A DNA stretch of 64,000 nt from Corynebacterium atypicum. Lineage in GTDB: Bacteria; Actinomycetota; Actinomycetes; Mycobacteriales; Mycobacteriaceae. This document shows positions 1 through 64,000 of the stretch, in pieces (within the stretch, counting starts at the first letter, position 1; the number at the start of each line of letters is the position of its first letter). The notes beneath the pieces were generated by a model. That model saw only the letters and a list, made by a program, of their open reading frames with translations. It did no database searches and had not been told where the DNA came from. The stretch is taken from positions 2,242,310 to 2,306,309 of the forward strand of contig NZ_CP008944.1 of the NCBI RefSeq assembly GCF_000732945.1, in the 5' to 3' direction. The position numbers and the translations under genes are program-made.

Positions 1-1208
<1,208 letters not shown>

Positions 1209-1424
1209 GAAAATTTAATCAGAAAAACCAAGCACAAAGCCTGACACCTGACACACAAAAAATACTGACAAAAATAAACTCAAAAGATGAACAAAAAAAA
1301 TGCATCCAAAAGCAGTCAGCACCAGCCAACACCCAAAAACGGGCCAACCGGCACACACCCACCACACACCCCAAACAAACAAGAGCGCGCAGCAGACAAC
1401 AACCACCACAAGACACACAAAAAG

Positions 1425-1458
1425 TACATCAACACACTATCGAGTTCTCACACAACAC
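1425..1458 (-). promoter_or_regulatory. rrn leader antitermination-type element
   Basis: On the minus strand this reads as a TTGTGTGAGAACTC-type element followed by GATAGTGTGTTG. It closely resembles the leader element found upstream of mature rRNA in mycobacteria and corynebacteria, which carries the boxA-like antitermination signal. The flanking 1209-1424 stretch is unusually A-rich on the plus strand (C/A-biased) and holds no credible gene, as expected for transcribed rrn spacer. Confidence 0.6.
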
Positions 1459-1605
1459 GAATCCGCGATCACACCAGCGCAGACGCCCGTGTGAACCGTG
1501 GTTTCACTGAAGATTTTGTCAGCGCCTGTTTTCCTGCCGCCTTCTCACCATCCCGGGCTTCGTACCTCGGTCGGCGGGGCGCTGTCGGTCGCGCTGACTG
1601 ATATG

Positions 1606-1634
1606 AATCTACACATCGGGCCGAACAAACACAA
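1606..1634 (-). promoter_or_regulatory. candidate rrn promoter
   Basis: On the minus strand a -35-like TTGTGT (1629-1634) is separated by exactly 17 bp from a -10-like TAGATT (1606-1611), about 400 bp upstream of the 16S 5' end. The 1209-1922 stretch between 16S and the GntR gene contains no supported gene and is best read as leader plus promoter region; other promoters may lie in 1640-1900. Confidence 0.4.
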
Positions 1635-1922
1635 CTTCCCTGGTCAGGCCGTAAATCGAAGCTCCGGAGGGCAGCCAAGGCACCCACACCTACTGCTGTG
1701 GCGTCGCCAGTAGCCCGCTTACGGCGCCCTCCAGGAGGAACGGCCTTCCGATAACAGCGCTTTGCCAACGGCGAGCAACCGGCACATCACCGACCCACAG
1801 CTAGCCGGAGACAGCCCGAGACCGGGTAACCACCTGCGCGAACTATCGAAACATTCCCCTGCGCATCATCGACTCTTCGGCAAGGTTCGGCAGGTTTGCT
1901 AACTACCTCACGACAGCCCACC

Positions 1923-2297
1923 TCACGCGTACAGCCCGCGGCTCTCCGCAACTCGGTCGATGAGCGCGTGCAGCTCGGCCCGCGTCATCGCGATGCGCGC
2001 GGTTTCGTCGATAAGCGGCGCAACGTAGTCGCGGGCAAAGCTCTCCCTCCTGCTGGCGCGCAGGCGCTCGCGGGCCCCGGCGCTGACGAACATGCCGATC
2101 CCGAGGCGTTTTTCTAGCAACCCTTCAACCTGGAGGACCTGCAACCCTCGTCGGGCGGTCGCGGGATTGACGCCGTGGAAGCGCGCGAGCTCGTTTGTTG
2201 ACGGCGCGCGTTCCCCCTCGTTGAGCGCCCCATCCGCGATGGAGTCCGCAATCAGCATGGCGATTTGTTGGAACAGCGGAGCCGTGGGCTCTTCCAT
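1923..2297 (-). CDS. GntR-family transcriptional regulator (YtrA-like, short form)
   Basis: About 124 residues, the usual size of the YtrA subfamily of GntR repressors, which have a winged-helix N-terminus and only a short helical dimerisation tail. The N-terminus shows the GntR signature: PLFQQIAMLIADSI, then the recognition segment with STNELARFHGVNPATARRGL and EGLLEKRLGIGMFV. The ATG at 2297 is preceded by AGGAAGGG; a TTG two codons upstream is also open. YtrA-type regulators normally sit in front of ABC transporter genes, but none is present here: downstream lies the rRNA operon. A matching palindrome (2562-2585) lies upstream. Family assignment is firm; the regulated genes are unknown. 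Confidence 0.85.
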   Translation of the reverse strand: MEEPTAPLFQQIAMLIADSIADGALNEGERAPSTNELARFHGVNPATARRGLQVLQVEGLLEKRLGIGMFVSAGARERLRASRRESFARDYVAPLIDETARIAMTRAELHALIDRVAESRGLYA

Positions 2298-2737
2298 CCG
2301 CAACCCTTCCTGTCTTTAACCTTCTCCAACGAGTTTTTCGTCTCCCGACCAACCCTCCGCCCCGCCGCGTCGCGTGTTTGGACCAGGCAGGCAACCCCGG
2401 CAACGCTGGTCCGCTGGCGGTCGCGGCGCCGCGCGCCATGATGCAGCTTCGCCAGCGGGGTCGACGAGCCCAACAGCCTTGCCGACGCCTCGCCGACGCC
2501 GGCCACAGCACCAATGCGCCACCGACGCCAGCTCGGGCCCGCGCGGCCACTCTGCCACCTAGGTTAGTTAGTAGAGTAACTAACCCTCGAGGTTTTACAG
2601 GAATGCACCACCCACGGCTCCACAAACCGCAGTGACCTGGGCTTTTGCCACCCGGTATCGACGTTGTTCCGCGGTTGGTGCATTCTTGGGAGAGAACGTT
2701 ATTTACCAACCTAGTTAGCGAACGGACTTTAGGAGCC
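2298..2737. other. 440-bp divergent intergenic region
   Basis: The stretch lies between the GntR gene (minus) and the NYN gene (plus). Long open frames run through it on both strands, as expected at this GC content, but none has a plausible start or recognisable product. It holds the 9-bp-arm palindrome at 2562-2585, and a related partial motif (CCTAGTTAG) lies near 2708-2719, just upstream of the NYN gene. Nothing else is recognised. Confidence 0.4.
2562..2585. promoter_or_regulatory. perfect palindrome, candidate GntR operator
   Basis: GGTTAGTTA (2562-2570), a 6-bp spacer and TAACTAACC (2577-2585) form a perfect 9-bp-arm inverted repeat. AT-rich palindromes of this design are typical operators of YtrA-type GntR regulators. 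Its place between the divergent GntR and NYN genes suggests it controls one or both. No binding evidence is available from sequence. Confidence 0.5.
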
Positions 2738-4225
2738 ATGCTTGAACGCACACTTGTCTTCGTCGACACCAGCTACCTGTTGGCGAGCTTTTATAACTCG
2801 TGGGACACGGGGGCCCGCACCCAGCTAGAGATCGATCTCCCGGATGTGGTCTGCGTGCTGGGCCAGATGGTGGAAAACCAGCTGCATCAGCCGATTCACC
2901 GCCAGCTCTGGTACGACGGCATCCCGGACTCCGGCCCGCACCGCTACCAGCGGGCCCTGCGCACGTGCGACGGCGTGCGGTTGCGCGCCGGCCAGCTCAT
3001 CGAGTGGGGCGAGCGGCGCACCCAGAAGGCCGTAGACACGCGGCTAGTAGCCGATATGGTGCTTGCCGCCGTGGACCAGCAGTGCTCCGACATCGTGCTG
3101 GTTTCCGGCGATGCGGACATGATCCCCGGGGTGAGTGAAGCGGCCCGGCGGGGGGTGCGCGTGCACCTCTACGGCTTCGGCTGGGATTCGATGTCCTCGG
3201 CACTTCGCCACCACTGTGACACGACGACGATCCTCGATCCGCGTGAGGACTTCGCCGATTCGATGCGCCTGGAGGTTCTCGAGGGCCCGATACCGCCGGT
3301 GGTGCGCGAGAAGCCGATCGGCGATGCGGAGCCGCCGGAGGAGCCTGGGCTGAGCCCGATCCCGGAGAGCGCTAACCCCGCGGCGAGGGCCCATCGAGAC
3401 CCCGCGCGAACGGGCGGTGAGCACACGGACCGCGCGGACGGGGACGCGCCCGCTACGCCTACCGCGCTCAGCGACGCCCATGTGGGCGGCGCGCACGCGG
3501 AAGAAAAGGCCGCGGAAGGCGAGGCGGTGGCGGCCCAGGACCGACAGTTTGAGGCCGCGCGTAGCCAATCGCCGCTTTCCCACGAGGGCCGCGACGGCGC
3601 AGAGACGTCCAGGCTGGAGCAGGATCCGGTTGGCTTGGGCGCGCCCGGTAACGCAGCTGCTAGCCCGGTGGAGCGATCGCTTGTCGACGCCGCGTCGACG
3701 CAACCCACCCGCCACGGCGAGGCGGAGGCGGCCTCCTCGGAGTCGACCGATAGGGCATGCTCGACGCCTGCCGCGCCCCGGTCCGGGATCGTCTCGTCAG
3801 ACGACGTCGCCGAGCCCCCGGCCAGCGGCGATGTGAACGGGCCGGCCGGCGAAGGTGCCGCTACGGATTCCAGTCTGAAACCGCGGCCGAAGCCTTCAAT
3901 GATGGCGCCTAAGCGGCGGCTGCGGTCCCGCTACGTCCCGCTGCCGAATGAGGTGTGGGCGTCGGCCGGCTACCAGACGCCGTTCGACGTCGGCCAGCAG
4001 TACGCCAGGTGGTGGTATGACAACGCGGCGACGAACGACCAGCGCGACCAGGCGCACCTACTCTCCGGCGGCGGGCTACCGCCAGCGGTGGATCGGCCCT
4101 TGTTGCAGTTCGCTTGCGAGACGCTGCATGAGTACACGCTCAGCGAGTCCCAGCGGGTGAACCTGCGCGACGGTTTCCACGCGGGGATCCGCGGGGTGCT
4201 GATTAATGTTCGTCGCGACGATTAG
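2738..4225 (+). CDS. NYN (PIN-like) domain protein with acidic disordered middle
   Basis: About 495 residues. Residues 1-180 form a NYN domain, a PIN-like fold usually found in putative RNases: the start VFVDTSYL carries the first acidic residue, KAVDTRLVADM the middle one, and DIVLVSGDADMIPGV the last catalytic-type aspartates. Residues about 190-405 are a low-complexity Ala/Glu/Pro-rich linker. Residues about 410-495 form a compact conserved-looking tail rich in aromatic residues. The ATG at 2738 was chosen because GGAG lies just upstream and it begins the domain exactly; the frame is open to 2645. The stop overlaps that of pspA (convergent). The RNA-processing role is inferred from the family; the substrate is unknown. 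Confidence 0.8.
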   Translation: MLERTLVFVDTSYLLASFYNSWDTGARTQLEIDLPDVVCVLGQMVENQLHQPIHRQLWYDGIPDSGPHRYQRALRTCDGVRLRAGQLIEWGERRTQKAVDTRLVADMVLAAVDQQCSDIVLVSGDADMIPGVSEAARRGVRVHLYGFGWDSMSSALRHHCDTTTILDPREDFADSMRLEVLEGPIPPVVREKPIGDAEPPEEPGLSPIPESANPAARAHRDPARTGGEHTDRADGDAPATPTALSDAHVGGAHAEEKAAEGEAVAAQDRQFEAARSQSPLSHEGRDGAETSRLEQDPVGLGAPGNAAASPVERSLVDAASTQPTRHGEAEAASSESTDRACSTPAAPRSGIVSSDDVAEPPASGDVNGPAGEGAATDSSLKPRPKPSMMAPKRRLRSRYVPLPNEVWASAGYQTPFDVGQQYARWWYDNAATNDQRDQAHLLSGGGLPPAVDRPLLQFACETLHEYTLSESQRVNLRDGFHAGIRGVLINVRRDD

Positions 4226-5082
4226 CCTCGTCCCGCATCGTCGTCGCCGGTTTCTCGCTCAGCGGCCTCCGCGGGCTCTGCAACCTCGGTAACGTCGACG
4301 GCCTCGGCGGCGTGTGACTTCGCGGCCCCGGCGCCACCGGCGTTGAGCTCTGCGGCCTCGGCACCGCCGCGCAACTCGGCGCGGATCTCTTCGAGCCGGC
4401 TAGCGGCGCGCATGTCGCCTGCGGCACTGGCGAACTGCGCCATCTGCTGCTGGGCCGCGGTGCCGGCTAGTTCCTGGCGCCCGAGGGCCTCGGCGTAGCG
4501 GCGCTCGATCTTGTCGCGGATGGAATCGAGAGTGGGCACGGAATCTTCTTCCGGAGCACTGGGAAGCCCGGCTGCCGCCCCGGCGCTTGCTTCCTGCATC
4601 GCGGTCTGATCAATCTGCCGGCTGAGCTCGTCGATCTGAGAGAGCTGCTCCGCGAGCTTGGCCTCCGATTGCTGCTGCTGCTTTTTCGCCTCCTCGGCTG
4701 CCGCAGCGGCCTGCCGGTAGTTTTCCGTGGCCTGTTCCAACTCCTGCTCCACGGCGACGAGCTGGGTGGCCAGTATCTCGGCGGCGTTGCCCAACTCCGT
4801 GGCCTTACGTTGGTCTTGGGCTTGGGCGGCGTCGGCCTGGCGGAGCGCTTGACGGGTCTGTTCTTCGCGGGTATCTCGTTCTTGGCGCAGCCGGTCGAGT
4901 TTGATCGACAACTGCTTCTCATTTCCTATCACCCGCGCGGCTTGCGCCGATATCTCCTGGTGTTGGCGGCGCGCTTCGTCCGCTGCTTGTTTGATCTGCA
5001 CGCGTGGATCAGCGTTTTCATCGATCTTCGCGTCCAACGAGCTAAGGAGGTATTTCCAGCCCTTACTCAACGGATTCGCCAT
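4222..5082 (-). CDS. pspA: PspA/IM30 family phage-shock protein
   Basis: 286 residues, almost entirely predicted coiled coil. The N-terminus (MANPLSKGWKYLLSSLDAKID, then PRVQIKQAADEARRQHQEI) is the recognisable actinobacterial PspA start, with an amphipathic helix followed by long Gln/Glu/Lys/Ala heptads to about residue 230 and an acidic, Ala/Glu-rich C-terminal tail. PspA/IM30 proteins bind the inner face of stressed membranes and form scaffolds. The gene converges on the NYN gene and their stop codons overlap by 4 bp. No pspF-like or pspBC-like partner is adjacent. It stands as a single gene between the NYN gene and the thioredoxin gene. Confidence 0.85.
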   Translation of the reverse strand: MANPLSKGWKYLLSSLDAKIDENADPRVQIKQAADEARRQHQEISAQAARVIGNEKQLSIKLDRLRQERDTREEQTRQALRQADAAQAQDQRKATELGNAAEILATQLVAVEQELEQATENYRQAAAAAEEAKKQQQQSEAKLAEQLSQIDELSRQIDQTAMQEASAGAAAGLPSAPEEDSVPTLDSIRDKIERRYAEALGRQELAGTAAQQQMAQFASAAGDMRAASRLEEIRAELRGGAEAAELNAGGAGAAKSHAAEAVDVTEVAEPAEAAERETGDDDAGRG

Positions 5083-5237
5083 CGCCAGGCCAGCCTTTCT
5101 TCCGTCTTCGCCTCTGCCTTTAGGTGGGCAAAGCGCGCTACGCGCCCGTTGCCCGTGTGGTCAATCTTACGGGGCTTCACGGACGCTTCTGGGCGCGGCT
5201 GGCTGGCGTCGCCGCCTTCTTTTACTACTGAGCGGGG

Positions 5238-5606
5238 TTACTTGCCTGCGTTTTGCTCGGCGACCTGCTTGCGCACGTCTTCCATGTCCAGGCCCTTGAC
5301 CTGGTTGACCAGGTCTTCCAGCGCGGCCGGCGGCAGCATCCCGGAGTCGCGGAAGACGAGGATGCCGTCGCGGAAGGCCATCAGGGTCGGAATCGCCTGG
5401 ATCTCGAGAGCGGCGGCGAGGTTCTGGTTGGCCTCCGTGTCGAGCTTGGCAAAGGTGACGTCGGTGTGGTCCTCCGAGGCCTTTTCAAAGGTCGGGGCGA
5501 ATGCCCGGCACGGCCCGCACCACGATGCCCACGCGTCGACGAGCACGATGCCCTCGGCGGTGACGGTCTGTTCAAAGTTAGCCTCGTTGACGTCGATGGT
5601 TGCCAT
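5238..5606 (-). CDS. thioredoxin-fold protein (WCGPC)
   Basis: 122 residues, slightly longer than classical thioredoxin (about 105). The redox motif WCGPC lies near residues 30-34 in the context VLVDAWASWCGPCRAFAP, and the cis-proline follows in IQAIPTLMAF. The C-terminal extension of about 18 residues (MEDVRKQVAEQNAGK) is charged. A good ribosome-binding site (GGAGACC) precedes the ATG. It is distinct from the trxB-linked trxA at 62.3 kb and is probably a second cytosolic thioredoxin. It diverges from copA; the ~240 bp between them hold the copA promoter. Confidence 0.9.
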   Translation of the reverse strand: MATIDVNEANFEQTVTAEGIVLVDAWASWCGPCRAFAPTFEKASEDHTDVTFAKLDTEANQNLAAALEIQAIPTLMAFRDGILVFRDSGMLPPAALEDLVNQVKGLDMEDVRKQVAEQNAGK

Positions 5607-5784
5607 AGGTGGGTCTCCTTTGGGTTTTGTTCGTCGTTCGTTTCGTCGGGTTGGTCTGTCTGTCCTCCCACAACGGTAAGAGGTCGAACCTTATTCCCGT
5701 GAGGGATTTTATAGGTTTCACCGCCACATTGACAGCCCGCCGCCTGGACGCCAATGTCGGCAATCTTAACCGCGGGCGGAGCCC

Positions 5785-5813
5785 TGGAGTTATACCCCTG
5801 GGGGGTATATAAT
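5785..5813 (+). promoter_or_regulatory. copA promoter with CsoR-like operator in the spacer
   Basis: A perfect inverted repeat TATACCCC (5791-5798), TGG, GGGGTATA (5802-5809) fits the G-tract palindromes bound by CsoR-family copper repressors. A consensus -10 TATAAT occupies 5808-5813 and, at 17 bp spacing, a weak -35 (TGGAGT) is at 5785-5790. The palindrome therefore fills the spacer between -35 and -10, an arrangement expected for repression. The 17-bp spacing argues against a MerR/CueR-type activator, which needs 19-20 bp. No csoR gene is in the window. Confidence 0.65.
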
Positions 5814-5847
5814 GGGCGCCGCGTAAATGAAAGGGAGGAATCGCACC

Positions 5848-8175
5848 GTGACGCAACTCGCCCACATCGACCTCGGCGTGACCGGCATGACCTGCACGTC
5901 CTGCTCCAACCGGGTCGAGCGCAAGCTCAACAAGCTCGATGGCGTCACCGCGACGGTCAACTTTGCCACCGAGACGGCCGGGGTGGACTATGACCCCACG
6001 CTCGCCGCGCCGGACGAGCTGATTTCGGTGGTGAAAAAGACCGGTTACGGCGCGTTCGCGCTTGCCGACGTTCCGACGACTCCCGCCGCATCGACGGGGC
6101 CGGGCGCCGGACGCGGCGAGCCGAGTGCGGCGGAAGGTTCCGCTCCCGCCGGCGCCGCCCGCGCGGGCGATCCGGCCAGCCAGGCGCGCGCCGCGCACGC
6201 GGACTACCTCAAGCAGCACCTCATCCTCGCCGCTGTGCTCACCGTGCCGGCCGCGGTGCTATCGATGGTCCCCTCCCTGCAGTTCGAGCACTGGCAGTGG
6301 CTGGTCTTCGCGCTGGTCAGCCCCGTCTACTTCTGGGCCGGGTGGCCCTTCCACCGCGCCACGCTGACCAACCTGCGCCACGGTACGTTCACCATGGACA
6401 CCCTGATCTCGCTGGGTACTACCGCGGCCTACGCGTGGAGCGTGTGGGCGCTGTTTTTGGGCACCGCCGGCGATCCGGGCATGCGCATGCACATGTCGAT
6501 TACCGCGCACGCGCACTCTTCCGGCGACGAGATTTACCTGGAGACGGTCGGCGTGGTCATCACCTTCTTGCTGCTGGGCCGGTGGTTTGAGACCCGGGCG
6601 AAGGGGAAGTCCTCGGAGGCGCTGCGCGCACTGCTGGAGATGGGCGCCAGCTCCGCGCGGGTGGTGCGCGCCGACCGGGAGCGCGAGATCCCGGTCGACG
6701 CGCTGCAGATCGGCGACGTAGTCGTCGTTCGCTCCGGCGAGAAGATCCCCGCTGACGGCGTCGTGACCAGCGGCGCCTCCGCCGTCGACGAGTCGATGCT
6801 CACCGGGGAGTCGGTACCCGTCGAGGTCGCCTGCGGCTCGCCCGTCACCGGAGCCACGCTCAACACCTCGGGCCGCCTCCTCGTTGAGGTGACCCGCGTG
6901 GGCGCGGACTCCACACTGGCCCAGCTCGGGCGGTTGGTTACGGAAGCGCAGGCTAAGAAGGCGCCGGTGCAGCGTCTGGTAGATCGCATCACCCAGTGGT
7001 TCGTCCCCGCGGTGCTGTTGGCGGCGGTGGTGACGCTCGTCGGGCACCTGGCCACGGGCAGCGCTTACGCCGATTCCTTCGCCGCGGCTTTGGCCGTGCT
7101 CATCATCGCCTGCCCGTGCACGCTGGGGTTGGCCACCCCCACCGCGCTTTTGGTGGGAACGGGCCGCGGGGCGCAGCTCGGGCTGTTGATCAAGGGGCCC
7201 GAAGTGCTGGAATCCACCCGGCGCGCCGATACGGTGGTCCTGGACAAGACGGGTACGGTCACCACGGGCACGATGGCACTCACCGGGCATCACGGCTGCG
7301 GTGCTGTCGCGAACGACGACGCCCTGCTCATGGCGGCCGCGGTCGAGCGTGGCTCGGAGCACCCCATCGGAGCAGCCATCGTGGCCGGAGCGCAGCGCCT
7401 TTCGCACCCGTCAGGAAGTCTCGATGGGATTCCGGCAGCCACGGAGTTTGCCTCGACGCCGGGGCGCGGCGTGAGCGCCACCGTGAACGGCCACGAGGTT
7501 GCCGTCTCCCGCCCGGACCGGGCCAGCTTGCCCGCGTCCGCCGCCGCGCTCGTCGACGCCGCCGAGCAGGAGGGCGCCACCGCAGTCACCGTCACAATCG
7601 ATTCCCAGGTGGCCGGCGTGCTGACCGTGCGCGACGAGGTCAAGGGCTCTTCAGCCGAGGCCATCGCGGCCTTCCGCCGACTCGGGCTCGAGCCGATCCT
7701 GCTGACCGGAGACAACGAGGGCGCGGCGCAGGCCGTCGCCCGCACGCTCGGCATCGAGCGGGTCATCGCGCGCGTGCTTCCCGAGGAAAAGGTCGAGGCC
7801 GTGGCCTCGTTGCGCGCCGAGGGCCGGGTGGTGGCCATGCTGGGCGACGGCGTGAACGACGCCGCCGCGCTCGCCACGGCGGACTTGGGCATCGCGATGG
7901 GGGCGGGTTCCGACGTCGCGATCGAGGCCAGCGACATCACCTTGATGAATAGCGATCCGCGGTCGGCCGCGGACGCCATTCGGCTGTCCCGGCGCACGCT
8001 GGGCACCATCAAGGGCAACCTGTTCTGGGCCTTCGCCTACAACGTGGCGCTCATCCCGGTTGCGGCCCTGGGCCTGCTCAATCCGATGTTCGCCGGGATC
8101 GCGATGGCCTTTTCGAGCGTCTTTGTGGTGAACAACTCGCTGCGGCTGCGGCGGTTCCGCTCCGCCTTTGCCTAG
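5848..8175 (+). CDS. copA: copper-translocating P1B-type ATPase
   Basis: About 775 residues. An N-terminal heavy-metal-associated domain carries the metal ligand motif GMTCTSCS. A membrane region follows, with the channel motif CPC in [10 protein letters not shown] that defines monovalent-copper-type P1B-1 ATPases. Then come the phosphorylation motif DKTGTVT, the SEHPIGAAI nucleotide-binding HP motif and the hinge [10 protein letters not shown]. Near the C-terminus are the conserved NN and SLRLRRF. The GTG at 5848 is preferred because AGGGAGGA lies 7 bp upstream and the HMA domain starts straight after; an in-frame ATG at 5827 has no such site. The CsoR-like operator supports copper export. 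The stop shares the CTAG tetramer with dnaB. Confidence 0.92.
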
Positions 8176-9740
8176 CCGCGGGCCATATCCACAAAGCGGG
8201 AGTACTTCAGTTGGTGCGCCACGGTAACCGTGGCGATCGGCCCGCCGCGGTGCTTGGCCAGGATGATGTCCGCCTCCCCGGCACGCTCGTTTTCCACGTC
8301 CTGGCTATCCGGCCGGTAGAGCAGCATCACGATGTCGGCGTCCTGCTCCAGCGAGCCGGACTCGCGCAGGTCGGCCAGCTGCGGGCGCTTGTCCGTGCGC
8401 GACTCTGGGCCGCGGTTGAGCTGGGAGATCGCGACCAAGGGAACCTCGAGCTCCTTGGCCAGCAGTTTCAGCTGGCGGGAGAACTCGGAGACCTCTTGCT
8501 GGCGCGATTCCACTTTCTTGCCCGAGCTCATCAGCTGCATGTAGTCGAGGACGATGAGCTTGAGGTCGTGCTTCTGCTTCAGCCGGCGCGCCTTCGAGCG
8601 AATGTCCATCATGGTCATGTTCGGCGAGTCGTCGATGAACAGCGGGGCTTCGGAGATGTCGCCGACACGGTTGGCCAGCCGGGTCCACGCGGCGTCATCC
8701 ATCCGCCCGGCGCGCATGTCCGCCAGGCTGATCTCGGTCTCGGCGGAGAGCAGCCGCATGGTGATTTCCGTCTTGGACATCTCCAAGGAGAAGATCACCG
8801 AGGTCATCCCGTGCTTCACGGAGCAAGAGCGGGCGAAGTCGAGGGCGAGCGTGGACTTGCCCACGCCGGGCCGGGCCGCCACGATCACCATCTGGCCCGG
8901 GTGGAGGCCCTGGGTGAGCGAGTCGAGGTCGATGAAGCCCGTGGGCACCCCCTGGGCGAGGCCGCCATTGGTGGTAATCAGGTCGATCTCGTCGAGGGTC
9001 GGCTGGAGCAGGTCAGCCAGCACCGTGTAGTCCTCCGCGGATTTGTCGCGGTTGACGGCAAAGACTTCCTGCTGCGCCATGTCCACCACGGTGTCTACCT
9101 CGGCGCCCTCCGCGCCCTCGTAGCCGAGCTGCACCACGCGCGTCCCGGCGTCGACAAGCCTGCGCAACGTCGCCTTCTCCGCGACGATCTCCGCGTAGTA
9201 GCGCGCGTTGGCGGCGGTGGGCACCGAAGAGATCAGGGTGTGTAAGTAAGGCGCCCCGCCGACGCGCTCCAGCTCGTTGAGGCGGTCAAGGCGCCCGGCG
9301 ACGATCACCGGGTCAATGTCCTTGGACTCGGAGAAGAGATCGATGATCGCCTTGTAGATGAGCGAGTGCGCGGGGTGGTAGAAGTCGTCCGGCGTGAGCA
9401 CTTCCACGATGTCCAGCACGGTGTTGGGGCTGAGCAGCATCGCGCCGATCACGCCCTGCTCCGCCTCGCGATCGTGCGGCGGCTGCCTGAACCCGCCGGA
9501 GGGCTCCGCCGCTCTGGAGCCATACTCGCCGCGCTGGCGGAAGCTGCGCCGCTTATCGATGCCACGATACTCGCCGTCGCCGTAATCCGCGCGCCGCGCC
9601 GGGGCCTGAACTTGGCCCTCGCGGTACCCCCCGGGGTAGTCACCGGCATCGCCCTCCGGCTCTGGGGGCAGGCTTTCCTCGAGCGGCTCGGTGGGCAACG
9701 CGTAATCGTCAAAACTTTGTTCTGAAGACGTGGAGCCCAT
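8172..9740 (-). CDS. dnaB: replicative DNA helicase DnaB
   Basis: About 522 residues. An N-terminal Asp/Tyr/Gly-rich disordered stretch of about 90 residues precedes the DnaB N-terminal domain ([15 protein letters not shown]) and the RecA-type motor: Walker A in ARPGVGKST, Walker B in [10 protein letters not shown] and the sensor region ISQLNRGPE. The ATG at 9740 has GGGGGAGG upstream; another in-frame start at 9767 lacks one. There is no intein. The gene follows rpsF-ssb-rplI in the usual actinobacterial order but is separated from rplI by 550 bp with DnaA boxes, so it probably has its own promoter. The long disordered N-terminus is an observation, with no function assigned. Confidence 0.97.
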
Positions 9741-9853
9741 GGCTAGAGCCTCCCCCTTTCTCGGCACGCAAGCGCCAGTTATACCGCTGGGGTACAGACT
9801 ACCGCAGCCGCCGGGCCGCCTTGCGCCGCCGTATCCGCTTCCTTATGGATTCC

Positions 9854-9920
9854 GTTATCCACAAGGGGTGTGGATAATTTCCGCATCGCTCGAGAGGGGT
9901 TGTGGACAACCTGGGGATAA
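9854..9920. promoter_or_regulatory. DnaA-box cluster A upstream of dnaB
   Basis: Four 9-mers in 67 bp: TTATCCACA (9854-9862, plus), its exact inverted copy TGTGGATAA (9868-9876), TGTGGACAA (9901-9909, the actinobacterial box TTGTCCACA on the minus strand) and TGGGGATAA (9912-9920, one mismatch). The first two form a palindromic pair with a 5-bp gap. They lie 114-180 bp upstream of the dnaB start. Confidence 0.7.
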
Positions 9921-10131
9921 CTCGGCCGTGTGAGTGATGTGCGGCACAGCTTTATCTTGCACGGCGAAGAAAAATCACGTTTTGCCAGTTCAGCACGGTT
10001 ATGGGAGCAGATTTCGGGACGCGTGGGCCGCGACACGCCGCGCATCGTGCGGGTTTGCACAACTGACAGGATGGTGTTACGCACCTGAAAAGCCCGTGGA
10101 CTGGGTAAATAAGGCCGTAAGCGAAGCCGAG

Positions 10132-10171
10132 TTTTCCACAGTTATCCACAGGTCTCCACAGGGCTTCACAG
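10132..10171 (+). promoter_or_regulatory. DnaA-box cluster B: four tandem 10-bp units
   Basis: Four consecutive decamers, each ending in CACAG: TTTTCCACAG, TTATCCACAG, GTCTCCACAG and GGCTTCACAG. The second contains a perfect DnaA box, the first has one mismatch and the last two are degenerate. The 10-bp period puts the sites on one helical face, like the closely spaced weak-box arrays on which DnaA oligomerises. The rest of the 9741-10293 intergenic stretch holds cluster A and a hairpin at 10185-10226; no gene is seen. Confidence 0.65.
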
Positions 10172-10184
10172 GCCACCGATACGG

Positions 10185-10226
10185 CAAACGGCCCCCGCGC
10201 CTCGCCTATGGCGCGAGGGCCGTTTG
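10185..10226 (-). terminator. hairpin downstream of rplI
   Basis: CAAACGGCCC (10185-10194) pairs with GGGCCGTTTG (10217-10226), with additional GCGC/GCGC pairing inside. It lies about 70 bp beyond the rplI stop. No clear U-run follows on the minus strand, so it may be a U-less actinobacterial terminator or another structured element. Confidence 0.5.
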
Positions 10227-10293
10227 TCACATGCTGTTGTCGTTGGCCACTACGGGGCGCAGGCCCCGAAAAGTGGCGTCGTCTGTTTCGCGC

Positions 10294-10746
10294 TTAAGCG
10301 GCGACGACCTCAAAGTTCAGGTTAGCGGCAATGTTCGGGTGCAGCTGAACGCGCACCGTGTACTTGCCGGTGCTCTTGATGAGCTTCTTCGGCAGATCGA
10401 TCGACCGCTTATCCAGGGCCGGCCCGCCTGCGGCGCGTACGGCCTCGACAATGTCGGAGCGCTTCACCGAGCCGAAGAGCTTCCCGCTCTCCGAGGTACG
10501 CACGGCAACCTTGACGTTGTCGAGCTGGTCGACCTTCTCGCGGACCTCTCGAGCGTGGTCCAGATCGCGGATCTCGCGAGCCTGCTGGGCCCGGCGGATC
10601 TCCTCGACCTGCTTAAGGGCGCCACGGGTGGCCGGAATGGCCCGGCCGCGCGGCAGAAGGAAGTTGCGTCCATAGCCGTCACGGACCTCGACGACATCGC
10701 CTGCGTCGCCCAGGTTCTCAACGGCAGTGGTGAGGATCAGCTTCAT
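10294..10746 (-). CDS. rplI: 50S ribosomal protein L9
   Basis: 150 residues, the usual length. It starts MKLILTTAVENLGDAGDVVEV and continues DGYGRNFLLPRGRAIPAT, the L9 signature, followed by the long connecting helix and the C-terminal rRNA-binding domain (about residues 80-150). It is the third gene of a minus-strand rpsF-ssb-rplI operon. rpsR, often placed between ssb and rplI, is absent here. AAGGCAGGG lies upstream of the ATG. Confidence 0.98.
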   Translation of the reverse strand: MKLILTTAVENLGDAGDVVEVRDGYGRNFLLPRGRAIPATRGALKQVEEIRRAQQAREIRDLDHAREVREKVDQLDNVKVAVRTSESGKLFGSVKRSDIVEAVRAAGGPALDKRSIDLPKKLIKSTGKYTVRVQLHPNIAANLNFEVVAA

Positions 10747-10797
10747 GATCCCTGCCTTTCAAAGTAGATGAAGTGTGGGAGTAATCGCGGCTGGTTG

Positions 10798-11400
10798 TTA
10801 GAACGGCGGATCGTCGTCGCCACCGAATTGCCCGCCGGCCGGCGGGGCCGAGTTCCAGGGGTCATTGTCCATCCCCTGCGAGGACTGCCCGCCCTGCGCG
10901 GGGCCGGATTGCCCGAACCCGCCCTGGGGGGACTGGCCAAAACCACCCTGCGGCTGCCCGCCGGAGGCGGGGCCGCCCTGGGACTGGCGATTGCCGCCGC
11001 CGTAGCCACCGCCGTAATTCCCGCCACCTTCGCGGGGATTGCGGTTGATCTGGGCAGAGGCAAACTTGAGGGAGGGACCGACCTCGTCGACCTCGATCTC
11101 GTACACCGTGCGGTTCTCGCCTTCACGGGTCTGGTACGAGCGCTGCCGCAGCCGGCCCTGGACGATCACGCGCATGCCCTTCTTCAGGGATTCCGCAACG
11201 TTCTCCGCGGCCTGACGCCAGACGTTGCACGTGAGGAAGAGGCCTTCGCCGTCCTCCCACTGGCCGGTGTCGCGGTTGTAAAAGCGCGGCGTCGATGCGA
11301 TGCGGAAGTTAGCTACCGCGGCGCTCGACGGCGTGAAGCGTAGTTCTGGGTCGGCAACGAGGTTGCCAATAACGGTAATCGGGGTTTCTCCCTGAGCCAT
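10798..11400 (-). CDS. ssb: single-stranded DNA-binding protein
   Basis: 200 residues. The OB-fold occupies about residues 1-112 ([20 protein letters not shown], then [19 protein letters not shown] and [13 protein letters not shown] segments). A Gly/Gln/Asn-rich disordered linker follows, and the acidic tip GGDDDPPF recruits partner proteins. The gene lies between rpsF and rplI, 82 bp after rpsF on the minus strand, the standard order in actinobacteria. Confidence 0.97.
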
Positions 11401-11482
11401 TGTGGTTCAGACCTTCCTTACAAGTCTTTCATCTCGGCATTCGGTACCGCGCAGCGCGCGGCCTAGCTACCAGTGTGCCGCA

Positions 11483-11770
11483 TTACTTGTCGGTGCGCAG
11501 AACCTTGGTGCGCAGGGTGGAATCCGCCAGGTTGAGCAGGCGGTCGAACTCGTCGACGGTGGCCGGCTCGCACTCGAGGTCTACAACGATGTAGATGCCT
11601 TCCTCACGCTTCTGGATCGGGTAGGCAAGGCCGCGCTTGCCCCACACATCCACTTTCTCCACCTTGCCGTTCTCCTTGCGGACAACGTCGAGGTACTTCT
11701 CCAGGGACGGGGCAACGGTGCGCTGATCCTGAGTCGGATCCAAGATAATCATTACTTCGTAGTGACGCAC
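11483..11770 (-). CDS. rpsF: 30S ribosomal protein S6
   Basis: 95 residues, usual length, with the S6 start [21 protein letters not shown] and the strand/helix pattern ending in [18 protein letters not shown]. The start is a GTG preceded by a strong AGGAGGTGAT ribosome-binding site. It is the first gene of the rpsF-ssb-rplI operon. Its 165-bp upstream region contains a small hairpin (GCCGCA...TGCGGC near 11811-11833) that could be part of an autoregulatory S6-type leader, but I cannot match it securely. Confidence 0.97.
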
Positions 11771-11936
11771 GGGACCTCATCACCTCCTATGGTCTAGTAG
11801 TTAAAGTTCGGCCGCACCTTCTTCGATGCGGCAGGAGGGTCGCCTGCGTCAGGCAACTGTGCCAGGGTACCTTAGCTGGGCTTTAAATGCTAAATCCGCG
11901 GCCTCCGGTGCAGAGGCCGCGGAGTAAAAGAGGCGG

Positions 11937-12341
11937 CTAGCGGTCGACGTCCACTACCTCGCCGGCGTCGGTAATATCCACGTCGATGCCCTGGTATTCG
12001 ATCTCCCAGATCGCGTCGTCGCGCTCAGCCATCTTGCAGCCCTGCGCAACGGCCTCCTTGAGCTGCTCCTCGGACACGCCCTCCTTGGTCATCTCCGCGC
12101 GCGCGTAATCGTTGATGCTCGCTACCTCGCAGGGCGCCTGGGCAGCCCCGGCAGCTCCCGGCTCGGTGGCCGCCTCAGTGACGGTGGTAGCAGGGGCCGC
12201 GCTGCTTGCCGCGGACGACGCCGGAACGGTCGCGGTCTGCGTGACGGTGCCGGAATCGCCCCCGGAGCAGGCAGCGGCGAACGGGAGGGGCAGTGCAAGG
12301 GCGGCGCCGACGCCGGCGCGCGCAATGATCGAGGTACGCAT
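11937..12341 (-). CDS. secreted lipoprotein, function unknown
   Basis: 134 residues. A signal peptide ends in a lipobox (PFAAAC, Cys at about residue 25), followed by a Thr/Ala/Ser-rich linker to about residue 70. A short globular part carries two cysteines (APCEVAS and AQGCKMAE) that could form a disulfide, and the C-terminus WEIEYQGIDVDITDAGEVVDVD resembles the closing strands of a PepSY-like fold, though this is only an impression. It is a single minus-strand gene between rpsF and the small membrane protein; no ligand can be named. Confidence 0.7.
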   Translation of the reverse strand: MRTSIIARAGVGAALALPLPFAAACSGGDSGTVTQTATVPASSAASSAAPATTVTEAATEPGAAGAAQAPCEVASINDYARAEMTKEGVSEEQLKEAVAQGCKMAERDDAIWEIEYQGIDVDITDAGEVVDVDR

Positions 12342-12391
12342 GGCGCTATTTTAGCTCTCGAAAACACTTGCCGTTCAGATGCCACGCACGT

Positions 12392-12580
12392 TTAGGGGTT
12401 CACCGAGGCGTAGAACACGGCTATGGTCACCGGGATCCCGGTGACGCAGAGGAACGCAATGCCGCCGAAGAGCCACACCCACTTTTTCGGCTTGCCGTAC
12501 ATGAAAAGCGCAAACGCGGCGAGCATACAGAAAAACGCGATCATCACCGAGGTGACGGTCACCCACATCACGGGGCTCAC
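12392..12580 (-). CDS. small two-helix membrane protein
   Basis: 62 residues with two predicted membrane helices (about residues 5-28 and 35-57) joined by a short basic loop, GKPKKW. The GTG start at 12580 overlaps the restored stop of the upstream glycosyltransferase gene (GTGA), implying translational coupling if that gene were intact. No family is recognised. It is the last member of the PBP - glycosyltransferase - small membrane protein run. Confidence 0.65.
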   Translation of the reverse strand: MSPVMWVTVTSVMIAFFCMLAAFALFMYGKPKKWVWLFGGIAFLCVTGIPVTIAVFYASVNP

Positions 12581-13952
12581 GAGCGGCCCTCCTTGCTACC
12601 TGGCGCAGCGAAAGCTTCCGGCTTCTCGCCGCGGCCGAGCACCTTCCGGACCACCAGGACGACCAGCGTGATCACCAGCGCGTCGCGGGTGATAATCACC
12701 AGGTTAAACAGCTCGGGAGGAATCCCGTTTCCGGATTCCGCCCCCCATGAAGATCATGGTCGCCGGCCACACCAGCATCTCAACCGTCATCCAGGTCAGC
12801 AGCAGGCGCCAGCGCGGCAGCGCCAGCACCGCGGGGATCACCAGCCACAGCGAGTACTGCGGCGACCACACCTTGTTAAACAGCAGGAAGGCCGCCAGGA
12901 TCAAAAAGATCAGCTCCGGCGCCCGCGGCGTGCGCGGAGCGAAGAACCCCAGGATGGCGATAGCCAGGCAGCTGGTGGCGAATAGCCCGAAGGACACGGT
13001 GTTGAGGAAGTCGGCCCCCAGCTCGACCCCGGTGATCCTGGTGAACAGCTGGTAGATCGTGGTCCATTCGGAGCCGCGCTCGCTGTTGAGACGCAGAAAC
13101 TCAGACCACGCCCGCGGGTGGGCAAAGAGCACCGGCAGGTTGACCGCAAGCCAACTGCCCACAGCGGTATTCACCATGATGACAAACGGCATCCAGTGTC
13201 GCCGCCGTGCCGCTAGCACCAGGTAGGCGACCATCGCGCCGACGGCCAGGAGGATCGAGGGGATATCCCAGTTAGTGAACGCGTGCACGATCAGCAGTGG
13301 CGAGGCGGCCACAAGCATCGTGTCCCACACGCGCCGACCCGCGAGCTCGACCACGTAGCGGATGACCACCAGCCACATCGCGGCCATCACCAGCGCGGTC
13401 AACGTGAAGTACCAGGAGGCCTCCGGAACCTGGCCGGGCGAAATCGCGCGCACCAGGGGATAGGTGGCGTGCGCGATGGTGCCCATCAGGCCTTGGAAAT
13501 AGCCGGCCAGTACCGGGTACTCCATGAACCTCTCCTGGCCATCTTCGAGCCAGGAGTAGGCATAGGCGTCGAGCGAGAGCGTGTCTAGCCCGCGCCCCGA
13601 GTAGAGCGGCAGGATGTCCATTGTAACAGGCGGACATGAAGGCCCTGTTGCCGGACCAATCCAGGTGCGCCGTGCCGTCTGGACCGGCGGCTCCGCGCAG
13701 GCAGTTCGCTTTGGAGGTGTAGCCCAGCGACAGGAAGGTCAGTGCGACGGCGATGAGCACCCGCAGTGGCGTCCACCACGGCTGGGTGCCAACGAGCCCG
13801 CGGCGGCCGATAGGGCCGCCGAGGCGCTTGATGACGCCGCGGCAGGCCGGCTCCGCCGCCACGCTGCGCCGCGGCACTGGCACGCCCCGCTCGCGGTGAT
13901 CGTGCGTGCGCAGTGCTCGGGCGCTTGAGCTCTGCTCGGAAACTTGAGCCAT
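12577..13952 (-). pseudogene. DUF2029/GT87-like membrane glycosyltransferase, two frameshifts
   Basis: The conceptual product, about 457 residues, is a multi-membrane-spanning protein of the DUF2029 type (polyprenyl-phosphate-dependent mannosyltransferase relatives, GT-C fold). The N-terminal frame runs from 13952 to about 13620 (ending SACYN); coding continues one frame over as DILPLYSGRGLDTLSL and later FNKVWSPQYSLWLV. It changes frame again at a G6 tract (12741-12746), continuing AESGNGIPPELFNL and ending GSKEGRS at a TGA (12577-12579). Each break needs removal of one extra base. The start overlaps the PBP stop (TGATG), so it belongs to the PBP operon. Sequencing error is possible at the homopolymer. 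Confidence 0.75.
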
Positions 13953-16225
13953 CAGAAGGGCAGCAATCCCTCTGGCAGCCCCGGCGCCGGGGCAGGGGCC
14001 GGCGCGGGCGCCGGAGCAGGTGCCGGCGCGGGCGCCGGAGCAGGTGCCGGGGCAGGGGCTGGCGCCGGCTGGTTGCCGCCGTCCCCGGGCGCCCCGCCGC
14101 CGGGGATGGGCAGCGGGATTGGTAGCGGTTGCGGCGCCGGCTGCGGCTCGGTGGCCGGCTCATCGGGCTGCGGCTCTTCTTCGTGCGACGAGGTGGGAGC
14201 CTGCGAGGTCGTCGAGGGCGCAGTGGTGGTGGGCCGGGACTGCGTCGGCGGCACGATTGCCATCGAGTAGTTGCCATCGCCCCAGGTGACCGGGCTGGCC
14301 TGCGGGAAGCTCTCCACCGGGGCGTTCTGCAACGCGCCGTCGAGAGTCCGCTTCCAGATGGTCGACGGCAGCCCGGAGCCGTACATCATGTTGCCGTGGA
14401 GGTCCGTCAACGCGGAGCTGTCGTCATTGCCCACCCACACCGCGGTGGCCAGCTGCGGGGTGGAGCCAATCATCCAGGCATCCTTGTTGGCCCCGGAATC
14501 GCCCAGCTGGGTGGTGCCGGTCTTGGCGGCCGAGGGCCGGCCGCCGGCCAGCGCATTGCCGCGCGAATAGGCCGCCACCGGCTGCATGGCCTGGATGACG
14601 TTATCGGCGACGGTCTCACTGACTCGGCGCTCGCCCTCGCTCTTTTCGTGTTCGTAGAGGACGTCGCCGGTAGCCGTCTCGACCCGCTCGACAAAGTGCG
14701 GCTGGTGCCACACCCCGCGGTTGGTCAGCGTGCCCAAAGCGACGGCCATGTCAAACGGCCGGGACTGGTACTGCCCGAGCACGATCCCCTCGTAGGGGGG
14801 CTTGCCGTTTTCGGTCAGCGTGTTCTCTACACCCGGGATTGACTTGGCTACGCCCAGGGCGTGGGCCATATCCGCGGTGTCCTGCATCTTGTTATCCAGG
14901 TCGTCCTGGACGCGGATGAAGCTAGTGTTCAGCGACATCTTCAGCGCCTCGCTCAGCGAGCACACCCCGCAGGTTTCCCCGCCGGCGTTTTCCACCGGCA
15001 GCCCGCCGGGCAACGTCACCGGGGCCGAAGAGTACGTGGCGGAAAGGGGGATGCCCTGCTGCAGCGCTGCCGCCAGGCCAAAGATCTTGAACGTCGAGCC
15101 GGTCTGCAGCCCGGCGTTGGCGTAATCCCACCCGTTCGGATCCTCGCCACCGTAGTAGCCGCGCACCGCGCCCGTCTTCGGGTCAATGGTCACCGAGGCC
15201 GTGCGCAGCTTCTCGCTGTACCCCTCGGTATTCGAGTAGATCGCATCCAGCGCCGACTGCTGCACCACCGGGTCGATCGTGCTCGTGATCTGCAGGCCCC
15301 GGGTGGTCACGTCCTCCTCGGTGATCCCGAGCGTCTCCAGCTCCGCCATCACCTGGTTCTTGATCATCCCGTTCGGGCCGCTGGCCTCGGTATAGGCCGA
15401 GTAGTTCGCGGGGTCTTGAACCTCCGGGAACTGCGCCTGGTGCCGCTCCTGCTCGGAGATGACCTGGTTTTCCACCATGCCGTCCAACACGTAGTTCCAG
15501 CGCTCCTCTGACTCCGCGCGGTTGTTCCACGGGTCCAGCTGGCTCGGCCGCTGGATGGCGGCCGCGAGCACCGCGCCTTCCTCTGGAGTGAGATCAGAGA
15601 CGTGCTTATCAAAGTACGCGTTCGAGGCGGCCTCGATGCCGTAGGCGTTGCGGCCGAAGTAGACGGTGTTGAGGTAGGCGGCCAGCACCTCTTCCTTGGA
15701 CCACTCGTTGGCCATCTTCGCCGAGTAAACCAGCTCGCACAGCTTGCGCTGCAGAGAGTGCTCGTTGCCCACCAGCGCGTTCTTCACGTACTGCTGGGTG
15801 ATCGTTGAGCCACCGCCGGCAGACGCGTTGCCGGTCAGCTGGCCCACGATGGCCCGGCCGAAACCGGTGATAGAAAAGCCCGGGTTCGTCCAGAATTCCC
15901 GGTCCTCGGCGGCAAGCACCGCCTCCTGGACGCTCTTCGGGACGTCGTCAAGCTTCACCTGCCTACGGTTCCCATCTGGCGGGACGATGCGCGCGAGCTC
16001 CGTCTGCGAATCCGACGCGTAGATCTCAGAGATCTGTGCGGTGGAGACCTCGCCCGGCTCGGGAACCTCGGCGGCGAGGTAGGCAATCATAAAGCCCAGG
16101 ATGGGAAGGACAATCAGGGCGCCGAGGATCCCGCCGCCCCACATCATCGCCTTGTGGCGCCCGTCAGAGCGGCTGCCTGGTCGTTCCAACCGGCGCGCCG
16201 TCCCGGACTTTTTCTTTTCTGTCAC
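13952..16225 (-). CDS. class A penicillin-binding protein (bifunctional)
   Basis: 757 residues. A cytoplasmic basic N-terminus and one membrane helix (about 28-52) precede a GT51 glycosyltransferase domain with catalytic Glu in LAAEDREFW and the GGGSTITQQ motif. The transpeptidase domain has the SxxK serine in TGSTFK, SLN in KMSLNTSF and KTGT. The last 90 residues are Thr/Ser/Pro-rich and end in a long Pro-Ala repeat. It polymerises and crosslinks peptidoglycan on the outer face of the membrane. The start is GTG with AAGGGG upstream. Next to it are DUF5318 (upstream) and a membrane glycosyltransferase (downstream, overlapping). Probably a PonA-type enzyme; which paralogue cannot be told. Confidence 0.93.
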   Translation of the reverse strand: MTEKKKSGTARRLERPGSRSDGRHKAMMWGGGILGALIVLPILGFMIAYLAAEVPEPGEVSTAQISEIYASDSQTELARIVPPDGNRRQVKLDDVPKSVQEAVLAAEDREFWTNPGFSITGFGRAIVGQLTGNASAGGGSTITQQYVKNALVGNEHSLQRKLCELVYSAKMANEWSKEEVLAAYLNTVYFGRNAYGIEAASNAYFDKHVSDLTPEEGAVLAAAIQRPSQLDPWNNRAESEERWNYVLDGMVENQVISEQERHQAQFPEVQDPANYSAYTEASGPNGMIKNQVMAELETLGITEEDVTTRGLQITSTIDPVVQQSALDAIYSNTEGYSEKLRTASVTIDPKTGAVRGYYGGEDPNGWDYANAGLQTGSTFKIFGLAAALQQGIPLSATYSSAPVTLPGGLPVENAGGETCGVCSLSEALKMSLNTSFIRVQDDLDNKMQDTADMAHALGVAKSIPGVENTLTENGKPPYEGIVLGQYQSRPFDMAVALGTLTNRGVWHQPHFVERVETATGDVLYEHEKSEGERRVSETVADNVIQAMQPVAAYSRGNALAGGRPSAAKTGTTQLGDSGANKDAWMIGSTPQLATAVWVGNDDSSALTDLHGNMMYGSGLPSTIWKRTLDGALQNAPVESFPQASPVTWGDGNYSMAIVPPTQSRPTTTAPSTTSQAPTSSHEEEPQPDEPATEPQPAPQPLPIPLPIPGGGAPGDGGNQPAPAPAPAPAPAPAPAPAPAPAPAPAPAPGLPEGLLPF
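13981..14072. repeat. Pro-Ala coding repeat with a 24-bp tandem duplication
   Basis: Inside the 3' end of the PBP gene, short 6-bp units encode alternating Pro and Ala. Within them 14001-14024 and 14025-14048 are identical 24-bp copies. Loss or gain of a copy stays in frame and changes tail length by 8 residues. Confidence 0.85.
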
Positions 16226-16323
16226 GTCTTTGGCCCCTTATAAACGTTCACGCTGCGCTGCCTGGCTCACCAGGGCTTTACTGGGCTTATGAGCTTGCCA
16301 AACATAGCTCCTACGCCCCGTAC

Positions 16324-16743
16324 CTATTCTTCCAGAGGGTACGTCGATAACCCACTTTGAGGCGAACCTGGGCGCGCGCCCGGCGCGCCGACAGCCACCT
16401 CCGAGCGCACCAGGATGTTCCACCGGCAGCGCGGGCACACCTCCACCACGTGAGTGGCCACCTCGCCGAGCTCCGCAACGAGCGCCGCCAGCTCCCGCTC
16501 GCCGCGCGCTGTGCCCGCCCGTAGGCCGAGGTTCTCGCCGACCACAAACCGCACCAAACGCAGTTTTTCGGAGCCGCAGGCGGGGCAGGGCGTGCGGGCC
16601 GGCCAGCCGTGGAAGTCAGCCGCCGCGATCAACCGGTTATCCGCAGTCAACACCTCGGCCGGATCGAGCTGGCCGGAACGCAGCTCGCGCAGGATCTGTG
16701 CGCGGCGGTGCCGGTGACTCACGGGGCGCTCAAAGTGGATCAT
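16324..16743 (-). CDS. DUF5318 family protein (two CxxC pairs)
   Basis: About 139 residues from the ATG at 16743 (the frame is open to 16842, but family members start with MI-type sequences like MIHFERPVSHRHRRAQILREL). Two cysteine pairs, CPACGS and CPRC, about 57 residues apart, suggest a zinc-binding fold. HVVEVCPRCRWNILVRS is the conserved C-terminal core of DUF5318. The gene lies directly upstream of the class A PBP, a conserved actinobacterial neighbourhood, but its function is not known. Confidence 0.75.
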   Translation of the reverse strand: MIHFERPVSHRHRRAQILRELRSGQLDPAEVLTADNRLIAAADFHGWPARTPCPACGSEKLRLVRFVVGENLGLRAGTARGERELAALVAELGEVATHVVEVCPRCRWNILVRSEVAVGAPGARPGSPQSGLSTYPLEE

Positions 16744-16955
16744 AAGACCCAAGCGTAGGCCCGCCGGCGCGCTTAGGACGCTGGGAGCTCCCCCGAAAAC
16801 GTGCCGCAAAAATGCCGGAAAACTGTTATTTTCATAGGCCACGCCATTTAAGCGGGCAACTTAGGCATACTATAGGAAACGAATCCCGTTAAAGCCCGCG
16901 CACTCCGGAACCGGGCCCGCGCAATTTTGCTCCCTCAACCAAAGGCTAAAAACAT

Positions 16956-17414
16956 ATGACCTCACAAAACCCAGAAGACCTCGCCCGCCGGATGCGCCCC
17001 GCGCTGACCAAGCTCTACGTGATGTACTTCCGGGTAGCCGAACAGTCTGACCTGACCGGGCCACAGCTGTCCATCCTCTCCCGCCTGGCCGATCACGGCG
17101 CCTCGCGAATCAGCCAGATAGCGCGCGAAGAGGGGATTCGAATGCCCACCGCCTCGAACGCCCTGCACCAGCTCGAGCAACGAGGGATGGTCGAACGCAT
17201 TCGTGATACGGCGGACCGCCGGGGCGTGCGCGTTCAGCTCACCGAGCACGGGCGCACCGAGCTGGAGCAGGTGGGCGAGGAACGCAACCGCTACTTTGCC
17301 GATCTGCTTGGCTCCCTCGACGAGCACGACCTGGCCATCGCCGATCAAGCGGTGGGCGTGATCAACCGGCTCGCCGAAAGCTACGGCAACCAGCTAGCTG
17401 ACGACCACGAGTAG
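16956..17414 (+). CDS. MarR-family transcriptional regulator
   Basis: 152 residues with the MarR winged-helix core: LTGPQLSILSRLADHG, SRISQIAREEGIRMPTAS with the recognition helix, then MVERIRDTADRRGVRVQLT, the wing with the DxRxxR-type signature. It is transcribed in the same direction as the universal stress protein gene 68 bp downstream and may share its transcript. The ligand and targets are unknown. The region upstream contains a -10-like TACTAT near 16869. Confidence 0.9.
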   Translation: MTSQNPEDLARRMRPALTKLYVMYFRVAEQSDLTGPQLSILSRLADHGASRISQIAREEGIRMPTASNALHQLEQRGMVERIRDTADRRGVRVQLTEHGRTELEQVGEERNRYFADLLGSLDEHDLAIADQAVGVINRLAESYGNQLADDHE

Positions 17415-17482
17415 CCCGGCGGCGCCCGGCCTACCGCTCGCCATCAAGCGGGGGTGGCCGCCGGCCCGTTTACAGTAGAGCT

Positions 17483-18487
17483 ATGGCAGATTCTTCCGAT
17501 TCAGCTGCACCCGCAGACCGTGCGGGCACCCCCTCGGCCACCGGCGCGGGGGATCCAGGCGGGGTAGACCAGATCCGGATCCTGGTCTCCTTTCGGGCAG
17601 ACAGCCTGACTCATGACGCCGTGGAAATCGCGGCCTGGCTCGCACGCACGGACTTTCCGCCGGTCCGGGTACGGGCGCTGTCCACGTTCGTGCGCCCCTG
17701 GCCGGCCACCTCGCTGAAAAAGCTCGGCGGCAAGTACGTCGACTGGTTTCGCCGCGAGGCCCGCGCCGCGGAGAAGCGCGTGAAAGCGGCCTTCACCGAT
17801 GCGGGCATCCCCGAGAAATTCTGGGACGATCCCGTCGCCGTCTTCGCCGACGGCCCTAGCGAACACGCCCTGATTACCGCGGCGGCGGACAAGTTCGGCG
17901 CGGACATCATCGCCGTCGAATCAGACGACGCCGCCGAGAAGGGCCGACTCAAGGTCAGCAACACTGCAGACGCGCTCTTGCATTCCTCGCCGCGGCCCGT
18001 CTGCCTGGCTCCTCGCAAGGTCAAGCTCTCAAAGAAGGGCGTGCGCCGAGTCAATTTCGCATTCCTCGAAAGCGAGTGGGACGCATCGCTGCCAGCCGTC
18101 GACTCGGCCGCGCAGCTGGCACTGGCCTGGCGCGCGCCGCTGAGGGTGCTCGCCTTTTCGCCCACCGGGCTTTCTGATACCCCCTTGTCCAAGTCCCTCG
18201 ATCTGGCCGGCGAGCTCGCCGCCGACTGGCGGGAGCACTCACTGGCCATGCTCGACCGCGTACGCGACCAGCTGGCCGCGAAGTACCCCGAGCTCCTCCT
18301 CGAGTCCTCGGTGGCCACCGGCAACGGCTGGGGCGGGGCAGTCGACTCGCTGAAGTGGAAGAAGGGGGACCTGCTCTGCCTGACCTCGAGCCCGGCCGGA
18401 CCGCTCGAGCGCGTCTTTGTTGGCTCGACCACCTCGGAATTCCTGCCGCACGTGGGCGTCCCCGTGGTGATCTACCCGACTCGCTAG
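17483..18487 (+). CDS. universal stress protein, tandem UspA domains
   Basis: 334 residues. After a Ser/Ala/Asp-rich start, two UspA domains follow in series (about 28-170 and 180-334). The second ends with GSTTSEFLPHVGVPVVIYP, the typical nucleotide-site end of the family; in the first, the matching segment is degenerate (ADALLHSSPRPVCLAP). Usp proteins accumulate under stress and often bind ATP. It lies just after the marR gene. The conclusion is at family level only. Confidence 0.85.
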   Translation: MADSSDSAAPADRAGTPSATGAGDPGGVDQIRILVSFRADSLTHDAVEIAAWLARTDFPPVRVRALSTFVRPWPATSLKKLGGKYVDWFRREARAAEKRVKAAFTDAGIPEKFWDDPVAVFADGPSEHALITAAADKFGADIIAVESDDAAEKGRLKVSNTADALLHSSPRPVCLAPRKVKLSKKGVRRVNFAFLESEWDASLPAVDSAAQLALAWRAPLRVLAFSPTGLSDTPLSKSLDLAGELAADWREHSLAMLDRVRDQLAAKYPELLLESSVATGNGWGGAVDSLKWKKGDLLCLTSSPAGPLERVFVGSTTSEFLPHVGVPVVIYPTR

Positions 18488-18559
18488 GCCGCGCCTGGCC
18501 TCAGCCCGACCGGTCCACCTGGGGTATCCGGAAGTTGGGCGCTACTAAGCTTGACCGAT

Positions 18560-19048
18560 ATGGGCAAGGGAACTTACCGGGAGCACCCGGAGAACGATCT
18601 CGTCGCCGACGCCGACCGCACAAACAAGCCGCGACCCGAGCCGCGCGACTTCGATGAGCTCGCCGACCAGCCCGACCCCTACGTGCAGTATGAGCTGAAC
18701 CGGCGCTCGAGCCGGCAAGCCATCTGGTGGACGCTCGGCACCGTCATCGCCTCACTGATTGCCTCCGGGGCACTGCTCGTGGCCAGCCGGATCGCCGGCG
18801 GGGATGCGTGCGCCGCGGGCCTGAACACCTGGCTGTGCTCGCGCAGGTGGGAACTCATCTGGTCGCTCGGCTCCTGCGTGATCCCCGTCGCCGGACTCAT
18901 CGGCTGCGGGATCATCATGGTCCGGAAGCTGCAGCGCTACATCCGGTGGGGGACCTGGATGGGCGCGTTCTGGTTCCTGGTGCCCCACGCGATGCTCTGG
19001 ATGACAACCGCGGGGCAGATCGCCATCGTGGGCACCCACCCGGCCTAG
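18560..19048 (+). CDS. membrane protein, function unknown
   Basis: About 162 residues. The N-terminal 55 residues are polar and charged (HPENDLVADADRTNKPRPEP), then three or four membrane helices follow (about 57-80, 98-118, 128-150). Two cysteines (DACAAGLNTWLCSRRWEL) in the outer loop may be disulfide linked. The ATG at 18560 was chosen; a TTG at 18551 is in frame. It is found after the Usp gene; no family is recognised with certainty. Confidence 0.7.
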   Translation: MGKGTYREHPENDLVADADRTNKPRPEPRDFDELADQPDPYVQYELNRRSSRQAIWWTLGTVIASLIASGALLVASRIAGGDACAAGLNTWLCSRRWELIWSLGSCVIPVAGLIGCGIIMVRKLQRYIRWGTWMGAFWFLVPHAMLWMTTAGQIAIVGTHPA

Positions 19049-19123
19049 CGGGCTCCGCCGTAACGGGTCTCGTCCTCGCTCAGCCCGCAAGAGCGCACCT
19101 TCAACGGTTGGGCTAGCCGCAGG

Positions 19124-19486
19124 CTACTTGGTGGAATCCAGGACCACGTCGAACTCGAGGATCTCCGAGCGCACGGCGGCGGGCCGCCGCTTCGCGTGCT
19201 CGTCAGCTTCCACGTCCACCTTGCCGTGGGCGGACTCGCCGGCGTCCTTCACATCCGAGTGGCTGCGGGCAAAGTCCTTGCCGTTCACCCAGTTCTCATA
19301 GGCCTCGTTGCTGTCCCACCAGGTGACAACAAAATAGCGGTCCTCGCCGGCGGTCGGGCGCAGCAGCTGAAAGCCGCCGAAGCCGGGCTGCTTGTCCACG
19401 GCGTGCAGGCGGTTGGCAAAGCGCTCTTCTAGGCTCGCGCGGGCTTCCTCAGGAACGGTGAGGGCATTAATCTTTACGATACTCAT
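19124..19486 (-). CDS. IsdG/MhuD-type heme-degrading monooxygenase
   Basis: 120 residues in the ABM (antibiotic biosynthesis monooxygenase) fold. It closely follows mycobacterial MhuD: the start VKINALTVPEEARASLEERFANRLHAV, then PGFGGFQLLRPTAGEDRYFVVTWW. The catalytic triad of the family is present: Asn7, Trp66 (in AYENWVNG) and His76 (in ARSHSD). Such enzymes open the heme ring in the cytosol to release iron. It has a longer charged insert after the active-site His than MhuD. It is a single gene, upstream of panD on the plus map, with no heme-uptake genes adjacent and no DtxR box seen in its short upstream gap. Confidence 0.82.
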   Translation of the reverse strand: MSIVKINALTVPEEARASLEERFANRLHAVDKQPGFGGFQLLRPTAGEDRYFVVTWWDSNEAYENWVNGKDFARSHSDVKDAGESAHGKVDVEADEHAKRRPAAVRSEILEFDVVLDSTK

Positions 19487-19540
19487 AACTCTTAAGGCTA
19501 CCCGCAGGCCGCCGCTTCGGCCGCCCGCGCCTGGGCCAGG

Positions 19541-19957
19541 CTAGCGCGAAGAGATCTGATCGGGCTGGCCCGGCACCGCTTGCGCCGGGTCTGAGCCCAG
19601 GGCCACGATCTGATTGTCCCCGTCCACGTGCACCACCTTCGGGCTAAAGGCGCGCGCCTCCTCGTCGGTAGCCTGGCGGTAGGCCATGATGATCACCAAG
19701 TCGCCCGGGCTGACCAGCCGGGCGGCCGCGCCGTTGATGCAGATCTGCCCGCGCCCGGCGTCGTCGTCGCTCGAGCGGATCACGTAGGTCTCCAGCCGGT
19801 TGCCGTTGTCGATGTCCACCACGGCGACCAACTCGCCGTCGATAATGTCGGCGGCGTCGCACAACGCGGCGTCGATAGTAATGGAACCCACATAGTGCAG
19901 GTCCGCCTGGGTGACCGTCGCACGGTGGATCTTGCCACCGAGAATCGTGCGCAGCAT
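19541..19957 (-). CDS. panD: aspartate 1-decarboxylase (pyruvoyl enzyme)
   Basis: 138 residues, standard PanD length. The self-cleavage site Gly24-Ser25 is seen in [11 protein letters not shown]; cleavage turns Ser25 into the pyruvoyl cofactor. [24 protein letters not shown] carries the active-site Asn and neighbours. The enzyme makes beta-alanine for pantothenate and CoA synthesis. Other pan genes are not in the window. It sits alone between the heme monooxygenase and DUF1846 genes, all on the minus strand. Confidence 0.96.
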
Positions 19958-20132
19958 AGCGCCTTCCTACCTCGAACAAACTGGCTGGCCGCCGCATTAT
20001 GGGCAGGCCCGGAGCGCGAACAGATCTTACTCGCCGGCCCGCCTGATGCGATAACCAGCGCCGGGCCTCCCGCCGGGCCTCGCAAGGTTGAGGCGGCAGG
20101 CGTGCGGCTCGGCCTGCGGGCGCCGCATCCCG

Positions 20133-21620
20133 CTAGCGCTTGCGGTAAAGCTGCTTGCGCTGGTACTTCGGCTCGCAGGTCACCAACACACCCAAGTTCC
20201 TAAAGATCCCTTCGTCCACGGAACCCAGGATCGTGGTGGTGTGCACATCGCAGCCGCGCAGGTTCTTCAGCTGTGCCAACGCCCGGCGCGCGTCATCGCT
20301 GCTGGCCGCCGAGACGGACAGCGCGATGAGCACCTCGTCGGTATGCAGCCGTGGATTGCGCGAGCCCAGGTGCTCCGTCTTCAGGGTCTGGATCGGCTCG
20401 ATCGACTCCGGCGAGAGCAGGTTGATCTCCTCGTCGATGCCTGCCAGGTGCTTGAGAGCGTTGAGCAGCATCGCCGAGGAGCATCCCAGCAGGGGAGAGG
20501 TCTTGCCGGTAATGATCGCGGCGTCGGCAAGCTGAATTGCACTGCCCGGCTGGTTCGTCTTGCGCTCCACCTCGTTGGCGGCGGCCACCACCGCGCGGTC
20601 TGAGACCTTGCAGCCCGCCTTGCTCATGATCATCGCGATGCGGCCGGACTCCACGGGGTCCGACTCCTCGCGGCGCTCGTCGACGAGCGCCTTCAAGTAG
20701 CGGCGCACGATCTCTTGGCGCGCGGCATCCTGACAGGCCGCGTCGTCGCTAATGCAGTACCCCGCCATGTTCACACCCATGTCCGTCGGCGACTGGTAGG
20801 GGCTCGAGCCCTGGATTTCCTCCAGGATCTTGGCCAAGAGCGGAAACACCTCGACGTCGCGGTTGTAGCTGGTGACCTGCTTGCCGTAGGCGCGCAGGTA
20901 GAACGGGTCGACCAGGTTGATATCATCGAGGTCCGCCGTCGCGGCCTCGTAAGCCATGTTCACCGGGTGCTCGAGCGGCAGGTTCCAGATGGGGAACGTC
21001 TCGAACTTGGCGTATCCCGCGTCGATGCCCCGCTTATTCTCGTGATAGACCTGACTGAGGCAGGTAGCCAGCTTTCCGGAACCCGGGCCCGGCGCCGTCA
21101 CCACCACCAGGTCGCGGTCCGTCTCGACGTAGTCGTTGAGCCCGAAGCCGTCCTCGCTGATGACGGTCGCGGTATCGGTGGGGTAGCCCGGGATCACCCG
21201 GTGGCGGGAGACCTTGAGGCCGAGGCGCTCCACGCGCTGGATGAACTCCTGGGCGGCAACGTTGGAATCTTCGAGCTGCGTGATCACCACGTTGTCCACG
21301 TGGAAACCGCGCTCACGGAAGGCGTCGACCAAACGCAGGGCATCCTCCTCGTAGGTGATGCCGAGGTCGGCGCGCACCTTCTGCCTGGTCAGGTCCTTGG
21401 CGTTCAAGCAGATGACGATCTCGATTTCATCGCGCAGCCTTTCTAGCATCGCGATCTTGGTGTCGGGCGAGAACCCGGGCAGCACCCGGCTGGCGTGGTA
21501 GTCGTCGAAGAGCTTGCCGCCCATCTCGAGATAGAGCTTGCCGCCGATCTCCTGGCGCCTGGCGCTGATGTGCTCGCTCTGGAGCTTGATGTACTTATCG
21601 CGGTCGAAACCCGTCTTCAT
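20133..21620 (-). CDS. DUF1846 family protein
   Basis: 495 residues, the family's usual length. It starts [18 protein letters not shown] and shows the conserved blocks [44 protein letters not shown] (a P-loop-like glycine stretch) and [16 protein letters not shown]1846 proteins are widespread, soluble and uncharacterised; a nucleotide-binding role is often suspected from the GPGSGKLAT loop, which is inference. It follows a 250-bp gap downstream of dps. Confidence 0.88.
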
Positions 21621-21713
21621 GTCACCTCACTTGCTGGAAACAGACGCCCGATAGCATAGCGGGTTCAACCGGCTAAAACCCAACGGTTTGGCTGTGAAAT
21701 ACGATACGCAAAA

Positions 21714-21748
21714 ACCCGGCCTCACCAGCGTAAATGGTGAGACCGGGT
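21714..21748 (-). terminator. rho-independent terminator beyond dps
   Basis: ACCCGGCCTCACC (21714-21726) pairs with GGTGAGACCGGGT (21736-21748) with one mismatch. On the minus strand the stem is followed by a T5 run. It fits a terminator for dps transcripts, about 140 bp past its stop. The rest of the 21621-21888 gap shows no gene. Confidence 0.75.
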
Positions 21749-21888
21749 AAGCAAATCGCCCACTGTCGCTCGAGGGCTTGACCTGCCTTTTGGCGTGCCC
21801 TCTTTGTAGCGCGTGGGCTGAACGGGCGAAGCTAAGCCTTCAGCCTAGCGCCGAGGCGTAGCTGCGCACCAGTCGCCTGGCGCGGGAG

Positions 21889-22365
21889 TTACTTCTCCAC
21901 GTGGGCGCGCAGGAACCACTGGAACTTCTCCAGGCCGGCGGCCTGAGAGATGTAGATATCCTCAGTGATCGGGTCGATGTCGCCGGCCTCGGCGAGCGAC
22001 TCGCGCAGGCGCTCGATCACGGTGGTGTAGAGGTCGGCCAGCTTCTGGATGTGCTCCTGGGTATCGGCCTTGTTCAGGTCGTACTGCAGCGGAGTGCGGT
22101 TCTCCACGTGGCCAGCCGGGGTGCCAATCGGCGCGCCACCAAGCTGGGCGATGCGCTCAGCAACCTCGTCGGCGTAGCCGCGAACTTCCTCAACCTGCGG
22201 GTCGATCATCTCGTGGACAGCGATGAAGGAGGGGCCGGTCACGTTCCAGTGGACGTGCTTCAGGATCAGGTGCAGATCGTTGAAGTCAGTCAGGCGCTCC
22301 TGCAGGCCGTCGATCAGCTTCTTGGCGTCGTTTTCGTTGATTCCGGGAACTGTGTAATTGCTCAT
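21889..22365 (-). CDS. dps: Dps-family DNA-protecting ferritin-like protein
   Basis: 158 residues. The intersubunit ferroxidase ligands are seen in HLILKHVHWNVTGPSFIAVHEMIDPQVEEV (His, His and acidic residues in the usual order). Four helices follow, with GTPAGHVENRTPLQYDL in the long loop. Dps stores iron as ferric oxide and shields DNA under peroxide stress and starvation. A partial DtxR-like sequence lies about 50-65 bp upstream (22413-22429), with one full half-site. The hairpin at 21714-21748 would end its message. Confidence 0.93.
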   Translation of the reverse strand: MSNYTVPGINENDAKKLIDGLQERLTDFNDLHLILKHVHWNVTGPSFIAVHEMIDPQVEEVRGYADEVAERIAQLGGAPIGTPAGHVENRTPLQYDLNKADTQEHIQKLADLYTTVIERLRESLAEAGDIDPITEDIYISQAAGLEKFQWFLRAHVEK

Positions 22366-22699
22366 GGCCCTAAGTATAAGGAGTTTCCGGCGGTTGGCTA
22401 GGAAATTTAGGCTTAGGTTAACCAGCTAAGGGCAGTCTTACCTGCGTTTATTGGCTTTTTCTTGGTATTATGACGGCATTGATAGACATACCTTGATAGT
22501 ACGCTCGAACCATCCTCTAGCATCAAACTTTCCGCTACCCCGTTGCGGGGGTGCTTGGGTGCTGGGTGGAGGCCGCGCAACAGCGCTACATAATAGATGC
22601 AAACCCAAACGCGCCAGGCCCCAGAGCACGCCCGTCGAACCCGGCCGCGTCGCGCAGCACCAAGTAGGAGTCAAGTAGACGCCAAGTAAAGGAGCAGCC
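22366..22699. other. dps/nei divergent intergenic region with a partial DtxR-like box
   Basis: This 334-bp stretch holds the promoters of dps (minus) and the glycosylase gene (plus). At 22413-22429, TTAGGTTAACCAGCTAA contains one perfect DtxR half-site (TTAGGTTA) but an imperfect second half. A -10-like TATACT lies just upstream of the dps start on the minus strand (around 22370-22377). Nothing else is recognised. Confidence 0.35.
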
Positions 22700-23515
22700 A
22701 TGCCCGAAGGCCACGTCATCCATCGCCTCGCCGAAAAGCTGGACGCACGCTTCGGCGGCACGCCCGTGGAGGTCAGCTCGCCCCAGGGACGGTTTAGCCG
22801 CGAGGCAGCCGAGCTCAGCGGCTCCACCTTCGACGGCGCGGAAGCCTGGGGCAAGCACCTCTTTCTCCGCTTCGCCGAAGAGCGCATCGTACACATCCAC
22901 TTAGGCCTCATCGGCACCTTCCGCATCCAGCCCTTCGCCGAGCCCAAGGGCCAGGTCCGCCTGCGCATAGCGGACACCGGCCACCAGCTCGCCGCTGACC
23001 TCCACGGCCCCCAGTGGTGCCGGCTGATCACGCCCCCGGAGATGGAGGGGGTCATCGCCAAGCAAGGCGCCGATCCCCTGCGCGGCGACGCCAACCCGGC
23101 CGGCACCTTCGCAGCGGTGCAGCGCAGCCGGCGCGGGGTCGGCTCACTGCTGATGGACCAGAAGCTCTTCGCCGGAGTGGGCAACATCTACCGCGCCGAG
23201 ACACTGTTCCGGCTCGGCATCTCACCGGCGCTGCCCGGAAACCAGCTCACCGATGAGCAGCTGCACGCAATCTGGGCCGACCTGGTGGAGCTAATGGCGG
23301 CGGGCAAAGCCGCGGGAAGGATCGATACCGTACGCCCCGAACACACGCCCGAGGCCATGCATCGCCCACCGCGCAAAGACGACCACGGCGGGGAGGTCTA
23401 CGTTTACCGGCGGACCGGATTACCCTGCCTGGTCTGCGGCACCCCCATCGCGCAACGCATTCTCGACGGCCGCAACCTCTTCTGGTGTCCGGGCTGTCAG
23501 GGCGGGATCGCCTAG
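22700..23515 (+). CDS. Fpg/Nei-family DNA glycosylase/AP lyase
   Basis: 271 residues. After the initiator Met comes PEGHVIHRLAEKLD: Pro2 (catalytic nucleophile) and Glu3 are intact; GKHLF supplies the beta-clamp Lys. The helix-two-turn-helix follows (DQKLFAGVGNIYRAETLFRLGISP) and the C-terminal zinc finger has CLVC and CPGC. The MPEGH start (rather than MPELP) points to the actinobacterial Nei branch that removes oxidised pyrimidines; substrate preference is inferred. GGAG precedes the ATG. Its last 96 bp overlap the end of the opposite-strand vanZ-like reading frame. Confidence 0.9.
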   Translation: MPEGHVIHRLAEKLDARFGGTPVEVSSPQGRFSREAAELSGSTFDGAEAWGKHLFLRFAEERIVHIHLGLIGTFRIQPFAEPKGQVRLRIADTGHQLAADLHGPQWCRLITPPEMEGVIAKQGADPLRGDANPAGTFAAVQRSRRGVGSLLMDQKLFAGVGNIYRAETLFRLGISPALPGNQLTDEQLHAIWADLVELMAAGKAAGRIDTVRPEHTPEAMHRPPRKDDHGGEVYVYRRTGLPCLVCGTPIAQRILDGRNLFWCPGCQGGIA

Positions 23516-24099
23516 CCGGTCGCCTAAGGCGACCAAGACGACGAACACCACCACGGCCACCGCCGTCAGCACCAGCAACAACCGCTGCCAGCAGCGCCCA
23601 CCCAAGCCGGCTATCCAACCTCCAAGAAACGCCCCGCAGGTGTTATAGATGACGTCGTCGATGTCGCTGCGACCGAGCCCAAAGACGAACTGGGTCGTTT
23701 CGATCAGCACCGAGAACCCGAGGCCGGCCAGCGCAGCCTTCCCCACCGGGTGGTGGACGCGGCCCGATGCGCCTGACGCGCCACGACGCAGACGAGCCTC
23801 GCGCGCCCCGTCCCTGCGGCCAGCACCGCCACCAGCCAGCCGAAGGGCACGAAGAAGGCGACGTTACCCACGGCGTCGAAGACCGGGCCGAACCACGTCG
23901 GCGACCGGAAGAAATTATCGAAGGGGACAAGCTCCAGGCTGCGCACCCGCTGACGCTCTGGGCGCCACAGCAAGCCGATGCGAAAGAACGCCTTAAGCGT
24001 GGTGAGCGCCAGAATCACGCAGGCGTAGGCCGCGAAGAGGCCGATGATGAGCCCTCTCGGCGCCGGGTGGCCGGTACCGCGTACTCGCTCAGTTGCCAT
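23420..24099 (-). pseudogene. VanZ-like membrane protein, single frameshift
   Basis: The first frame starts at an ATG (24099, GGAG upstream) with a membrane helix (LIIGLFAAYACVILALTTL), then LELVPFDNFF and AVGNVAFFVPFGWLVAVL, the VanZ-like core. Coding then continues in another frame with GLGFSVLIETTQFVFGLGRSDIDDVIYNT, the other half of the VanZ signature (Glu-Thr and Asp-Asp motif), and a last helix. The switch lies about 23760-23830 and needs one inserted base. The C-terminal 96 bp overlap nei convergently. VanZ-like proteins are of uncertain function. A sequencing error cannot be excluded, as the region is G/C-rich. Confidence 0.72.
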
Positions 24100-24129
24100 G
24101 CGCTCCAGGCTATTCCATTGGGGCGGACG

Positions 24130-24215
24130 GTCACAGAGGTCGACACGGTGGCGGCACGCGCCGCAAAACCCCAGGTGAGAAATCGACACGGGCCGACTGT
24201 GTCGACCTCCGTGAC
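24130..24215. repeat. 17-bp inverted repeat, 52-bp spacer
   Basis: GTCACAGAGGTCGACAC (24130-24146) and GTGTCGACCTCCGTGAC (24199-24215) are inverted copies with one mismatch. A partial extra copy (ATCGACACGGG, 24182-24192) lies in the spacer. The repeat lies between the disrupted vanZ and the surface-protein remnant. The spacer has no gene and no U-run follows, so a simple terminator is unlikely. Confidence 0.8.
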
Positions 24216-24293
24216 GCCCCGCCGCGCGACCAGAAGCGGCGAAAGGCTCCAACCGTGCTCGCGGCACGGCCGGAGCCTGGTCACCCGGGGCGG

Positions 24294-24878
24294 CTAGACG
24301 CCACTACCCGTCGAGGATGGACCCGAGCCCGGCGCGCCCGGTAGCTCGGGGGCCGAGGACCCGGACGAGCCGGAGGAACCTGCGATGAGTCCGCCAATTC
24401 CACCGATGATCCCGCCAATCACGCCGCCAATGACGCTGGCGGAAGAGCCATCGCTATCAGACGAACCGCCGGGCTGGGCGTCCGGCTTGAGCCCGATCGG
24501 GTCGCCATCCACCTCACCAGCGGCCTGCACCGTCACCTCCACCGGCTGCCGGGTGGTCAGCTGGTAGCCGGTGGGCGGCACCACACGCATCATGTAGCTG
24601 CCATGCGCGATGTTGGCAAAGTTGACCCGGCCATCGCCGTCGGCGTCGTTCCACACCACGCCTGTCACGGCCGCAGTCGGAGCGCCCACGGTGGGGGTGT
24701 AGGTGGCGGTGAACTCCGTTCCTTCCCCGGCGGCGGGTGGGGTCGCCACGATGGTCACCGTGGTCGCCTTGCCCGTAAGCCCGGCGGCGGGCTTATAGGT
24801 GACCACACCGTTCGAATCGATGGTGAAGGTGCCCTGGCCGGGCACCTCGACGCTGCCGGCGGCTCCGACGCTCGACCC
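24294..24878 (-). pseudogene. 3' remnant of a repeat-containing surface protein
   Basis: Only the end of a large surface protein remains. The open frame begins right after an in-frame TGA (24879-24881). It encodes part of a CshA-like repeat (NGVVTYKPAAGLTGKATTV) and an SdrD B-like domain (VVWNDADGDGRVNFANIAHGSYM, then PPTGYQLT). A Gly/Ile-rich hydrophobic segment (GGVIGGIIGGIGGLIAG) and a Ser/Gly/Pro tail follow. No signal peptide, no start with a ribosome-binding site and no upstream repeats remain. Homologous full genes are usually several kilobases long, so most of the gene is deleted. Confidence 0.7.
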
Positions 24879-24895
24879 TCAGCACACACTGCACA

Positions 24896-24944
24896 GCAAG
24901 AAAGCCCCGGCCTTGAGCTCACACTCAAGACCGGGGCTTCTTGC
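24896..24944. terminator. long hairpin, probable bidirectional terminator
   Basis: GCAAGAAAGCCCCGGCCTTGAG (24896-24917 as arm) pairs with 24924-24944 with one bulge and one mismatch, and pairing extends outward through TGCA on each side. Such a stem immediately upstream of a 5'-truncated gene suggests that it once ended a neighbouring gene now lost. Confidence 0.55.
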
Positions 24945-25144
24945 ACTGCACGACCCAAGGTTGGACGCACTCACTGTGGTTTCCCGTTCGATCAGAGTTG
25001 CAAGGACCTCTCCGGCAATCCCTGTTGTGCTGATCTGTTTTAAGGTTATCCTTGCCTCTGGACAAGGGTCAAGGGGTCCATCAAAAGTGGGGCGAAAAAT
25101 CCATCTTCGCAGGTGAGCGATATTTTCTCCACCCCCATTTGGAG

Positions 25145-25163
25145 GTAGGTTGTCCTATCCTAA
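25145..25163. promoter_or_regulatory. orphan DtxR-like iron box
   Basis: On the minus strand this reads TTAGGATAGGACAACCTAC, which matches the corynebacterial DtxR consensus (TTAGGTTAGGCTAACCTAA) at 15 of 19 positions, with both outer half-sites nearly intact. It lies 262 bp before nnrD and 267 bp upstream of the minus-strand surface remnant. No iron-uptake gene is next to it. Confidence 0.5.
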
Positions 25164-25290
25164 ACTCGTTCAAGCCTATGCGCTCCAATCCCGCCGCGCC
25201 CTCTAGCACGACCACGCCCGAGCCGAGCCCGGCCGTCTCTCGCCGCTCCCACAACCTCGATTTGCCAACCTCGAACTCACTATCCCAAGA

Positions 25291-25312
25291 TCGAGAGGAG
25301 TCGACCTCTCGA
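25291..25312. repeat. palindrome and CCTCTCGACC repeats
   Basis: TCGAGAGG (25291-25298), 6 bp, CCTCTCGA (25305-25312) form a perfect inverted repeat. CCTCTCGACC occurs at about 25305-25314 and again at 25318-25327, and related ACCTCGA occurs twice around 25254-25272. The role is unknown. Confidence 0.6.
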
Positions 25313-25424
25313 CCGCTACCTCTCGACCAACTGAGGGGCACAGGGCGGGAGGGAAGCCGGCTCACCGCCCACGCGTCAGCACAAAGAAACGCGAAGAAAC
25401 ACGCCCGCCACTACAGTCGGCGCT

Positions 25425-27008
25425 ATGCAGCCGCTATACACAGTCCAAGCCATCCGAGCGGCCGAGGAGCCGCTGCTTGCCGCCCAGGACTATCCCGACG
25501 AGCTCATGCAATCCGCAGCCCACGCTGTAGCCGGCGCTGCGTTGGACATGCTGGCGTCGGTCAATCAGCATCGCAGCCGGATCCTGGTGTTGGCTGGCTC
25601 GGGAGGAAACGGCGGCGACGCTCTTTACGCGGGCGCGGAGCTCGCCCTCGCCGGCTATCGCCTCACCGCCATCCTTGTGGGCAGCAGGCCCCACGGGCCC
25701 GCGCTGGAGGCCTTCCGCAACGCCGGCGGCACCGTAGTCGAGGCAGCCGATGGCGAAGCGGCTGAGTACCTCGATGCTCCTCGGGCCGCGCTTGCCATCG
25801 ACGGCGTCGCCGGCCTGGGTGGAAAGCCCGGCCTGCGACCGGCTGCGCAGCGGGTGGTCGCTCAGCTGGAGGCTCACCGGGTGCCGATTCTTAGCGTTGA
25901 CCTGCCCTCGGGCATCACCGCCGACCACGCCGAGACCCCGGAGCCCGCGACCCCGGCCGACGGCGACCTTCCAGACCACGTCACGGCTTGCGTCACCGTG
26001 ACGTTCGGGGGGCTTCGCCGCGTCCACGGCCTGCACCCGGCCTGCGGCCAAGTGCTGCTGGCAGAGATCGCCACGCGCGCAGGCAGGCTGTCCGAGGTGC
26101 TAGCCAAACAGGCCGCCGAGCAGCCGGGGCGGGTGACGCTGACCCGCGCGATCGAGCGCAGCGAGTACAGCTGGAACCGAGGTCCGGCGCGCGCCTTACC
26201 GGCTTTTGCGCTGCCCAGCGCGGCCGAGCCCGAGGCTACGGCGGATAAGTACTCGCAGGGGGTGGCAGGCATCCTTGCGGGCAGCCCCACCTACCCGGGC
26301 GCGGGCCTGCTCTGCTGCGCGGGGGCGTTGCGCGCTACGCCGGCGATGGTTCGGTACGTCGGCAGGGACGAGCGCGTGGTTTCCGCATATCCCGAGGTGG
26401 TGCGCTCGGAGACCCTGGAGCACACCGGCCGGGTGCAGGCCTGGGTGGTGGGCCCGGGTCGTGGGACGGGGGAGGAGACGGGCGCTGAGCTGGACTGGCT
26501 GCTGCGCCGCGACGAGCCGGTGATTATCGACGCCGACGCGCTCACCGTTCTCGCCGAATCCTCGGCGCTGCGCCGGCTCGCTGCGGGCAACGGCAGGTGC
26601 GTGCTCGCCCCGCACGCTGGGGAGTTCGCGCGCTTTGGGGTGGGCGATGGACGTGACAGGATCGATGCGGCACGGGCGCTGGCCGCTGAGCTCAACGCCA
26701 CGGTGCTGCTTAAGGGCAGGTTCACGGTGGTTGCTCAGGCCGATCGGGCGGCGGTGGTCGATGCGGGTCACTCGTGGTCGGCTACTCCGGGCTCGGGTGA
26801 CGTGCTGGCCGGCGTACTCGGCGCGTTAGTTGCTGGTGCAGCTGCACGCGGCGAGCAGGTTTTTGGCGCCGTGGTCGCCGGGTGTGCGGTGCACGCGCGC
26901 GCGGCGTGGCTGGCCGCGCAGACGGAGTACGGTCCCGGCCCCATCGTGGCTAGCGATATCGCGGCGTTTCTGCCGCGCGCGATTGCACAGGCAAGCCCGC
27001 GGCTCTAG
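25425..27008 (+). CDS. nnrD: bifunctional NAD(P)H-hydrate epimerase / ADP-dependent dehydratase
   Basis: 527 residues, the fused form. The N-terminal epimerase half (about 1-235) has the GSGGNGGDALYAG nucleotide loop. The C-terminal dehydratase half (about 250-527) is a ribokinase-like fold with GPGRG, IIDADALTVL, APHAGEFARFG and the catalytic-site SATPGSGDVLAGVLGALVAGA. The enzyme repairs hydrated NADH and NADPH formed by heat or side reactions. It is a single gene after a gene-free region that carries an orphan DtxR-like box and several repeats, and it converges on the winged-helix gene on the minus strand. Confidence 0.95.
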   Translation: MQPLYTVQAIRAAEEPLLAAQDYPDELMQSAAHAVAGAALDMLASVNQHRSRILVLAGSGGNGGDALYAGAELALAGYRLTAILVGSRPHGPALEAFRNAGGTVVEAADGEAAEYLDAPRAALAIDGVAGLGGKPGLRPAAQRVVAQLEAHRVPILSVDLPSGITADHAETPEPATPADGDLPDHVTACVTVTFGGLRRVHGLHPACGQVLLAEIATRAGRLSEVLAKQAAEQPGRVTLTRAIERSEYSWNRGPARALPAFALPSAAEPEATADKYSQGVAGILAGSPTYPGAGLLCCAGALRATPAMVRYVGRDERVVSAYPEVVRSETLEHTGRVQAWVVGPGRGTGEETGAELDWLLRRDEPVIIDADALTVLAESSALRRLAAGNGRCVLAPHAGEFARFGVGDGRDRIDAARALAAELNATVLLKGRFTVVAQADRAAVVDAGHSWSATPGSGDVLAGVLGALVAGAAARGEQVFGAVVAGCAVHARAAWLAAQTEYGPGPIVASDIAAFLPRAIAQASPRL

Positions 27009-27111
27009 GGGGATGGGGGAATCCGTACGATGTGGCCGCCCGGGTACTATCCGGGCGGCGTGGTGGTGCCGAAAGCTGGAAGGCGGGCTGGCCGCCGCAA
27101 ACTGCCTGGGG

Positions 27112-28077
27112 CTAGGCGGCGGCGTTGACTACCTCGCCGTGGGCGATGACGCGCTGGCCGAAGTCGTCGTTGCCCTGCCAGCCCTCCGCGTGGCCACCGG
27201 GGCTCAGCACGAGGGAGGTATCGCCGTAGCTGGCCAGGTAGTCATCCACCGAGTCGAGCACCATGGTCCGCCGCAGGGCGCGTTTGATCTCCCCGCAGGT
27301 CACCTCGCATTGCCAGGAGGCCATCGAAAGGTCCTCGTCGAATCCGGTTAACCCGCGCGCGCAGGATACGGCGTGCTCGGCGACGGCCGCGGACAGCCCC
27401 GCCCACTGAGCTAAGTCTGCAGGCCCAGCGGGGCCGCGGGAGGCGATAAACCGCCCGGCTAGCTCGGCCAGCGCGGCGTCGCCGCGCAGGTCCACTGCGT
27501 TCCCAGGAAGGGAGTTGACGTGGGCGAAGGTGGCTTGCTGCCGGGTAGCGCCGCAGACGACCTCGCCTTCAGAGGCGAGGATGCGCAGCAGGTGCACGCC
27601 CCGGCCGCCGTCGGGGTCGATGCCGATCTCGGCAAAGATGGCGAATGCCTCGAAGCCGGTCAGCGGTTGGGTGAAGGGCCGCCCGGCCAGCTCGGCGTGG
27701 ATAGTCTTGCGGGCCCGCGAGATCTCTTCTGGTTGCAAGCCCAGGACGTGGGCGCGCTGGACGGCCGCGAGTCGGGCGGGTGCCGAGGTTAAAGTGCGAG
27801 CCAGCCAGCGCGCGTCCTCGGCCGCCACCATGATGGGGGTATCCCACCCGGTGCGCGTGCGGACGATCTCGCCGCGGCGCACGCAGGCGATCACGTCATC
27901 CTCACTGCACTCTGCGCGCGCGGCGAGGGCACGAACCGCGGGCCAGAAGCGTTGGGCGCGCAGCGCGAGCATCTCGTGGAGTACTTCAACGGGCCCCGAG
28001 GCGGCCGGTCGCGCGGCGCTTTGCGCAAGGTGCTGCGCGATGAGCCGACGAGCCCTTATCTCTCGGTTCCGTTCCAT
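27112..28077 (-). CDS. winged-helix (HTH_42-type) DNA-binding protein
   Basis: 321 residues. The pattern is that of the HTH_42/DUF1006 group (AlkX/YcaQ relatives): an N-terminal RRLIAQHLAQ, a central domain with VGAW-like substitutions, FIASRGPAGPADLAQWAGLS as the winged-helix core, and a C-terminal TSLVLSPGGHAEGWQG. Related proteins include DNA glycosylases for crosslinks, but the catalytic QxQ-type motif of YcaQ is not seen here, so enzymatic activity should not be assumed. It converges on nnrD. Confidence 0.7.
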   Translation of the reverse strand: MERNREIRARRLIAQHLAQSAARPAASGPVEVLHEMLALRAQRFWPAVRALAARAECSEDDVIACVRRGEIVRTRTGWDTPIMVAAEDARWLARTLTSAPARLAAVQRAHVLGLQPEEISRARKTIHAELAGRPFTQPLTGFEAFAIFAEIGIDPDGGRGVHLLRILASEGEVVCGATRQQATFAHVNSLPGNAVDLRGDAALAELAGRFIASRGPAGPADLAQWAGLSAAVAEHAVSCARGLTGFDEDLSMASWQCEVTCGEIKRALRRTMVLDSVDDYLASYGDTSLVLSPGGHAEGWQGNDDFGQRVIAHGEVVNAAA

Positions 28078-28215
28078 ACCCTGCCATTGTAGCTATGGCT
28101 GGCCTTAGTTTAAAGAGCCAACCCTTTCCGCCGGTTTCCCGCCAGTTCGAACGCACGTACCCTTAAGGGTTTTCCGGGCATCGACGCAGACCGGACCGGC
28201 GGTAAGGTTCCGGTT

Positions 28216-28779
28216 ATGGGTAATCACACTGCCGGCGATCCTCAGGAGCCCCGAGAACCCCGAGAAGACGGCCTCCAAGATAACGCCCCGCAAGCGCGTG
28301 GATACGCGGATCAACGTGCGTCTAGTAAAGAACTCGCGGCTGAGTGGCTCCGGGGCAAGGAGGTGGCCTCTGGCGAGGCGGCACGCCGCCTCCAGGCCTA
28401 CCGGCCCACAACCGTGAAAAAGGTATGTGCCGGGTTGGGCATTGCCACAGCGATCTTACTTCTGCTCCCCGGCAACGAATACAGCTCCCTGGCCGGCTCC
28501 GACATGCTGAGCTACTGGGCCAATAAAGTGTCCGGCGCCGTGTTCTTCGCGCTCCCAGCGGTGTATTGGTGGGTGTGCAATCATCGCGATACCAAAACCA
28601 TCGCCGCCTGGGCGCAGGCGACCAAGGATTACGCATCGGCGTGGCAGTTCCTCTCCCCAGCGGAACGCCGGACGTTCGCCCAACCCTAGGACGAGCCGCC
28701 CTTACTGCCCAAGCGCTACTGGTGGGTCATCTGGATCGTGTGCTTCCTGTGCGTGATCCTCAGCCCCACCACACCCTAG
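28216..28779 (+). pseudogene. membrane protein interrupted by an in-frame amber codon
   Basis: The first open segment (157 residues, ATG 28216) has an acidic N-terminus, membrane helices (about 75-95 and 103-122), and a polar stretch ending AERRTFAQP at a TAG (28687-28689). In the same frame, coding-like sequence resumes at once (DEPPLLPKRYWWVIWIVCFL) and gives a clear last membrane helix before the next stop at 28777-28779. The natural reading is a three-helix protein of about 186 residues whose last helix is cut off by a single nonsense change. A genuinely shorter protein or readthrough are alternatives. No family recognised. Confidence 0.7.
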
Positions 28780-28893
28780 CCGCCTCTGCAGCCTCCCGTT
28801 AGCCGCCTCTTTTCACCCGGCACAGTGTGGCGAACGGCGCCGCCGGCCCCAGCCGCGACCGCGGACCGCGGAGCGGACATGCGCCCACGTCGC

Positions 28894-29712
28894 TTAGGCG
28901 CGAGCCCGGTTGACCTGGGTGCCAAAGTTGTACTTCCGGCCGCCGCCAATGCCGCGCAGCGAGACGCACAGGCCCTCGGAATCCTGCGGCAAAAACCCAG
29001 AGAGCACGTCCGCGCCGTAGTCGAAGAGGAGCTCCGTCATCGGAGTGAATGGGCCCACCACCGCGGTCATCGCGTCTCGCGACAGCTCCAACAGCCGGGG
29101 CAGCGTCTTATTCACCAGCGCCGATCCAGTGATGAACACCCAGTCGGAGCGCGGCGGCAAGTACTCGGCCGCGGAATCGGGGAAGTCCCCGTCCATCGGT
29201 GCACGCTCCAGGATGGATAAGTCGCACACGGGGTTGAGCACCTGCTCGAGGCCCTTAAAGTGCCCCACCACGGCGACCTTCTTGCCGGCAACCCGCTCCC
29301 GGAACACCCGGAACGAATCGCCGCGCGAGACACCCAGCACTCGGGCACGCCTGCCCTGGGACAGGTCCGCCACGTCAACGCCCACCTGGCCGCCGCGCTC
29401 CGGCGCGTTGTAGCAGGCGTTCATCGCGGCCACCCCGATGCCAGCCTCGGTAAAGTTCCACGAGCGGGCTAGTCCTGCGGCCTCGCTCAACGGCATCCCG
29501 AACAGTCCGGCCGATCCAGAGTAGGAGACCGGCCTTCCCGACTCCCGGTAGACCCCCGCCATACCGACCTGCCCGCTCGAGCTTTTCACCCATGCCCAGC
29601 GGCCGGCCACCTGGTAATCCACCACCGTAAGGTCGGCGGGGATGCCACTGGCCAGCTCCTCGTAGAGCGCCCAAGGGTTAGGGCTGTGAACCGCACCGGT
29701 GCCGCGTCCCAC
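28894..29712 (-). CDS. DUF364 heavy-metal-chelation-type protein
   Basis: 272 residues. The C-terminal half matches the DUF364/DUF4213 pattern: KKVAVVGHFKGLEQ, then LSILERAPMDGDFPDSAAEYLPPRSDWVFITGSALVNKTLPRLLEL and VVGPFTPMTELLFDYGADVLSG. Members are predicted to bind metals or act next to metal/cofactor transport, but no reaction is known. The start is a GTG 7 bp after the leuS stop, so it is probably co-transcribed with leuS. Alternative downstream starts were not clearly better. Confidence 0.75.
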   Translation of the reverse strand: MGRGTGAVHSPNPWALYEELASGIPADLTVVDYQVAGRWAWVKSSSGQVGMAGVYRESGRPVSYSGSAGLFGMPLSEAAGLARSWNFTEAGIGVAAMNACYNAPERGGQVGVDVADLSQGRRARVLGVSRGDSFRVFRERVAGKKVAVVGHFKGLEQVLNPVCDLSILERAPMDGDFPDSAAEYLPPRSDWVFITGSALVNKTLPRLLELSRDAMTAVVGPFTPMTELLFDYGADVLSGFLPQDSEGLCVSLRGIGGGRKYNFGTQVNRARA

Positions 29713-29718
29713 CGGGGC

Positions 29719-32619
29719 CTACTTCACCACAAGGTTGATCATCCGGCCGGGCACCAGGATCTCCTTGACCACGGTCTTGCCCTCCAGGTGCCCGGCGATG
29801 CGCTCCTCGGCCTTGGCCGCAGCCAAGATGTCCTCGCGCGCGGCGTCGGCAAGCACGGTCACATGTCCGCGCACCTTGCCGTTGACCTGCACCGGAAGCC
29901 GCACCTCATCGTCGGTCAGCCACTTCTCCTCGGCCACCGGGAAGGCCTCGTAGGCCAGCGTCTGCTCGTGACCGAGCCGGGCCCACAGCTCCTCGGCGAT
30001 GTGCGGGGCCACCGGGGCGAGCATAAGCACCAGCGGCTCCACCAGGGCCAGCGGGACCGAACCTGGGTAGGTCTTAGTGAGGTAGTTGACGTAGCCGATG
30101 AGCTTGGCCACCACCGTGTTATCGCGAAGCGCCTCGTAGTCCTCGCGCACCCCGGCGATGGTGCGGTGCAGCGCCTTGAGGTCCTCCTCGGTCGGCTCCG
30201 CGCCGCCATCGCCCGCCCCCGAGGCGCCCGTGTCGACGAGCACGGCGCCGGTGGCCTCGTCGATCACCAGCCGCCACGTGCGCTGCAAGAAGCGGTAGGC
30301 GCCCACCACATCCTTCGTCGCCCAGGGCCGCGAGGTATCCAGCGGGCCCATCGACATCTCGTAGACGCGCAGCGTATCGGCTCCGAAGTCGCGGCAGATA
30401 TCGTCGGGCGCCACCGCGTTCTTGAGCGACTTGCCCATCTTGCCGTACTCCTGAAAGACCTCCTGGCCCTGGTAGAAGAACTTGCCGTCGCGCTCCTCGA
30501 CCTCGGCCGCCGGCACGTACACCCCGCGGGCGTCCGTGTACGCGTAGGCCTGGATGTAGCCCTGGTTATACAGCCGCCGGTAGGGCTCCTTTGAGGTGAC
30601 AAACCCAAGGTCAAAGAGCACCTTGTGCCAGAACCGAGAGTAGAGCAGGTGCAGCACCGCGTGCTCCACGCCGCCGACGTATAGGTCCACCCCGCCGGGA
30701 TCGTTCTCGCCGTGCATGTCCGGGCGCGGGCCCGTCCAGTAGCGCTCGTTTTCGATGTCACAGAAGGCTTCGTCGTTGTGCGGGTCGATGTAGCGCAACT
30801 GGTACCACGACGACCCCGCCCACTGCGGCATGACGTTGGTATCCCGGTAGTAGGTCTTCTCGCCGTCGCCCAGGTCTAGGCGCACCTCGACCCAGTCGCG
30901 TTCCTTGGCCAGCGGCGGCTGCGGCTCGCTGTCCGCGTCCTCCGGGTCGAAGGTCGGCGGGGCGTAGTCGGCCACCTCGGGCAGCGTGACGGGCAGCATC
31001 GAGGCCGGAAGCGGGTGGGCCACGCCCTCTTCGTCGTACACGATGGGGAAGGGCTCGCCCCAGTACCGCTGCCGGGCAAAGAGCCAATCGCGCAGCTTGT
31101 ACTGGACCTTGCGAGCCCCGCAACCGTTGGCCTCCAGCCAGGCGATCGTCTTATCGATCCCCTCCTTTTTGCCCACGCCGTTGAGGTCCAGCCCGGTGGA
31201 GTTCGCGGAGTTGACGTGCGGGCCGTCCCCGGTAAACGCCGCCTCGGCGATGTCTCCGCCGTCCAGCACCTGCACGATTGGCAGCCCGAAGACGTGCGCG
31301 AACTCGAAGTCTCGCTCGTCGTGCGCGGGCACGGCCATGATGGCGCCGGTCCCGTAGCCGGTAAGCACGTAATCAGCGATGAAGATCGGAACCTCTTTGC
31401 CGCTGACCGGGTTGACACCGTATGCGCCCAAGAACACGCCGGTCTTGTCCTTGTTCTCCTGGCGCTCCAGGTCGGACTTGGCGGCAATGTCGCGCCGGTA
31501 GCGGGCCACGGCGTCTGCCGGGTTGGCCGCACCGTAGGTCCAGCGCTCGTCCACCCCCTCGTACGAGCCGGAGCCGGCGGCCACCAGGGCGTCGACAAGC
31601 TCGTGCTCCGGGGCGAGCACCAGGTACGTCGCCCCAAACAGGGTGTCGGGCCGGGTGGTAAACACACGGATCGCGTGGCCGGCGGCGAAGAAGTCCACCT
31701 CGGCGCCCTCGCTGCGCCCGATCCAGTTGCGCTGCATCGTTTTGACCTTCTCCGGCCAATCCAGAAGCTCTAGGTCATCGAGTAGGCGATCGGCGTACGC
31801 CGTGATGCGCATCATCCACTGGGAAAGCCGGCGGCGGAACACCGGGAAGTTGCCGCGCTCCGAGCGGCCCTCGGCGGTGACCTCCTCGTTGGCCAGCACA
31901 GTGCCCAGGCCAGGGCACCAGTTGACCATCGAGTTCGCCCGGTAGACCAGGCGGAAGGTGTCCACCACGCGCTGCTGGTCCAGCCGCGAGAGCTCCGCAT
32001 AAGGGAGGGCGAAGCCAGCCGGGGTGGGGATCTTTCCAGACTCCAGCTGGGGGATGAGCTCCGCGATTGGGCGCGCCTTCCCGGCCTCCGCGTCGAACCA
32101 GGAGTTATAGATGGTCAAGAAGATCCACTGGGTCCACTTGAAAAACTCCGGGTCGGTGGTGGCCACGCTGCGGCGCTGGTCGTGGCCCAGCCCAAGCACC
32201 CCGAGCTGGCGGCGCATGTTCTTGATATTTGCCATTGTGGTCGTGCGCGGGTGGGTGCCGGTTTGGATGGCGTACTGCTCGGCCGGCAGCCCGAAGGCGT
32301 CATAGCCCAGCGTGTGCAGTACATTCTTGCCCAGCATGCGGTTAAAGCGCGCGAAGACGTCGGTGGCGATGTAGCCGAGCGGGTGGCCCACGTGGAGGCC
32401 GGCACCCGAGGGGTAGGGGAACATGTCCTGCACAAAGAGCTTGTCCGCGGGCAGCTGGTGGCCATCCGCCGGGGCCAGGTCACCCACGGGGTTCGGCGCG
32501 TTGAAGGTGCCATTTTCGCGCCAATAGTTCTGCCAGCGCGCTTCGATGTCCTGCGCGAGCTTCGCAGTGTAGCGGTGCGCGGGCTCTTGGGGGGTGCTCG
32601 GTTGTTCCATAGCGCTCAA
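29719..32619 (-). CDS. leuS: leucyl-tRNA synthetase
   Basis: 966 residues, actinobacterial length. The HIGH-type motif is seen in [20 protein letters not shown], the KMSKS-type loop in [13 protein letters not shown] (KMGKS variant), and the CP1 editing domain lies between, with [19 protein letters not shown], the Thr-rich editing motif. The enzyme charges leucine onto tRNA-Leu in the cytosol. No T-box or leader was recognised. The DUF364 gene follows closely on the same strand. Confidence 0.98.
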
Positions 32620-32676
32620 GCTTACTAGCCGGCCTGGGGCTATTTACTTACCAGGCCACGCCCTTAAAATAAGGAT

Positions 32677-33147
32677 ATGCTGCGCTACGTATATCTGGCC
32701 GTTGGCTGCTTAGCGTTGGGGCTTGGCGCCTTGGGCATCCCGCTGCCCGTTCTGCCGACGACGCCCTTCCTCCTGCTGGCCGTCTTCTGCTTTGCGCGCA
32801 GTTCCAAGCGCCTGGAGCACTACCTGCTCAACCACCGCGTCTTCGGCGCGTACATCACAAACTACTATCACCGGCAGATGACGCCCACCCACAAAGCGCG
32901 CACGCTCGCGCTCATGTGGACTGGCCTGGTGATCTCGATGTTCTTCGTGCCCAACTGGTGGCTGGTGGGTCTTTTGGCGGCCATCGGCGCGGGCGTGACC
33001 GTACACATCGCCAGGCTCAAGCCTCGCCCTGAGCGCGCACCGCAGGCCGGGCAGGCTGGGCAGTTGCTTGACGACGCCGCGCCAACCTCCGCCGGGCACG
33101 CCCCGGAAGGGGATGCCTCCAGGGCGGGGGAGCGAAGCGAGCGCTAG
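32677..33147 (+). CDS. YbaN/DUF454 small membrane protein
   Basis: 156 residues. The first 100 residues match the DUF454 (YbaN) pattern: LGALGIPLPVLPTTPFLLLAVFCFARSS, then HRVFGAYITNYY and MTPTHKARTLALMW, with membrane helices at about 4-24, 26-42 and 84-112. The C-terminal 50 residues are a polar Ala/Glu/Arg-rich tail. The function of YbaN proteins is unknown. It is divergent from leuS with a 57-bp gap. Confidence 0.85.
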   Translation: MLRYVYLAVGCLALGLGALGIPLPVLPTTPFLLLAVFCFARSSKRLEHYLLNHRVFGAYITNYYHRQMTPTHKARTLALMWTGLVISMFFVPNWWLVGLLAAIGAGVTVHIARLKPRPERAPQAGQAGQLLDDAAPTSAGHAPEGDASRAGERSER

Positions 33148-33157
33148 CGGCCACGTG

Positions 33158-34657
33158 CTAGCCGACGAGCGCTGCGTAACCGCGATCGAAGCGCTCGGCA
33201 AGACCCTGGTAGTAGCCCTGCGTGTCATCGTCAAGCCGCGGCGCAAACTCGGCGCCGAACGGCGGTGTGGCGCGCCGGCCGGCGGGGTCCAGGACGCCGA
33301 GAGCAATCAGCGCCGTACCGCGCAGCGTGGCGCGTTTCATCTCCAGAGGAACCACCGGGGTCGCCAGGGTATCGGCCAGAATCGCCAACCACGTCGGATG
33401 ATCGGTGGCCACCCTCCCAGAAACTACGACGCGCTGCGGCGCGGCGGCCATCGCCTGCCACACCCGCCGATAGGAATGGGCAATCGCCTCGAAGACGCCG
33501 CGCCAAATATCCAGAACCGTCGTATCGTCCGTCACGTTCCACAACGCGGCCTTAGCGTCCGCCGCCCAACCGGTGGCCCGCTCGCCGGAGAAGAAGGGCA
33601 ACACGTCCGGCACATGCTGCCGGGGCCGCTCGCCGAGGGCCCGCGCGAGCTCCCCGGCGTCCACTTCGGCGAGCACCCGCTCCATCCAGCTCACGGCCCG
33701 GCCGACGTCATTGAGCGCGCCGCCCACGATCCACCGAGACGAAGAAAGGCGATAGCACCACAGGCCCGGATCAACGTGCTCGGGGCAGGTATCCACAATC
33801 ACCCGCATCGCCCCCGAAGTAGCAGCCGCCACGGCCACCGTGTGCTCGTCGGTGGCCCCCGGTCCCACGTTCGACGGCCAGCCATCAGATATGGGGTAGA
33901 ACCACGCGATCCCGTTGAGCTCCTCCCAGGGGCTCGCGGTGGGGTAGGCAGGCTCGTCCGGATCGAAGATCTCGGCGAACAGCTCGGCCGGAACGCCAAG
34001 CGCGTCGAGCGTCGTCCGATCCAGCTCGCCGGTGGCGAACTCGATGATGCCCGACCACGCCGCAAGCGAGGTCGCCATACCGGTGATACCCGCCAGGCGG
34101 TGATAGACGTACTCGCCGATCGACATGACGTGCGCCAACTTCTCCCACACCTCCGGCTGGGTCTCCCGCAGCCACAGCAGCCGCGCCGGGAAGTACGAGG
34201 TATGCAGCCTCACCCCGGTGCGCTGATGGTAAGAGCGTTCATCGACGAGCTCGCGCGCCTGGGCGACAAAGGGCGCACAGCGCGAATCCGCGTACGTGAT
34301 CGCGGGGGTGAGCGCCTGGCCGGCCGCGTCTACCGCCACCAGCGAGGAAGCAAACGAGTCCAGCGCCACCCCGGAAACTTCGAGACCCTTCTTGCGCGCG
34401 AAGGCCACGATCCCCTCAACAACCTCGCGGCACTCCTCTGCTACCTGATCGGCGTCGATAATGCTCGTGCCATCCGGGGCCGTGGTGAACTCGTGCGCGA
34501 TGCGCTCCTTGGAACCCTTAACCGGGCGCCCAGTCGCGTCATACAAGCCGCCGCGCGACGCGGTGGAGCCGACGTCAAGGCCAAGGACGAAAGGCCCGCG
34601 CGCCTCGGCGAGCGGAACCGACATCGAAGGAACTTTTTTCTTCTTCTCCTGGTGCAT
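33158..34657 (-). CDS. FGGY-family carbohydrate kinase (gluconate/xylulose type)
   Basis: 499 residues in the ribokinase-like FGGY fold: ATP loop FVLGLDVGSTASRGGLYD, the Asp/Ser region GVALDSFASSLVAVDA, sugar-site segment and a second phosphate loop in RVVVSGRVATDHPTWLAILADTL. The substrate cannot be told; the overall pattern suggests gluconate or a related polyol. A second in-frame ATG at 34624 starts with MSVPLAEARG and may be the real start, since the eleven residues before it are Lys-rich (KKKK). The gene lies 10 bp beyond the ybaN-like gene (convergent) and downstream of a symporter gene on the same strand. Confidence 0.8.
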   Translation of the reverse strand: MHQEKKKKVPSMSVPLAEARGPFVLGLDVGSTASRGGLYDATGRPVKGSKERIAHEFTTAPDGTSIIDADQVAEECREVVEGIVAFARKKGLEVSGVALDSFASSLVAVDAAGQALTPAITYADSRCAPFVAQARELVDERSYHQRTGVRLHTSYFPARLLWLRETQPEVWEKLAHVMSIGEYVYHRLAGITGMATSLAAWSGIIEFATGELDRTTLDALGVPAELFAEIFDPDEPAYPTASPWEELNGIAWFYPISDGWPSNVGPGATDEHTVAVAAATSGAMRVIVDTCPEHVDPGLWCYRLSSSRWIVGGALNDVGRAVSWMERVLAEVDAGELARALGERPRQHVPDVLPFFSGERATGWAADAKAALWNVTDDTTVLDIWRGVFEAIAHSYRRVWQAMAAAPQRVVVSGRVATDHPTWLAILADTLATPVVPLEMKRATLRGTALIALGVLDPAGRRATPPFGAEFAPRLDDDTQGYYQGLAERFDRGYAALVG

Positions 34658-34674
34658 CGCGCCCCAGCTTAACC

Positions 34675-35901
34675 TTAGGACTCCTGTCGGGCCGGCGCTT
34701 CGTCTGCCTCGACAGCACGAGCGGGCGCGATTTTGCCGCGCGCAAATTTGTCCACCACGAGGGCAATCGCGCCGTCGCCAGTCACGTTGGCCGCGGTGCC
34801 GAAGGAATCGATGGCGATGTAGGCGGCGATCATCAGCGCAACATTATTGTCGTCAAAGCCCAGCATCGAGCTGAGCAGCCCCACGGCGGCCATGATCGCA
34901 CCGCCCGGCACACCCGGGGCCGCGATCATGGTGATGCCCAGCATGAGCACGAAACCGATCGCCAAGCCCGCGGAGACCTCCATGCCGGTCAGGTACACGA
35001 TGGCGAAGGCGAAAAGCACGATCTTGATCATCGAACCGGCCAGGTGGATGGTGGCGCACAGCGGCACCATAAAGCCGGCGACGTTCGCGTCCACCTTGTT
35101 CTTCAAGGTAGCTCGCAGCGTGACCGGAATCGTCGCCGCAGAAGAGGAGGTACCCAGCGCGGTGGCATAGGCCGGAAGCATATTCCCCAGCGCCTTGAAG
35201 GGGTTGGTGCCGGCGATCGCGCCCGCCAACAGGTACTGGACCACCAGGTAGACCAACGTCATCGCGATGGAAAGTACAAGCACGGTGCCAAAGACCACGA
35301 AGGTGGACGCAAGGTTATCGTTCATGCCCAAGTTCAAGAACATGCCGAAGATGAACACAGGCAGCAGCGGGACAATGAAGCTGCTGATCACCTTCATGAT
35401 CACGGCCTCGAGCTCACGGCTGGCCCTGTAGAGGGTATCCGACTTGACCACCGTCATAGCCACGCCGACGCAGAAGGCAAGCAGTAGCGCCGTCATCACC
35501 TCGAAGGGCGGCGGCATCTCGATATCAAAGTAGGCGGAAAGATCGCCTTCGGAGACGTCGGCGATGTCTTCGCTGACGCTCTGGCCGCCCAGCAGCACCG
35601 GGTAGAGACCGCGGGCCACCGCATAAGACAGGAAGCCCGCGATGATCGTCGAGGTATAGGCGATAGCAGTGGTGATGCCCAGCCACTTGTCAGCTCCCCG
35701 ACCCAGCCCGGCGATCGCCGGGGTGATCAACGCAAAAATGAGCACCGGGACGAAGAAGCTTAAGAAATTGCCAAAGAGCCCGTTGAAGGTGGCAAACACG
35801 CGAGCCAGCCATTCTGGAAAGAAGAAGCTGCAGATGACCGCGAGGATGATCGCTACGATCACGCGAAAAAGGAGAGAACTAGTGATTTTTTTGATATTCA
35901 T
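34675..35901 (-). CDS. DAACS-family dicarboxylate/amino acid:cation symporter
   Basis: About 408 residues from ATG 35901 (the frame is open to 35934). The DAACS signature is clear: the serine-rich re-entrant loop ALGTSSSAATIPVTLR, the substrate/sodium segment NVAGFMVPLCATIHLAGSM, and the second loop GAIMAAVG followed by SFGTAANVTGDGAIALVVDKF. It imports dicarboxylates or acidic/neutral amino acids with sodium or protons across the cytoplasmic membrane. It is 17 bp upstream of the FGGY kinase on the same strand, so the two may be one operon, which would suggest uptake and phosphorylation of separate substrates. Confidence 0.9.
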   Translation of the reverse strand: MNIKKITSSLLFRVIVAIILAVICSFFFPEWLARVFATFNGLFGNFLSFFVPVLIFALITPAIAGLGRGADKWLGITTAIAYTSTIIAGFLSYAVARGLYPVLLGGQSVSEDIADVSEGDLSAYFDIEMPPPFEVMTALLLAFCVGVAMTVVKSDTLYRASRELEAVIMKVISSFIVPLLPVFIFGMFLNLGMNDNLASTFVVFGTVLVLSIAMTLVYLVVQYLLAGAIAGTNPFKALGNMLPAYATALGTSSSAATIPVTLRATLKNKVDANVAGFMVPLCATIHLAGSMIKIVLFAFAIVYLTGMEVSAGLAIGFVLMLGITMIAAPGVPGGAIMAAVGLLSSMLGFDDNNVALMIAAYIAIDSFGTAANVTGDGAIALVVDKFARGKIAPARAVEADEAPARQES

Positions 35902-36159
35902 TGCGCGAGGCTTTCTGTGAAGCGGTAAATCCATGCAGAAAATGGAATGACCATTATGTTTCGTGCCGCCGTTATGCGGTGGGGTTTAGGGTAGTGCAAG
36001 GTTTCTTTCAGGCCAAGACGGAGCCTGAGCTGGCGGGGCGACAGCGTGAGCTGCACGGTTGCGCCGAGCACGAGGCGAAACGGCACGCGAACCTCGGGCA
36101 CCCAGGTTGCTTACTCCGCGATAACAGGTTATTGCTAGGAGTTTTCTACACTGATCCCT

Positions 36160-36579
36160 ATGACGATTTTTGCTGTTGTGCTCGCGGTCCTCGGCGTGGC
36201 GGTCCTCGCGGTAGGCGGGCTGGCGTGGACGGGGAAGCTCCCGGGCAACTCTGTGGTGGGCATTAGAGTGCCCGAGGTGCGCAAGTCTAAGGAGCTGTGG
36301 GTGCTCGCGCACCAGGTAGCCGCGCCGATGTGGGTGTTCGCCGGGGTGCTGTTCCTGTTTGCTGCGGCGTTCGCCACGATCTTGGTGGGCTGGGGCGTAC
36401 TCGTGCCCATCATCTTGGTTATCGCCGCATTGGCGGCGATCGGCGCCGGCGCCGGACGCGGCGCGCACACGGTGGCCGCGATAGACGCCCGACGTTTGGT
36501 GGCAGAGGACGCCGATGACACCCCGAAGGTGAACCTTTCGGCGTTGCGCAAGGCGGCCAAGAAGCTCGACGAGGAATAA
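36160..36579 (+). CDS. SdpI-like membrane protein
   Basis: 139 residues. The N-terminal 115 residues match SdpI-family immunity/membrane proteins: a first helix, then TGKLPGNSVVGIRVPEVRKSKELWVLAHQVAAPMW, two more helices and a basic C-terminal tail. SdpI of Bacillus is an immunity protein against a killing factor, but many homologues have no linked toxin and none is seen here. A strong bidirectional hairpin follows (36608-36659). Confidence 0.82.
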   Translation: MTIFAVVLAVLGVAVLAVGGLAWTGKLPGNSVVGIRVPEVRKSKELWVLAHQVAAPMWVFAGVLFLFAAAFATILVGWGVLVPIILVIAALAAIGAGAGRGAHTVAAIDARRLVAEDADDTPKVNLSALRKAAKKLDEE

Positions 36580-36607
36580 GCCAGCAGGATTCTGCCGCGC
36601 ACGTGCG

Positions 36608-36659
36608 AAGGCCCCGCTCCTAATAACCCAGTTCTTGAGGGGAGAAGGAGCGGGGCCTT
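36608..36659. terminator. bidirectional terminator
   Basis: AAGGCCCCGCTCCT (36608-36621) and AGGAGCGGGGCCTT (36646-36659) are perfect 14-bp inverted arms flanking a 24-bp loop. It lies between the SdpI-like gene (plus) and the end of the surface-protein locus (minus) and can serve both. Confidence 0.85.
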
Positions 36660-37086
36660 ATCGGCGCGACATGCCACCCCGGTTATACACCGGAGGTTTT
36701 CTTCGGCTCTCGCCCCGCCCCGGAAGCGTCGCCGCCAGAGCAGGGCGCCAAACTACTCGTCTTCGGTAGCAGGTACCTCGAGTTCGTCGTGAGATACTGC
36801 CTCGTCGATGACGTCTTCAACGCTTTCCATCGCGGGATCGTCCGCAGCCGGGTCCGAGCCCTCGGGCTCGGCTGGCGTGGCGTCCGGGTTAACGGAGGCG
36901 TTGGGGTCGATCGGCTTCAGCACATCGCTCGAGCTGCCGGAACCGGAGCCGCCGGGTGTGCACGCGCTGATCATGATTCCACCGATGGCCAGGCCGGCGA
37001 TCACCAGCCCGATGGCACCAGCGGCGGTGCGAACCTCGGGCTTGTTCAGCATCGCGTTGAAGTCCTCCACCATCCGTGCCAGCTGC

Positions 37087-37102
37087 GGGTTATAGGGTTA
37101 TA
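37087..37102. repeat. 8-bp tandem duplication causing a frameshift
   Basis: GGGTTATA occurs twice back to back. On the minus strand this gives TATAACCCTATAACCC in the codons for GLYNP; with one copy removed, the frames on each side join exactly (GLYNPQLARMVEDFNAML). This looks like a slipped-strand duplication. Confidence 0.85.
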
Positions 37103-40100
37103 AAGGCCCACCCGCTTCTGCAGCTCGGTGTTAGCTTCAGCTAGCTGGCGGGAGATGCTCTCCTGCCATTGCGACGCACCGGGCAGATTCACCTGAGTTG
37201 CCAGGCCCAGAGGAGCCAGGAGCAACAGCGGCAAACCGATACCAAGACCAGCGGCGATGCACTTGCCCATATCCGCGGGCTCAGACGAACCCGGCTTCTA
37301 CGGAGTCGGCGGATCTTGAGGATCCGGCGCCGGAACAACGGTGATCGGCGACTCACCAACCGTCTTGCCGTCCTTGGCAAAGACAACCTTATAGTCACCA
37401 GGCTCAGTACCCTCCGGCACCGAAACCATCACCGACCCATCACTCGGGTCAACAGTCACCGTCGAACCCGGGACCTCATCGCCACCCTGATCAACAACCT
37501 TGCCAGTCACCCCATCAGGGTTAACCACCTTGTCATCAACCTTGACCAGCTCACCAGAATTCGCAACCTCATCAGGCTGACCAACTTCCACACGCGGTGC
37601 AGTCGACTCAGTCACCTTCACCTGCACGGACACGGTCTCCGAGCTGCCGTCACCGTAGGTGACCTTCACCGGGACCTCGTAATCGCGGGCTTCAACATCG
37701 TCTCCTGGCTGGAGCCCGAGACGGCCATCGCGGGCAACCGTGACCCACGAGGGAGCACCATCGCCCAGCTCGAAAGAAGCCGCCGGGCGGTCGTTTTCAC
37801 CAACGATCGAATTCGTCGTGGTATCTCGGAAACTCGGCGCCGAGGTGAGCTTCCTGTCTGGCAGCCCCTTCTCCACGGTGATGCCGTCCTGGTATTCGGC
37901 GGTGTAATCCACGTCGTACCTTTGGGACTCGTTGGGGACGACCGTGATCGGCGATTCGGCCAGCGTCTCATCGCCATTCTTGTAGACGATCTTGTACCCG
38001 TCACCAGGCGTGGCGGCAGCCGGAACCTTCACGCAGGCATTGCCGTTGACGTCGATGCGGACCTCCGCACCTTCCACCGGGTTACCCTCGCCGTCCACCA
38101 GGGTGCCGGTGGTCTGATCGGTACCGTTCGCGATTATGTCGTCGAGGCGCTGGAACGCGCCGTCGTTGGGGATCTGGTCCTTCTCGTGCACGTTCACCGA
38201 AGGCGTGGGGTGCGTGACCTCGATTGGCGACTCGCCAATAGTATTGCCGTCCTTTTCGTAGACGACCTTGTAATCATCACCCACCGCGGCAGTGGGCGGG
38301 ATAGTCATATATACGTTGCCCATTTCCCCGACGGTGACGGTAGCACCGTCAACCGGATCCCCGTTTTCACCGCGAACAACCTTACCGGTCACACCGGCGG
38401 GGTTAACGACGCTATCGTCCAGCTCAGTCGGGGCCCCGGAGTGAGGAACCTGGTCACGGTCACCGGTGTCAATGCGGGGTGCAGGAGCATTAGTCGTCTC
38501 CGTGAAAGTGACGCTCGTCGCGTCACGGGAACCGTCAATATACACCACGGTAACCGGCACGGTGACCTCGTGATACTCCAGCTGGGGGATGGTGACCACG
38601 CCGGTCGTAGGGTCAACTTGCGCACCGGCGGGAGCGTTCGGGCCGAGCTCGAACTTCGCACCCGTAGGAACCGGTCCATTTTCCACATCGTCCGTGGTGG
38701 AGTCATCGAAGAGCGGGGCGGCAGAGGTGGTACCCGCGGCGACGTCCTCGTAGCGCGGCTCGTACTTCTGTGCCTCACCTTCATGCACGATCAAGCTATC
38801 GGAAGCCACCGGGTTAGCTTGTTCGTCTTTAGTCCGCAACGTAGCGGTGAAGATGTCGCCGTCTTTGGCGTCACCCGGAATATCGAAGGTGCACGAGGCT
38901 GCATCGACGGTAGTCGTGACCTCGCAGGTCTTCAGAGCCTTCGAGTTATTGTTTTTGGTCCAGACAACCGTGTAGCCGGTTTCAGAGAGCGTACCGGTGA
39001 GCTTAAGCTCAGCCGTCTCGCCACGCTTTGCCGGCTTGGTGCTCTGATTGAAGTTGGTGATATCGAGCTTCAGCGGTACGACGTCGCCGATCAACGCGTG
39101 GTTGACGTTGATGTACCGGCCGATGACCTGCGCTGACGGAAGGGTGTGCGGAACGGTTCGGGTGCCGGGGGCCGGCGAGCCGAATACCGGGCGAGTATAC
39201 GAAGAATACCCCGGCATCGGATTGCCGTTCTTATCTTCCACCCACATATACGAGTGCTCCCACTGGGTGTTGCTGTCCCCCTGGAAACCGTAATCACCAT
39301 TATCCTTGGTTTCGGTGACGAAGGTCTTCTCGAGGTACTCCGGGTGCTCCTTCAGCATCTTCTGGGTCTCCTGGGCCCAGAAACCCGGAGGATTAGCACT
39401 CTTCATCTGCGCGTTCGCCGCAGCACCTTCAGCGGTGAGCACCGATGCGTAGACCTTATAGCCGCCGACCGTTTTGTCACCCAACAACGGGTTATATGTA
39501 GCGCCCGTGCCTGCGGATACGCCCTCGCCCGCGCCGGTCTCACGCCACACCTTACCCGTAACCGAATAAGGGGAGATCGGGTTAACGCCCGGTTTCTGCT
39601 GGACGAGGTTCTCTGACTTGAAGTAGTTGTCCTTGCCGGCACCCCGACTTCCACGAGGAGCAAGCCAGCGAGCTGGTGGTTGCCTCCAAGAGCGGCGAAA
39701 TCGCCCATGTTTTTGTCTGCCACGTAGGCGAAAGCGTTGGGCAGGTAGCCATTGGCCTGGCGCAGCATGACGAGGCGGGTGCCGCGGCCGGTATCGATGG
39801 GGTCGACCCAGATGCGCCACTGTTGGTTGCCGCTGGCGGTGAATTCGTGGATCTTTCCTTTTTGTCGGTCCACTTGATGCCGCCGGGTACCGTGCCGTTG
39901 TAGTCTTTAGTTCCGTTGGCGCGGTCGCCGTACATGCCGAAGGCGAAAGTTCCGGGGCCGCCGTTGCCGTAGTTACCCGGGGCAACGTTGCGCGTCTTGG
40001 TCTTGTACACCGGCGAGACGGAGCCATCGCCATCGATGAACTGCGCGTAGACGGTGATGTTGTTCAGCGGGACGTTGTTGTTGCCACCGGTCATCTCGGG

Positions 40101-40443
40101 GCCCGAATTGGGCGCGTTCGACAGCGCCCACACGTGCCCGCCGATGAGCCCGGCGCCGCGCCCGAACGAGTCGGTGAGGAAGCCGGGCAGGTAGTTGCCT
40201 GCGCTGTCGTACGCCCGCGGCCCCTTAAAAGCGTCCGCGTCGATCACTCCGGAGATCTCATTTTGGCTATCGGGAAGTTCCAGAGGCGGCAGGTCTTTGG
40301 GCGCCATCAGGGCGGTGTTCTGCGCCATCGCCGGCGGCACGATGGTCCCCGTCATCGTGAGGGCAACGGCCGAGCCGGTGGCTACCAGGAGCCGGAAGTA
40401 CTTACTCTTCCGCCAGGCTCGGTGAGCGCTTTGAGGCTCAGTA

Positions 40444-40453
40444 CCCCCCCCCC
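40444..40453 (-). repeat. G10 homopolymer at codons 6-9 of the surface protein
   Basis: A run of ten C on the plus strand. Starting at ATG 40468, ten G put the signal peptide out of frame, while 8 or 11 G put it in frame (MSIFRGGGGTEPQSAHRAW). No other start codon opens the signal peptide between the upstream stop (40470-40472) and codon 40355. Long G tracts at this position are typical of slipped-strand phase switches. Confidence 0.7.
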
Positions 40454-40907
40454 GCGGAAAATACTCATATCAGTCACTTATGGTCATCCTTTTTGATTCT
40501 GCCCGCCCGGCGGCCCAGTGGCCCCGTGTGAGCGTCGATGGAGATGTCTAGGTCGCGCACGATGGAGCCACTGACAGCACCATAAATTTTCGCTGCAAAA
40601 GACCTGGTTTGAAGCTTAGCCACCCTTAGGTTCCATAACGTAAGCTGAATTTCCACTTAAGGCTCAGTCCGGCCGGATTATGTGCCAGAGGGGATGCATA
40701 CCCTATTTTTGCATCGTCTGCGTAACCATATACGTCAAGCTAGAAGCTCGTTCAGCAAACATAGAATTCCCTTACATACCATTAGTTACACACGCCCCAC
40801 AGCTCGCACGTCAACCTCAACCAGGGGTAGACTTTCGGCTAGCCTGCGGATCCCCTCGCGCAGCGAGCGGATCAGCCCCAGACGGGGCGCCTTTTTACCC
40901 CCCGGTC

Positions 40908-40936
40908 TTGCACCCCCAGGCACGGCCCTCTATGAT
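40908..40936 (+). promoter_or_regulatory. trp operon promoter
   Basis: -35 TTGCAC (40908-40913), exactly 17 bp, -10 TATGAT (40931-40936). The expected start of transcription, about 40943, is 3 or so bases before the trpL ATG (40946). The remaining part of the 40469-40907 stretch is the upstream region of the minus-strand surface gene and holds no supported gene; a small GCCCC...GGGGC hairpin with a T5 run lies near 40874-40896. Confidence 0.75.
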
Positions 40937-40945
40937 TCATGAGCC

Positions 40946-40999
40946 ATGAGTAACAATACCTTCCAGTGGTGGTGGCCCGCTCCAGCGGCGAGCCACTGA
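40946..40999 (+). CDS. trpL: trp leader peptide
   Basis: 17 codons with three consecutive Trp codons (FQWWWPAPA, residues 8-10) followed by TGA. This is a classical attenuation leader: stalling at the Trp codons when charged tRNA-Trp is scarce favours the antiterminator. The ATG lies only a few bases from the predicted transcription start, so translation may be leaderless or nearly so. It precedes the hairpin at 41026-41062 and trpE by 145 bp. Confidence 0.92.
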   Translation: MSNNTFQWWWPAPAASH

Positions 41000-41025
41000 T
41001 TGTTGCTACCTTCTTAAACACCCAA

Positions 41026-41062
41026 GGCTCGCATCGCTTGGACATCAAGCGGCGGGCCTTTT
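41026..41062 (+). promoter_or_regulatory. trp attenuator (terminator with alternative pairing)
   Basis: Terminator: GGCTCGCATCGCTTG (41026-41040) pairs with CAAGCGGCGGGCC (41046-41058), followed by TTTT. Antiterminator: GGCGAGCC in the leader (40988-40994 core) can instead pair with GGCTCGC at 41026-41032. Pause pairing: CCGCT with AGCGG just after the Trp codons. All three alternative pairs can be read directly from sequence. Confidence 0.88.
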
Positions 41063-41143
41063 GCTATACCCGGGCCCGGCGCACCGAAAATTTGACCCAC
41101 CTTCTGCCCCCAGCACATCTCACTAAGACAGAAAGGCCCGCCG

Positions 41144-42706
41144 GTGAGCCCTATCGAGCAGATCATCGCCTACCACCCGGACGCCTCCGAGCTGTTCAAG
41201 CACCTCGGCGGCACGGACGCGGACTTTACCGTTTTTCTCGAGTCCGCCGACGTGAGCACACAGTCCGGCATCAACTCGATAGGCGTGCTCAAGGCCGCCG
41301 CGGTGGTCACGTGCACCGGCCAGACAGTCCAGGCTACAGCGCTTTCGCCAGCAGGCGAAGAGCTAGTGGGCCTCGTCGAGAAGGCGAAAGAACAACAGCG
41401 CGCGCACGCGGCGCACTATGCACCCGGGGGGAAGTGCGCGGCGGGGGAGACTGCCGACGAGCGCGCGCGGCTTCAGGCCACCAGCAACGCCGAGGCATTG
41501 AAGGCGATCCACCGCAGCGGGCATATGCTGCTCGGCGGCTTCGCCTTCGACTACCTGGCCACCTTCGAGGAGCTGCCCGAGGTCGCCCAGGGCCCGAACA
41601 CCTACCCGGACTACCAGTTCATCATTCCGGAGCTGATGCTCACGCTCAACCACCGGGATCGAACCGCGAGCCTCAAGGTCTTTCCTACGAGCACCGAGCA
41701 CGCCCGAGAGCTTTCCGACGCGCTGTGCGCGCTTGCCAAGCGGGCCCGCGAACTGGATCGCCGCCCACCGCGTGAGACGCCAGAAGACGCGCACCTTAGC
41801 AGTAAGGGCGCGGCGGGGGAGCGCACAGCAAGCGGTGCGCTTAATGTCACTGTGTCGCTTGACGACGCCGCGTTCTGCGCCGGGGTCACCCAATTCCAGC
41901 GCGACATCGCCGCGGGCGACGTCTACCAGATCGTCCCCTCGCGCGCCTTCCACGCGCCGTGCCCGGACGCGTTCGCCGCCTACCAAGTACTGCGCGTGAC
42001 CAACCCGAGCCCCTACATGTTCTATCTGCGTGGCAGGGACGCCGCCGGGACACCCTTCGAGCTTTTCGGGGCGTCGCCGGAATCAAACCTCAAGTACACC
42101 CACGTGGATCGCAGGGTGCGTCTTTATCCCATCGCGGGCACCCGCCCGCGCGGAGCCTCGCCTGAGATGGATGTCCGCAACGAGCTCACCTTGCGCACTG
42201 ACGCTAAGGAACTCGCCGAACACACGATGCTGGTCGACTTGGCCCGCAACGACGTCGCCCGAGTGAGCTCGCCCGGTACCCGCACCGTCGACCAGCTGAT
42301 GTCCGTCGAGCGCTACTCGGCGGTCATGCACCTCGTGAGCGAGGTCAGCGGCCAGCTCGCCAGTGGCTTGGACGCACTCGACGCATTCCGGGCCTGCATG
42401 ACGATGGGAACGCTCACCGGTGCGCCGAAGTTGCGGGCCGCGGAGCTTATCCGCTCATTTGAGGGGATGCGCCGCGGCAGCTTCGGCGGGGCCATCGGCT
42501 ACCTCAAGCCAGACGGCGACATGGACACCTGCGTAGTCATCCGCTCAGCGTTCGTGCAAGGCGGACGCGCCATCGTGCAGGCAGGCGCGGGCGTCGTCCG
42601 CGACTCGGTACCACAATCCGAGGCGGACGAGACCCTGCACAAGGCTTTTGCGGTGCTGCACGCGCTCGCCCTTTCCCAAGGCAAGACGATGGAGGTAACG
42701 CGATGA
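41144..42706 (+). CDS. trpE: anthranilate synthase component I
   Basis: 520 residues. The feedback motif LES is near residues 32-34 (VFLESADV). Chorismate-site blocks are intact: MLVDLARNDVARVS, AVMHLVSEVSGQL, MGTLTGAPKLRAAELI and FGGAIGYLKPDGDMDTCVVIRS. With TrpG it makes anthranilate from chorismate and glutamine. The start is GTG with AGAAAGG upstream. Regulated by the attenuator upstream. Stop overlaps trpG by 4 bp (ATGA). Confidence 0.97.
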   Translation: MSPIEQIIAYHPDASELFKHLGGTDADFTVFLESADVSTQSGINSIGVLKAAAVVTCTGQTVQATALSPAGEELVGLVEKAKEQQRAHAAHYAPGGKCAAGETADERARLQATSNAEALKAIHRSGHMLLGGFAFDYLATFEELPEVAQGPNTYPDYQFIIPELMLTLNHRDRTASLKVFPTSTEHARELSDALCALAKRARELDRRPPRETPEDAHLSSKGAAGERTASGALNVTVSLDDAAFCAGVTQFQRDIAAGDVYQIVPSRAFHAPCPDAFAAYQVLRVTNPSPYMFYLRGRDAAGTPFELFGASPESNLKYTHVDRRVRLYPIAGTRPRGASPEMDVRNELTLRTDAKELAEHTMLVDLARNDVARVSSPGTRTVDQLMSVERYSAVMHLVSEVSGQLASGLDALDAFRACMTMGTLTGAPKLRAAELIRSFEGMRRGSFGGAIGYLKPDGDMDTCVVIRSAFVQGGRAIVQAGAGVVRDSVPQSEADETLHKAFAVLHALALSQGKTMEVTR

Positions 42707-43455
42707 GCGGATATTCTTTTGGCACACTTTCCGGGGGCTGCATGCACAACGCTGACGGCGAGGCGCCCCTCACCCGGACGGTAGCGATCGTGGACAATCG
42801 GGATTCCTTCGTGTACAACCTGGTCGACGCCATCGCGGTTCAAGGACATTTCACCCACGTACTGCGCAACAGCGTGTCGCCGGCCCAGGTGCGGGGCCTT
42901 CGCCCCGACGTGATCGTGCTCTCTCCGGGGCCAGGGCACCCGCACACGGCCGGCAACCTGATGGGTATCTACCAGATGGCACGGGCCTGCGAGATCCCGG
43001 TGCTCGGCATCTGCCTTGGATTTCAGGCAATCCTGTCCGCCCACGGCGCCGAGGTGCGCCCCTGCGGACCCGTCCATGGCATCACCGACTCGCTCTCCCT
43101 GACCTCGGCCGGGCGCCGGTCGCCGCTTTTTGCTGGGCTAGCGGACCCCGCCACCAAACGCGCGGTACCGATCGCACGCTACCACTCACTTGGATGTACC
43201 GAGCTCCCGCCGGGGCTGACCGCACTCGGGTTTAGCGCGTCCCAGGCAGGCCCTGTGGTCATGGCTGCCGTCGACGACGAGGCCGCCCCTACGGAGATTG
43301 GGTTGCAGTTTCATCCAGAGTCGCTGCTCACCCCCGACGGCCCGGTCCTGTTGCACCGCTGCCTCGAGGCTCTCGGCCGCCACACGAAGGAGCGTGGGAG
43401 GAACGGCGCCAGGAGAGACGAAGCCGGCGGAGGGGGTGAGCAATGTTTCACGTGA
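42703..43455 (+). CDS. trpG: anthranilate synthase component II (glutamine amidotransferase)
   Basis: 250 residues, somewhat longer than typical (about 210) because of a 25-residue N-terminal extension and a Gly/Arg-rich tail. The amidotransferase triad is present: Cys in LGICLGFQAIL, and His and Glu in GLQFHPESLL. The usual His after CLG is Phe here. It starts within the trpE stop (ATGA). Its last codons and TGA stop lie inside a parS palindrome (43444-43459). Confidence 0.96.
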   Translation: MSGYSFGTLSGGCMHNADGEAPLTRTVAIVDNRDSFVYNLVDAIAVQGHFTHVLRNSVSPAQVRGLRPDVIVLSPGPGHPHTAGNLMGIYQMARACEIPVLGICLGFQAILSAHGAEVRPCGPVHGITDSLSLTSAGRRSPLFAGLADPATKRAVPIARYHSLGCTELPPGLTALGFSASQAGPVVMAAVDDEAAPTEIGLQFHPESLLTPDGPVLLHRCLEALGRHTKERGRNGARRDEAGGGGEQCFT

Positions 43456-43459
43456 AACA
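43444..43459. other. parS site 1 (perfect), over the trpG stop
   Basis: TGTTTCACGTGAAACA is the exact consensus ParB-binding palindrome. Its internal TGA (43453-43455) is the trpG stop codon, so the last four residues (QCFT, with stop) are written by parS. Confidence 0.95.
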
Positions 43460-43594
43460 TCGACTCTCAAGCGGGCCACGCAGCCCTGGCTCGCAGTGAT
43501 TGGAGACCCGAGGCCCGCGCCCGACATCCAGCGTCCGGCGCCACCACCCAGCAAACCGCACACCGAAGTTAAGTAAACGTTGAAAGGGACGACA

Positions 43595-44623
43595 GTGACT
43601 AGCCAAGACTCGCTCAACCGGCTTATCGCCTATCTGGATAATCCCGAGCCAACCGTAGAGGAAGCCCGCGCCGTCTTTACGCCTCTGACGGTGGGCGATT
43701 ACGACGACATCCACATCGCCGCACTACTCACCATGATCCGCACCCGTGGCGAGACCTACGCGGACCTCCTCGGCGCCGCACACGCCTTTATCGAGGCCGG
43801 CAGGCCGTTCCCCATTACCGGTGCCGGGCTCTTAGACACGGCCGGAACCGGGGGCGACGGAAAGAACACGATCAATATCACCACCGGCGCCTCGCTTGTC
43901 GCGGCGGCCGGGGGAGTGAAGATGGTCAAGGTGGGCAACCGTTCCGTAAGCTCCAAGTCTGGGTCGGCCGACGTACTCGAGGCCATGAACATCCCGCTCG
44001 ACCTCGACCCGGATCGGGCCGTGCGGCAGTTCGAAGCCTCGAACTTCACCTTCCTCTTCGCGCCCGCCTACAACCCAGCCGTCTCCCACGTGCAACCCGT
44101 GCGCCGGGCGTTGAAGGTGCCCACCCTCTTCAACACCTTGGGGCCGGTGCTCTCGCCGGCCCGCCCGGAGTTCCAGATCATGGGTGTGGCCAACCCTAAA
44201 GTCGGACGGATGATCGCCGAGGTATTCCGGGACCTGGGTCGAGGGAAAGCCATGGTCGTCCACGGGGCGGGAACCGACGAAGTCGCCGTCTGGGGGCCCA
44301 CCCAGGTGTGGGAGCTCACGCGCGACGGCCAAATCGAGGAATACCAGATCACCCCGGAAGGCCTCGGCTTAGAGACGTACGCGATCGAGGACGTGGTGGG
44401 CGGCGACGGCCAAGAGAACGCCAAGCATCTCTACGCCACCTTTGAAGGCACCGGCGAGCCCGCCCACCGCGCGGCCATCGCTGCCTCTGCAGGCGCCATG
44501 TTTTATGTCACCGAGAACGCAGCCAGCCTGAAGGAGGGAACCGAGCGCGCGCTCGAGCTTTTGGACTCCGGCGCCGTCGCCCGCTGGTTGCACAAGCACG
44601 AGGAGGCTGACTATGCCAACTAA
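43595..44623 (+). CDS. trpD: anthranilate phosphoribosyltransferase
   Basis: About 342 residues. PRPP-site motifs are seen: LLDTAGTGGDGKNTINITTGASL, GNRSVSSKSGSADVLEAM and NTLGPVLSPARPEFQIMGV. It transfers the phosphoribosyl group from PRPP to anthranilate. The GTG at 43595 is preceded by AAAGGGAC at proper spacing; a TTG at 43580 is also in frame but less likely. It overlaps trpCF by 11 bp. Confidence 0.95.
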   Translation: MTSQDSLNRLIAYLDNPEPTVEEARAVFTPLTVGDYDDIHIAALLTMIRTRGETYADLLGAAHAFIEAGRPFPITGAGLLDTAGTGGDGKNTINITTGASLVAAAGGVKMVKVGNRSVSSKSGSADVLEAMNIPLDLDPDRAVRQFEASNFTFLFAPAYNPAVSHVQPVRRALKVPTLFNTLGPVLSPARPEFQIMGVANPKVGRMIAEVFRDLGRGKAMVVHGAGTDEVAVWGPTQVWELTRDGQIEEYQITPEGLGLETYAIEDVVGGDGQENAKHLYATFEGTGEPAHRAAIAASAGAMFYVTENAASLKEGTERALELLDSGAVARWLHKHEEADYAN

Positions 44624-46202
44624 CGCGCAAGGCACCACGCCGCACGCCGCCCATGCGACGCCGACGGTGCTCCAGGGGATCGTCGATAAGCGCCGCACCC
44701 ACCTGCCGGAGATCCACGCCCGCATCGCGCACGTCGACCCGAACGCCCTCGAACCCTCGACGCGCTCGCTCTACCACGCGCTAGGCGGAGGTCACCCGGC
44801 GGGGCAGCGGACCCGGTTCATCATGGAATGCAAGTCCTCATCCCCGAGCCTCGGCCTCATCCGCGAGCACTACCAGCCCGCCGATATCGCTCGCGTGTAC
44901 TCGCGATACGCCAGCGCCATTTCGGTGCTGTGCGAACCCGAGCGCTTCGGCGGCGACTATGATCACTTGGCTGCCGTGGCCCAGTCCACGCACCTTCCGG
45001 TGGTGTGCAAGGACTTCATCATCAGCCCCGTCCAGGTCCACGCGGCGCGCTACTTCGGGGCGGACGCCATCCTTTTGATGCTCTCCGTGCTTGACGACGC
45101 CGCGTACGCTGCGCTCGCAGCCGAAGCCGAACGCCTCGGCCTCGACGTAATCACCGAGGTGATCGATGAGCACGAAGTCGCCCGGGCTACCCGGCTCGGC
45201 GCCCGCATCTTTGGCATCAACCACCGCGACCTCAACGATCTTTCGATTGACCTCGGCCGCTCCGCGCGCCTCACTCCGCTGGTCTCAGAGGGCGCCGTGG
45301 TCCTCGCTGAGTCGGGCGTGCGGGACGCCAGGGTAGTCCGGTCGCTTTCCGGCTTCGTTCACGCCTTTCTGGTTGGCTCGCAGCTGACCGGCCGCCCGGA
45401 TGTGGACGAAGCGGCCCGAGAGCTGGTGTTCGGCAGGGCCAAGGTTTGCGGGTTGCGCACTACATCCGCCGCGCAGGTGGCGCGAGCCTGCGGGGCGACC
45501 TGGGGCGGGCTAATCTTCGAGCCGGCCTCCCCTCGCAATGTTTCACGTGAAACGGCGCGAGAAATCGCGGCCGCGGAGCCGGCCCTACGCTATGTGGGAG
45601 TCACACGTGCTACCGACGGATTTGCGGATTTTCTCGCGGGCGTTCCCTTGACCGCAATCCAACTGCACGCCCCGTACCAGGGCTCGGCCGCGGCCGAAGA
45701 GCAGCTGATCTGCAGGGCCCGCCGGTTCGCAGAGGAGGAGGACATCCAGGAGGTCTGGCGGGCGGTATCCATGAACGCGCCAGAAGCCAAGGCGCACCTC
45801 GACGCCCTCGGATTCTCCGGCTCCGCCGCGGCGGGCGTAAAGATTCCTCAGCCCGGGCAGCCAGTCGACCGCATCGTTCTCGACTCTGGCTCCGGAGGCA
45901 CCGGCACCGCGTTCGACTGGGGCCGGGTTGCCGAGCTCGTGGCCGAAGCCATGCGTCCCCTCTGCTTCATTGCCGGCGGGCTCAACCTGGAAAACCTCGC
46001 CGCGGCGCTCGATCTCCGGTGTGGGGGAGTAGACCTCAACAGCGGATTCGAGTACCCGGCCGGCACCGGAAACTGGGCCGGGCACAAAGACGCCGCAGCG
46101 CTCGCCCGCGCCTTCGAGATCCTCCGCCACCACCACTACCCGAGGGGTGAGCAACCGCCCCGGGCCCTCTCACGCAAGAACAGCCAACACGCCACTTCTT
46201 AA
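44613..46202 (+). CDS. trpCF: indole-3-glycerol phosphate synthase / phosphoribosylanthranilate isomerase fusion
   Basis: 529 residues. TrpC half about 1-265 ([47 protein letters not shown]); TrpF half from about 275 ([42 protein letters not shown] and a C-terminal [12 protein letters not shown]). This fused form is seen in some actinobacteria and in enterics. Starts with GAGGAGG upstream, overlapping trpD. A parS site (45539-45554) lies at the start of the TrpF half, at codons reading NVSRET. Confidence 0.95.
45539..45554. other. parS site 2 (one mismatch), inside trpCF
   Basis: TGTTTCACGTGAAACG differs from the consensus only at its last base. It is in frame within the trpCF gene, where it encodes part of NVSRET in the TrpF half. 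Confidence 0.9.
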
Positions 46203-46222
46203 CCCTAATGAAAGGTCAAACC

Positions 46223-47512
46223 ATGTCTCATCAAATCGGCGGAAGCACGATCCTTCCCGCCTACTTTGGCCAGTTCGGCGGGCAGTTCGTAGCCGAATCG
46301 CTCATTCCCGCGCTCGACCAGCTGGAGCGCGCCTTTGTCGAAGCTCTCGAAAACGAGGCCTTTATGGACGAGTACCGCAGTCTCTTGCGCGAGTACCTCG
46401 GCCGGCCTACTCCGATCACCCGGTGCCGAAACCTTGCGGCCAACAGCCCCGCACAGATTTTTTTGAAGCGCGAAGACCTGGTTCACGGCGGGGCGCATAA
46501 GACCAACCAGGTGATCGGTCAGATTCTGCTCGCCAAGAAGATGGGCAAGACCCGCATCATCGCGGAGACCGGCGCCGGCCAGCACGGCACGGCCACCGCA
46601 CTGGCCTGCGCGTTGCTGGGCATGGAGTGCGTGATTTACATGGGCGCCAAGGACGTCGAGCGCCAGCAGCCGAACGTCTACCGGATGCAGCTCCACGGCG
46701 CCCAGGTGGTGCCGGTAGACACCGGCTCCGGGACGCTGAAGGACGCGGTCAACGAGGCGCTGCGCGATTGGACCGCCTCGTTCCATGACACCCACTATCT
46801 GCTGGGCACCGCAGCCGGCCCGCACCCGTTCCCAACGATCGTGCGCGAGTTCCACCGCGTCATCTCGCAGGAAGCGAAGGCCCAGATGGTGGAGATGACG
46901 GGCAAGCTTCCCGACGTCGTCGTGGCCTGCGTAGGCGGCGGCTCGAACGCGATCGGCATGTTCGCGGACTTCATCGACGAACCCGACGTCGAGCTCGTGG
47001 GGACGGAGCCCGCGGGCGCAGGACTTGACTCGGGGAAACACGGGGCGACGATCAGCAACGGCCAGATCGGGGTGCTCCACGGTGCGCGCACCTTTGTGAT
47101 GCGCTCGGCCGACGGGCAGATCGACGAGTCCTACTCCATCTCGGCCGGGCTCGACTACCCGGGCGTGGGCCCCCAGCACGCCTATCTCTCGGAGAGCGGC
47201 AGGGCTACCTACGTGGGGATCACCGACGCCGAGGCGTTGGAGGCCTTCCAGCTACTGTCGCTGCACGAGGGAATCATTCCGGCCTTGGAGTCCTCACACG
47301 CCCTGGCCTACGCGCTCAAGCGCGCGGCGACGGCAACTAAGCCGATCAACATCCTGGTCTCCCTTTCCGGCAGGGGTGACAAGGACGTCGACCACGTGCG
47401 CCACACGCTCGATGAGCGCCCCGAGCTCAAGCTCGAACGCACCGATTGTGCCGGCGCTCAGACGCTTCCGAACAAAGAACCCGCCGCTTTCCAGGACAAG
47501 AAGGAGAACTAG
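46223..47512 (+). CDS. trpB: tryptophan synthase beta chain
   Basis: About 429 residues. The PLP-binding Lys is in [39 protein letters not shown] and [13 protein letters not shown] are intact. It condenses indole with serine. The ATG at 46223 has AAAGG upstream; an in-frame ATG at 46208 is possible. trpA follows after 2 bp. Confidence 0.97.
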
Positions 47513-47514
47513 CA

Positions 47515-48384
47515 ATGTCCGATCGCTATACCGACCTGTTCAACCGACTAGCCGACAAAGATGAGAGAGCATTCGTTCCCTTCGTCATGGCGGCCGACCC
47601 CAGCCCCGAAGACTCGCTCACGGTGATCAGGAAGCTTGTCGCTGTGGGCGCGGACGCCCTTGAACTTGGGGTGCCTTTCTCCGATCCCAGCGCGGACGGG
47701 CCCACCATCCAGGCTTCCCACACGCGCGCGCTCGCCGGGGGAGCGACGGTGGAGCGCGTGCTGGACATTATTCGTACCATCCGCGGGGAATATCCGGAGC
47801 TGCCCATCGGCATGCTCGTCTACGGCAACGTCCCGGTTACCCGTGGGCTGGAAAACTTTTACCATGAGTTCCATGCGGCGGGCGCGGATTCCATCTTGCT
47901 TCCTGACGTCCCGTTGCGCGAGTCCGAGCCTTTTGTCGCGGCGGCGCGCGCCGAGGGCATCGACACGGTATTCATCGCACCGGCCCATGCGGGGCGGGAG
48001 ACTCTCGCCGACGTAGCCACGCAGGCGACCGGCTACGTCTACGCTATTTCACGCGACGGCGTCACGGGCACCGAGCGCGCAGCGACGAGCGACGGGTTGG
48101 GCAACGTCATCGGCCAGCTGGCGCAGCTGGGCGCGCCGCCGGTATTAGTAGGGTTTGGTATTTCGACTCCCGAGCACGTGCGGCAAGTATGCGCGGCCGG
48201 CGCGGCTGGCGCTATTACCGGTTCTGCGATCACCGACATCCTTTCGCGCCACTTGGTTGACGATGCCGAGAAGCCGGTCGGCGAGCACGGTATCCCCGCC
48301 AGAAAGATCGGCGATCGAGACGCTCTCGCTCAGCGGCTCCACAACTACGTCAAAGAAATGAAGGCGGCGACATCATCACAGTGA
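47515..48384 (+). CDS. trpA: tryptophan synthase alpha chain
   Basis: About 289 residues. VPFSDPSADGPTIQ contains the catalytic-site Asp and loop, ELGVPFSDP the active Glu, and FGISTPEHVRQV the phosphate site. It cleaves indole-3-glycerol phosphate and hands indole to TrpB. The ATG at 47515 lies 2 bp after the trpB stop with AAGGAG upstream. It ends the trp operon. Confidence 0.96.
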   Translation: MSDRYTDLFNRLADKDERAFVPFVMAADPSPEDSLTVIRKLVAVGADALELGVPFSDPSADGPTIQASHTRALAGGATVERVLDIIRTIRGEYPELPIGMLVYGNVPVTRGLENFYHEFHAAGADSILLPDVPLRESEPFVAAARAEGIDTVFIAPAHAGRETLADVATQATGYVYAISRDGVTGTERAATSDGLGNVIGQLAQLGAPPVLVGFGISTPEHVRQVCAAGAAGAITGSAITDILSRHLVDDAEKPVGEHGIPARKIGDRDALAQRLHNYVKEMKAATSSQ

Positions 48385-48463
48385 CGTTACACCGCTCCGA
48401 GCTCTAAGTGTTTTTCATCGCTGACAATTACCGTTAAAGGCTTGACGGGGGCACACTGGAAGC

Positions 48464-48829
48464 ATGAGCCACTCCTGTTCCCGCCGACTCTTCCTCGTTG
48501 GCACAGCCACCACCTTCGCCGGCATCTTGCTGAGCGCCTGCGGCAAGAGCGCCGAGGAGGTTCCCGCCGCCGACGTTCCAGTGGGAAGCGCCATTATTGT
48601 GGGGCGCTATATTATCGCCCAACCCACGGCGGGGGAGTACAAGGCTTACTCCACCCAATGTCCACATGCTAACCAGCAGATAGATCAAGTGCTCGGCGAC
48701 AAGGTCAAGTGCCCCGGCCATGGCTCCGAATTCCGGCTAAGCGATGGAGCGGTGTTGAACGGGCCTGCCCGGGACCCCCTACGCGAGGCAGACGTGACCC
48801 CCTCCGGAGACACCCTCGTCGTCTCCTAA
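48464..48829 (+). CDS. Rieske [2Fe-2S] lipoprotein with Tat-type signal
   Basis: 121 residues. The N-terminus SRRLFLVGTATTFAGILLSAC carries both a twin-arginine-like start and a lipobox (LSAC, Cys near 26), so it is probably a Tat-exported lipoprotein. The Rieske motifs are CPHANQ and CPGHGSEF (Cys-His pairs), leading to a 2Fe-2S cluster outside the membrane. The redox partner is unknown. It lies between trpA and an SBF-like transporter gene; a parS site follows its stop. Confidence 0.88.
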   Translation: MSHSCSRRLFLVGTATTFAGILLSACGKSAEEVPAADVPVGSAIIVGRYIIAQPTAGEYKAYSTQCPHANQQIDQVLGDKVKCPGHGSEFRLSDGAVLNGPARDPLREADVTPSGDTLVVS

Positions 48830-48835
48830 AAAGGA

Positions 48836-48851
48836 TGTTTCACGTGAAACA
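48836..48851. other. parS site 3 (perfect), intergenic
   Basis: TGTTTCACGTGAAACA, the exact consensus, begins 7 bp after the Rieske gene stop and ends 21 bp before the transporter start. Confidence 0.95.
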
Positions 48852-48872
48852 TCGACGATCCATCCCCCTAGG

Positions 48873-49856
48873 ATGGATAGGGTGCGCCTCACCAACAAGA
48901 TCAAGAAGCCCGATCCGCTCATCGTCCTGATCATCCTCGCCGTCGTCGTCGCGATTTTTCTGCCGGCACGCGGGGAATTTGCCCAAGGATTCGACGTAGC
49001 CACTAAGGTCGCCATCGCGCTGCTCTTCTTCCTCTACGGAGCTAGGTTGTCGCCGCGAGAAGCTTTGGACGGACTAAAGCACTGGAAGCTGCATCTAATC
49101 ATCCTGTGCTTCACCTTCGTCGTATTTCCGTTGATCGGCATCGCGCTTCGGCCCCTGACGGCCTTCATCTCGCACGATCTCTACATGGGGATACTCTTCC
49201 TCACCCTGGTCCCGTCGACGGTCCAATCCTCGGTCGCGTTCACGTCCATCGCCAGGGGGAACGTGGCCGGTTCTATCGTCGCGGCCAGCGCCAGCAATCT
49301 CGCCGGAGTGGTCCTTACCCCACTACTCGTTCTACTCCTCATGACCGGCGGGAAAGGTGGCATCCACATCGATGCAGGAGTGTTCGGCGACATCGCCTTA
49401 CAGCTCCTCGCCCCTTTCGTCTTAGGCCAGCTGACCCGCAGGTGGGCCAAAAATTTCGCGGCAAAACGGGCCACCAAGGTAGTCGACCGTGGCTCCATCG
49501 CGATGGTGGTCTATGCCGCGTTCTCCAAGGGAATGGTCGAGGACATCTGGAGTACCACGGGGGTAGGGGAACTCCTCTTCATCGTCGCCCTATCCGTCGC
49601 GCTCGTGGCCTTCATGCTCTGGCTTACCCGCTTCGTGCCACAGAAGCTCGGCTTTAACCGCGCGGACACCATCGCGATCGAATTCTGCGGCACGAAGAAG
49701 TCGCTGGCCTCGGGCCTGCCCATGGCGTCAGTAATCTTTAGCGGCGCCGGCCTGGGCCTCCTCATCCTGCCGCTGATGATCTTCCACCAGGTTCAGCTCA
49801 TGATGTGCTCCTGGCTCGCGGCCAAGTACGCCCGAGCTGCAGACGCGGAGGAGTGA
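48873..49856 (+). CDS. bile acid:sodium symporter-like transporter (SBF/DUF4137 type)
   Basis: 327 residues with about ten membrane helices. The SBF-like pattern is seen: FLYGARLSPREALDGLKHWKLH, LVPSTVQSSVAFTSIARGN, ASASNLAGVVLTPLL and FCGTKKSLASGLPMASVIF. Related proteins transport organic anions with sodium; the substrate here is unknown. It follows the third parS site. A GTG at 48882 is an alternative start. Confidence 0.85.
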   Translation: MDRVRLTNKIKKPDPLIVLIILAVVVAIFLPARGEFAQGFDVATKVAIALLFFLYGARLSPREALDGLKHWKLHLIILCFTFVVFPLIGIALRPLTAFISHDLYMGILFLTLVPSTVQSSVAFTSIARGNVAGSIVAASASNLAGVVLTPLLVLLLMTGGKGGIHIDAGVFGDIALQLLAPFVLGQLTRRWAKNFAAKRATKVVDRGSIAMVVYAAFSKGMVEDIWSTTGVGELLFIVALSVALVAFMLWLTRFVPQKLGFNRADTIAIEFCGTKKSLASGLPMASVIFSGAGLGLLILPLMIFHQVQLMMCSWLAAKYARAADAEE

Positions 49857-49960
49857 CAAGCCAATAGCTAGCCGCTTATGCCGATCACCTAGATGTTCAT
49901 ATCGGCGTTCCAGATTCACACCCTTCGCTTCACTAGCCCGGCCAAGTAAACTCTGTGCAC

Positions 49961-50260
49961 ATGAGGACGCTATACACCCGCACCGATTTGACCGTGCCGG
50001 GGGCCGGGACACTTACTCACTTGGCGCAGTTGGAAGAGATTAACCAGACCCAGGCGCGAATGGTCCGCCTCATTCAGGTCGAGGCGGGCACCCCAACGGG
50101 AACGTGGGAAAACGGCACTTCGCGCGGCGTAGTTACGGTGCCGCAAACGGAGGTCCCGCACCCGGATACCTATGGTGAGTTCGAGGGGCTCGACGCCCAG
50201 GCGCTGACCGCCGAGCAGTTCGAAGCCGCCTGGAGCCGGGTACAAAGTCACCTCGGCTAG
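49961..50260 (+). CDS. small hypothetical protein
   Basis: About 99 residues, polar with no membrane helix or signal. The sequence (LTHLAQLEEINQTQARMVRLIQ, later EFEGLDAQALTAEQFEAAWSRV) shows mixed helix/strand character. It starts at ATG 49961 (a GTG at 49955 is in frame) and converges on azlD with a 5-bp gap. No family recognised. Codon usage resembles neighbours, so it is probably real. Confidence 0.6.
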   Translation: MRTLYTRTDLTVPGAGTLTHLAQLEEINQTQARMVRLIQVEAGTPTGTWENGTSRGVVTVPQTEVPHPDTYGEFEGLDAQALTAEQFEAAWSRVQSHLG

Positions 50261-50265
50261 CCGAG

Positions 50266-50616
50266 CTAGCCGAAGACCAGGTTGACCAGCACCATGTAGA
50301 CGGCGGTGCCGCCGAGGATCGACAGGCCAGAGTTCCTCCGCCAGGCGTGCAGAGCCACGGTCGCCGCCAGGGCGATAAGGCTAGCTAAGAGCCCGCCCGG
50401 GGCCGTCGTTTGCCCAACAACCGTGTAGACCACGAGGACCACCATGACGCCGACGGGCATCGTCGTCGCCAGAGTGCCCACGAAAAAGTTGTTCCGCAGC
50501 CGTCGTTTAGCCGAGTAGGGCGCCTGACGCAGCGCCACCGTGATCACGGCAACGGGGATCAGAACGGCCAACACCGCACCGATGCCGATAGATTCCGGCA
50601 GTCCCACCGCCATCAC
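50266..50616 (-). CDS. AzlD-type small subunit of branched-chain amino acid exporter
   Basis: 116 residues with four predicted membrane helices, including VITVALRQAPYSAKRRLRNNFF and GGLLASLIALAATVALH, the AzlD pattern. With AzlC it forms a two-component exporter; the corynebacterial pair BrnE/BrnF exports branched-chain amino acids and methionine. It overlaps the end of azlC by 4 bp. The lrp regulator normally beside brnFE in C. glutamicum is not present here, so the gene symbol is left blank. Confidence 0.85.
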   Translation of the reverse strand: MMAVGLPESIGIGAVLAVLIPVAVITVALRQAPYSAKRRLRNNFFVGTLATTMPVGVMVVLVVYTVVGQTTAPGGLLASLIALAATVALHAWRRNSGLSILGGTAVYMVLVNLVFG

Positions 50617-51341
50617 CGCCTACCGCGCCGTAGCGTGAGCGCCTGGTCGATTCGCGGGGCACGGTAGCGCACGACCAGGAGCAGGAAGTATACGACCAGG
50701 GCCGCGACCAACATCCGCTCAGGGATTGTGAGCGCCCCGACCACGCTCAAGAGAAGCGCAGCAAGCGGCAGTGAGAAGTCTTTATTGTTCTGGAACGCCT
50801 CCCACGCCAGCACCACAAAAAGCGCCGTCAGCGCGAATTCCATGCCCTGAATACCAGCGGGTAAGGCCTCCCCAAAGAACGCTCCGACGATCCCAGATAC
50901 CACCCACAGGGCCTGGCTGAAGGATTGGATCGTGAGTATCCGCGTCCCGGAAATCGTTCCAGGCGGACGGGCGGAGACGATCGCGTAGCTTTCATCAGTC
51001 AGCGCATACGTGGAGTAGGCCCGCCCAAGGGCCGAGGAGATGCGTTCCCGCGGAAACGTCAGGCCATAAAACACGTGCCGGAAATTCACCATGAAGCCCG
51101 TGATCGCGGCGGAGATCGGACCCACGCCCGAGCCAACGAGGCTCAGGGCCAGAAACTCCATGGATCCGGCGTAGATGACGATGGAGAAGATCGGAGCCCA
51201 CCACCAGGAATAGCCCGTCTGCACCACGAGCAACCCGAAGGCCAGGCCCAGGGGGATCAGCCCAATCCCGATCGGCCAGGTCTCCTGGATCCCACCTCGG
51301 ATCTCGGCCTTGGTTTCACGTGAAACGCCCACCGGCACCAC
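50613..51341 (-). CDS. AzlC-type large subunit of branched-chain amino acid exporter
   Basis: 242 residues with about seven membrane helices: GIGLIPLGLAFGLLVVQTGYSW, YAGSMEFLALSLV, FMVNFRHVFYGLTFPRE and STYALTDESYAI, the AzlC signature. It forms the transporter with the AzlD-like partner. The start is GTG; residues 6-10 (VSRET) are written by a parS palindrome (51312-51327). Confidence 0.9.
   Translation of the reverse strand: MVPVGVSRETKAEIRGGIQETWPIGIGLIPLGLAFGLLVVQTGYSWWWAPIFSIVIYAGSMEFLALSLVGSGVGPISAAITGFMVNFRHVFYGLTFPRERISSALGRAYSTYALTDESYAIVSARPPGTISGTRILTIQSFSQALWVVSGIVGAFFGEALPAGIQGMEFALTALFVVLAWEAFQNNKDFSLPLAALLLSVVGALTIPERMLVAALVVYFLLLVVRYRAPRIDQALTLRRGRR
51312..51327. other. parS site 4 (flanks changed), inside azlC
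   Basis: GGTTTCACGTGAAACG keeps the 14-bp core GTTTCACGTGAAAC and differs from consensus at the two outer bases. It lies at codons 5-10 of azlC, about 2.5 kb from parS 3. Confidence 0.8.
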
Positions 51342-51461
51342 CCATCTCTAGCATCCCGTCCGCACCTAGCCTGCGGCTCGAGCGCCGGGGCGGCCCGGTC
51401 CGCAACTAGAACACTTAGTTCGCGCTAGTATACAGCTCGGTCTAAGAGGGGCAAGGGCCGG

Positions 51462-52070
51462 CTAGTTGTCCACGACGTCCTTGGGAAAGGTGGAAAATAG
51501 CGGCAGCGGCATCGACTGGCGCCGCATGACGTCGCTCCACAGGTCGGCCGGCCCGGGGGCGATGACGTCGCTCGGCAACGCCGGGGTGATAAACCAGTCG
51601 CCGCGATCCACCTCGTCTTCAAGCTGGCCCGGCGCCCACTCGGCGAAGCCGGCGAAGAGCCGCGCGCCGTCGAGGTCATCGATAAACTCCTCTGGACCCC
51701 CGCGCAGATCCAGGTGCACCAGCCGGTTGGCCAGGCGGGTCAGGCGCGGCCGCGAGGCAATATCAACGCCGTTTTTGGTCAGCCCCAGGCCCACGACCGA
51801 CTGCGGTTCGACAGGGCCGCCAATGTAGAGCGCCGGGGGAGAGGAAACCTGGTCGGCCCACTCGGGCAGGACGTTGGCCACGGCGACGTCGCTGCGCCGG
51901 GTGAGGTCGACGCCGAACGTAAAGTAACTGTTGTATTGCACGATCAGCACCACAGAGCGCGCGAACTGCACCGAGGGCAGCCCCGGTGCCGCAACCGCGA
52001 GCATGCCGGCCGCTGGATCGGTGCGCTCCAACGCCGTGAACAAGCGATCTCCAAAGAACTCCTCGGGCAC
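51462..52070 (-). CDS. YqgE/AlgH family protein
   Basis: About 202 residues from a GTG (52070) that overlaps the pcnA stop by one base (TAGTG) with GGAGCAGGAG upstream; the frame is open to 52166 but family members start with FGDRLFTALE-type sequence. Core patterns: GMLAVAAPGLPSVQFARSVVLIVQ, YIGGPVEP and LRGGPEEFIDDLDGARLFAGFAEWAPGQLEDEV with the terminal WFITPA block. The family is conserved but its biochemical role is unclear. It is translationally coupled to pcnA. Confidence 0.88.
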   Translation of the reverse strand: MPEEFFGDRLFTALERTDPAAGMLAVAAPGLPSVQFARSVVLIVQYNSYFTFGVDLTRRSDVAVANVLPEWADQVSSPPALYIGGPVEPQSVVGLGLTKNGVDIASRPRLTRLANRLVHLDLRGGPEEFIDDLDGARLFAGFAEWAPGQLEDEVDRGDWFITPALPSDVIAPGPADLWSDVMRRQSMPLPLFSTFPKDVVDN

Positions 52071-53554
52071 TACTCCTGCTCCTCCCACCAGGCCTTGAGG
52101 CGCGCGACGGCCTCGTCGCGGTCGAGCGGGCCCTCCTCGAGGCGTAGGTCCTTCATAAAGGCCCACGCGCGGCCCACCTGCGGGCCTGGTTTCAGCCCCA
52201 AGATCTGCATGATCTCGTTGCCGTCGAGGTCCGGGCGCACCCGCGCGAGGTCCTCGCGCCGCTGGATCTCTTCGATCCGCTCCTCTAGCCGATCATAGCC
52301 AGCCCGCAGCCGGGCAGCCTTGCGCTTGTTGCGGGTGGTGCAGTCCGCACGCACGAGCTTGTGCAGCCGGGGCAGGAGCTCGCCGGCGTCGGTGACGTAG
52401 CGACGCACAGCCGAGTCGGTCCACTGACCGTCAGAAAATCCGTAGAACCGCATGTGGAGAAAGATCAGCTGCGAGACGTCCGCGATGAACTGCTTCGGGT
52501 ACTTCAGCTTGCGCATGCGCTTGCGCGCGAGCTTCGCGCCCACCACCTCGTGCTGATGGAAGCTGACCCCGCCGCCGGGCTTGGCCGCCCTGGTGGCCGG
52601 CTTGCCGCAATCGTGCAGCAGCGCCGCCCAGCGCAAAACCAGGTCTGCCTCCGGCGTTTCTTCCTGCTCCATGGCCTGGCGCAACACCGTCATCGAGTGC
52701 TGGTAGACATCCTTGTGCTGCAGGTGTTCATCCGGGGTGAGGTGCAGCCCGGATACCTCGGGTACCACCCGGTCGCACACCCCGGTTGCCACCAAAAGCT
52801 CCCAGCCGCTCCACGGCGCGGCGGAAGCCATCATCTTGTCCAGCTCGGCGCGGACTCGCTCCACGGTGATGCGGTCGATATGCGCCGCCATCTCAGTCAT
52901 CGCGGCGCGCACCCGCGGGGCCACCTCAAAGCCGAGCTGGGCCTTAAACCTAGCCGCCCGCAGCATCCGCAGCGGGTCATCACCAAAGGACTGCTCCGGC
53001 GCGGCCGGGGTGTCGATCACCCCGCGAATGAGATCGCTTAAGCCCCCCAGCGGGTCGTGGAAACGCAACCCCAGCTGGGCTTGGTCACCCGAGCCGTCCG
53101 CGTCCACCACAAGTTCTACCGCCATGGCGTTGACCCGGAAGTCGCGGCGCACCAGATCACCCTCGAGGGTATCGCCAAAGCGCACCTCGGGGTTGCGCGT
53201 CACGCCGTCGTAGGTGTCTGACCGAAAGGTGGTGATCTCCACCTGCTGGCCACGCACCTGGGCGGCGACCGTGCCAAATTCAATGCCCGTCTCCCAGGTG
53301 GCGCTGGCCATAGGTCCAATCAGGTCCAGGGTGACCTCGGGGCGCGCGGAGGTAGTGAAGTCCAGGTCGTGGCCCAGTCTGCCCATCAGCGCGTCGCGCA
53401 CGGGCCCACCGACAAGGTAGAGCCGCTCGCCACGGTCGGCGAAGGCCTGCACCAAAGGCAGGAGCACCTCGCGGTGGCCTAGAATCGTGGCCTCGGCACG
53501 GGCGAGTTGCTCAGCTGAGCGTGCGGAAAGCGCGGGTAAGTCCTTCGAAGTCAC
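52070..53554 (-). CDS. pcnA: CCA-adding enzyme / tRNA nucleotidyltransferase with HD domain
   Basis: About 494 residues from the GTG at 53554 (the frame is open to 53590). The head nucleotidyltransferase has LVGGPVRDALMGR and HDLDFTT (catalytic Asp pair); the RNA-binding domains follow; an HD domain with LLHDCGKPATR lies near residues 290-330. It adds or repairs the 3'-CCA end of tRNA. Divergent from the NUDIX gene: their starts lie within 30 bp, so the promoters overlap; a possible -10 TATCCT-type hexamer is within the shared stretch. Confidence 0.93.
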   Translation of the reverse strand: MTSKDLPALSARSAEQLARAEATILGHREVLLPLVQAFADRGERLYLVGGPVRDALMGRLGHDLDFTTSARPEVTLDLIGPMASATWETGIEFGTVAAQVRGQQVEITTFRSDTYDGVTRNPEVRFGDTLEGDLVRRDFRVNAMAVELVVDADGSGDQAQLGLRFHDPLGGLSDLIRGVIDTPAAPEQSFGDDPLRMLRAARFKAQLGFEVAPRVRAAMTEMAAHIDRITVERVRAELDKMMASAAPWSGWELLVATGVCDRVVPEVSGLHLTPDEHLQHKDVYQHSMTVLRQAMEQEETPEADLVLRWAALLHDCGKPATRAAKPGGGVSFHQHEVVGAKLARKRMRKLKYPKQFIADVSQLIFLHMRFYGFSDGQWTDSAVRRYVTDAGELLPRLHKLVRADCTTRNKRKAARLRAGYDRLEERIEEIQRREDLARVRPDLDGNEIMQILGLKPGPQVGRAWAFMKDLRLEEGPLDRDEAVARLKAWWEEQE

Positions 53555-53579
53555 CCCTGCAGGATACGATTTATAGGTG

Positions 53580-54323
53580 ATGAGTACCAACGACGACGAG
53601 CCAGGCGGCGGGCGTCGGCGCCGGCGCCGGCGGCGCCGTCACAAGGCGGGCAGCAATAACCACAACCAGCGTGCAGGGTCCGGGAGCGGGCAGCAGAAAC
53701 GCGGCGGCCAGGCATCAGGCGGGCGCGCTCATGGGCGACGCCGCGGCCGGCCCCGGGGCGCGCAGGCGCGATCGGCGGCCACGAAGCGGGCGAACCACCG
53801 GCGGCACGCTCACGACAGTCGCCCGACGATGCCCACACGCAACGAGACCTCTGCCGGCGGGCTGGTGGTCTCTGGCCTCTTTGAGGCCCGGCAGCCAGAC
53901 GGCCAGCTGGACCTTTCGCGGGTCTACGTCGCGCTGATTGGCCGCCTCGACCGCCGCGGCCGGTTCTTGTGGTCCATGCCCAAGGGCCACGTTGAGGCCG
54001 GCGAGACTCCACGGCAGACCGCGCAACGCGAGGTGTGGGAGGAAACCGGAATCCACGGCGAGGTCTTCGCGGAACTCGGCGTCATCGACTACTGGTTCGT
54101 CTCCGAAGGGGTGCGCATCCACAAAACCGTGCACCACCACCTGCTGCGCTACCGCGACGGCTACCTCAACGACGACGACCCAGAGGTAACCGAGGTCACC
54201 TGGGTGCCAGTCGACCACCTCATCGAGCGGCTGGCCTACGCTGACGAGCGCAAGCTCGCCCGCAGGGGATTGGACATGCTCCCCGAGCTCGCACAGAAAG
54301 AAACTAAGGCCACCCCTCGATGA
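53580..54323 (+). CDS. NUDIX hydrolase (MutT4-like) with Arg-rich N-terminus
   Basis: About 247 residues. The Nudix box is complete (GHVEAGETPRQTAQREVWEETGI, near residues 145-167). The first 85 residues are very basic (RRRRRRRRRH and Gln/Gly/Arg repeats) and probably disordered and nucleic-acid binding. It matches the position of M. tuberculosis mutT4 in the same gene order. The substrate is unknown. The stop overlaps the DUF6049 start (ATGA). A GTG at 53577 is also possible as start. Confidence 0.88.
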   Translation: MSTNDDEPGGGRRRRRRRRRHKAGSNNHNQRAGSGSGQQKRGGQASGGRAHGRRRGRPRGAQARSAATKRANHRRHAHDSRPTMPTRNETSAGGLVVSGLFEARQPDGQLDLSRVYVALIGRLDRRGRFLWSMPKGHVEAGETPRQTAQREVWEETGIHGEVFAELGVIDYWFVSEGVRIHKTVHHHLLRYRDGYLNDDDPEVTEVTWVPVDHLIERLAYADERKLARRGLDMLPELAQKETKATPR

Positions 54324-56995
54324 AGTCCGCCCGAGTGCTCGCAACAGCGCTGGTGCCGCTGATGGTGCTCGCGCCCGTCGGCCCTGCCCACCACATGGCA
54401 GGCGTCACCTTCGGCCCCGCCCGGGCCGGGGCGCAGGCGTTGCCGCAGTCGCCGAACGATCCCGTCTTCCAGCAGATGTGGGTCAACCCCCAGGCCCGGC
54501 CCGGCGAGCACCTCGCGGACCTAGACGCCGAACTCACCGAGGTATCCGGCGGGGGAGTGATCACCGCGGGCGAACGGGTGCGGATGCGGCTGACCATCAC
54601 CGCGGCCACCGATCAATCAGTCACCGTCACCCCGCGGGTCGCAGGACCGGTTACCGACGTCGCGGAAGGACGGCTGGCACTAGCCGGCGACCTTGGGCAG
54701 TTCATCGCCCACAGCTCCGGCGAGCAGGTGCGCGCGGGTGCGGGCCGGCCGATCGAGGTGACCGTCGAGCTGCCGGAGCTTAACCCCGGCCTCTACCCGG
54801 TGGCGGTGGCGATCGCCGGCGCCAGAGGAATCACAAGTCAACGGTTCCTCCTGCACGTCGCGCCGCAGAACCCGGCAAGCGCGGCTGCCGCCCGCGAGCA
54901 GGCCGCCCCGGACGCCCAACCGCACGCCGAGGGCTTGCGCGCCGGCGTAAGTAGCGCGGCCGTCGGAAATTGGGGGCTTCCCACCACCGGCGAGCCCGCC
55001 GCGCTGGGCGCCGTGGTGCCCATCACCCAGCAGGTCAACACCGTGCCGGGGGAGACGGGGGAGGCACCCGAGGCCGCGCCACTGATCCTCGAGGACGAGT
55101 CCCTGGCCGAATCGATGGGCCCGGACGGCCGCCTCGGCCGGCTGCTTGGCGCCCTCGAGGCGCGCGGCGGGCACGGCACCGGGGCAAGGGACCAGGCAGA
55201 GGCGCCCGGACGCCCCGCAGCGACCGGGGCGGCGGACGACGGCGACGGCGTGTGCCTGGCCATCGACCCGGCCCTGGTCTCCGCCGCCGAGCGGATGGCC
55301 GCCGGCTACACGGTCGCCTCCTCGCGCGTCTCGCAGGCCCAGGAGCACAAGCGCCTGCGCGATTCGTGGACCGCAGACAAGAACCCCACGGGGGCTACTC
55401 CGGGCGCGGGCTCGGAGGTGGCTGCGCAGTGGCTGCACCGGCTCACCGCGCTGTCTACCGGGTGCGTCGTCGCCTTGCCCTGGGCGAACGCGGACCTCGA
55501 GGCGGTCGCCCGCACCGGCGACCCCTGGCTGATGCAGGAGGCCGTCACGCGTGGGCCCGACGTGCTCAAGCGCGTACTGGGCGTAGAGACCCTACCCGGC
55601 GTGGTCGTCCCGGGCGGCGGCTTTGTTACTGCCGGCACCGCGCAGGCACTCACCACCGCCTATCGCAGCGCCTCGGCCGGGGACGGAGACGGCCCGCACC
55701 ACGCCCAAACCGGCCCAGGGGCGGGCGGAGCCACCGACGATGCCGCGGAGACCGCCGGCAACCACTCTGGCATCGAGGCGCGCTGGGAGCGCTCGCGGCA
55801 GACCGCCGGCAAGACGGCGCCGGGCGCGGGCGCGCCGGGCGGCGAGCCGCACCAGAAACCGCTGCACATCCTGGTGGCCGACAACACGGTCTGGGGCGCC
55901 GGCGACTCCGGCCCGGTGGCCGACCTGGGCCCGGGCACGCAGGCGGTGACCATGCCCGGTTCGCTGGCCACCACGCTCGCCGCGCTGAGCCAGGACCCGG
56001 TGACCACCGCCTACTCCAACCCCGCCTCGCGGTTCGACTACCGCCTCGACGCCCCCGCAGCGCGCCTGGCCTCGGCGCGGGCGGCGATCCTAGCGGAGGC
56101 GGAGGGAGAAGGCCCCGTACTCATGACGCTTCCCGCCCTGGTCGACCCGGAGGCGCTTGCCGGGGTGCTCGAGCTTGTCGACGCCGCGCCCCACAGCAGC
56201 GTCGCCAAGCTGCTCACCCCCTCCCAGCGCACGTTCGAAGCCCCAGCGCACCCCGGGGCCGACCCCGCAGCAGACGGCGCGCGGACGGCCGACGAGACGG
56301 CCGTGGCCGAGACGGGCCTGCCGTTCGTCGACGATCCCGGCGGGTATGCCGATACCGAAGTGCAACGCGCGGCTCAGCAGTCCGAGTACACCGATGCGCT
56401 CACCCGCATCCTAGACAACGACCCTTCCATCGCGCTGACCCGCTACGAGTTCACGGCGCCGCTGCGCCGCGACGTCCTCGCCGCGCTGACCACTACCGGA
56501 CGCCGCCAGCTTGCCACCTTCGACGCCGCCGTCGCCCACACCAGCGCGCGCATCGACGGCTCACGGGCGATGCTCCAGTCGCTGCGCTCGGCCATCGAAC
56601 TGGTGCCGCCGGGCAACGTCTACACTCGCTCCTCGGAATCCTCGCCGCTGCTGATCGTCGCGCGCAACGGGCTGCCCCTGCCGGCTACCGCACGCATCGA
56701 GTACGAGTCCGCCCCCGGCGCGCGCCTGAACACCCCCAACGAACTGCGCATCCCGGCCCGCGGCTCTATCACCGTAGAGATGACCGCCAACCTACCCAAC
56801 CAGCCCCGCCAGACCGACCTCAGCTTATGGCTTGCCACTCTCGACGGCGCGCGGATCTCCGATCGGGTGGAGATCACCGTGCAGACGCGTACCACGCTCG
56901 TCGCGGGCCTCGTGGGGGCGGTTGCGGGAATCGGCATCCTGGTACTTCTGGGGTTAGTTCGAGGCGCGCGTAAGCGTCACACCAGTTTCCGTTAG
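54320..56995 (+). CDS. DUF6049 family secreted membrane-anchored protein
   Basis: 891 residues. It has a signal peptide (about 1-38, ending RAGAQA), a long extracellular part rich in Ala/Gly/Glu with Ig-like strands near the start and end, and a C-terminal membrane helix (AGLVGAVAGIGILVLLGLV) with a short basic cytosolic tail. It is positioned exactly like Rv3909, between the NUDIX gene and murJ. Its function is unknown; conservation of order suggests a link to MurJ or the cell wall. It overlaps the NUDIX gene by 4 bp. Confidence 0.85.
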   Translation: MKSARVLATALVPLMVLAPVGPAHHMAGVTFGPARAGAQALPQSPNDPVFQQMWVNPQARPGEHLADLDAELTEVSGGGVITAGERVRMRLTITAATDQSVTVTPRVAGPVTDVAEGRLALAGDLGQFIAHSSGEQVRAGAGRPIEVTVELPELNPGLYPVAVAIAGARGITSQRFLLHVAPQNPASAAAAREQAAPDAQPHAEGLRAGVSSAAVGNWGLPTTGEPAALGAVVPITQQVNTVPGETGEAPEAAPLILEDESLAESMGPDGRLGRLLGALEARGGHGTGARDQAEAPGRPAATGAADDGDGVCLAIDPALVSAAERMAAGYTVASSRVSQAQEHKRLRDSWTADKNPTGATPGAGSEVAAQWLHRLTALSTGCVVALPWANADLEAVARTGDPWLMQEAVTRGPDVLKRVLGVETLPGVVVPGGGFVTAGTAQALTTAYRSASAGDGDGPHHAQTGPGAGGATDDAAETAGNHSGIEARWERSRQTAGKTAPGAGAPGGEPHQKPLHILVADNTVWGAGDSGPVADLGPGTQAVTMPGSLATTLAALSQDPVTTAYSNPASRFDYRLDAPAARLASARAAILAEAEGEGPVLMTLPALVDPEALAGVLELVDAAPHSSVAKLLTPSQRTFEAPAHPGADPAADGARTADETAVAETGLPFVDDPGGYADTEVQRAAQQSEYTDALTRILDNDPSIALTRYEFTAPLRRDVLAALTTTGRRQLATFDAAVAHTSARIDGSRAMLQSLRSAIELVPPGNVYTRSSESSPLLIVARNGLPLPATARIEYESAPGARLNTPNELRIPARGSITVEMTANLPNQPRQTDLSLWLATLDGARISDRVEITVQTRTTLVAGLVGAVAGIGILVLLGLVRGARKRHTSFR

Positions 56996-57022
56996 GGCGA
57001 TGTTGTAAGCACAATAGGGCGT

Positions 57023-60000
57023 GTGAACTCCTCTGACGAACCGGGACTGCGCGGCCGCTTTGTAGCCGCCGCGCCTCCCGCCCCCGTGCCGGAGCCGCGA
57101 GCTAAAGAAAAATCTTCCCCGGCATGTGAGGACCGCTCACGGCTTACCGCCGCCCCCGATGGCTCGAGCGAATCGGGCACGCGCACTGCAGCCGCGACCA
57201 CGGCCACCTCCCCCCGCAAGGCCACCTCCCCCCGCAAGGCCACCGCAGCCGGCAGGGCAGGCGCCCCCCATCGGGGGGCCGAGCAGCACGCCGCGCGCAC
57301 CAGCGCAGAACGCGCTGCAGCCGAAGGCGGCGCGGAGGTAGAAGAATCCGAGGGCACCTCAGACGCGGACGTGGTGCGCTCCACCGGGTCGATGGCGATA
57401 GCCACGCTGTGCTCCCGGATCACTGGGTTCATGCGCAACGTGCTCATCGGCGCGTCGCTGGGCTCGGCGATCTCCTCGGCCTTCAACACGGCGAACACGC
57501 TGCCCAACCTCATCACAGAGATCGTGCTTGGCGCCGTGTTGACCTCGCTGGTGGTGCCCGTGCTCGTGCGCGCCGAGAAAGAGGACGCCGACCACGGCTC
57601 CGCCTTCGTGCGCCGCCTGTTTACCCTGGCGTTCACGATGCTGGGCACGGTGACGGTCCTCGCCGTCCTCGCCGCTCCACTGCTGACTCGGATGACGCTC
57701 GGCACGGACGGCGAGGTCAACGTCACCCAGTCGACGTCGTTTGCCTTCCTGGTGCTCCCGCAGATCCTGTTCTACGGGCTGTTCTCTCTCTTCATGGCGG
57801 TGCTCAACACCAAGGGCGTGTTCAAACCCGGGGCCTGGGCGCCGGTAGCCAACAACGTCGTATCCATCGCGGTATTGCTCGCCTACCGGTTCTTGCCCGG
57901 CGAGCTGGACCCAGCGGCCCCCAGCCCGGTCACCGACCCGCACGTGCTGCTGCTGGGCCTGGGCACCACCGCTGGCGTGGTGGTGCAGATGTTCATCTTG
58001 ATCCCGCCGCTTAAGCGCGCCGGGGTGGACCTGCGCCCCCTGTGGGGCATCGACGAGCGTCTGAAATCCTTCGGTGGCATGGCGATGGCCATCGTGGTCT
58101 ACGTGGCCATCTCCCAGGCCGGCTGGGTGATCACCACCAACATCGCCTCGGCATCGTCGGCGGCCGCGCCCAACATCTACCAGCAGCACTGGCTGCTGCT
58201 GCAGGTGCCGTACGGCATCATCGGCGTCACGTTGCTCACGGCGCTGATGCCCAGGCTCTCGCGCAACGCGGCAGACGGCGATGATAATGCCGTGGTCCGC
58301 GACCTGACGCTGGCCACCAAGCTGACCTTCATCGCGCTCATCCCGATCGTGGTGTTCTTCACCGTCTTTGGCCGGCAGATCGGCGTCGCGCTGTTCCACT
58401 ACGGCGCGTTTGAGCGCTCGGCCTCTGAGCTCCTGGGGCTCACGCTGAGCTTCTCCGCGTTCACGCTTATTCCGTACGCGACCGTGCTGTTGCACCTGCG
58501 CGTCTTCTACGCCCGTGAGGAGGCGTGGACGCCGACCTGGATCATCGCCGGGATCACCGCCACCAAGGTGGTTCTCTCTCTGGCCGCGCCCGCGGTCGCA
58601 TCCTCCCCGGACCGGGTGGTGGTGCTCTTGGGGGCGGCGAACGGCTTCGGCTTCATCGCCGGTGCGGGCATCGGCGGGTACCTGCTGCGCCGTAAACTCG
58701 GCCGCCTCGGCGGGGCGGAGATCCTGCGCACCTCGGTCTGGGCGCTGGGCGCCGGCGTCGTCGGCGCGGGTGTCGCCTGGGGGTTCGGCTGGCTTCTCGA
58801 CCTGGCCGCCGGCGGGGTATTCGCCTGGCTGGGGTCCTTCGGCGAGCTGCTGCGCTTGGGCCTTGTGGGCGTGCTCTTCCTCGTGGTGGTCGGGGTGATC
58901 TTGAGCTTTTCCAAGCTGCCCGAGGTGCAGAACCTGGGGGCGCTGGCGCAGCGCATCCCCGTCGTCGGCCGCCTCATCCACGTCGACCAGGACCACGGCA
59001 TCGAAACCGGCGAGGCCACTCAGCGCGAAATCAACCAGCAGTACCTGGCCGTCGAGGCGTTCGCCGCCACGCCCGTGCCCCCGCCGATGTCAGCCGGTGT
59101 GGTCCGCGGGCCGCGCCTGGTGCCGGGAGCCCCGGTTGCCGACGGCCGCTTCCGGCTGCTGGTCGAGCACGGCTCGGCGTCCGGAGCCCGCTTCTGGGAG
59201 GCCATGGAGCGCTCCACCCGGCGGCGCGTGGCGCTCGTCTTTGTGGATACCAGCGGCTCCTCGCCCCTGGCCCCAGCCACTCCCGCCGCCGCGGCCGGCG
59301 CCGCCTCCGAGGTGCGGCGGCGCACCCGCAAGCTGGACGCCCTCGGGCACCCGGCGATCGCGAGCAACATCGAGGTCTCGGCGTACCGCTCCGGCTGCCT
59401 TGTCGTCGCCGACTGGGTGGAGGGCTCCCCGCTGAAAACCGTCGCCGAGGCGGGCAACGCCGACCCGCGCGCGGCGGTGCTCGCGGTCTCTCCGCTTGCC
59501 GACGCCGTCGGGCGTGCACACGACACGGGCACCCCGCTGGGCTTGGACAACTGGTCGCACATCCGGATCAACACCTCTGGGGCGGCGGTGCTCGCCTTCC
59601 CGGCCGTGCTGCCGGATGCTTCGCGCACCGACGACCTTTCTGCCATCGCCTCTGCCCTGGAACTCCTGGTGGACCAAGAGACGGCCCCGGATGACGTCTG
59701 CGCGGTGGTCGCAGAATCGCGCGACCAGGACGTCAGTCCGATTCAGCTAGGCGAGCACCTCAAGGAGGTGGGGCTTGCCGGCGCCGCGGAGGCGGAAAAG
59801 TCGCGCACCCCGGGGGTGGAGCTGCGGGTGGAAAAGGACGTGGCTCCGGCCGTCGAGCAGCGCCCCGGCTTCGGCGCCGAGGGGCTCAACAGGCGCGCCA
59901 CGATCGTGCTGGCCCTGCTCGTCTTTGCCGTCGTCGTGGGCATCGCCGCCGCTGCGACCTACCTCACCGGCGTCTTAGGCAAGGGCGGCGACGAGGCTCC

Positions 60001-60571
60001 CGTGCAGCAACCCGGCACCACCACCAAGGCTGCGCCGGCGCCGCTGCCCATCGTGCAGTCGCTCAAGTCCGCCCGGGTAAACCCGGACGATGAGGACGCA
60101 CACCTGGCCGTGGACGGCGATACGGAGACCTACGTCGAGATTCCCCAGGGGTCTTCTCTGGATCTCTCGCTGCAGTCCCAGGCCGCCGTCAACACCGTCG
60201 TGCTCACGCTGGACCGCTCCGCGCTGGTGACGATCATGGATGCCCGCGGCACCGAGCTGGTGCGCGACTTCCAGGCCGCACCCGGCCGCAACACGGTGCT
60301 GCTCAAGTCGCCTGCGCAGCCGCACGGCGGTGCTTCCGCCGAGCCAAGCCCCGCCGGAACAGACGCGGCGACCCCGCAGGATCAGGCCGGGCAGCCTACG
60401 GCCACCACCACGGGTGCCACGCCGTCGCCGGGCGGCTCGTCGCCGCGCACCGGGGTATCGCGGGCTGACGCCAAGCGCGACGTCCGGTTCACCGACCGCA
60501 TCTCGTTGACGTTCGACGACGTCGTCGGCGTCGAGGAAGTCCGGGTGGTAGGCATCGGGCCCCGGCGCTAG
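57023..60571 (+). CDS. murJ: MurJ lipid II flippase with C-terminal pseudokinase and extracellular domain
   Basis: 1182 residues, the long actinobacterial form. Residues 1-110 are disordered with a tandem ATSPRK repeat. About 115-640 is the MurJ/MviN 14-helix core (STGSMAIATLCSRITGFMRN, NTANTLPNLITEIVLGAVLTS, FYGLFSLFMAVLNTKG). About 700-950 is a kinase-like domain that lacks clear catalytic residues (pseudokinase). A membrane helix at about 956-985 and an extracellular discoidin-like domain follow. It flips lipid II. It lies between the DUF6049 gene and sigM. Confidence 0.94.
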   Translation: MNSSDEPGLRGRFVAAAPPAPVPEPRAKEKSSPACEDRSRLTAAPDGSSESGTRTAAATTATSPRKATSPRKATAAGRAGAPHRGAEQHAARTSAERAAAEGGAEVEESEGTSDADVVRSTGSMAIATLCSRITGFMRNVLIGASLGSAISSAFNTANTLPNLITEIVLGAVLTSLVVPVLVRAEKEDADHGSAFVRRLFTLAFTMLGTVTVLAVLAAPLLTRMTLGTDGEVNVTQSTSFAFLVLPQILFYGLFSLFMAVLNTKGVFKPGAWAPVANNVVSIAVLLAYRFLPGELDPAAPSPVTDPHVLLLGLGTTAGVVVQMFILIPPLKRAGVDLRPLWGIDERLKSFGGMAMAIVVYVAISQAGWVITTNIASASSAAAPNIYQQHWLLLQVPYGIIGVTLLTALMPRLSRNAADGDDNAVVRDLTLATKLTFIALIPIVVFFTVFGRQIGVALFHYGAFERSASELLGLTLSFSAFTLIPYATVLLHLRVFYAREEAWTPTWIIAGITATKVVLSLAAPAVASSPDRVVVLLGAANGFGFIAGAGIGGYLLRRKLGRLGGAEILRTSVWALGAGVVGAGVAWGFGWLLDLAAGGVFAWLGSFGELLRLGLVGVLFLVVVGVILSFSKLPEVQNLGALAQRIPVVGRLIHVDQDHGIETGEATQREINQQYLAVEAFAATPVPPPMSAGVVRGPRLVPGAPVADGRFRLLVEHGSASGARFWEAMERSTRRRVALVFVDTSGSSPLAPATPAAAAGAASEVRRRTRKLDALGHPAIASNIEVSAYRSGCLVVADWVEGSPLKTVAEAGNADPRAAVLAVSPLADAVGRAHDTGTPLGLDNWSHIRINTSGAAVLAFPAVLPDASRTDDLSAIASALELLVDQETAPDDVCAVVAESRDQDVSPIQLGEHLKEVGLAGAAEAEKSRTPGVELRVEKDVAPAVEQRPGFGAEGLNRRATIVLALLVFAVVVGIAAAATYLTGVLGKGGDEAPVQQPGTTTKAAPAPLPIVQSLKSARVNPDDEDAHLAVDGDTETYVEIPQGSSLDLSLQSQAAVNTVVLTLDRSALVTIMDARGTELVRDFQAAPGRNTVLLKSPAQPHGGASAEPSPAGTDAATPQDQAGQPTATTTGATPSPGGSSPRTGVSRADAKRDVRFTDRISLTFDDVVGVEEVRVVGIGPRR

Positions 60572-60771
60572 CCAGGCCGGCACGCCGCGCCGGGGAAAGA
60601 ACCGGCTAGCCCGGCGGGAGCCGCCGGGCCGGGAAAAAGCCAGCTGGCCGGGGCAAAGGGGGACCGGATGGGGCCTGCACACCGTGCTGTGCACAAAGTG
60701 CGGGCCCTTCTGCGTGCGCCCCGATAGGGTGTTGGGCACACCACAACTTATATCTTCGGGGGGGGAGATTA

Positions 60772-61374
60772 ATGGATCACCGCAGCGATCTGGAGCTGGT
60801 CCGAAGCTACTGCTCGGGGGAGGAAGAGGCGTTCACCGCGATCGTGCGCCGCCACCGGGCCCGACTGACCTGGGTGGCGCGCCGCTACTCCCGGCGCGAG
60901 GAAGACGCCCAGGACATCGTCCAGGAGGCACTGCTACGCGCCGCCATGAAACTGCACACCTTCCGGGCAGAAGCGAAGCTGACCACCTGGCTGCACCGGC
61001 TGGTGACCAACGCCGCATTCGACTACACCGGGCTGGCCCGTAACCGCAACGAGTCCGCCGTGTTGGACGACGACACCCGGCTGCGGCCCGCGCTAACGGG
61101 CGGCGGGCTCGCCCACGACCCGATGCACTCGGTGGACCTACGCTTAAGCCTGGTGCCGGCCCTAGGCGCAATCGCCGAGGGACAGGCGGCCGCGCTGGTA
61201 GCCACCCACGCCCTGGGGTTGAGCGTGGAGCACGCCGCCCGGATCCTCGGTGTGCGCCCCGGAACCATCAAGTCGCGCACCAAGCGCGGGCGCGACCAGC
61301 TGCGCAAGCTTATCGACGCCTCCCTGCGCCAGGACGCCTCGACCACGGCGCGACCAGGACAGATCGTGTGTTAA
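60772..61374 (+). CDS. sigM: ECF sigma factor SigM
   Basis: 200 residues. Sigma region 2 (LVRSYCSGEEEAFTAIVRRHRARLTWVARRYSRREEDAQDIVQEALLRA) and region 4 (LSVEHAARILGVRPGTIKSRTKRGRDQLR) are clear. Gene order murJ-sigM-trxB-trxA identifies it as SigM, which controls disulfide-stress genes in corynebacteria. The anti-sigma factor found next to sigM in mycobacteria is absent: trxB begins 56 bp after its stop. The start follows a G8 tract (60758-60765) that forms part of the ribosome-binding site. Confidence 0.94.
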   Translation: MDHRSDLELVRSYCSGEEEAFTAIVRRHRARLTWVARRYSRREEDAQDIVQEALLRAAMKLHTFRAEAKLTTWLHRLVTNAAFDYTGLARNRNESAVLDDDTRLRPALTGGGLAHDPMHSVDLRLSLVPALGAIAEGQAAALVATHALGLSVEHAARILGVRPGTIKSRTKRGRDQLRKLIDASLRQDASTTARPGQIVC

Positions 61375-61430
61375 ACCCGCCGGCGGCTAGGATGAAACCT
61401 CAGCAGTAACACGGAATTGCAGGAGGCATC

Positions 61431-62354
61431 ATGACCGTCCACGATCTGGCGATCATCGGGTCGGGGCCAGCCGGTTACACGGCCGCGCTCTACGCCGCGC
61501 GAGCCGAACTTAACCCCGTGGTCTTCGAGGGCTTCGAGTTTGGCGGCTCCCTGATGAACACCACCGAGGTAGAGAACTACCCTGGCTTCGAACAGGGCAT
61601 CATGGGCCCCGAACTCATGATGGCCATGCGCGGCCAGGCCGAGCGTTTCGGCGCCAAGCTGCTCCAGGAGCAGGTCGACTCGGTGGAGCTGGACGGCCCG
61701 GAGAAGGTCCTGCACGTGGGCAACGAGACGGTGCGTGCCCGCGCGGTGATCCTGGCCACGGGGTCGGCACCCCGGCATCTGGGCATTCCGGGCGAGGAGG
61801 AGCTGACTGGCCACGGGGTATCTACCTGCGCGACCTGCGACGGGTTCTTTTTCAAAGGCCACACCATCGCGGTGGCCGGCGGGGGCGACTCGGCGATGGA
61901 AGAGGCGACATTTCTTACCAGGTTCGCCGAGAAGGTCTACATCGTGCACCGCAGGGAGGGCTTCCGGGCCTCGCCGATCATGCTCGAGCGCGCACAGAAT
62001 AACGAGAAGATCGAGATCCTGACGAACAAACGCATCACCCGCGTCAACGAGGATGCGGGCAAGGTGAAAAGCCTCGAGCTTACTGACGCCGCGACTGGCG
62101 AGGTGAGCGAGCTTGCGGCCACCGCGCTCTTCGTCGCCATCGGCCACGACCCGCGCTCCCAGTTCCTCGGCGGGCAGGTGAAGCTGAATGACGCCGGCTA
62201 CGTAGTCGTCGACGAGCCCTCCACGCGCACCTCGGTTTCCGGCGTATTTGCCTGCGGCGACTTGGTCGACGACCACTACCAGCAGGCGATCTCGGCCGCG
62301 GGTACCGGCGCTAAGGCCGCGCTCGACGCCCAGGCCTACCTCGAGGCGCTGTGA
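61431..62354 (+). CDS. trxB: thioredoxin reductase
   Basis: 307 residues. FAD motif [18 protein letters not shown], redox pair CATC in [15 protein letters not shown] motif [14 protein letters not shown], and GHDPRSQFL near the end. It uses NADPH to reduce thioredoxin in the cytosol. GGAGGC precedes the ATG. The stop overlaps the trxA start. Confidence 0.97.
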
Positions 62355-62668
62355 TGCACGCCGTTACTCAAGAGACTTTCCGCGCCGAGGTCGTCGAGTC
62401 CGACCGACCCGTCATCGTCGACTTCTGGGCCGAGTGGTGCGGGCCGTGCAAGGCGCTCGCTCCCGAGCTAGCCAAGGCCGAGGAACTTCTCGGCGAGAAG
62501 GCGAAGATCGTTACCGTCGATGTGGACCAGGAGCGCGGCCTGGCGGCCATGTTCCAGGTGCTGTCGATCCCTACCGTGCTGATCTACTCCGGCGGCAAGC
62601 TCGCATCTCAGTTCACCGGTGTCACCTCCGCCGATGACGTCGTGGCGCGCGTGGAAGCGCTCGCCTAG
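62351..62668 (+). CDS. trxA: thioredoxin
   Basis: 105 residues, standard size. The WCGPC motif is in [18 protein letters not shown], and the cis-Pro in LSIPTVLIY. The start is GTG 62351 or ATG 62354, both overlapping the trxB stop, so translation is coupled. It is the classical partner of TrxB, and probably belongs to the SigM regulon, as known for corynebacteria. Confidence 0.95.
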
Positions 62669-62699
62669 CTGCTAGTCTGAGCATAAAGAAAGGAGTGCC

Positions 62700-63890
62700 G
62701 TGTCCGAGGTTTTGCGTGTCGGTGACACCAGCCCGCGGGTAGCTGAAGCCCGCGCCACTCTCGCCCGGCTGGGCCGACTGAGCAATTACCAGGGGGTCAT
62801 CCCGGATACCGCGCAGGGATCGCAGCAGTACAGCGAATCCGATACGTACTTCGATCCCGCCTTGGCTAACCAGCTCAAGGCCTTCCAGCAAACCCGTGGC
62901 ATCATGCCCACCGGAAACATCGATGAGATCACGCTCTACGAGTTGCGCGGAGCCACCTACTCGCTCGGCGAGCGCACGCTCGCGTACCAGCCCGGCAACC
63001 CGCTCGTAGGCGACGACGTCGCGCAGCTGCAAAAGCAGCTGCAAGAGCTAGGGTTTTACACCGACCGCATCGACGGCCACTTTGGGCCTGTCACCGAGCA
63101 CTCGCTCAAGACCTACCAACTCAACTACGGCATCGCCCCGGACGGCGAGTTCGGCCCGGAGACCAGCCGCGCCTTAAGCCTTTTGGGGCGCCGCATCACT
63201 GGTGGGTCGGCCCAGGCGATCCGGGAGCGCGAGCACGTCCGCCAGGCGGGCCCCAGGTTGGCCGGCAAGCGCGTCATTATTGATCCCGCCCTCGGCGGCG
63301 AGCATTGCGGCCAAATCGTCCAGGGCCGCTACGGCGAGATCACCGAGGAGGAGCTGCTCTGGGACCTGGCATCCCGCATCCAGGAGCGAATGCAGGCCGC
63401 CGGGATGGAGGCCGTATTCACCCGCACCCGGCAGGATGACCCCAGCGCCAAGGCCCGCGCAGAGATGGCCAACGCCGCGGAGGCCGACCTCATGATCTCT
63501 CTGGCCCTGGACCACTACCACAACGAGCGCGCAGGCGGCGTGGCCTCCTTCTACTTCGGGTCCGAGATCGGCAACAGCTCGCTGACCGGCGAGACGCTCT
63601 CGGGCTACATCCAGCGGGAGATCGTGGCGCGCACCCCGCTGACCAACTGCGGCAACCACGGACGCACGTGGGAGATCCTCAGACTGAGTAAGATGCCCAC
63701 GGTGGAGGTTGTCGCCGGTTACCTGACCAACCCACGCGACATCGCGATCATCACCGATCCGAGCCACCGCGACGCGATCGCCGAATCCGTCGTCGTCGCC
63801 GTCAAGCGGCTCTACCTTTTGGACAAAGGGACTCAGCGCACCGGCACCTACCGGTTCGCTGAGCTGCTGCGCGAGGAGCTCATGGGCTAG
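62700..63890 (+). CDS. cwlM: CwlM-type amidase-like regulator (probably catalytically inactive)
   Basis: 396 residues. Two peptidoglycan-binding domains (about 1-75 and 90-155) precede an Amidase_3 fold. The zinc His normally in DPGHGG is lost (DPALGG) and the SIHAN His is replaced (SLALD), while the Glu region is kept (PTVEVVAGYLTNP). This agrees with mycobacterial CwlM, whose essential role is to stimulate MurA and interact with MurJ after phosphorylation rather than to cut peptidoglycan. A TGT near the C-terminus (QRTGTYRFAELL) matches the phosphorylated region. GTG start with AAAGGAG. The stop shares CTAG with parB. Confidence 0.92.
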   Translation: MSEVLRVGDTSPRVAEARATLARLGRLSNYQGVIPDTAQGSQQYSESDTYFDPALANQLKAFQQTRGIMPTGNIDEITLYELRGATYSLGERTLAYQPGNPLVGDDVAQLQKQLQELGFYTDRIDGHFGPVTEHSLKTYQLNYGIAPDGEFGPETSRALSLLGRRITGGSAQAIREREHVRQAGPRLAGKRVIIDPALGGEHCGQIVQGRYGEITEEELLWDLASRIQERMQAAGMEAVFTRTRQDDPSAKARAEMANAAEADLMISLALDHYHNERAGGVASFYFGSEIGNSSLTGETLSGYIQREIVARTPLTNCGNHGRTWEILRLSKMPTVEVVAGYLTNPRDIAIITDPSHRDAIAESVVVAVKRLYLLDKGTQRTGTYRFAELLREELMG

Positions 63891-64000
63891 CCGCGCGGCT
63901 GGCCCTCGATGAGCTGCATAATCCGCTTGAAGTCGGCTTCGTCGCCGAACTCGATGACCATTTTGCCCTTGCGCTTGCCCATGGTCACCGTCACCCGGGT
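63887..64000 (-). CDS. parB: chromosome partitioning protein ParB (C-terminal end)
   Basis: Only the last 37 codons are in the window; the gene continues past the right edge. The visible part reads GKRKGKMVIEFGDEADFKRIMQLIEGQPRG, the typical ParB C-terminal dimerisation end. It converges on cwlM, sharing the CTAG over both stop codons. parA and then the dnaA region are expected beyond. It would bind the four parS sites at 43-51 kb. Confidence 0.93.
   Translation of the reverse strand, partial: TRVTVTMGKRKGKMVIEFGDEADFKRIMQLIEGQPRG

What the first reader, a model, noticed from the sequence alone, without database searches (positions are those of the whole stretch)
40444..40468. G10 tract at codons 6-9 may act as an ON/OFF switch for a surface protein
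From ATG 40468 the gene reads MSIFR, then the G run. With ten G the signal peptide is out of frame; with 8 or 11 G it is in frame and forms a clean signal sequence. No other start codon allows signal-peptide translation. Long poly-G tracts at the 5' end of surface genes are established phase-variation sites in other bacteria. Two qualifications: the gene has other lesions downstream, and homopolymer length is error-prone in some sequencing methods.
Basis: partly seen in the sequence, partly recalled or inferred. Interest (0 to 1): 0.75.

Follow-up and report, generated by a model that had tools for sequence, protein, structure and literature searches.

The report
Slippery G tract in decayed surface gene
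A run of ten Gs near the start of a broken bacterial surface-protein gene puts its secretion signal out of frame, while a near-identical relative has it in frame, so this looks like a slippage switch left behind in a gene that no longer makes a whole protein.

Summary
In detail: G10 on the minus strand at 40444-40453, codons 6-9 of a leader starting at ATG 40468 (or GTG 40477). In the window the leader stops after 28 codons, and the signal-peptide frame has no ATG, GTG or TTG until inside its hydrophobic core. New evidence: P0058, an ENA protein 99% identical to the window's N-terminal piece, reads MSIFRGGGGTEP straight into the signal peptide, so the tract is in frame there. But P0058 and P0001 share the downstream damage: in frame, the gene could give only a 295-residue secreted fragment. 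The gene is a YPDG/RibLong surface protein, the only RibLong gene found in this genome. In five other genomes of the genus, relatives of this gene have G9-G14 runs upstream; in one ortholog set the run is 8, 10 or 12 long. In genomes picked for having such a run, 14 of 25 runs lie before signal-peptide genes; in three not so picked, 1 of 19. Best reading: a slippage-type leader switch, OFF here, now vestigial; a kind known from Cutibacterium acnes, for which I found no description in Corynebacterium. Neutral drift in a pseudogene is the main rival.

The parts
40444..40453 (-). G10 tract in codons 6-9 of the leader
40466..40468 (-). ATG start (the start that the sister protein P0058 begins with)
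40475..40477 (-). in-frame GTG, alternative start with better ribosome-binding-site spacing
   Evidence: read; inference
40487..40494 (-). AAAAAGGA, probable ribosome-binding site
   Evidence: read; inference
40320..40443 (-). rest of leader and signal peptide, out of frame with the start at G10
   Evidence: cleavage after AMA or AMAQ is inferred
39861..40319 (-). N-terminal region of the mature protein, first frame
   Evidence: frame changes near 39860
39641..39873 (-). second coding piece, another frame (edges approximate)
37298..39640 (-). third coding piece with two RibLong/YPDG repeat regions, ending at a stop at 37298-37300 (start approximate)
37094..37297 (-). C-terminal region beyond the stop, similar to P0004 1017-1093
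36753..37073 (-). C-terminal hydrophobic piece in yet another frame, similar to P0004 1091-1193

Best explanation
The G10 is a slippage-prone tract in the coding leader of a YPDG/RibLong secreted surface protein of a Corynebacterium. When the tract gains or loses Gs at replication, the start codon moves into or out of frame with the signal peptide, so translation is ON or OFF. The window strain is OFF, a near-identical sister is in frame. The gene has since been damaged further down in both, so the switch is now a vestige: ON could give only a secreted N-terminal fragment. Shown: the tract, the frames, a sister protein in frame, the shared damage, long G runs upstream of relatives. Inferred: that the difference arose by slippage in living cells, that the switch once controlled a whole protein, that the fragment has little or no function.
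For: Tract and frames. Sister protein P0058 in the signal-peptide frame, 2 of 257 residues different downstream, with the same out-of-frame tail. P0001 differs at 2 of 749 residues and ends at the same point. The leader aligns with the IFRRGGG leader of P0004, P0032 and P0037. 5 of 63 distinct homologue 5' regions have a G run of >=9 within 450 nt upstream against 0.06 expected at the genus mean, in about three homologous groups. Run lengths 10, 12 and 8 in one ortholog set. No MutS_V match in the genome (11 of 14 control genomes have one), NucS present; NucS of M. smegmatis does not repair 1-2 bp indels (PMC11551767, passages).
Against: The gene is broken downstream, so there is nothing whole left to switch. 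The sister's tract length is inferred from protein letters. Run length alone is not beyond a Markov null. The own genome has 20 runs of >=9, most of them not in front of surface genes. No other of 242 genus genomes showed an IFR-plus-G-run leader in front of a signal peptide; the pattern hit 3 other genomes, none resembling this leader by eye. Upstream runs in relatives are in another position than the window tract. In three genomes not chosen for a run, only 1 of 19 runs lay in front of a clear signal-peptide gene.
Confidence: 0.55

Rival explanations
1. Neutral decay: the tract is an unselected homopolymer in a pseudogene, in a genome that accumulates long G runs; its length drifts without consequence and never was a switch.
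For: Several downstream lesions shared with sister sequences. 20 runs of >=9 in the genome, among them in a transporter gene and a dnaE2-like gene whose frames break at the run. Markov null not exceeded.
Against: The run sits in a leader motif (IFR-GGG) kept in longer open homologues, right before the signal peptide, and relatives of this gene have G runs upstream more often than the genus mean predicts. A gene that was phase variable and then decayed would look the same, so the two readings overlap.
Confidence: 0.3
2. Counting artefact: the tract has one true length, and the difference between the window and P0058 is a homopolymer error in one assembly.
For: The difference is a single glycine codon frame in a long homopolymer; reads were not available.
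Against: P0058 and the window differ elsewhere too, so they are different alleles; neighbouring genes in the window have long open frames; runs of 9-14 in unrelated assemblies of relatives show that long G runs are real in the genus.
Confidence: 0.12
3. Slippage of RNA polymerase or ribosome at G10 lets a fraction of products reach the signal-peptide frame, so the gene leaks rather than switches.
For: Long homopolymers can do this (established knowledge, recalled; not tested here).
Against: No call bears on it; it could coexist with the best explanation.
Confidence: 0.03

Closest known systems
Cutibacterium acnes PPA2127 (dermatan-sulphate-binding adhesin) and PPA1880
   Different: Other genus and unrelated proteins as far as named there; those were sequenced in three strains, here only one sister protein is seen, and the window gene is broken further down.
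Variable homopolymeric tracts of Cutibacterium acnes (54 in 90 genomes)
   Same: Almost only G/C tracts, between genes or affecting reading frames (PMC4746626, passages).
   Different: Population data for one species; here one strain, one sister protein and other species.
YPDG/RibLong surface proteins P0004, P0032, P0037 (P0037 named C. frankenforstense)
   Same: Leader IFR-GGG, N-terminal region, repeats and C-terminal region align.
   Different: They are long open proteins (P0037 marked partial); the window copy is split over frames.
Poly-G phase variation of Neisseria genes such as hmbR
   Same: Poly-G in the reading frame as ON/OFF switch (PMC3786947, start of abstract in a search listing).
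   Different: Other phylum, other proteins, shown experimentally there.

Membership tests
Slipped-strand phase-variable gene with a tract in the reading frame | long homopolymer near the 5' end of the coding sequence | tested here: met
Slipped-strand phase-variable gene with a tract in the reading frame | change of length switches the frame of the product | tested here: met
Slipped-strand phase-variable gene with a tract in the reading frame | length differs between close strains | tested here: inconclusive
   P0058 in frame against the window out of frame; protein letters only, no reads
Slipped-strand phase-variable gene with a tract in the reading frame | whole gene downstream when in frame | tested here: not met
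   shared by P0058 and P0001
Slipped-strand phase-variable gene with a tract in the reading frame | reversible switching within a clone | not testable with these tools
   needs reads or culture
YPDG/RibLong surface protein | RibLong or YPDG repeats above the curated cut-off | tested here: met
   RibLong 95.5 bits (cut-off 27), YPDG repeat 86.4 bits (cut-off 40) in the third piece
YPDG/RibLong surface protein | signal peptide | tested here: met
   read by eye in the sequence and by alignment; no signal-peptide predictor was run
YPDG/RibLong surface protein | C-terminal hydrophobic region in frame with the rest | tested here: not met
   lies beyond a stop and in another frame

The most novel reading that the evidence does not exclude
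A lineage of Corynebacterium uses slippage of poly-G tracts to switch YPDG/Rib-type and other secreted proteins, in two layouts: inside the coding leader (window species) and in the upstream or promoter region (G155, G176, G177, G178, G098), where some runs sit between a TTGACA and a -10-like hexamer. With NucS and no MutS such tracts would go unrepaired, giving a switch repertoire not described for the genus in the papers I could search.
Probability: 0.45. Interest if true: 0.62.

Novelty: new member of a known kind. Interest (0 to 1): 0.42.

Why it matters
It would extend homopolymer phase variation, known in Cutibacterium and Neisseria, to surface proteins of Corynebacterium, and it names loci where tract length could be counted at once in existing reads. 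It also shows what such a switch may look like after its gene has decayed.

Tried and rejected
A start beyond the tract: rejected, the first ATG/GTG/TTG in that frame is inside the hydrophobic core. Named relatives with DNA: both scans of genome contigs found no relative, so the leader DNA of P0004, P0032 and P0037 and the species of the window were not obtained; that it is a Corynebacterium is inferred from names of homologues. A second genome with this leader: the IFR-plus-G8 pattern hit 3 of the 241 other genomes, none resembling it by eye. A sigma-70-like promoter just upstream of the gene: 0 found at the tool's threshold in 40440-41150, which is against an active gene. A density control for G runs was invalid: its 2 hits are runs upstream of the homologues themselves, since not all loci are turned; I used the genus mean instead. 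That mean does not allow for intergenic DNA tolerating runs better. The idea that long G runs mark secreted-protein genes throughout the genus: not supported. My first reading, 0 of 19 runs in three genomes not chosen for a run (G187, G117, G092; note), was wrong; a recheck found 1 clear case, L180 in G187, and one unsure one, L159 in G092. Literature: searches for Corynebacterium with phase variation, homopolymer, poly-G or slipped-strand mispairing listed no paper that names such a switch in the genus by title or start of abstract; one search listed 25 of 145 papers. Only passages of three papers were seen; the library lacks most subscription journals.

Full report
What is there. The window holds C10 at 40444-40453, a G10 on the minus strand. 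Upstream on that strand lie AAAAAGGA, an in-frame GTG (40477) and ATG 40468. Read from the ATG the window gives 28 codons, MSIFRGGGVLSLKALTEPGGRVSTSGSW, then TAG. A signal peptide (HRAWRKSKYFRLLVATGSAVALTMTGTIVPPAMAQ) follows the tract in another frame, with no ATG, GTG or TTG before ATG 40355 in its hydrophobic core.

Chance. A G/C run of 10 or more is not rare in 64 kb under a first-order Markov model: 36% of 200 simulations had one. The real sequence, however, is poor in runs of 5 to 7, and 24 genes of the window hold none above 6. The own genome has 20 runs of >=9, ten of them >=10; the median of 242 genus genomes is 3, and 13, this one included, have 20 or more. The run by itself proves little.

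The gene. The pieces belong to a YPDG/RibLong secreted surface protein: RibLong 95.5 bits and YPDG repeat 86.4 bits in the third piece, and similarity of five pieces to P0004. A search of the own genome with the RibLong family gave two matches, both in this gene. The frame changes near 39860, 39640 and 37095, and a stop lies at 37298-37300. Most neighbouring genes have long open frames. No promoter-like site was found just upstream at the tool's threshold.

The sister alleles. A search with the N-terminal ORF found P0058: 295 residues, 6 members, source ENA, contig of 28,863 bases; whether it is metagenomic is not stated. It begins MSIFRGGGGTEPQ and goes on in the signal-peptide frame, with one glycine more before TEP than the window's signal-peptide frame shows from its own codons; the DNA was not seen. 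Over the 257 residues that both encode it differs at two, and it carries the same tail beyond 39860. P0001 (750 residues, 7 members, no source shown, contig of 6,335 bases) differs from the window at 2 of 749 residues compared and ends at the same point. So the downstream damage is shared and unlikely to be an assembly fault. In frame, the product would be a secreted fragment without the C-terminal region.

Leader homologues. P0004, P0032 and P0037 share the leader MNSSQIIFRRGGGSRRN, which aligns with MSIFRGGGGTEP. Their DNA was not obtainable. In the genus the IFR-plus-G8 pattern hit 4 of 242 genomes, the own one and three that do not resemble this leader by eye.

Relatives with upstream runs. 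In 242 genus genomes, the own one included, 42 match the N-terminal piece and 64 match residues 1-415 of P0004. I gave a script 100 loci (60 returned with the best matches of those searches, and 40 regions that I picked from further matches, not all of them). 10 could not be anchored, 27 were duplicates, and 63 distinct 5' regions remained, at least six with visibly misplaced anchors. 5 of 63 hold a G run of >=9 within 450 nt upstream, against 0.06 expected at the genus mean of 2.2 per Mb. They fall into about three homologous groups, so they are not five independent events, and intergenic DNA may tolerate runs better than genes. In the MRNSYKARRG ortholog set the run is 10 (G177), 12 (G155) and 8 (G178) at the same place.

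How general. In the five genomes chosen because they had such a run (G155, G176, G177, G178, G098), by eye 14 of 25 runs of >=9 lie upstream of a gene with a signal-peptide-like start, and one more before a membrane protein. In three genomes not chosen for a run (G187, G117, G092), 1 of 19 does so clearly, L180, whose gene resembles one with a run in G155, G177 and G178; one more is unsure. The pattern is thus strong in one set of genomes that was picked for it and weak outside. Some runs sit between TTGACA and a -10-like hexamer, which would suit a promoter-spacing switch; that is a lead, not a test.

Mechanism. The genome gave no MutS_V match, where 11 of 14 control genomes did, and one NucS match. 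PMC11551767 (passages) reports that M. smegmatis NucS does not repair 1-2 bp indels and links this to phase variation in mycobacteria. Slippage at G10 would then go uncorrected. That slippage happens in these cells is inferred.

Comparison. The nearest known cases are Cutibacterium acnes PPA2127, with a C tract in the 5' end of an adhesin gene, and PPA1880, with a G tract of 11, 13 or 15 in promoter or N-terminus (PMC3224659, passages), among 54 variable tracts in 90 genomes of that species (PMC4746626, passages). The window tract would work like these. It fails one feature of a working phase-variable gene, a whole gene downstream; length variation is seen in one sister protein only; switching within a clone could not be tested.

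Verdict. Observation confirmed; interpretation partly supported. Best reading: a slippage-type leader switch, OFF here and in frame in a sister, now vestigial. Neutral drift in a pseudogene is the main rival.

Noticed in passing
L107/L109 (G178), L104 (G177), L176 (G155): Upstream elements TTGACA-AATGAT(GA)-[G10 to G13]-C-TTAAAT or TTGAAT in front of small secreted or membrane proteins; the run would set the spacing between -35 and -10.
   Followed up: partly
L080 (G177), L139 (G155), L141 (G178): Ortholog set with a G run of 10, 12 and 8 upstream of a YPDG/Rib-type gene; in L080 the run is flanked by the inverted repeat GTTTTGG / CCAAAAC.
   Followed up: partly
L101 (G177), L111 (G178), L167 (G155), L180 (G187): G10 upstream of a secreted protein with the start M-(T/A/N)-IALKKTAAIAIAAGLTFAGSAG or similar, in four genomes.
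   Followed up: partly
L025 (own genome, C1:1751918-1751930): G13 in a transporter gene of MFS type (by eye), at the point where its frame appears to break.
   Followed up: no
L008 (own genome, C1:513188-513198): G11 in a gene that looks like the error-prone polymerase dnaE2 (recalled), whose frame seems to break at the run and once before it.
   Followed up: no
L017/L020 (own genome, C1:936465-936495): Block of C10, A10 and G11 in a row, an odd hairpin-like sequence; natural or assembly fault not known.
   Followed up: no
L001 (own genome, C1:122999-123008): G10 about 280 nt upstream of a secreted protein that looks like a pilin backbone (SpaH-like, recalled).
   Followed up: no
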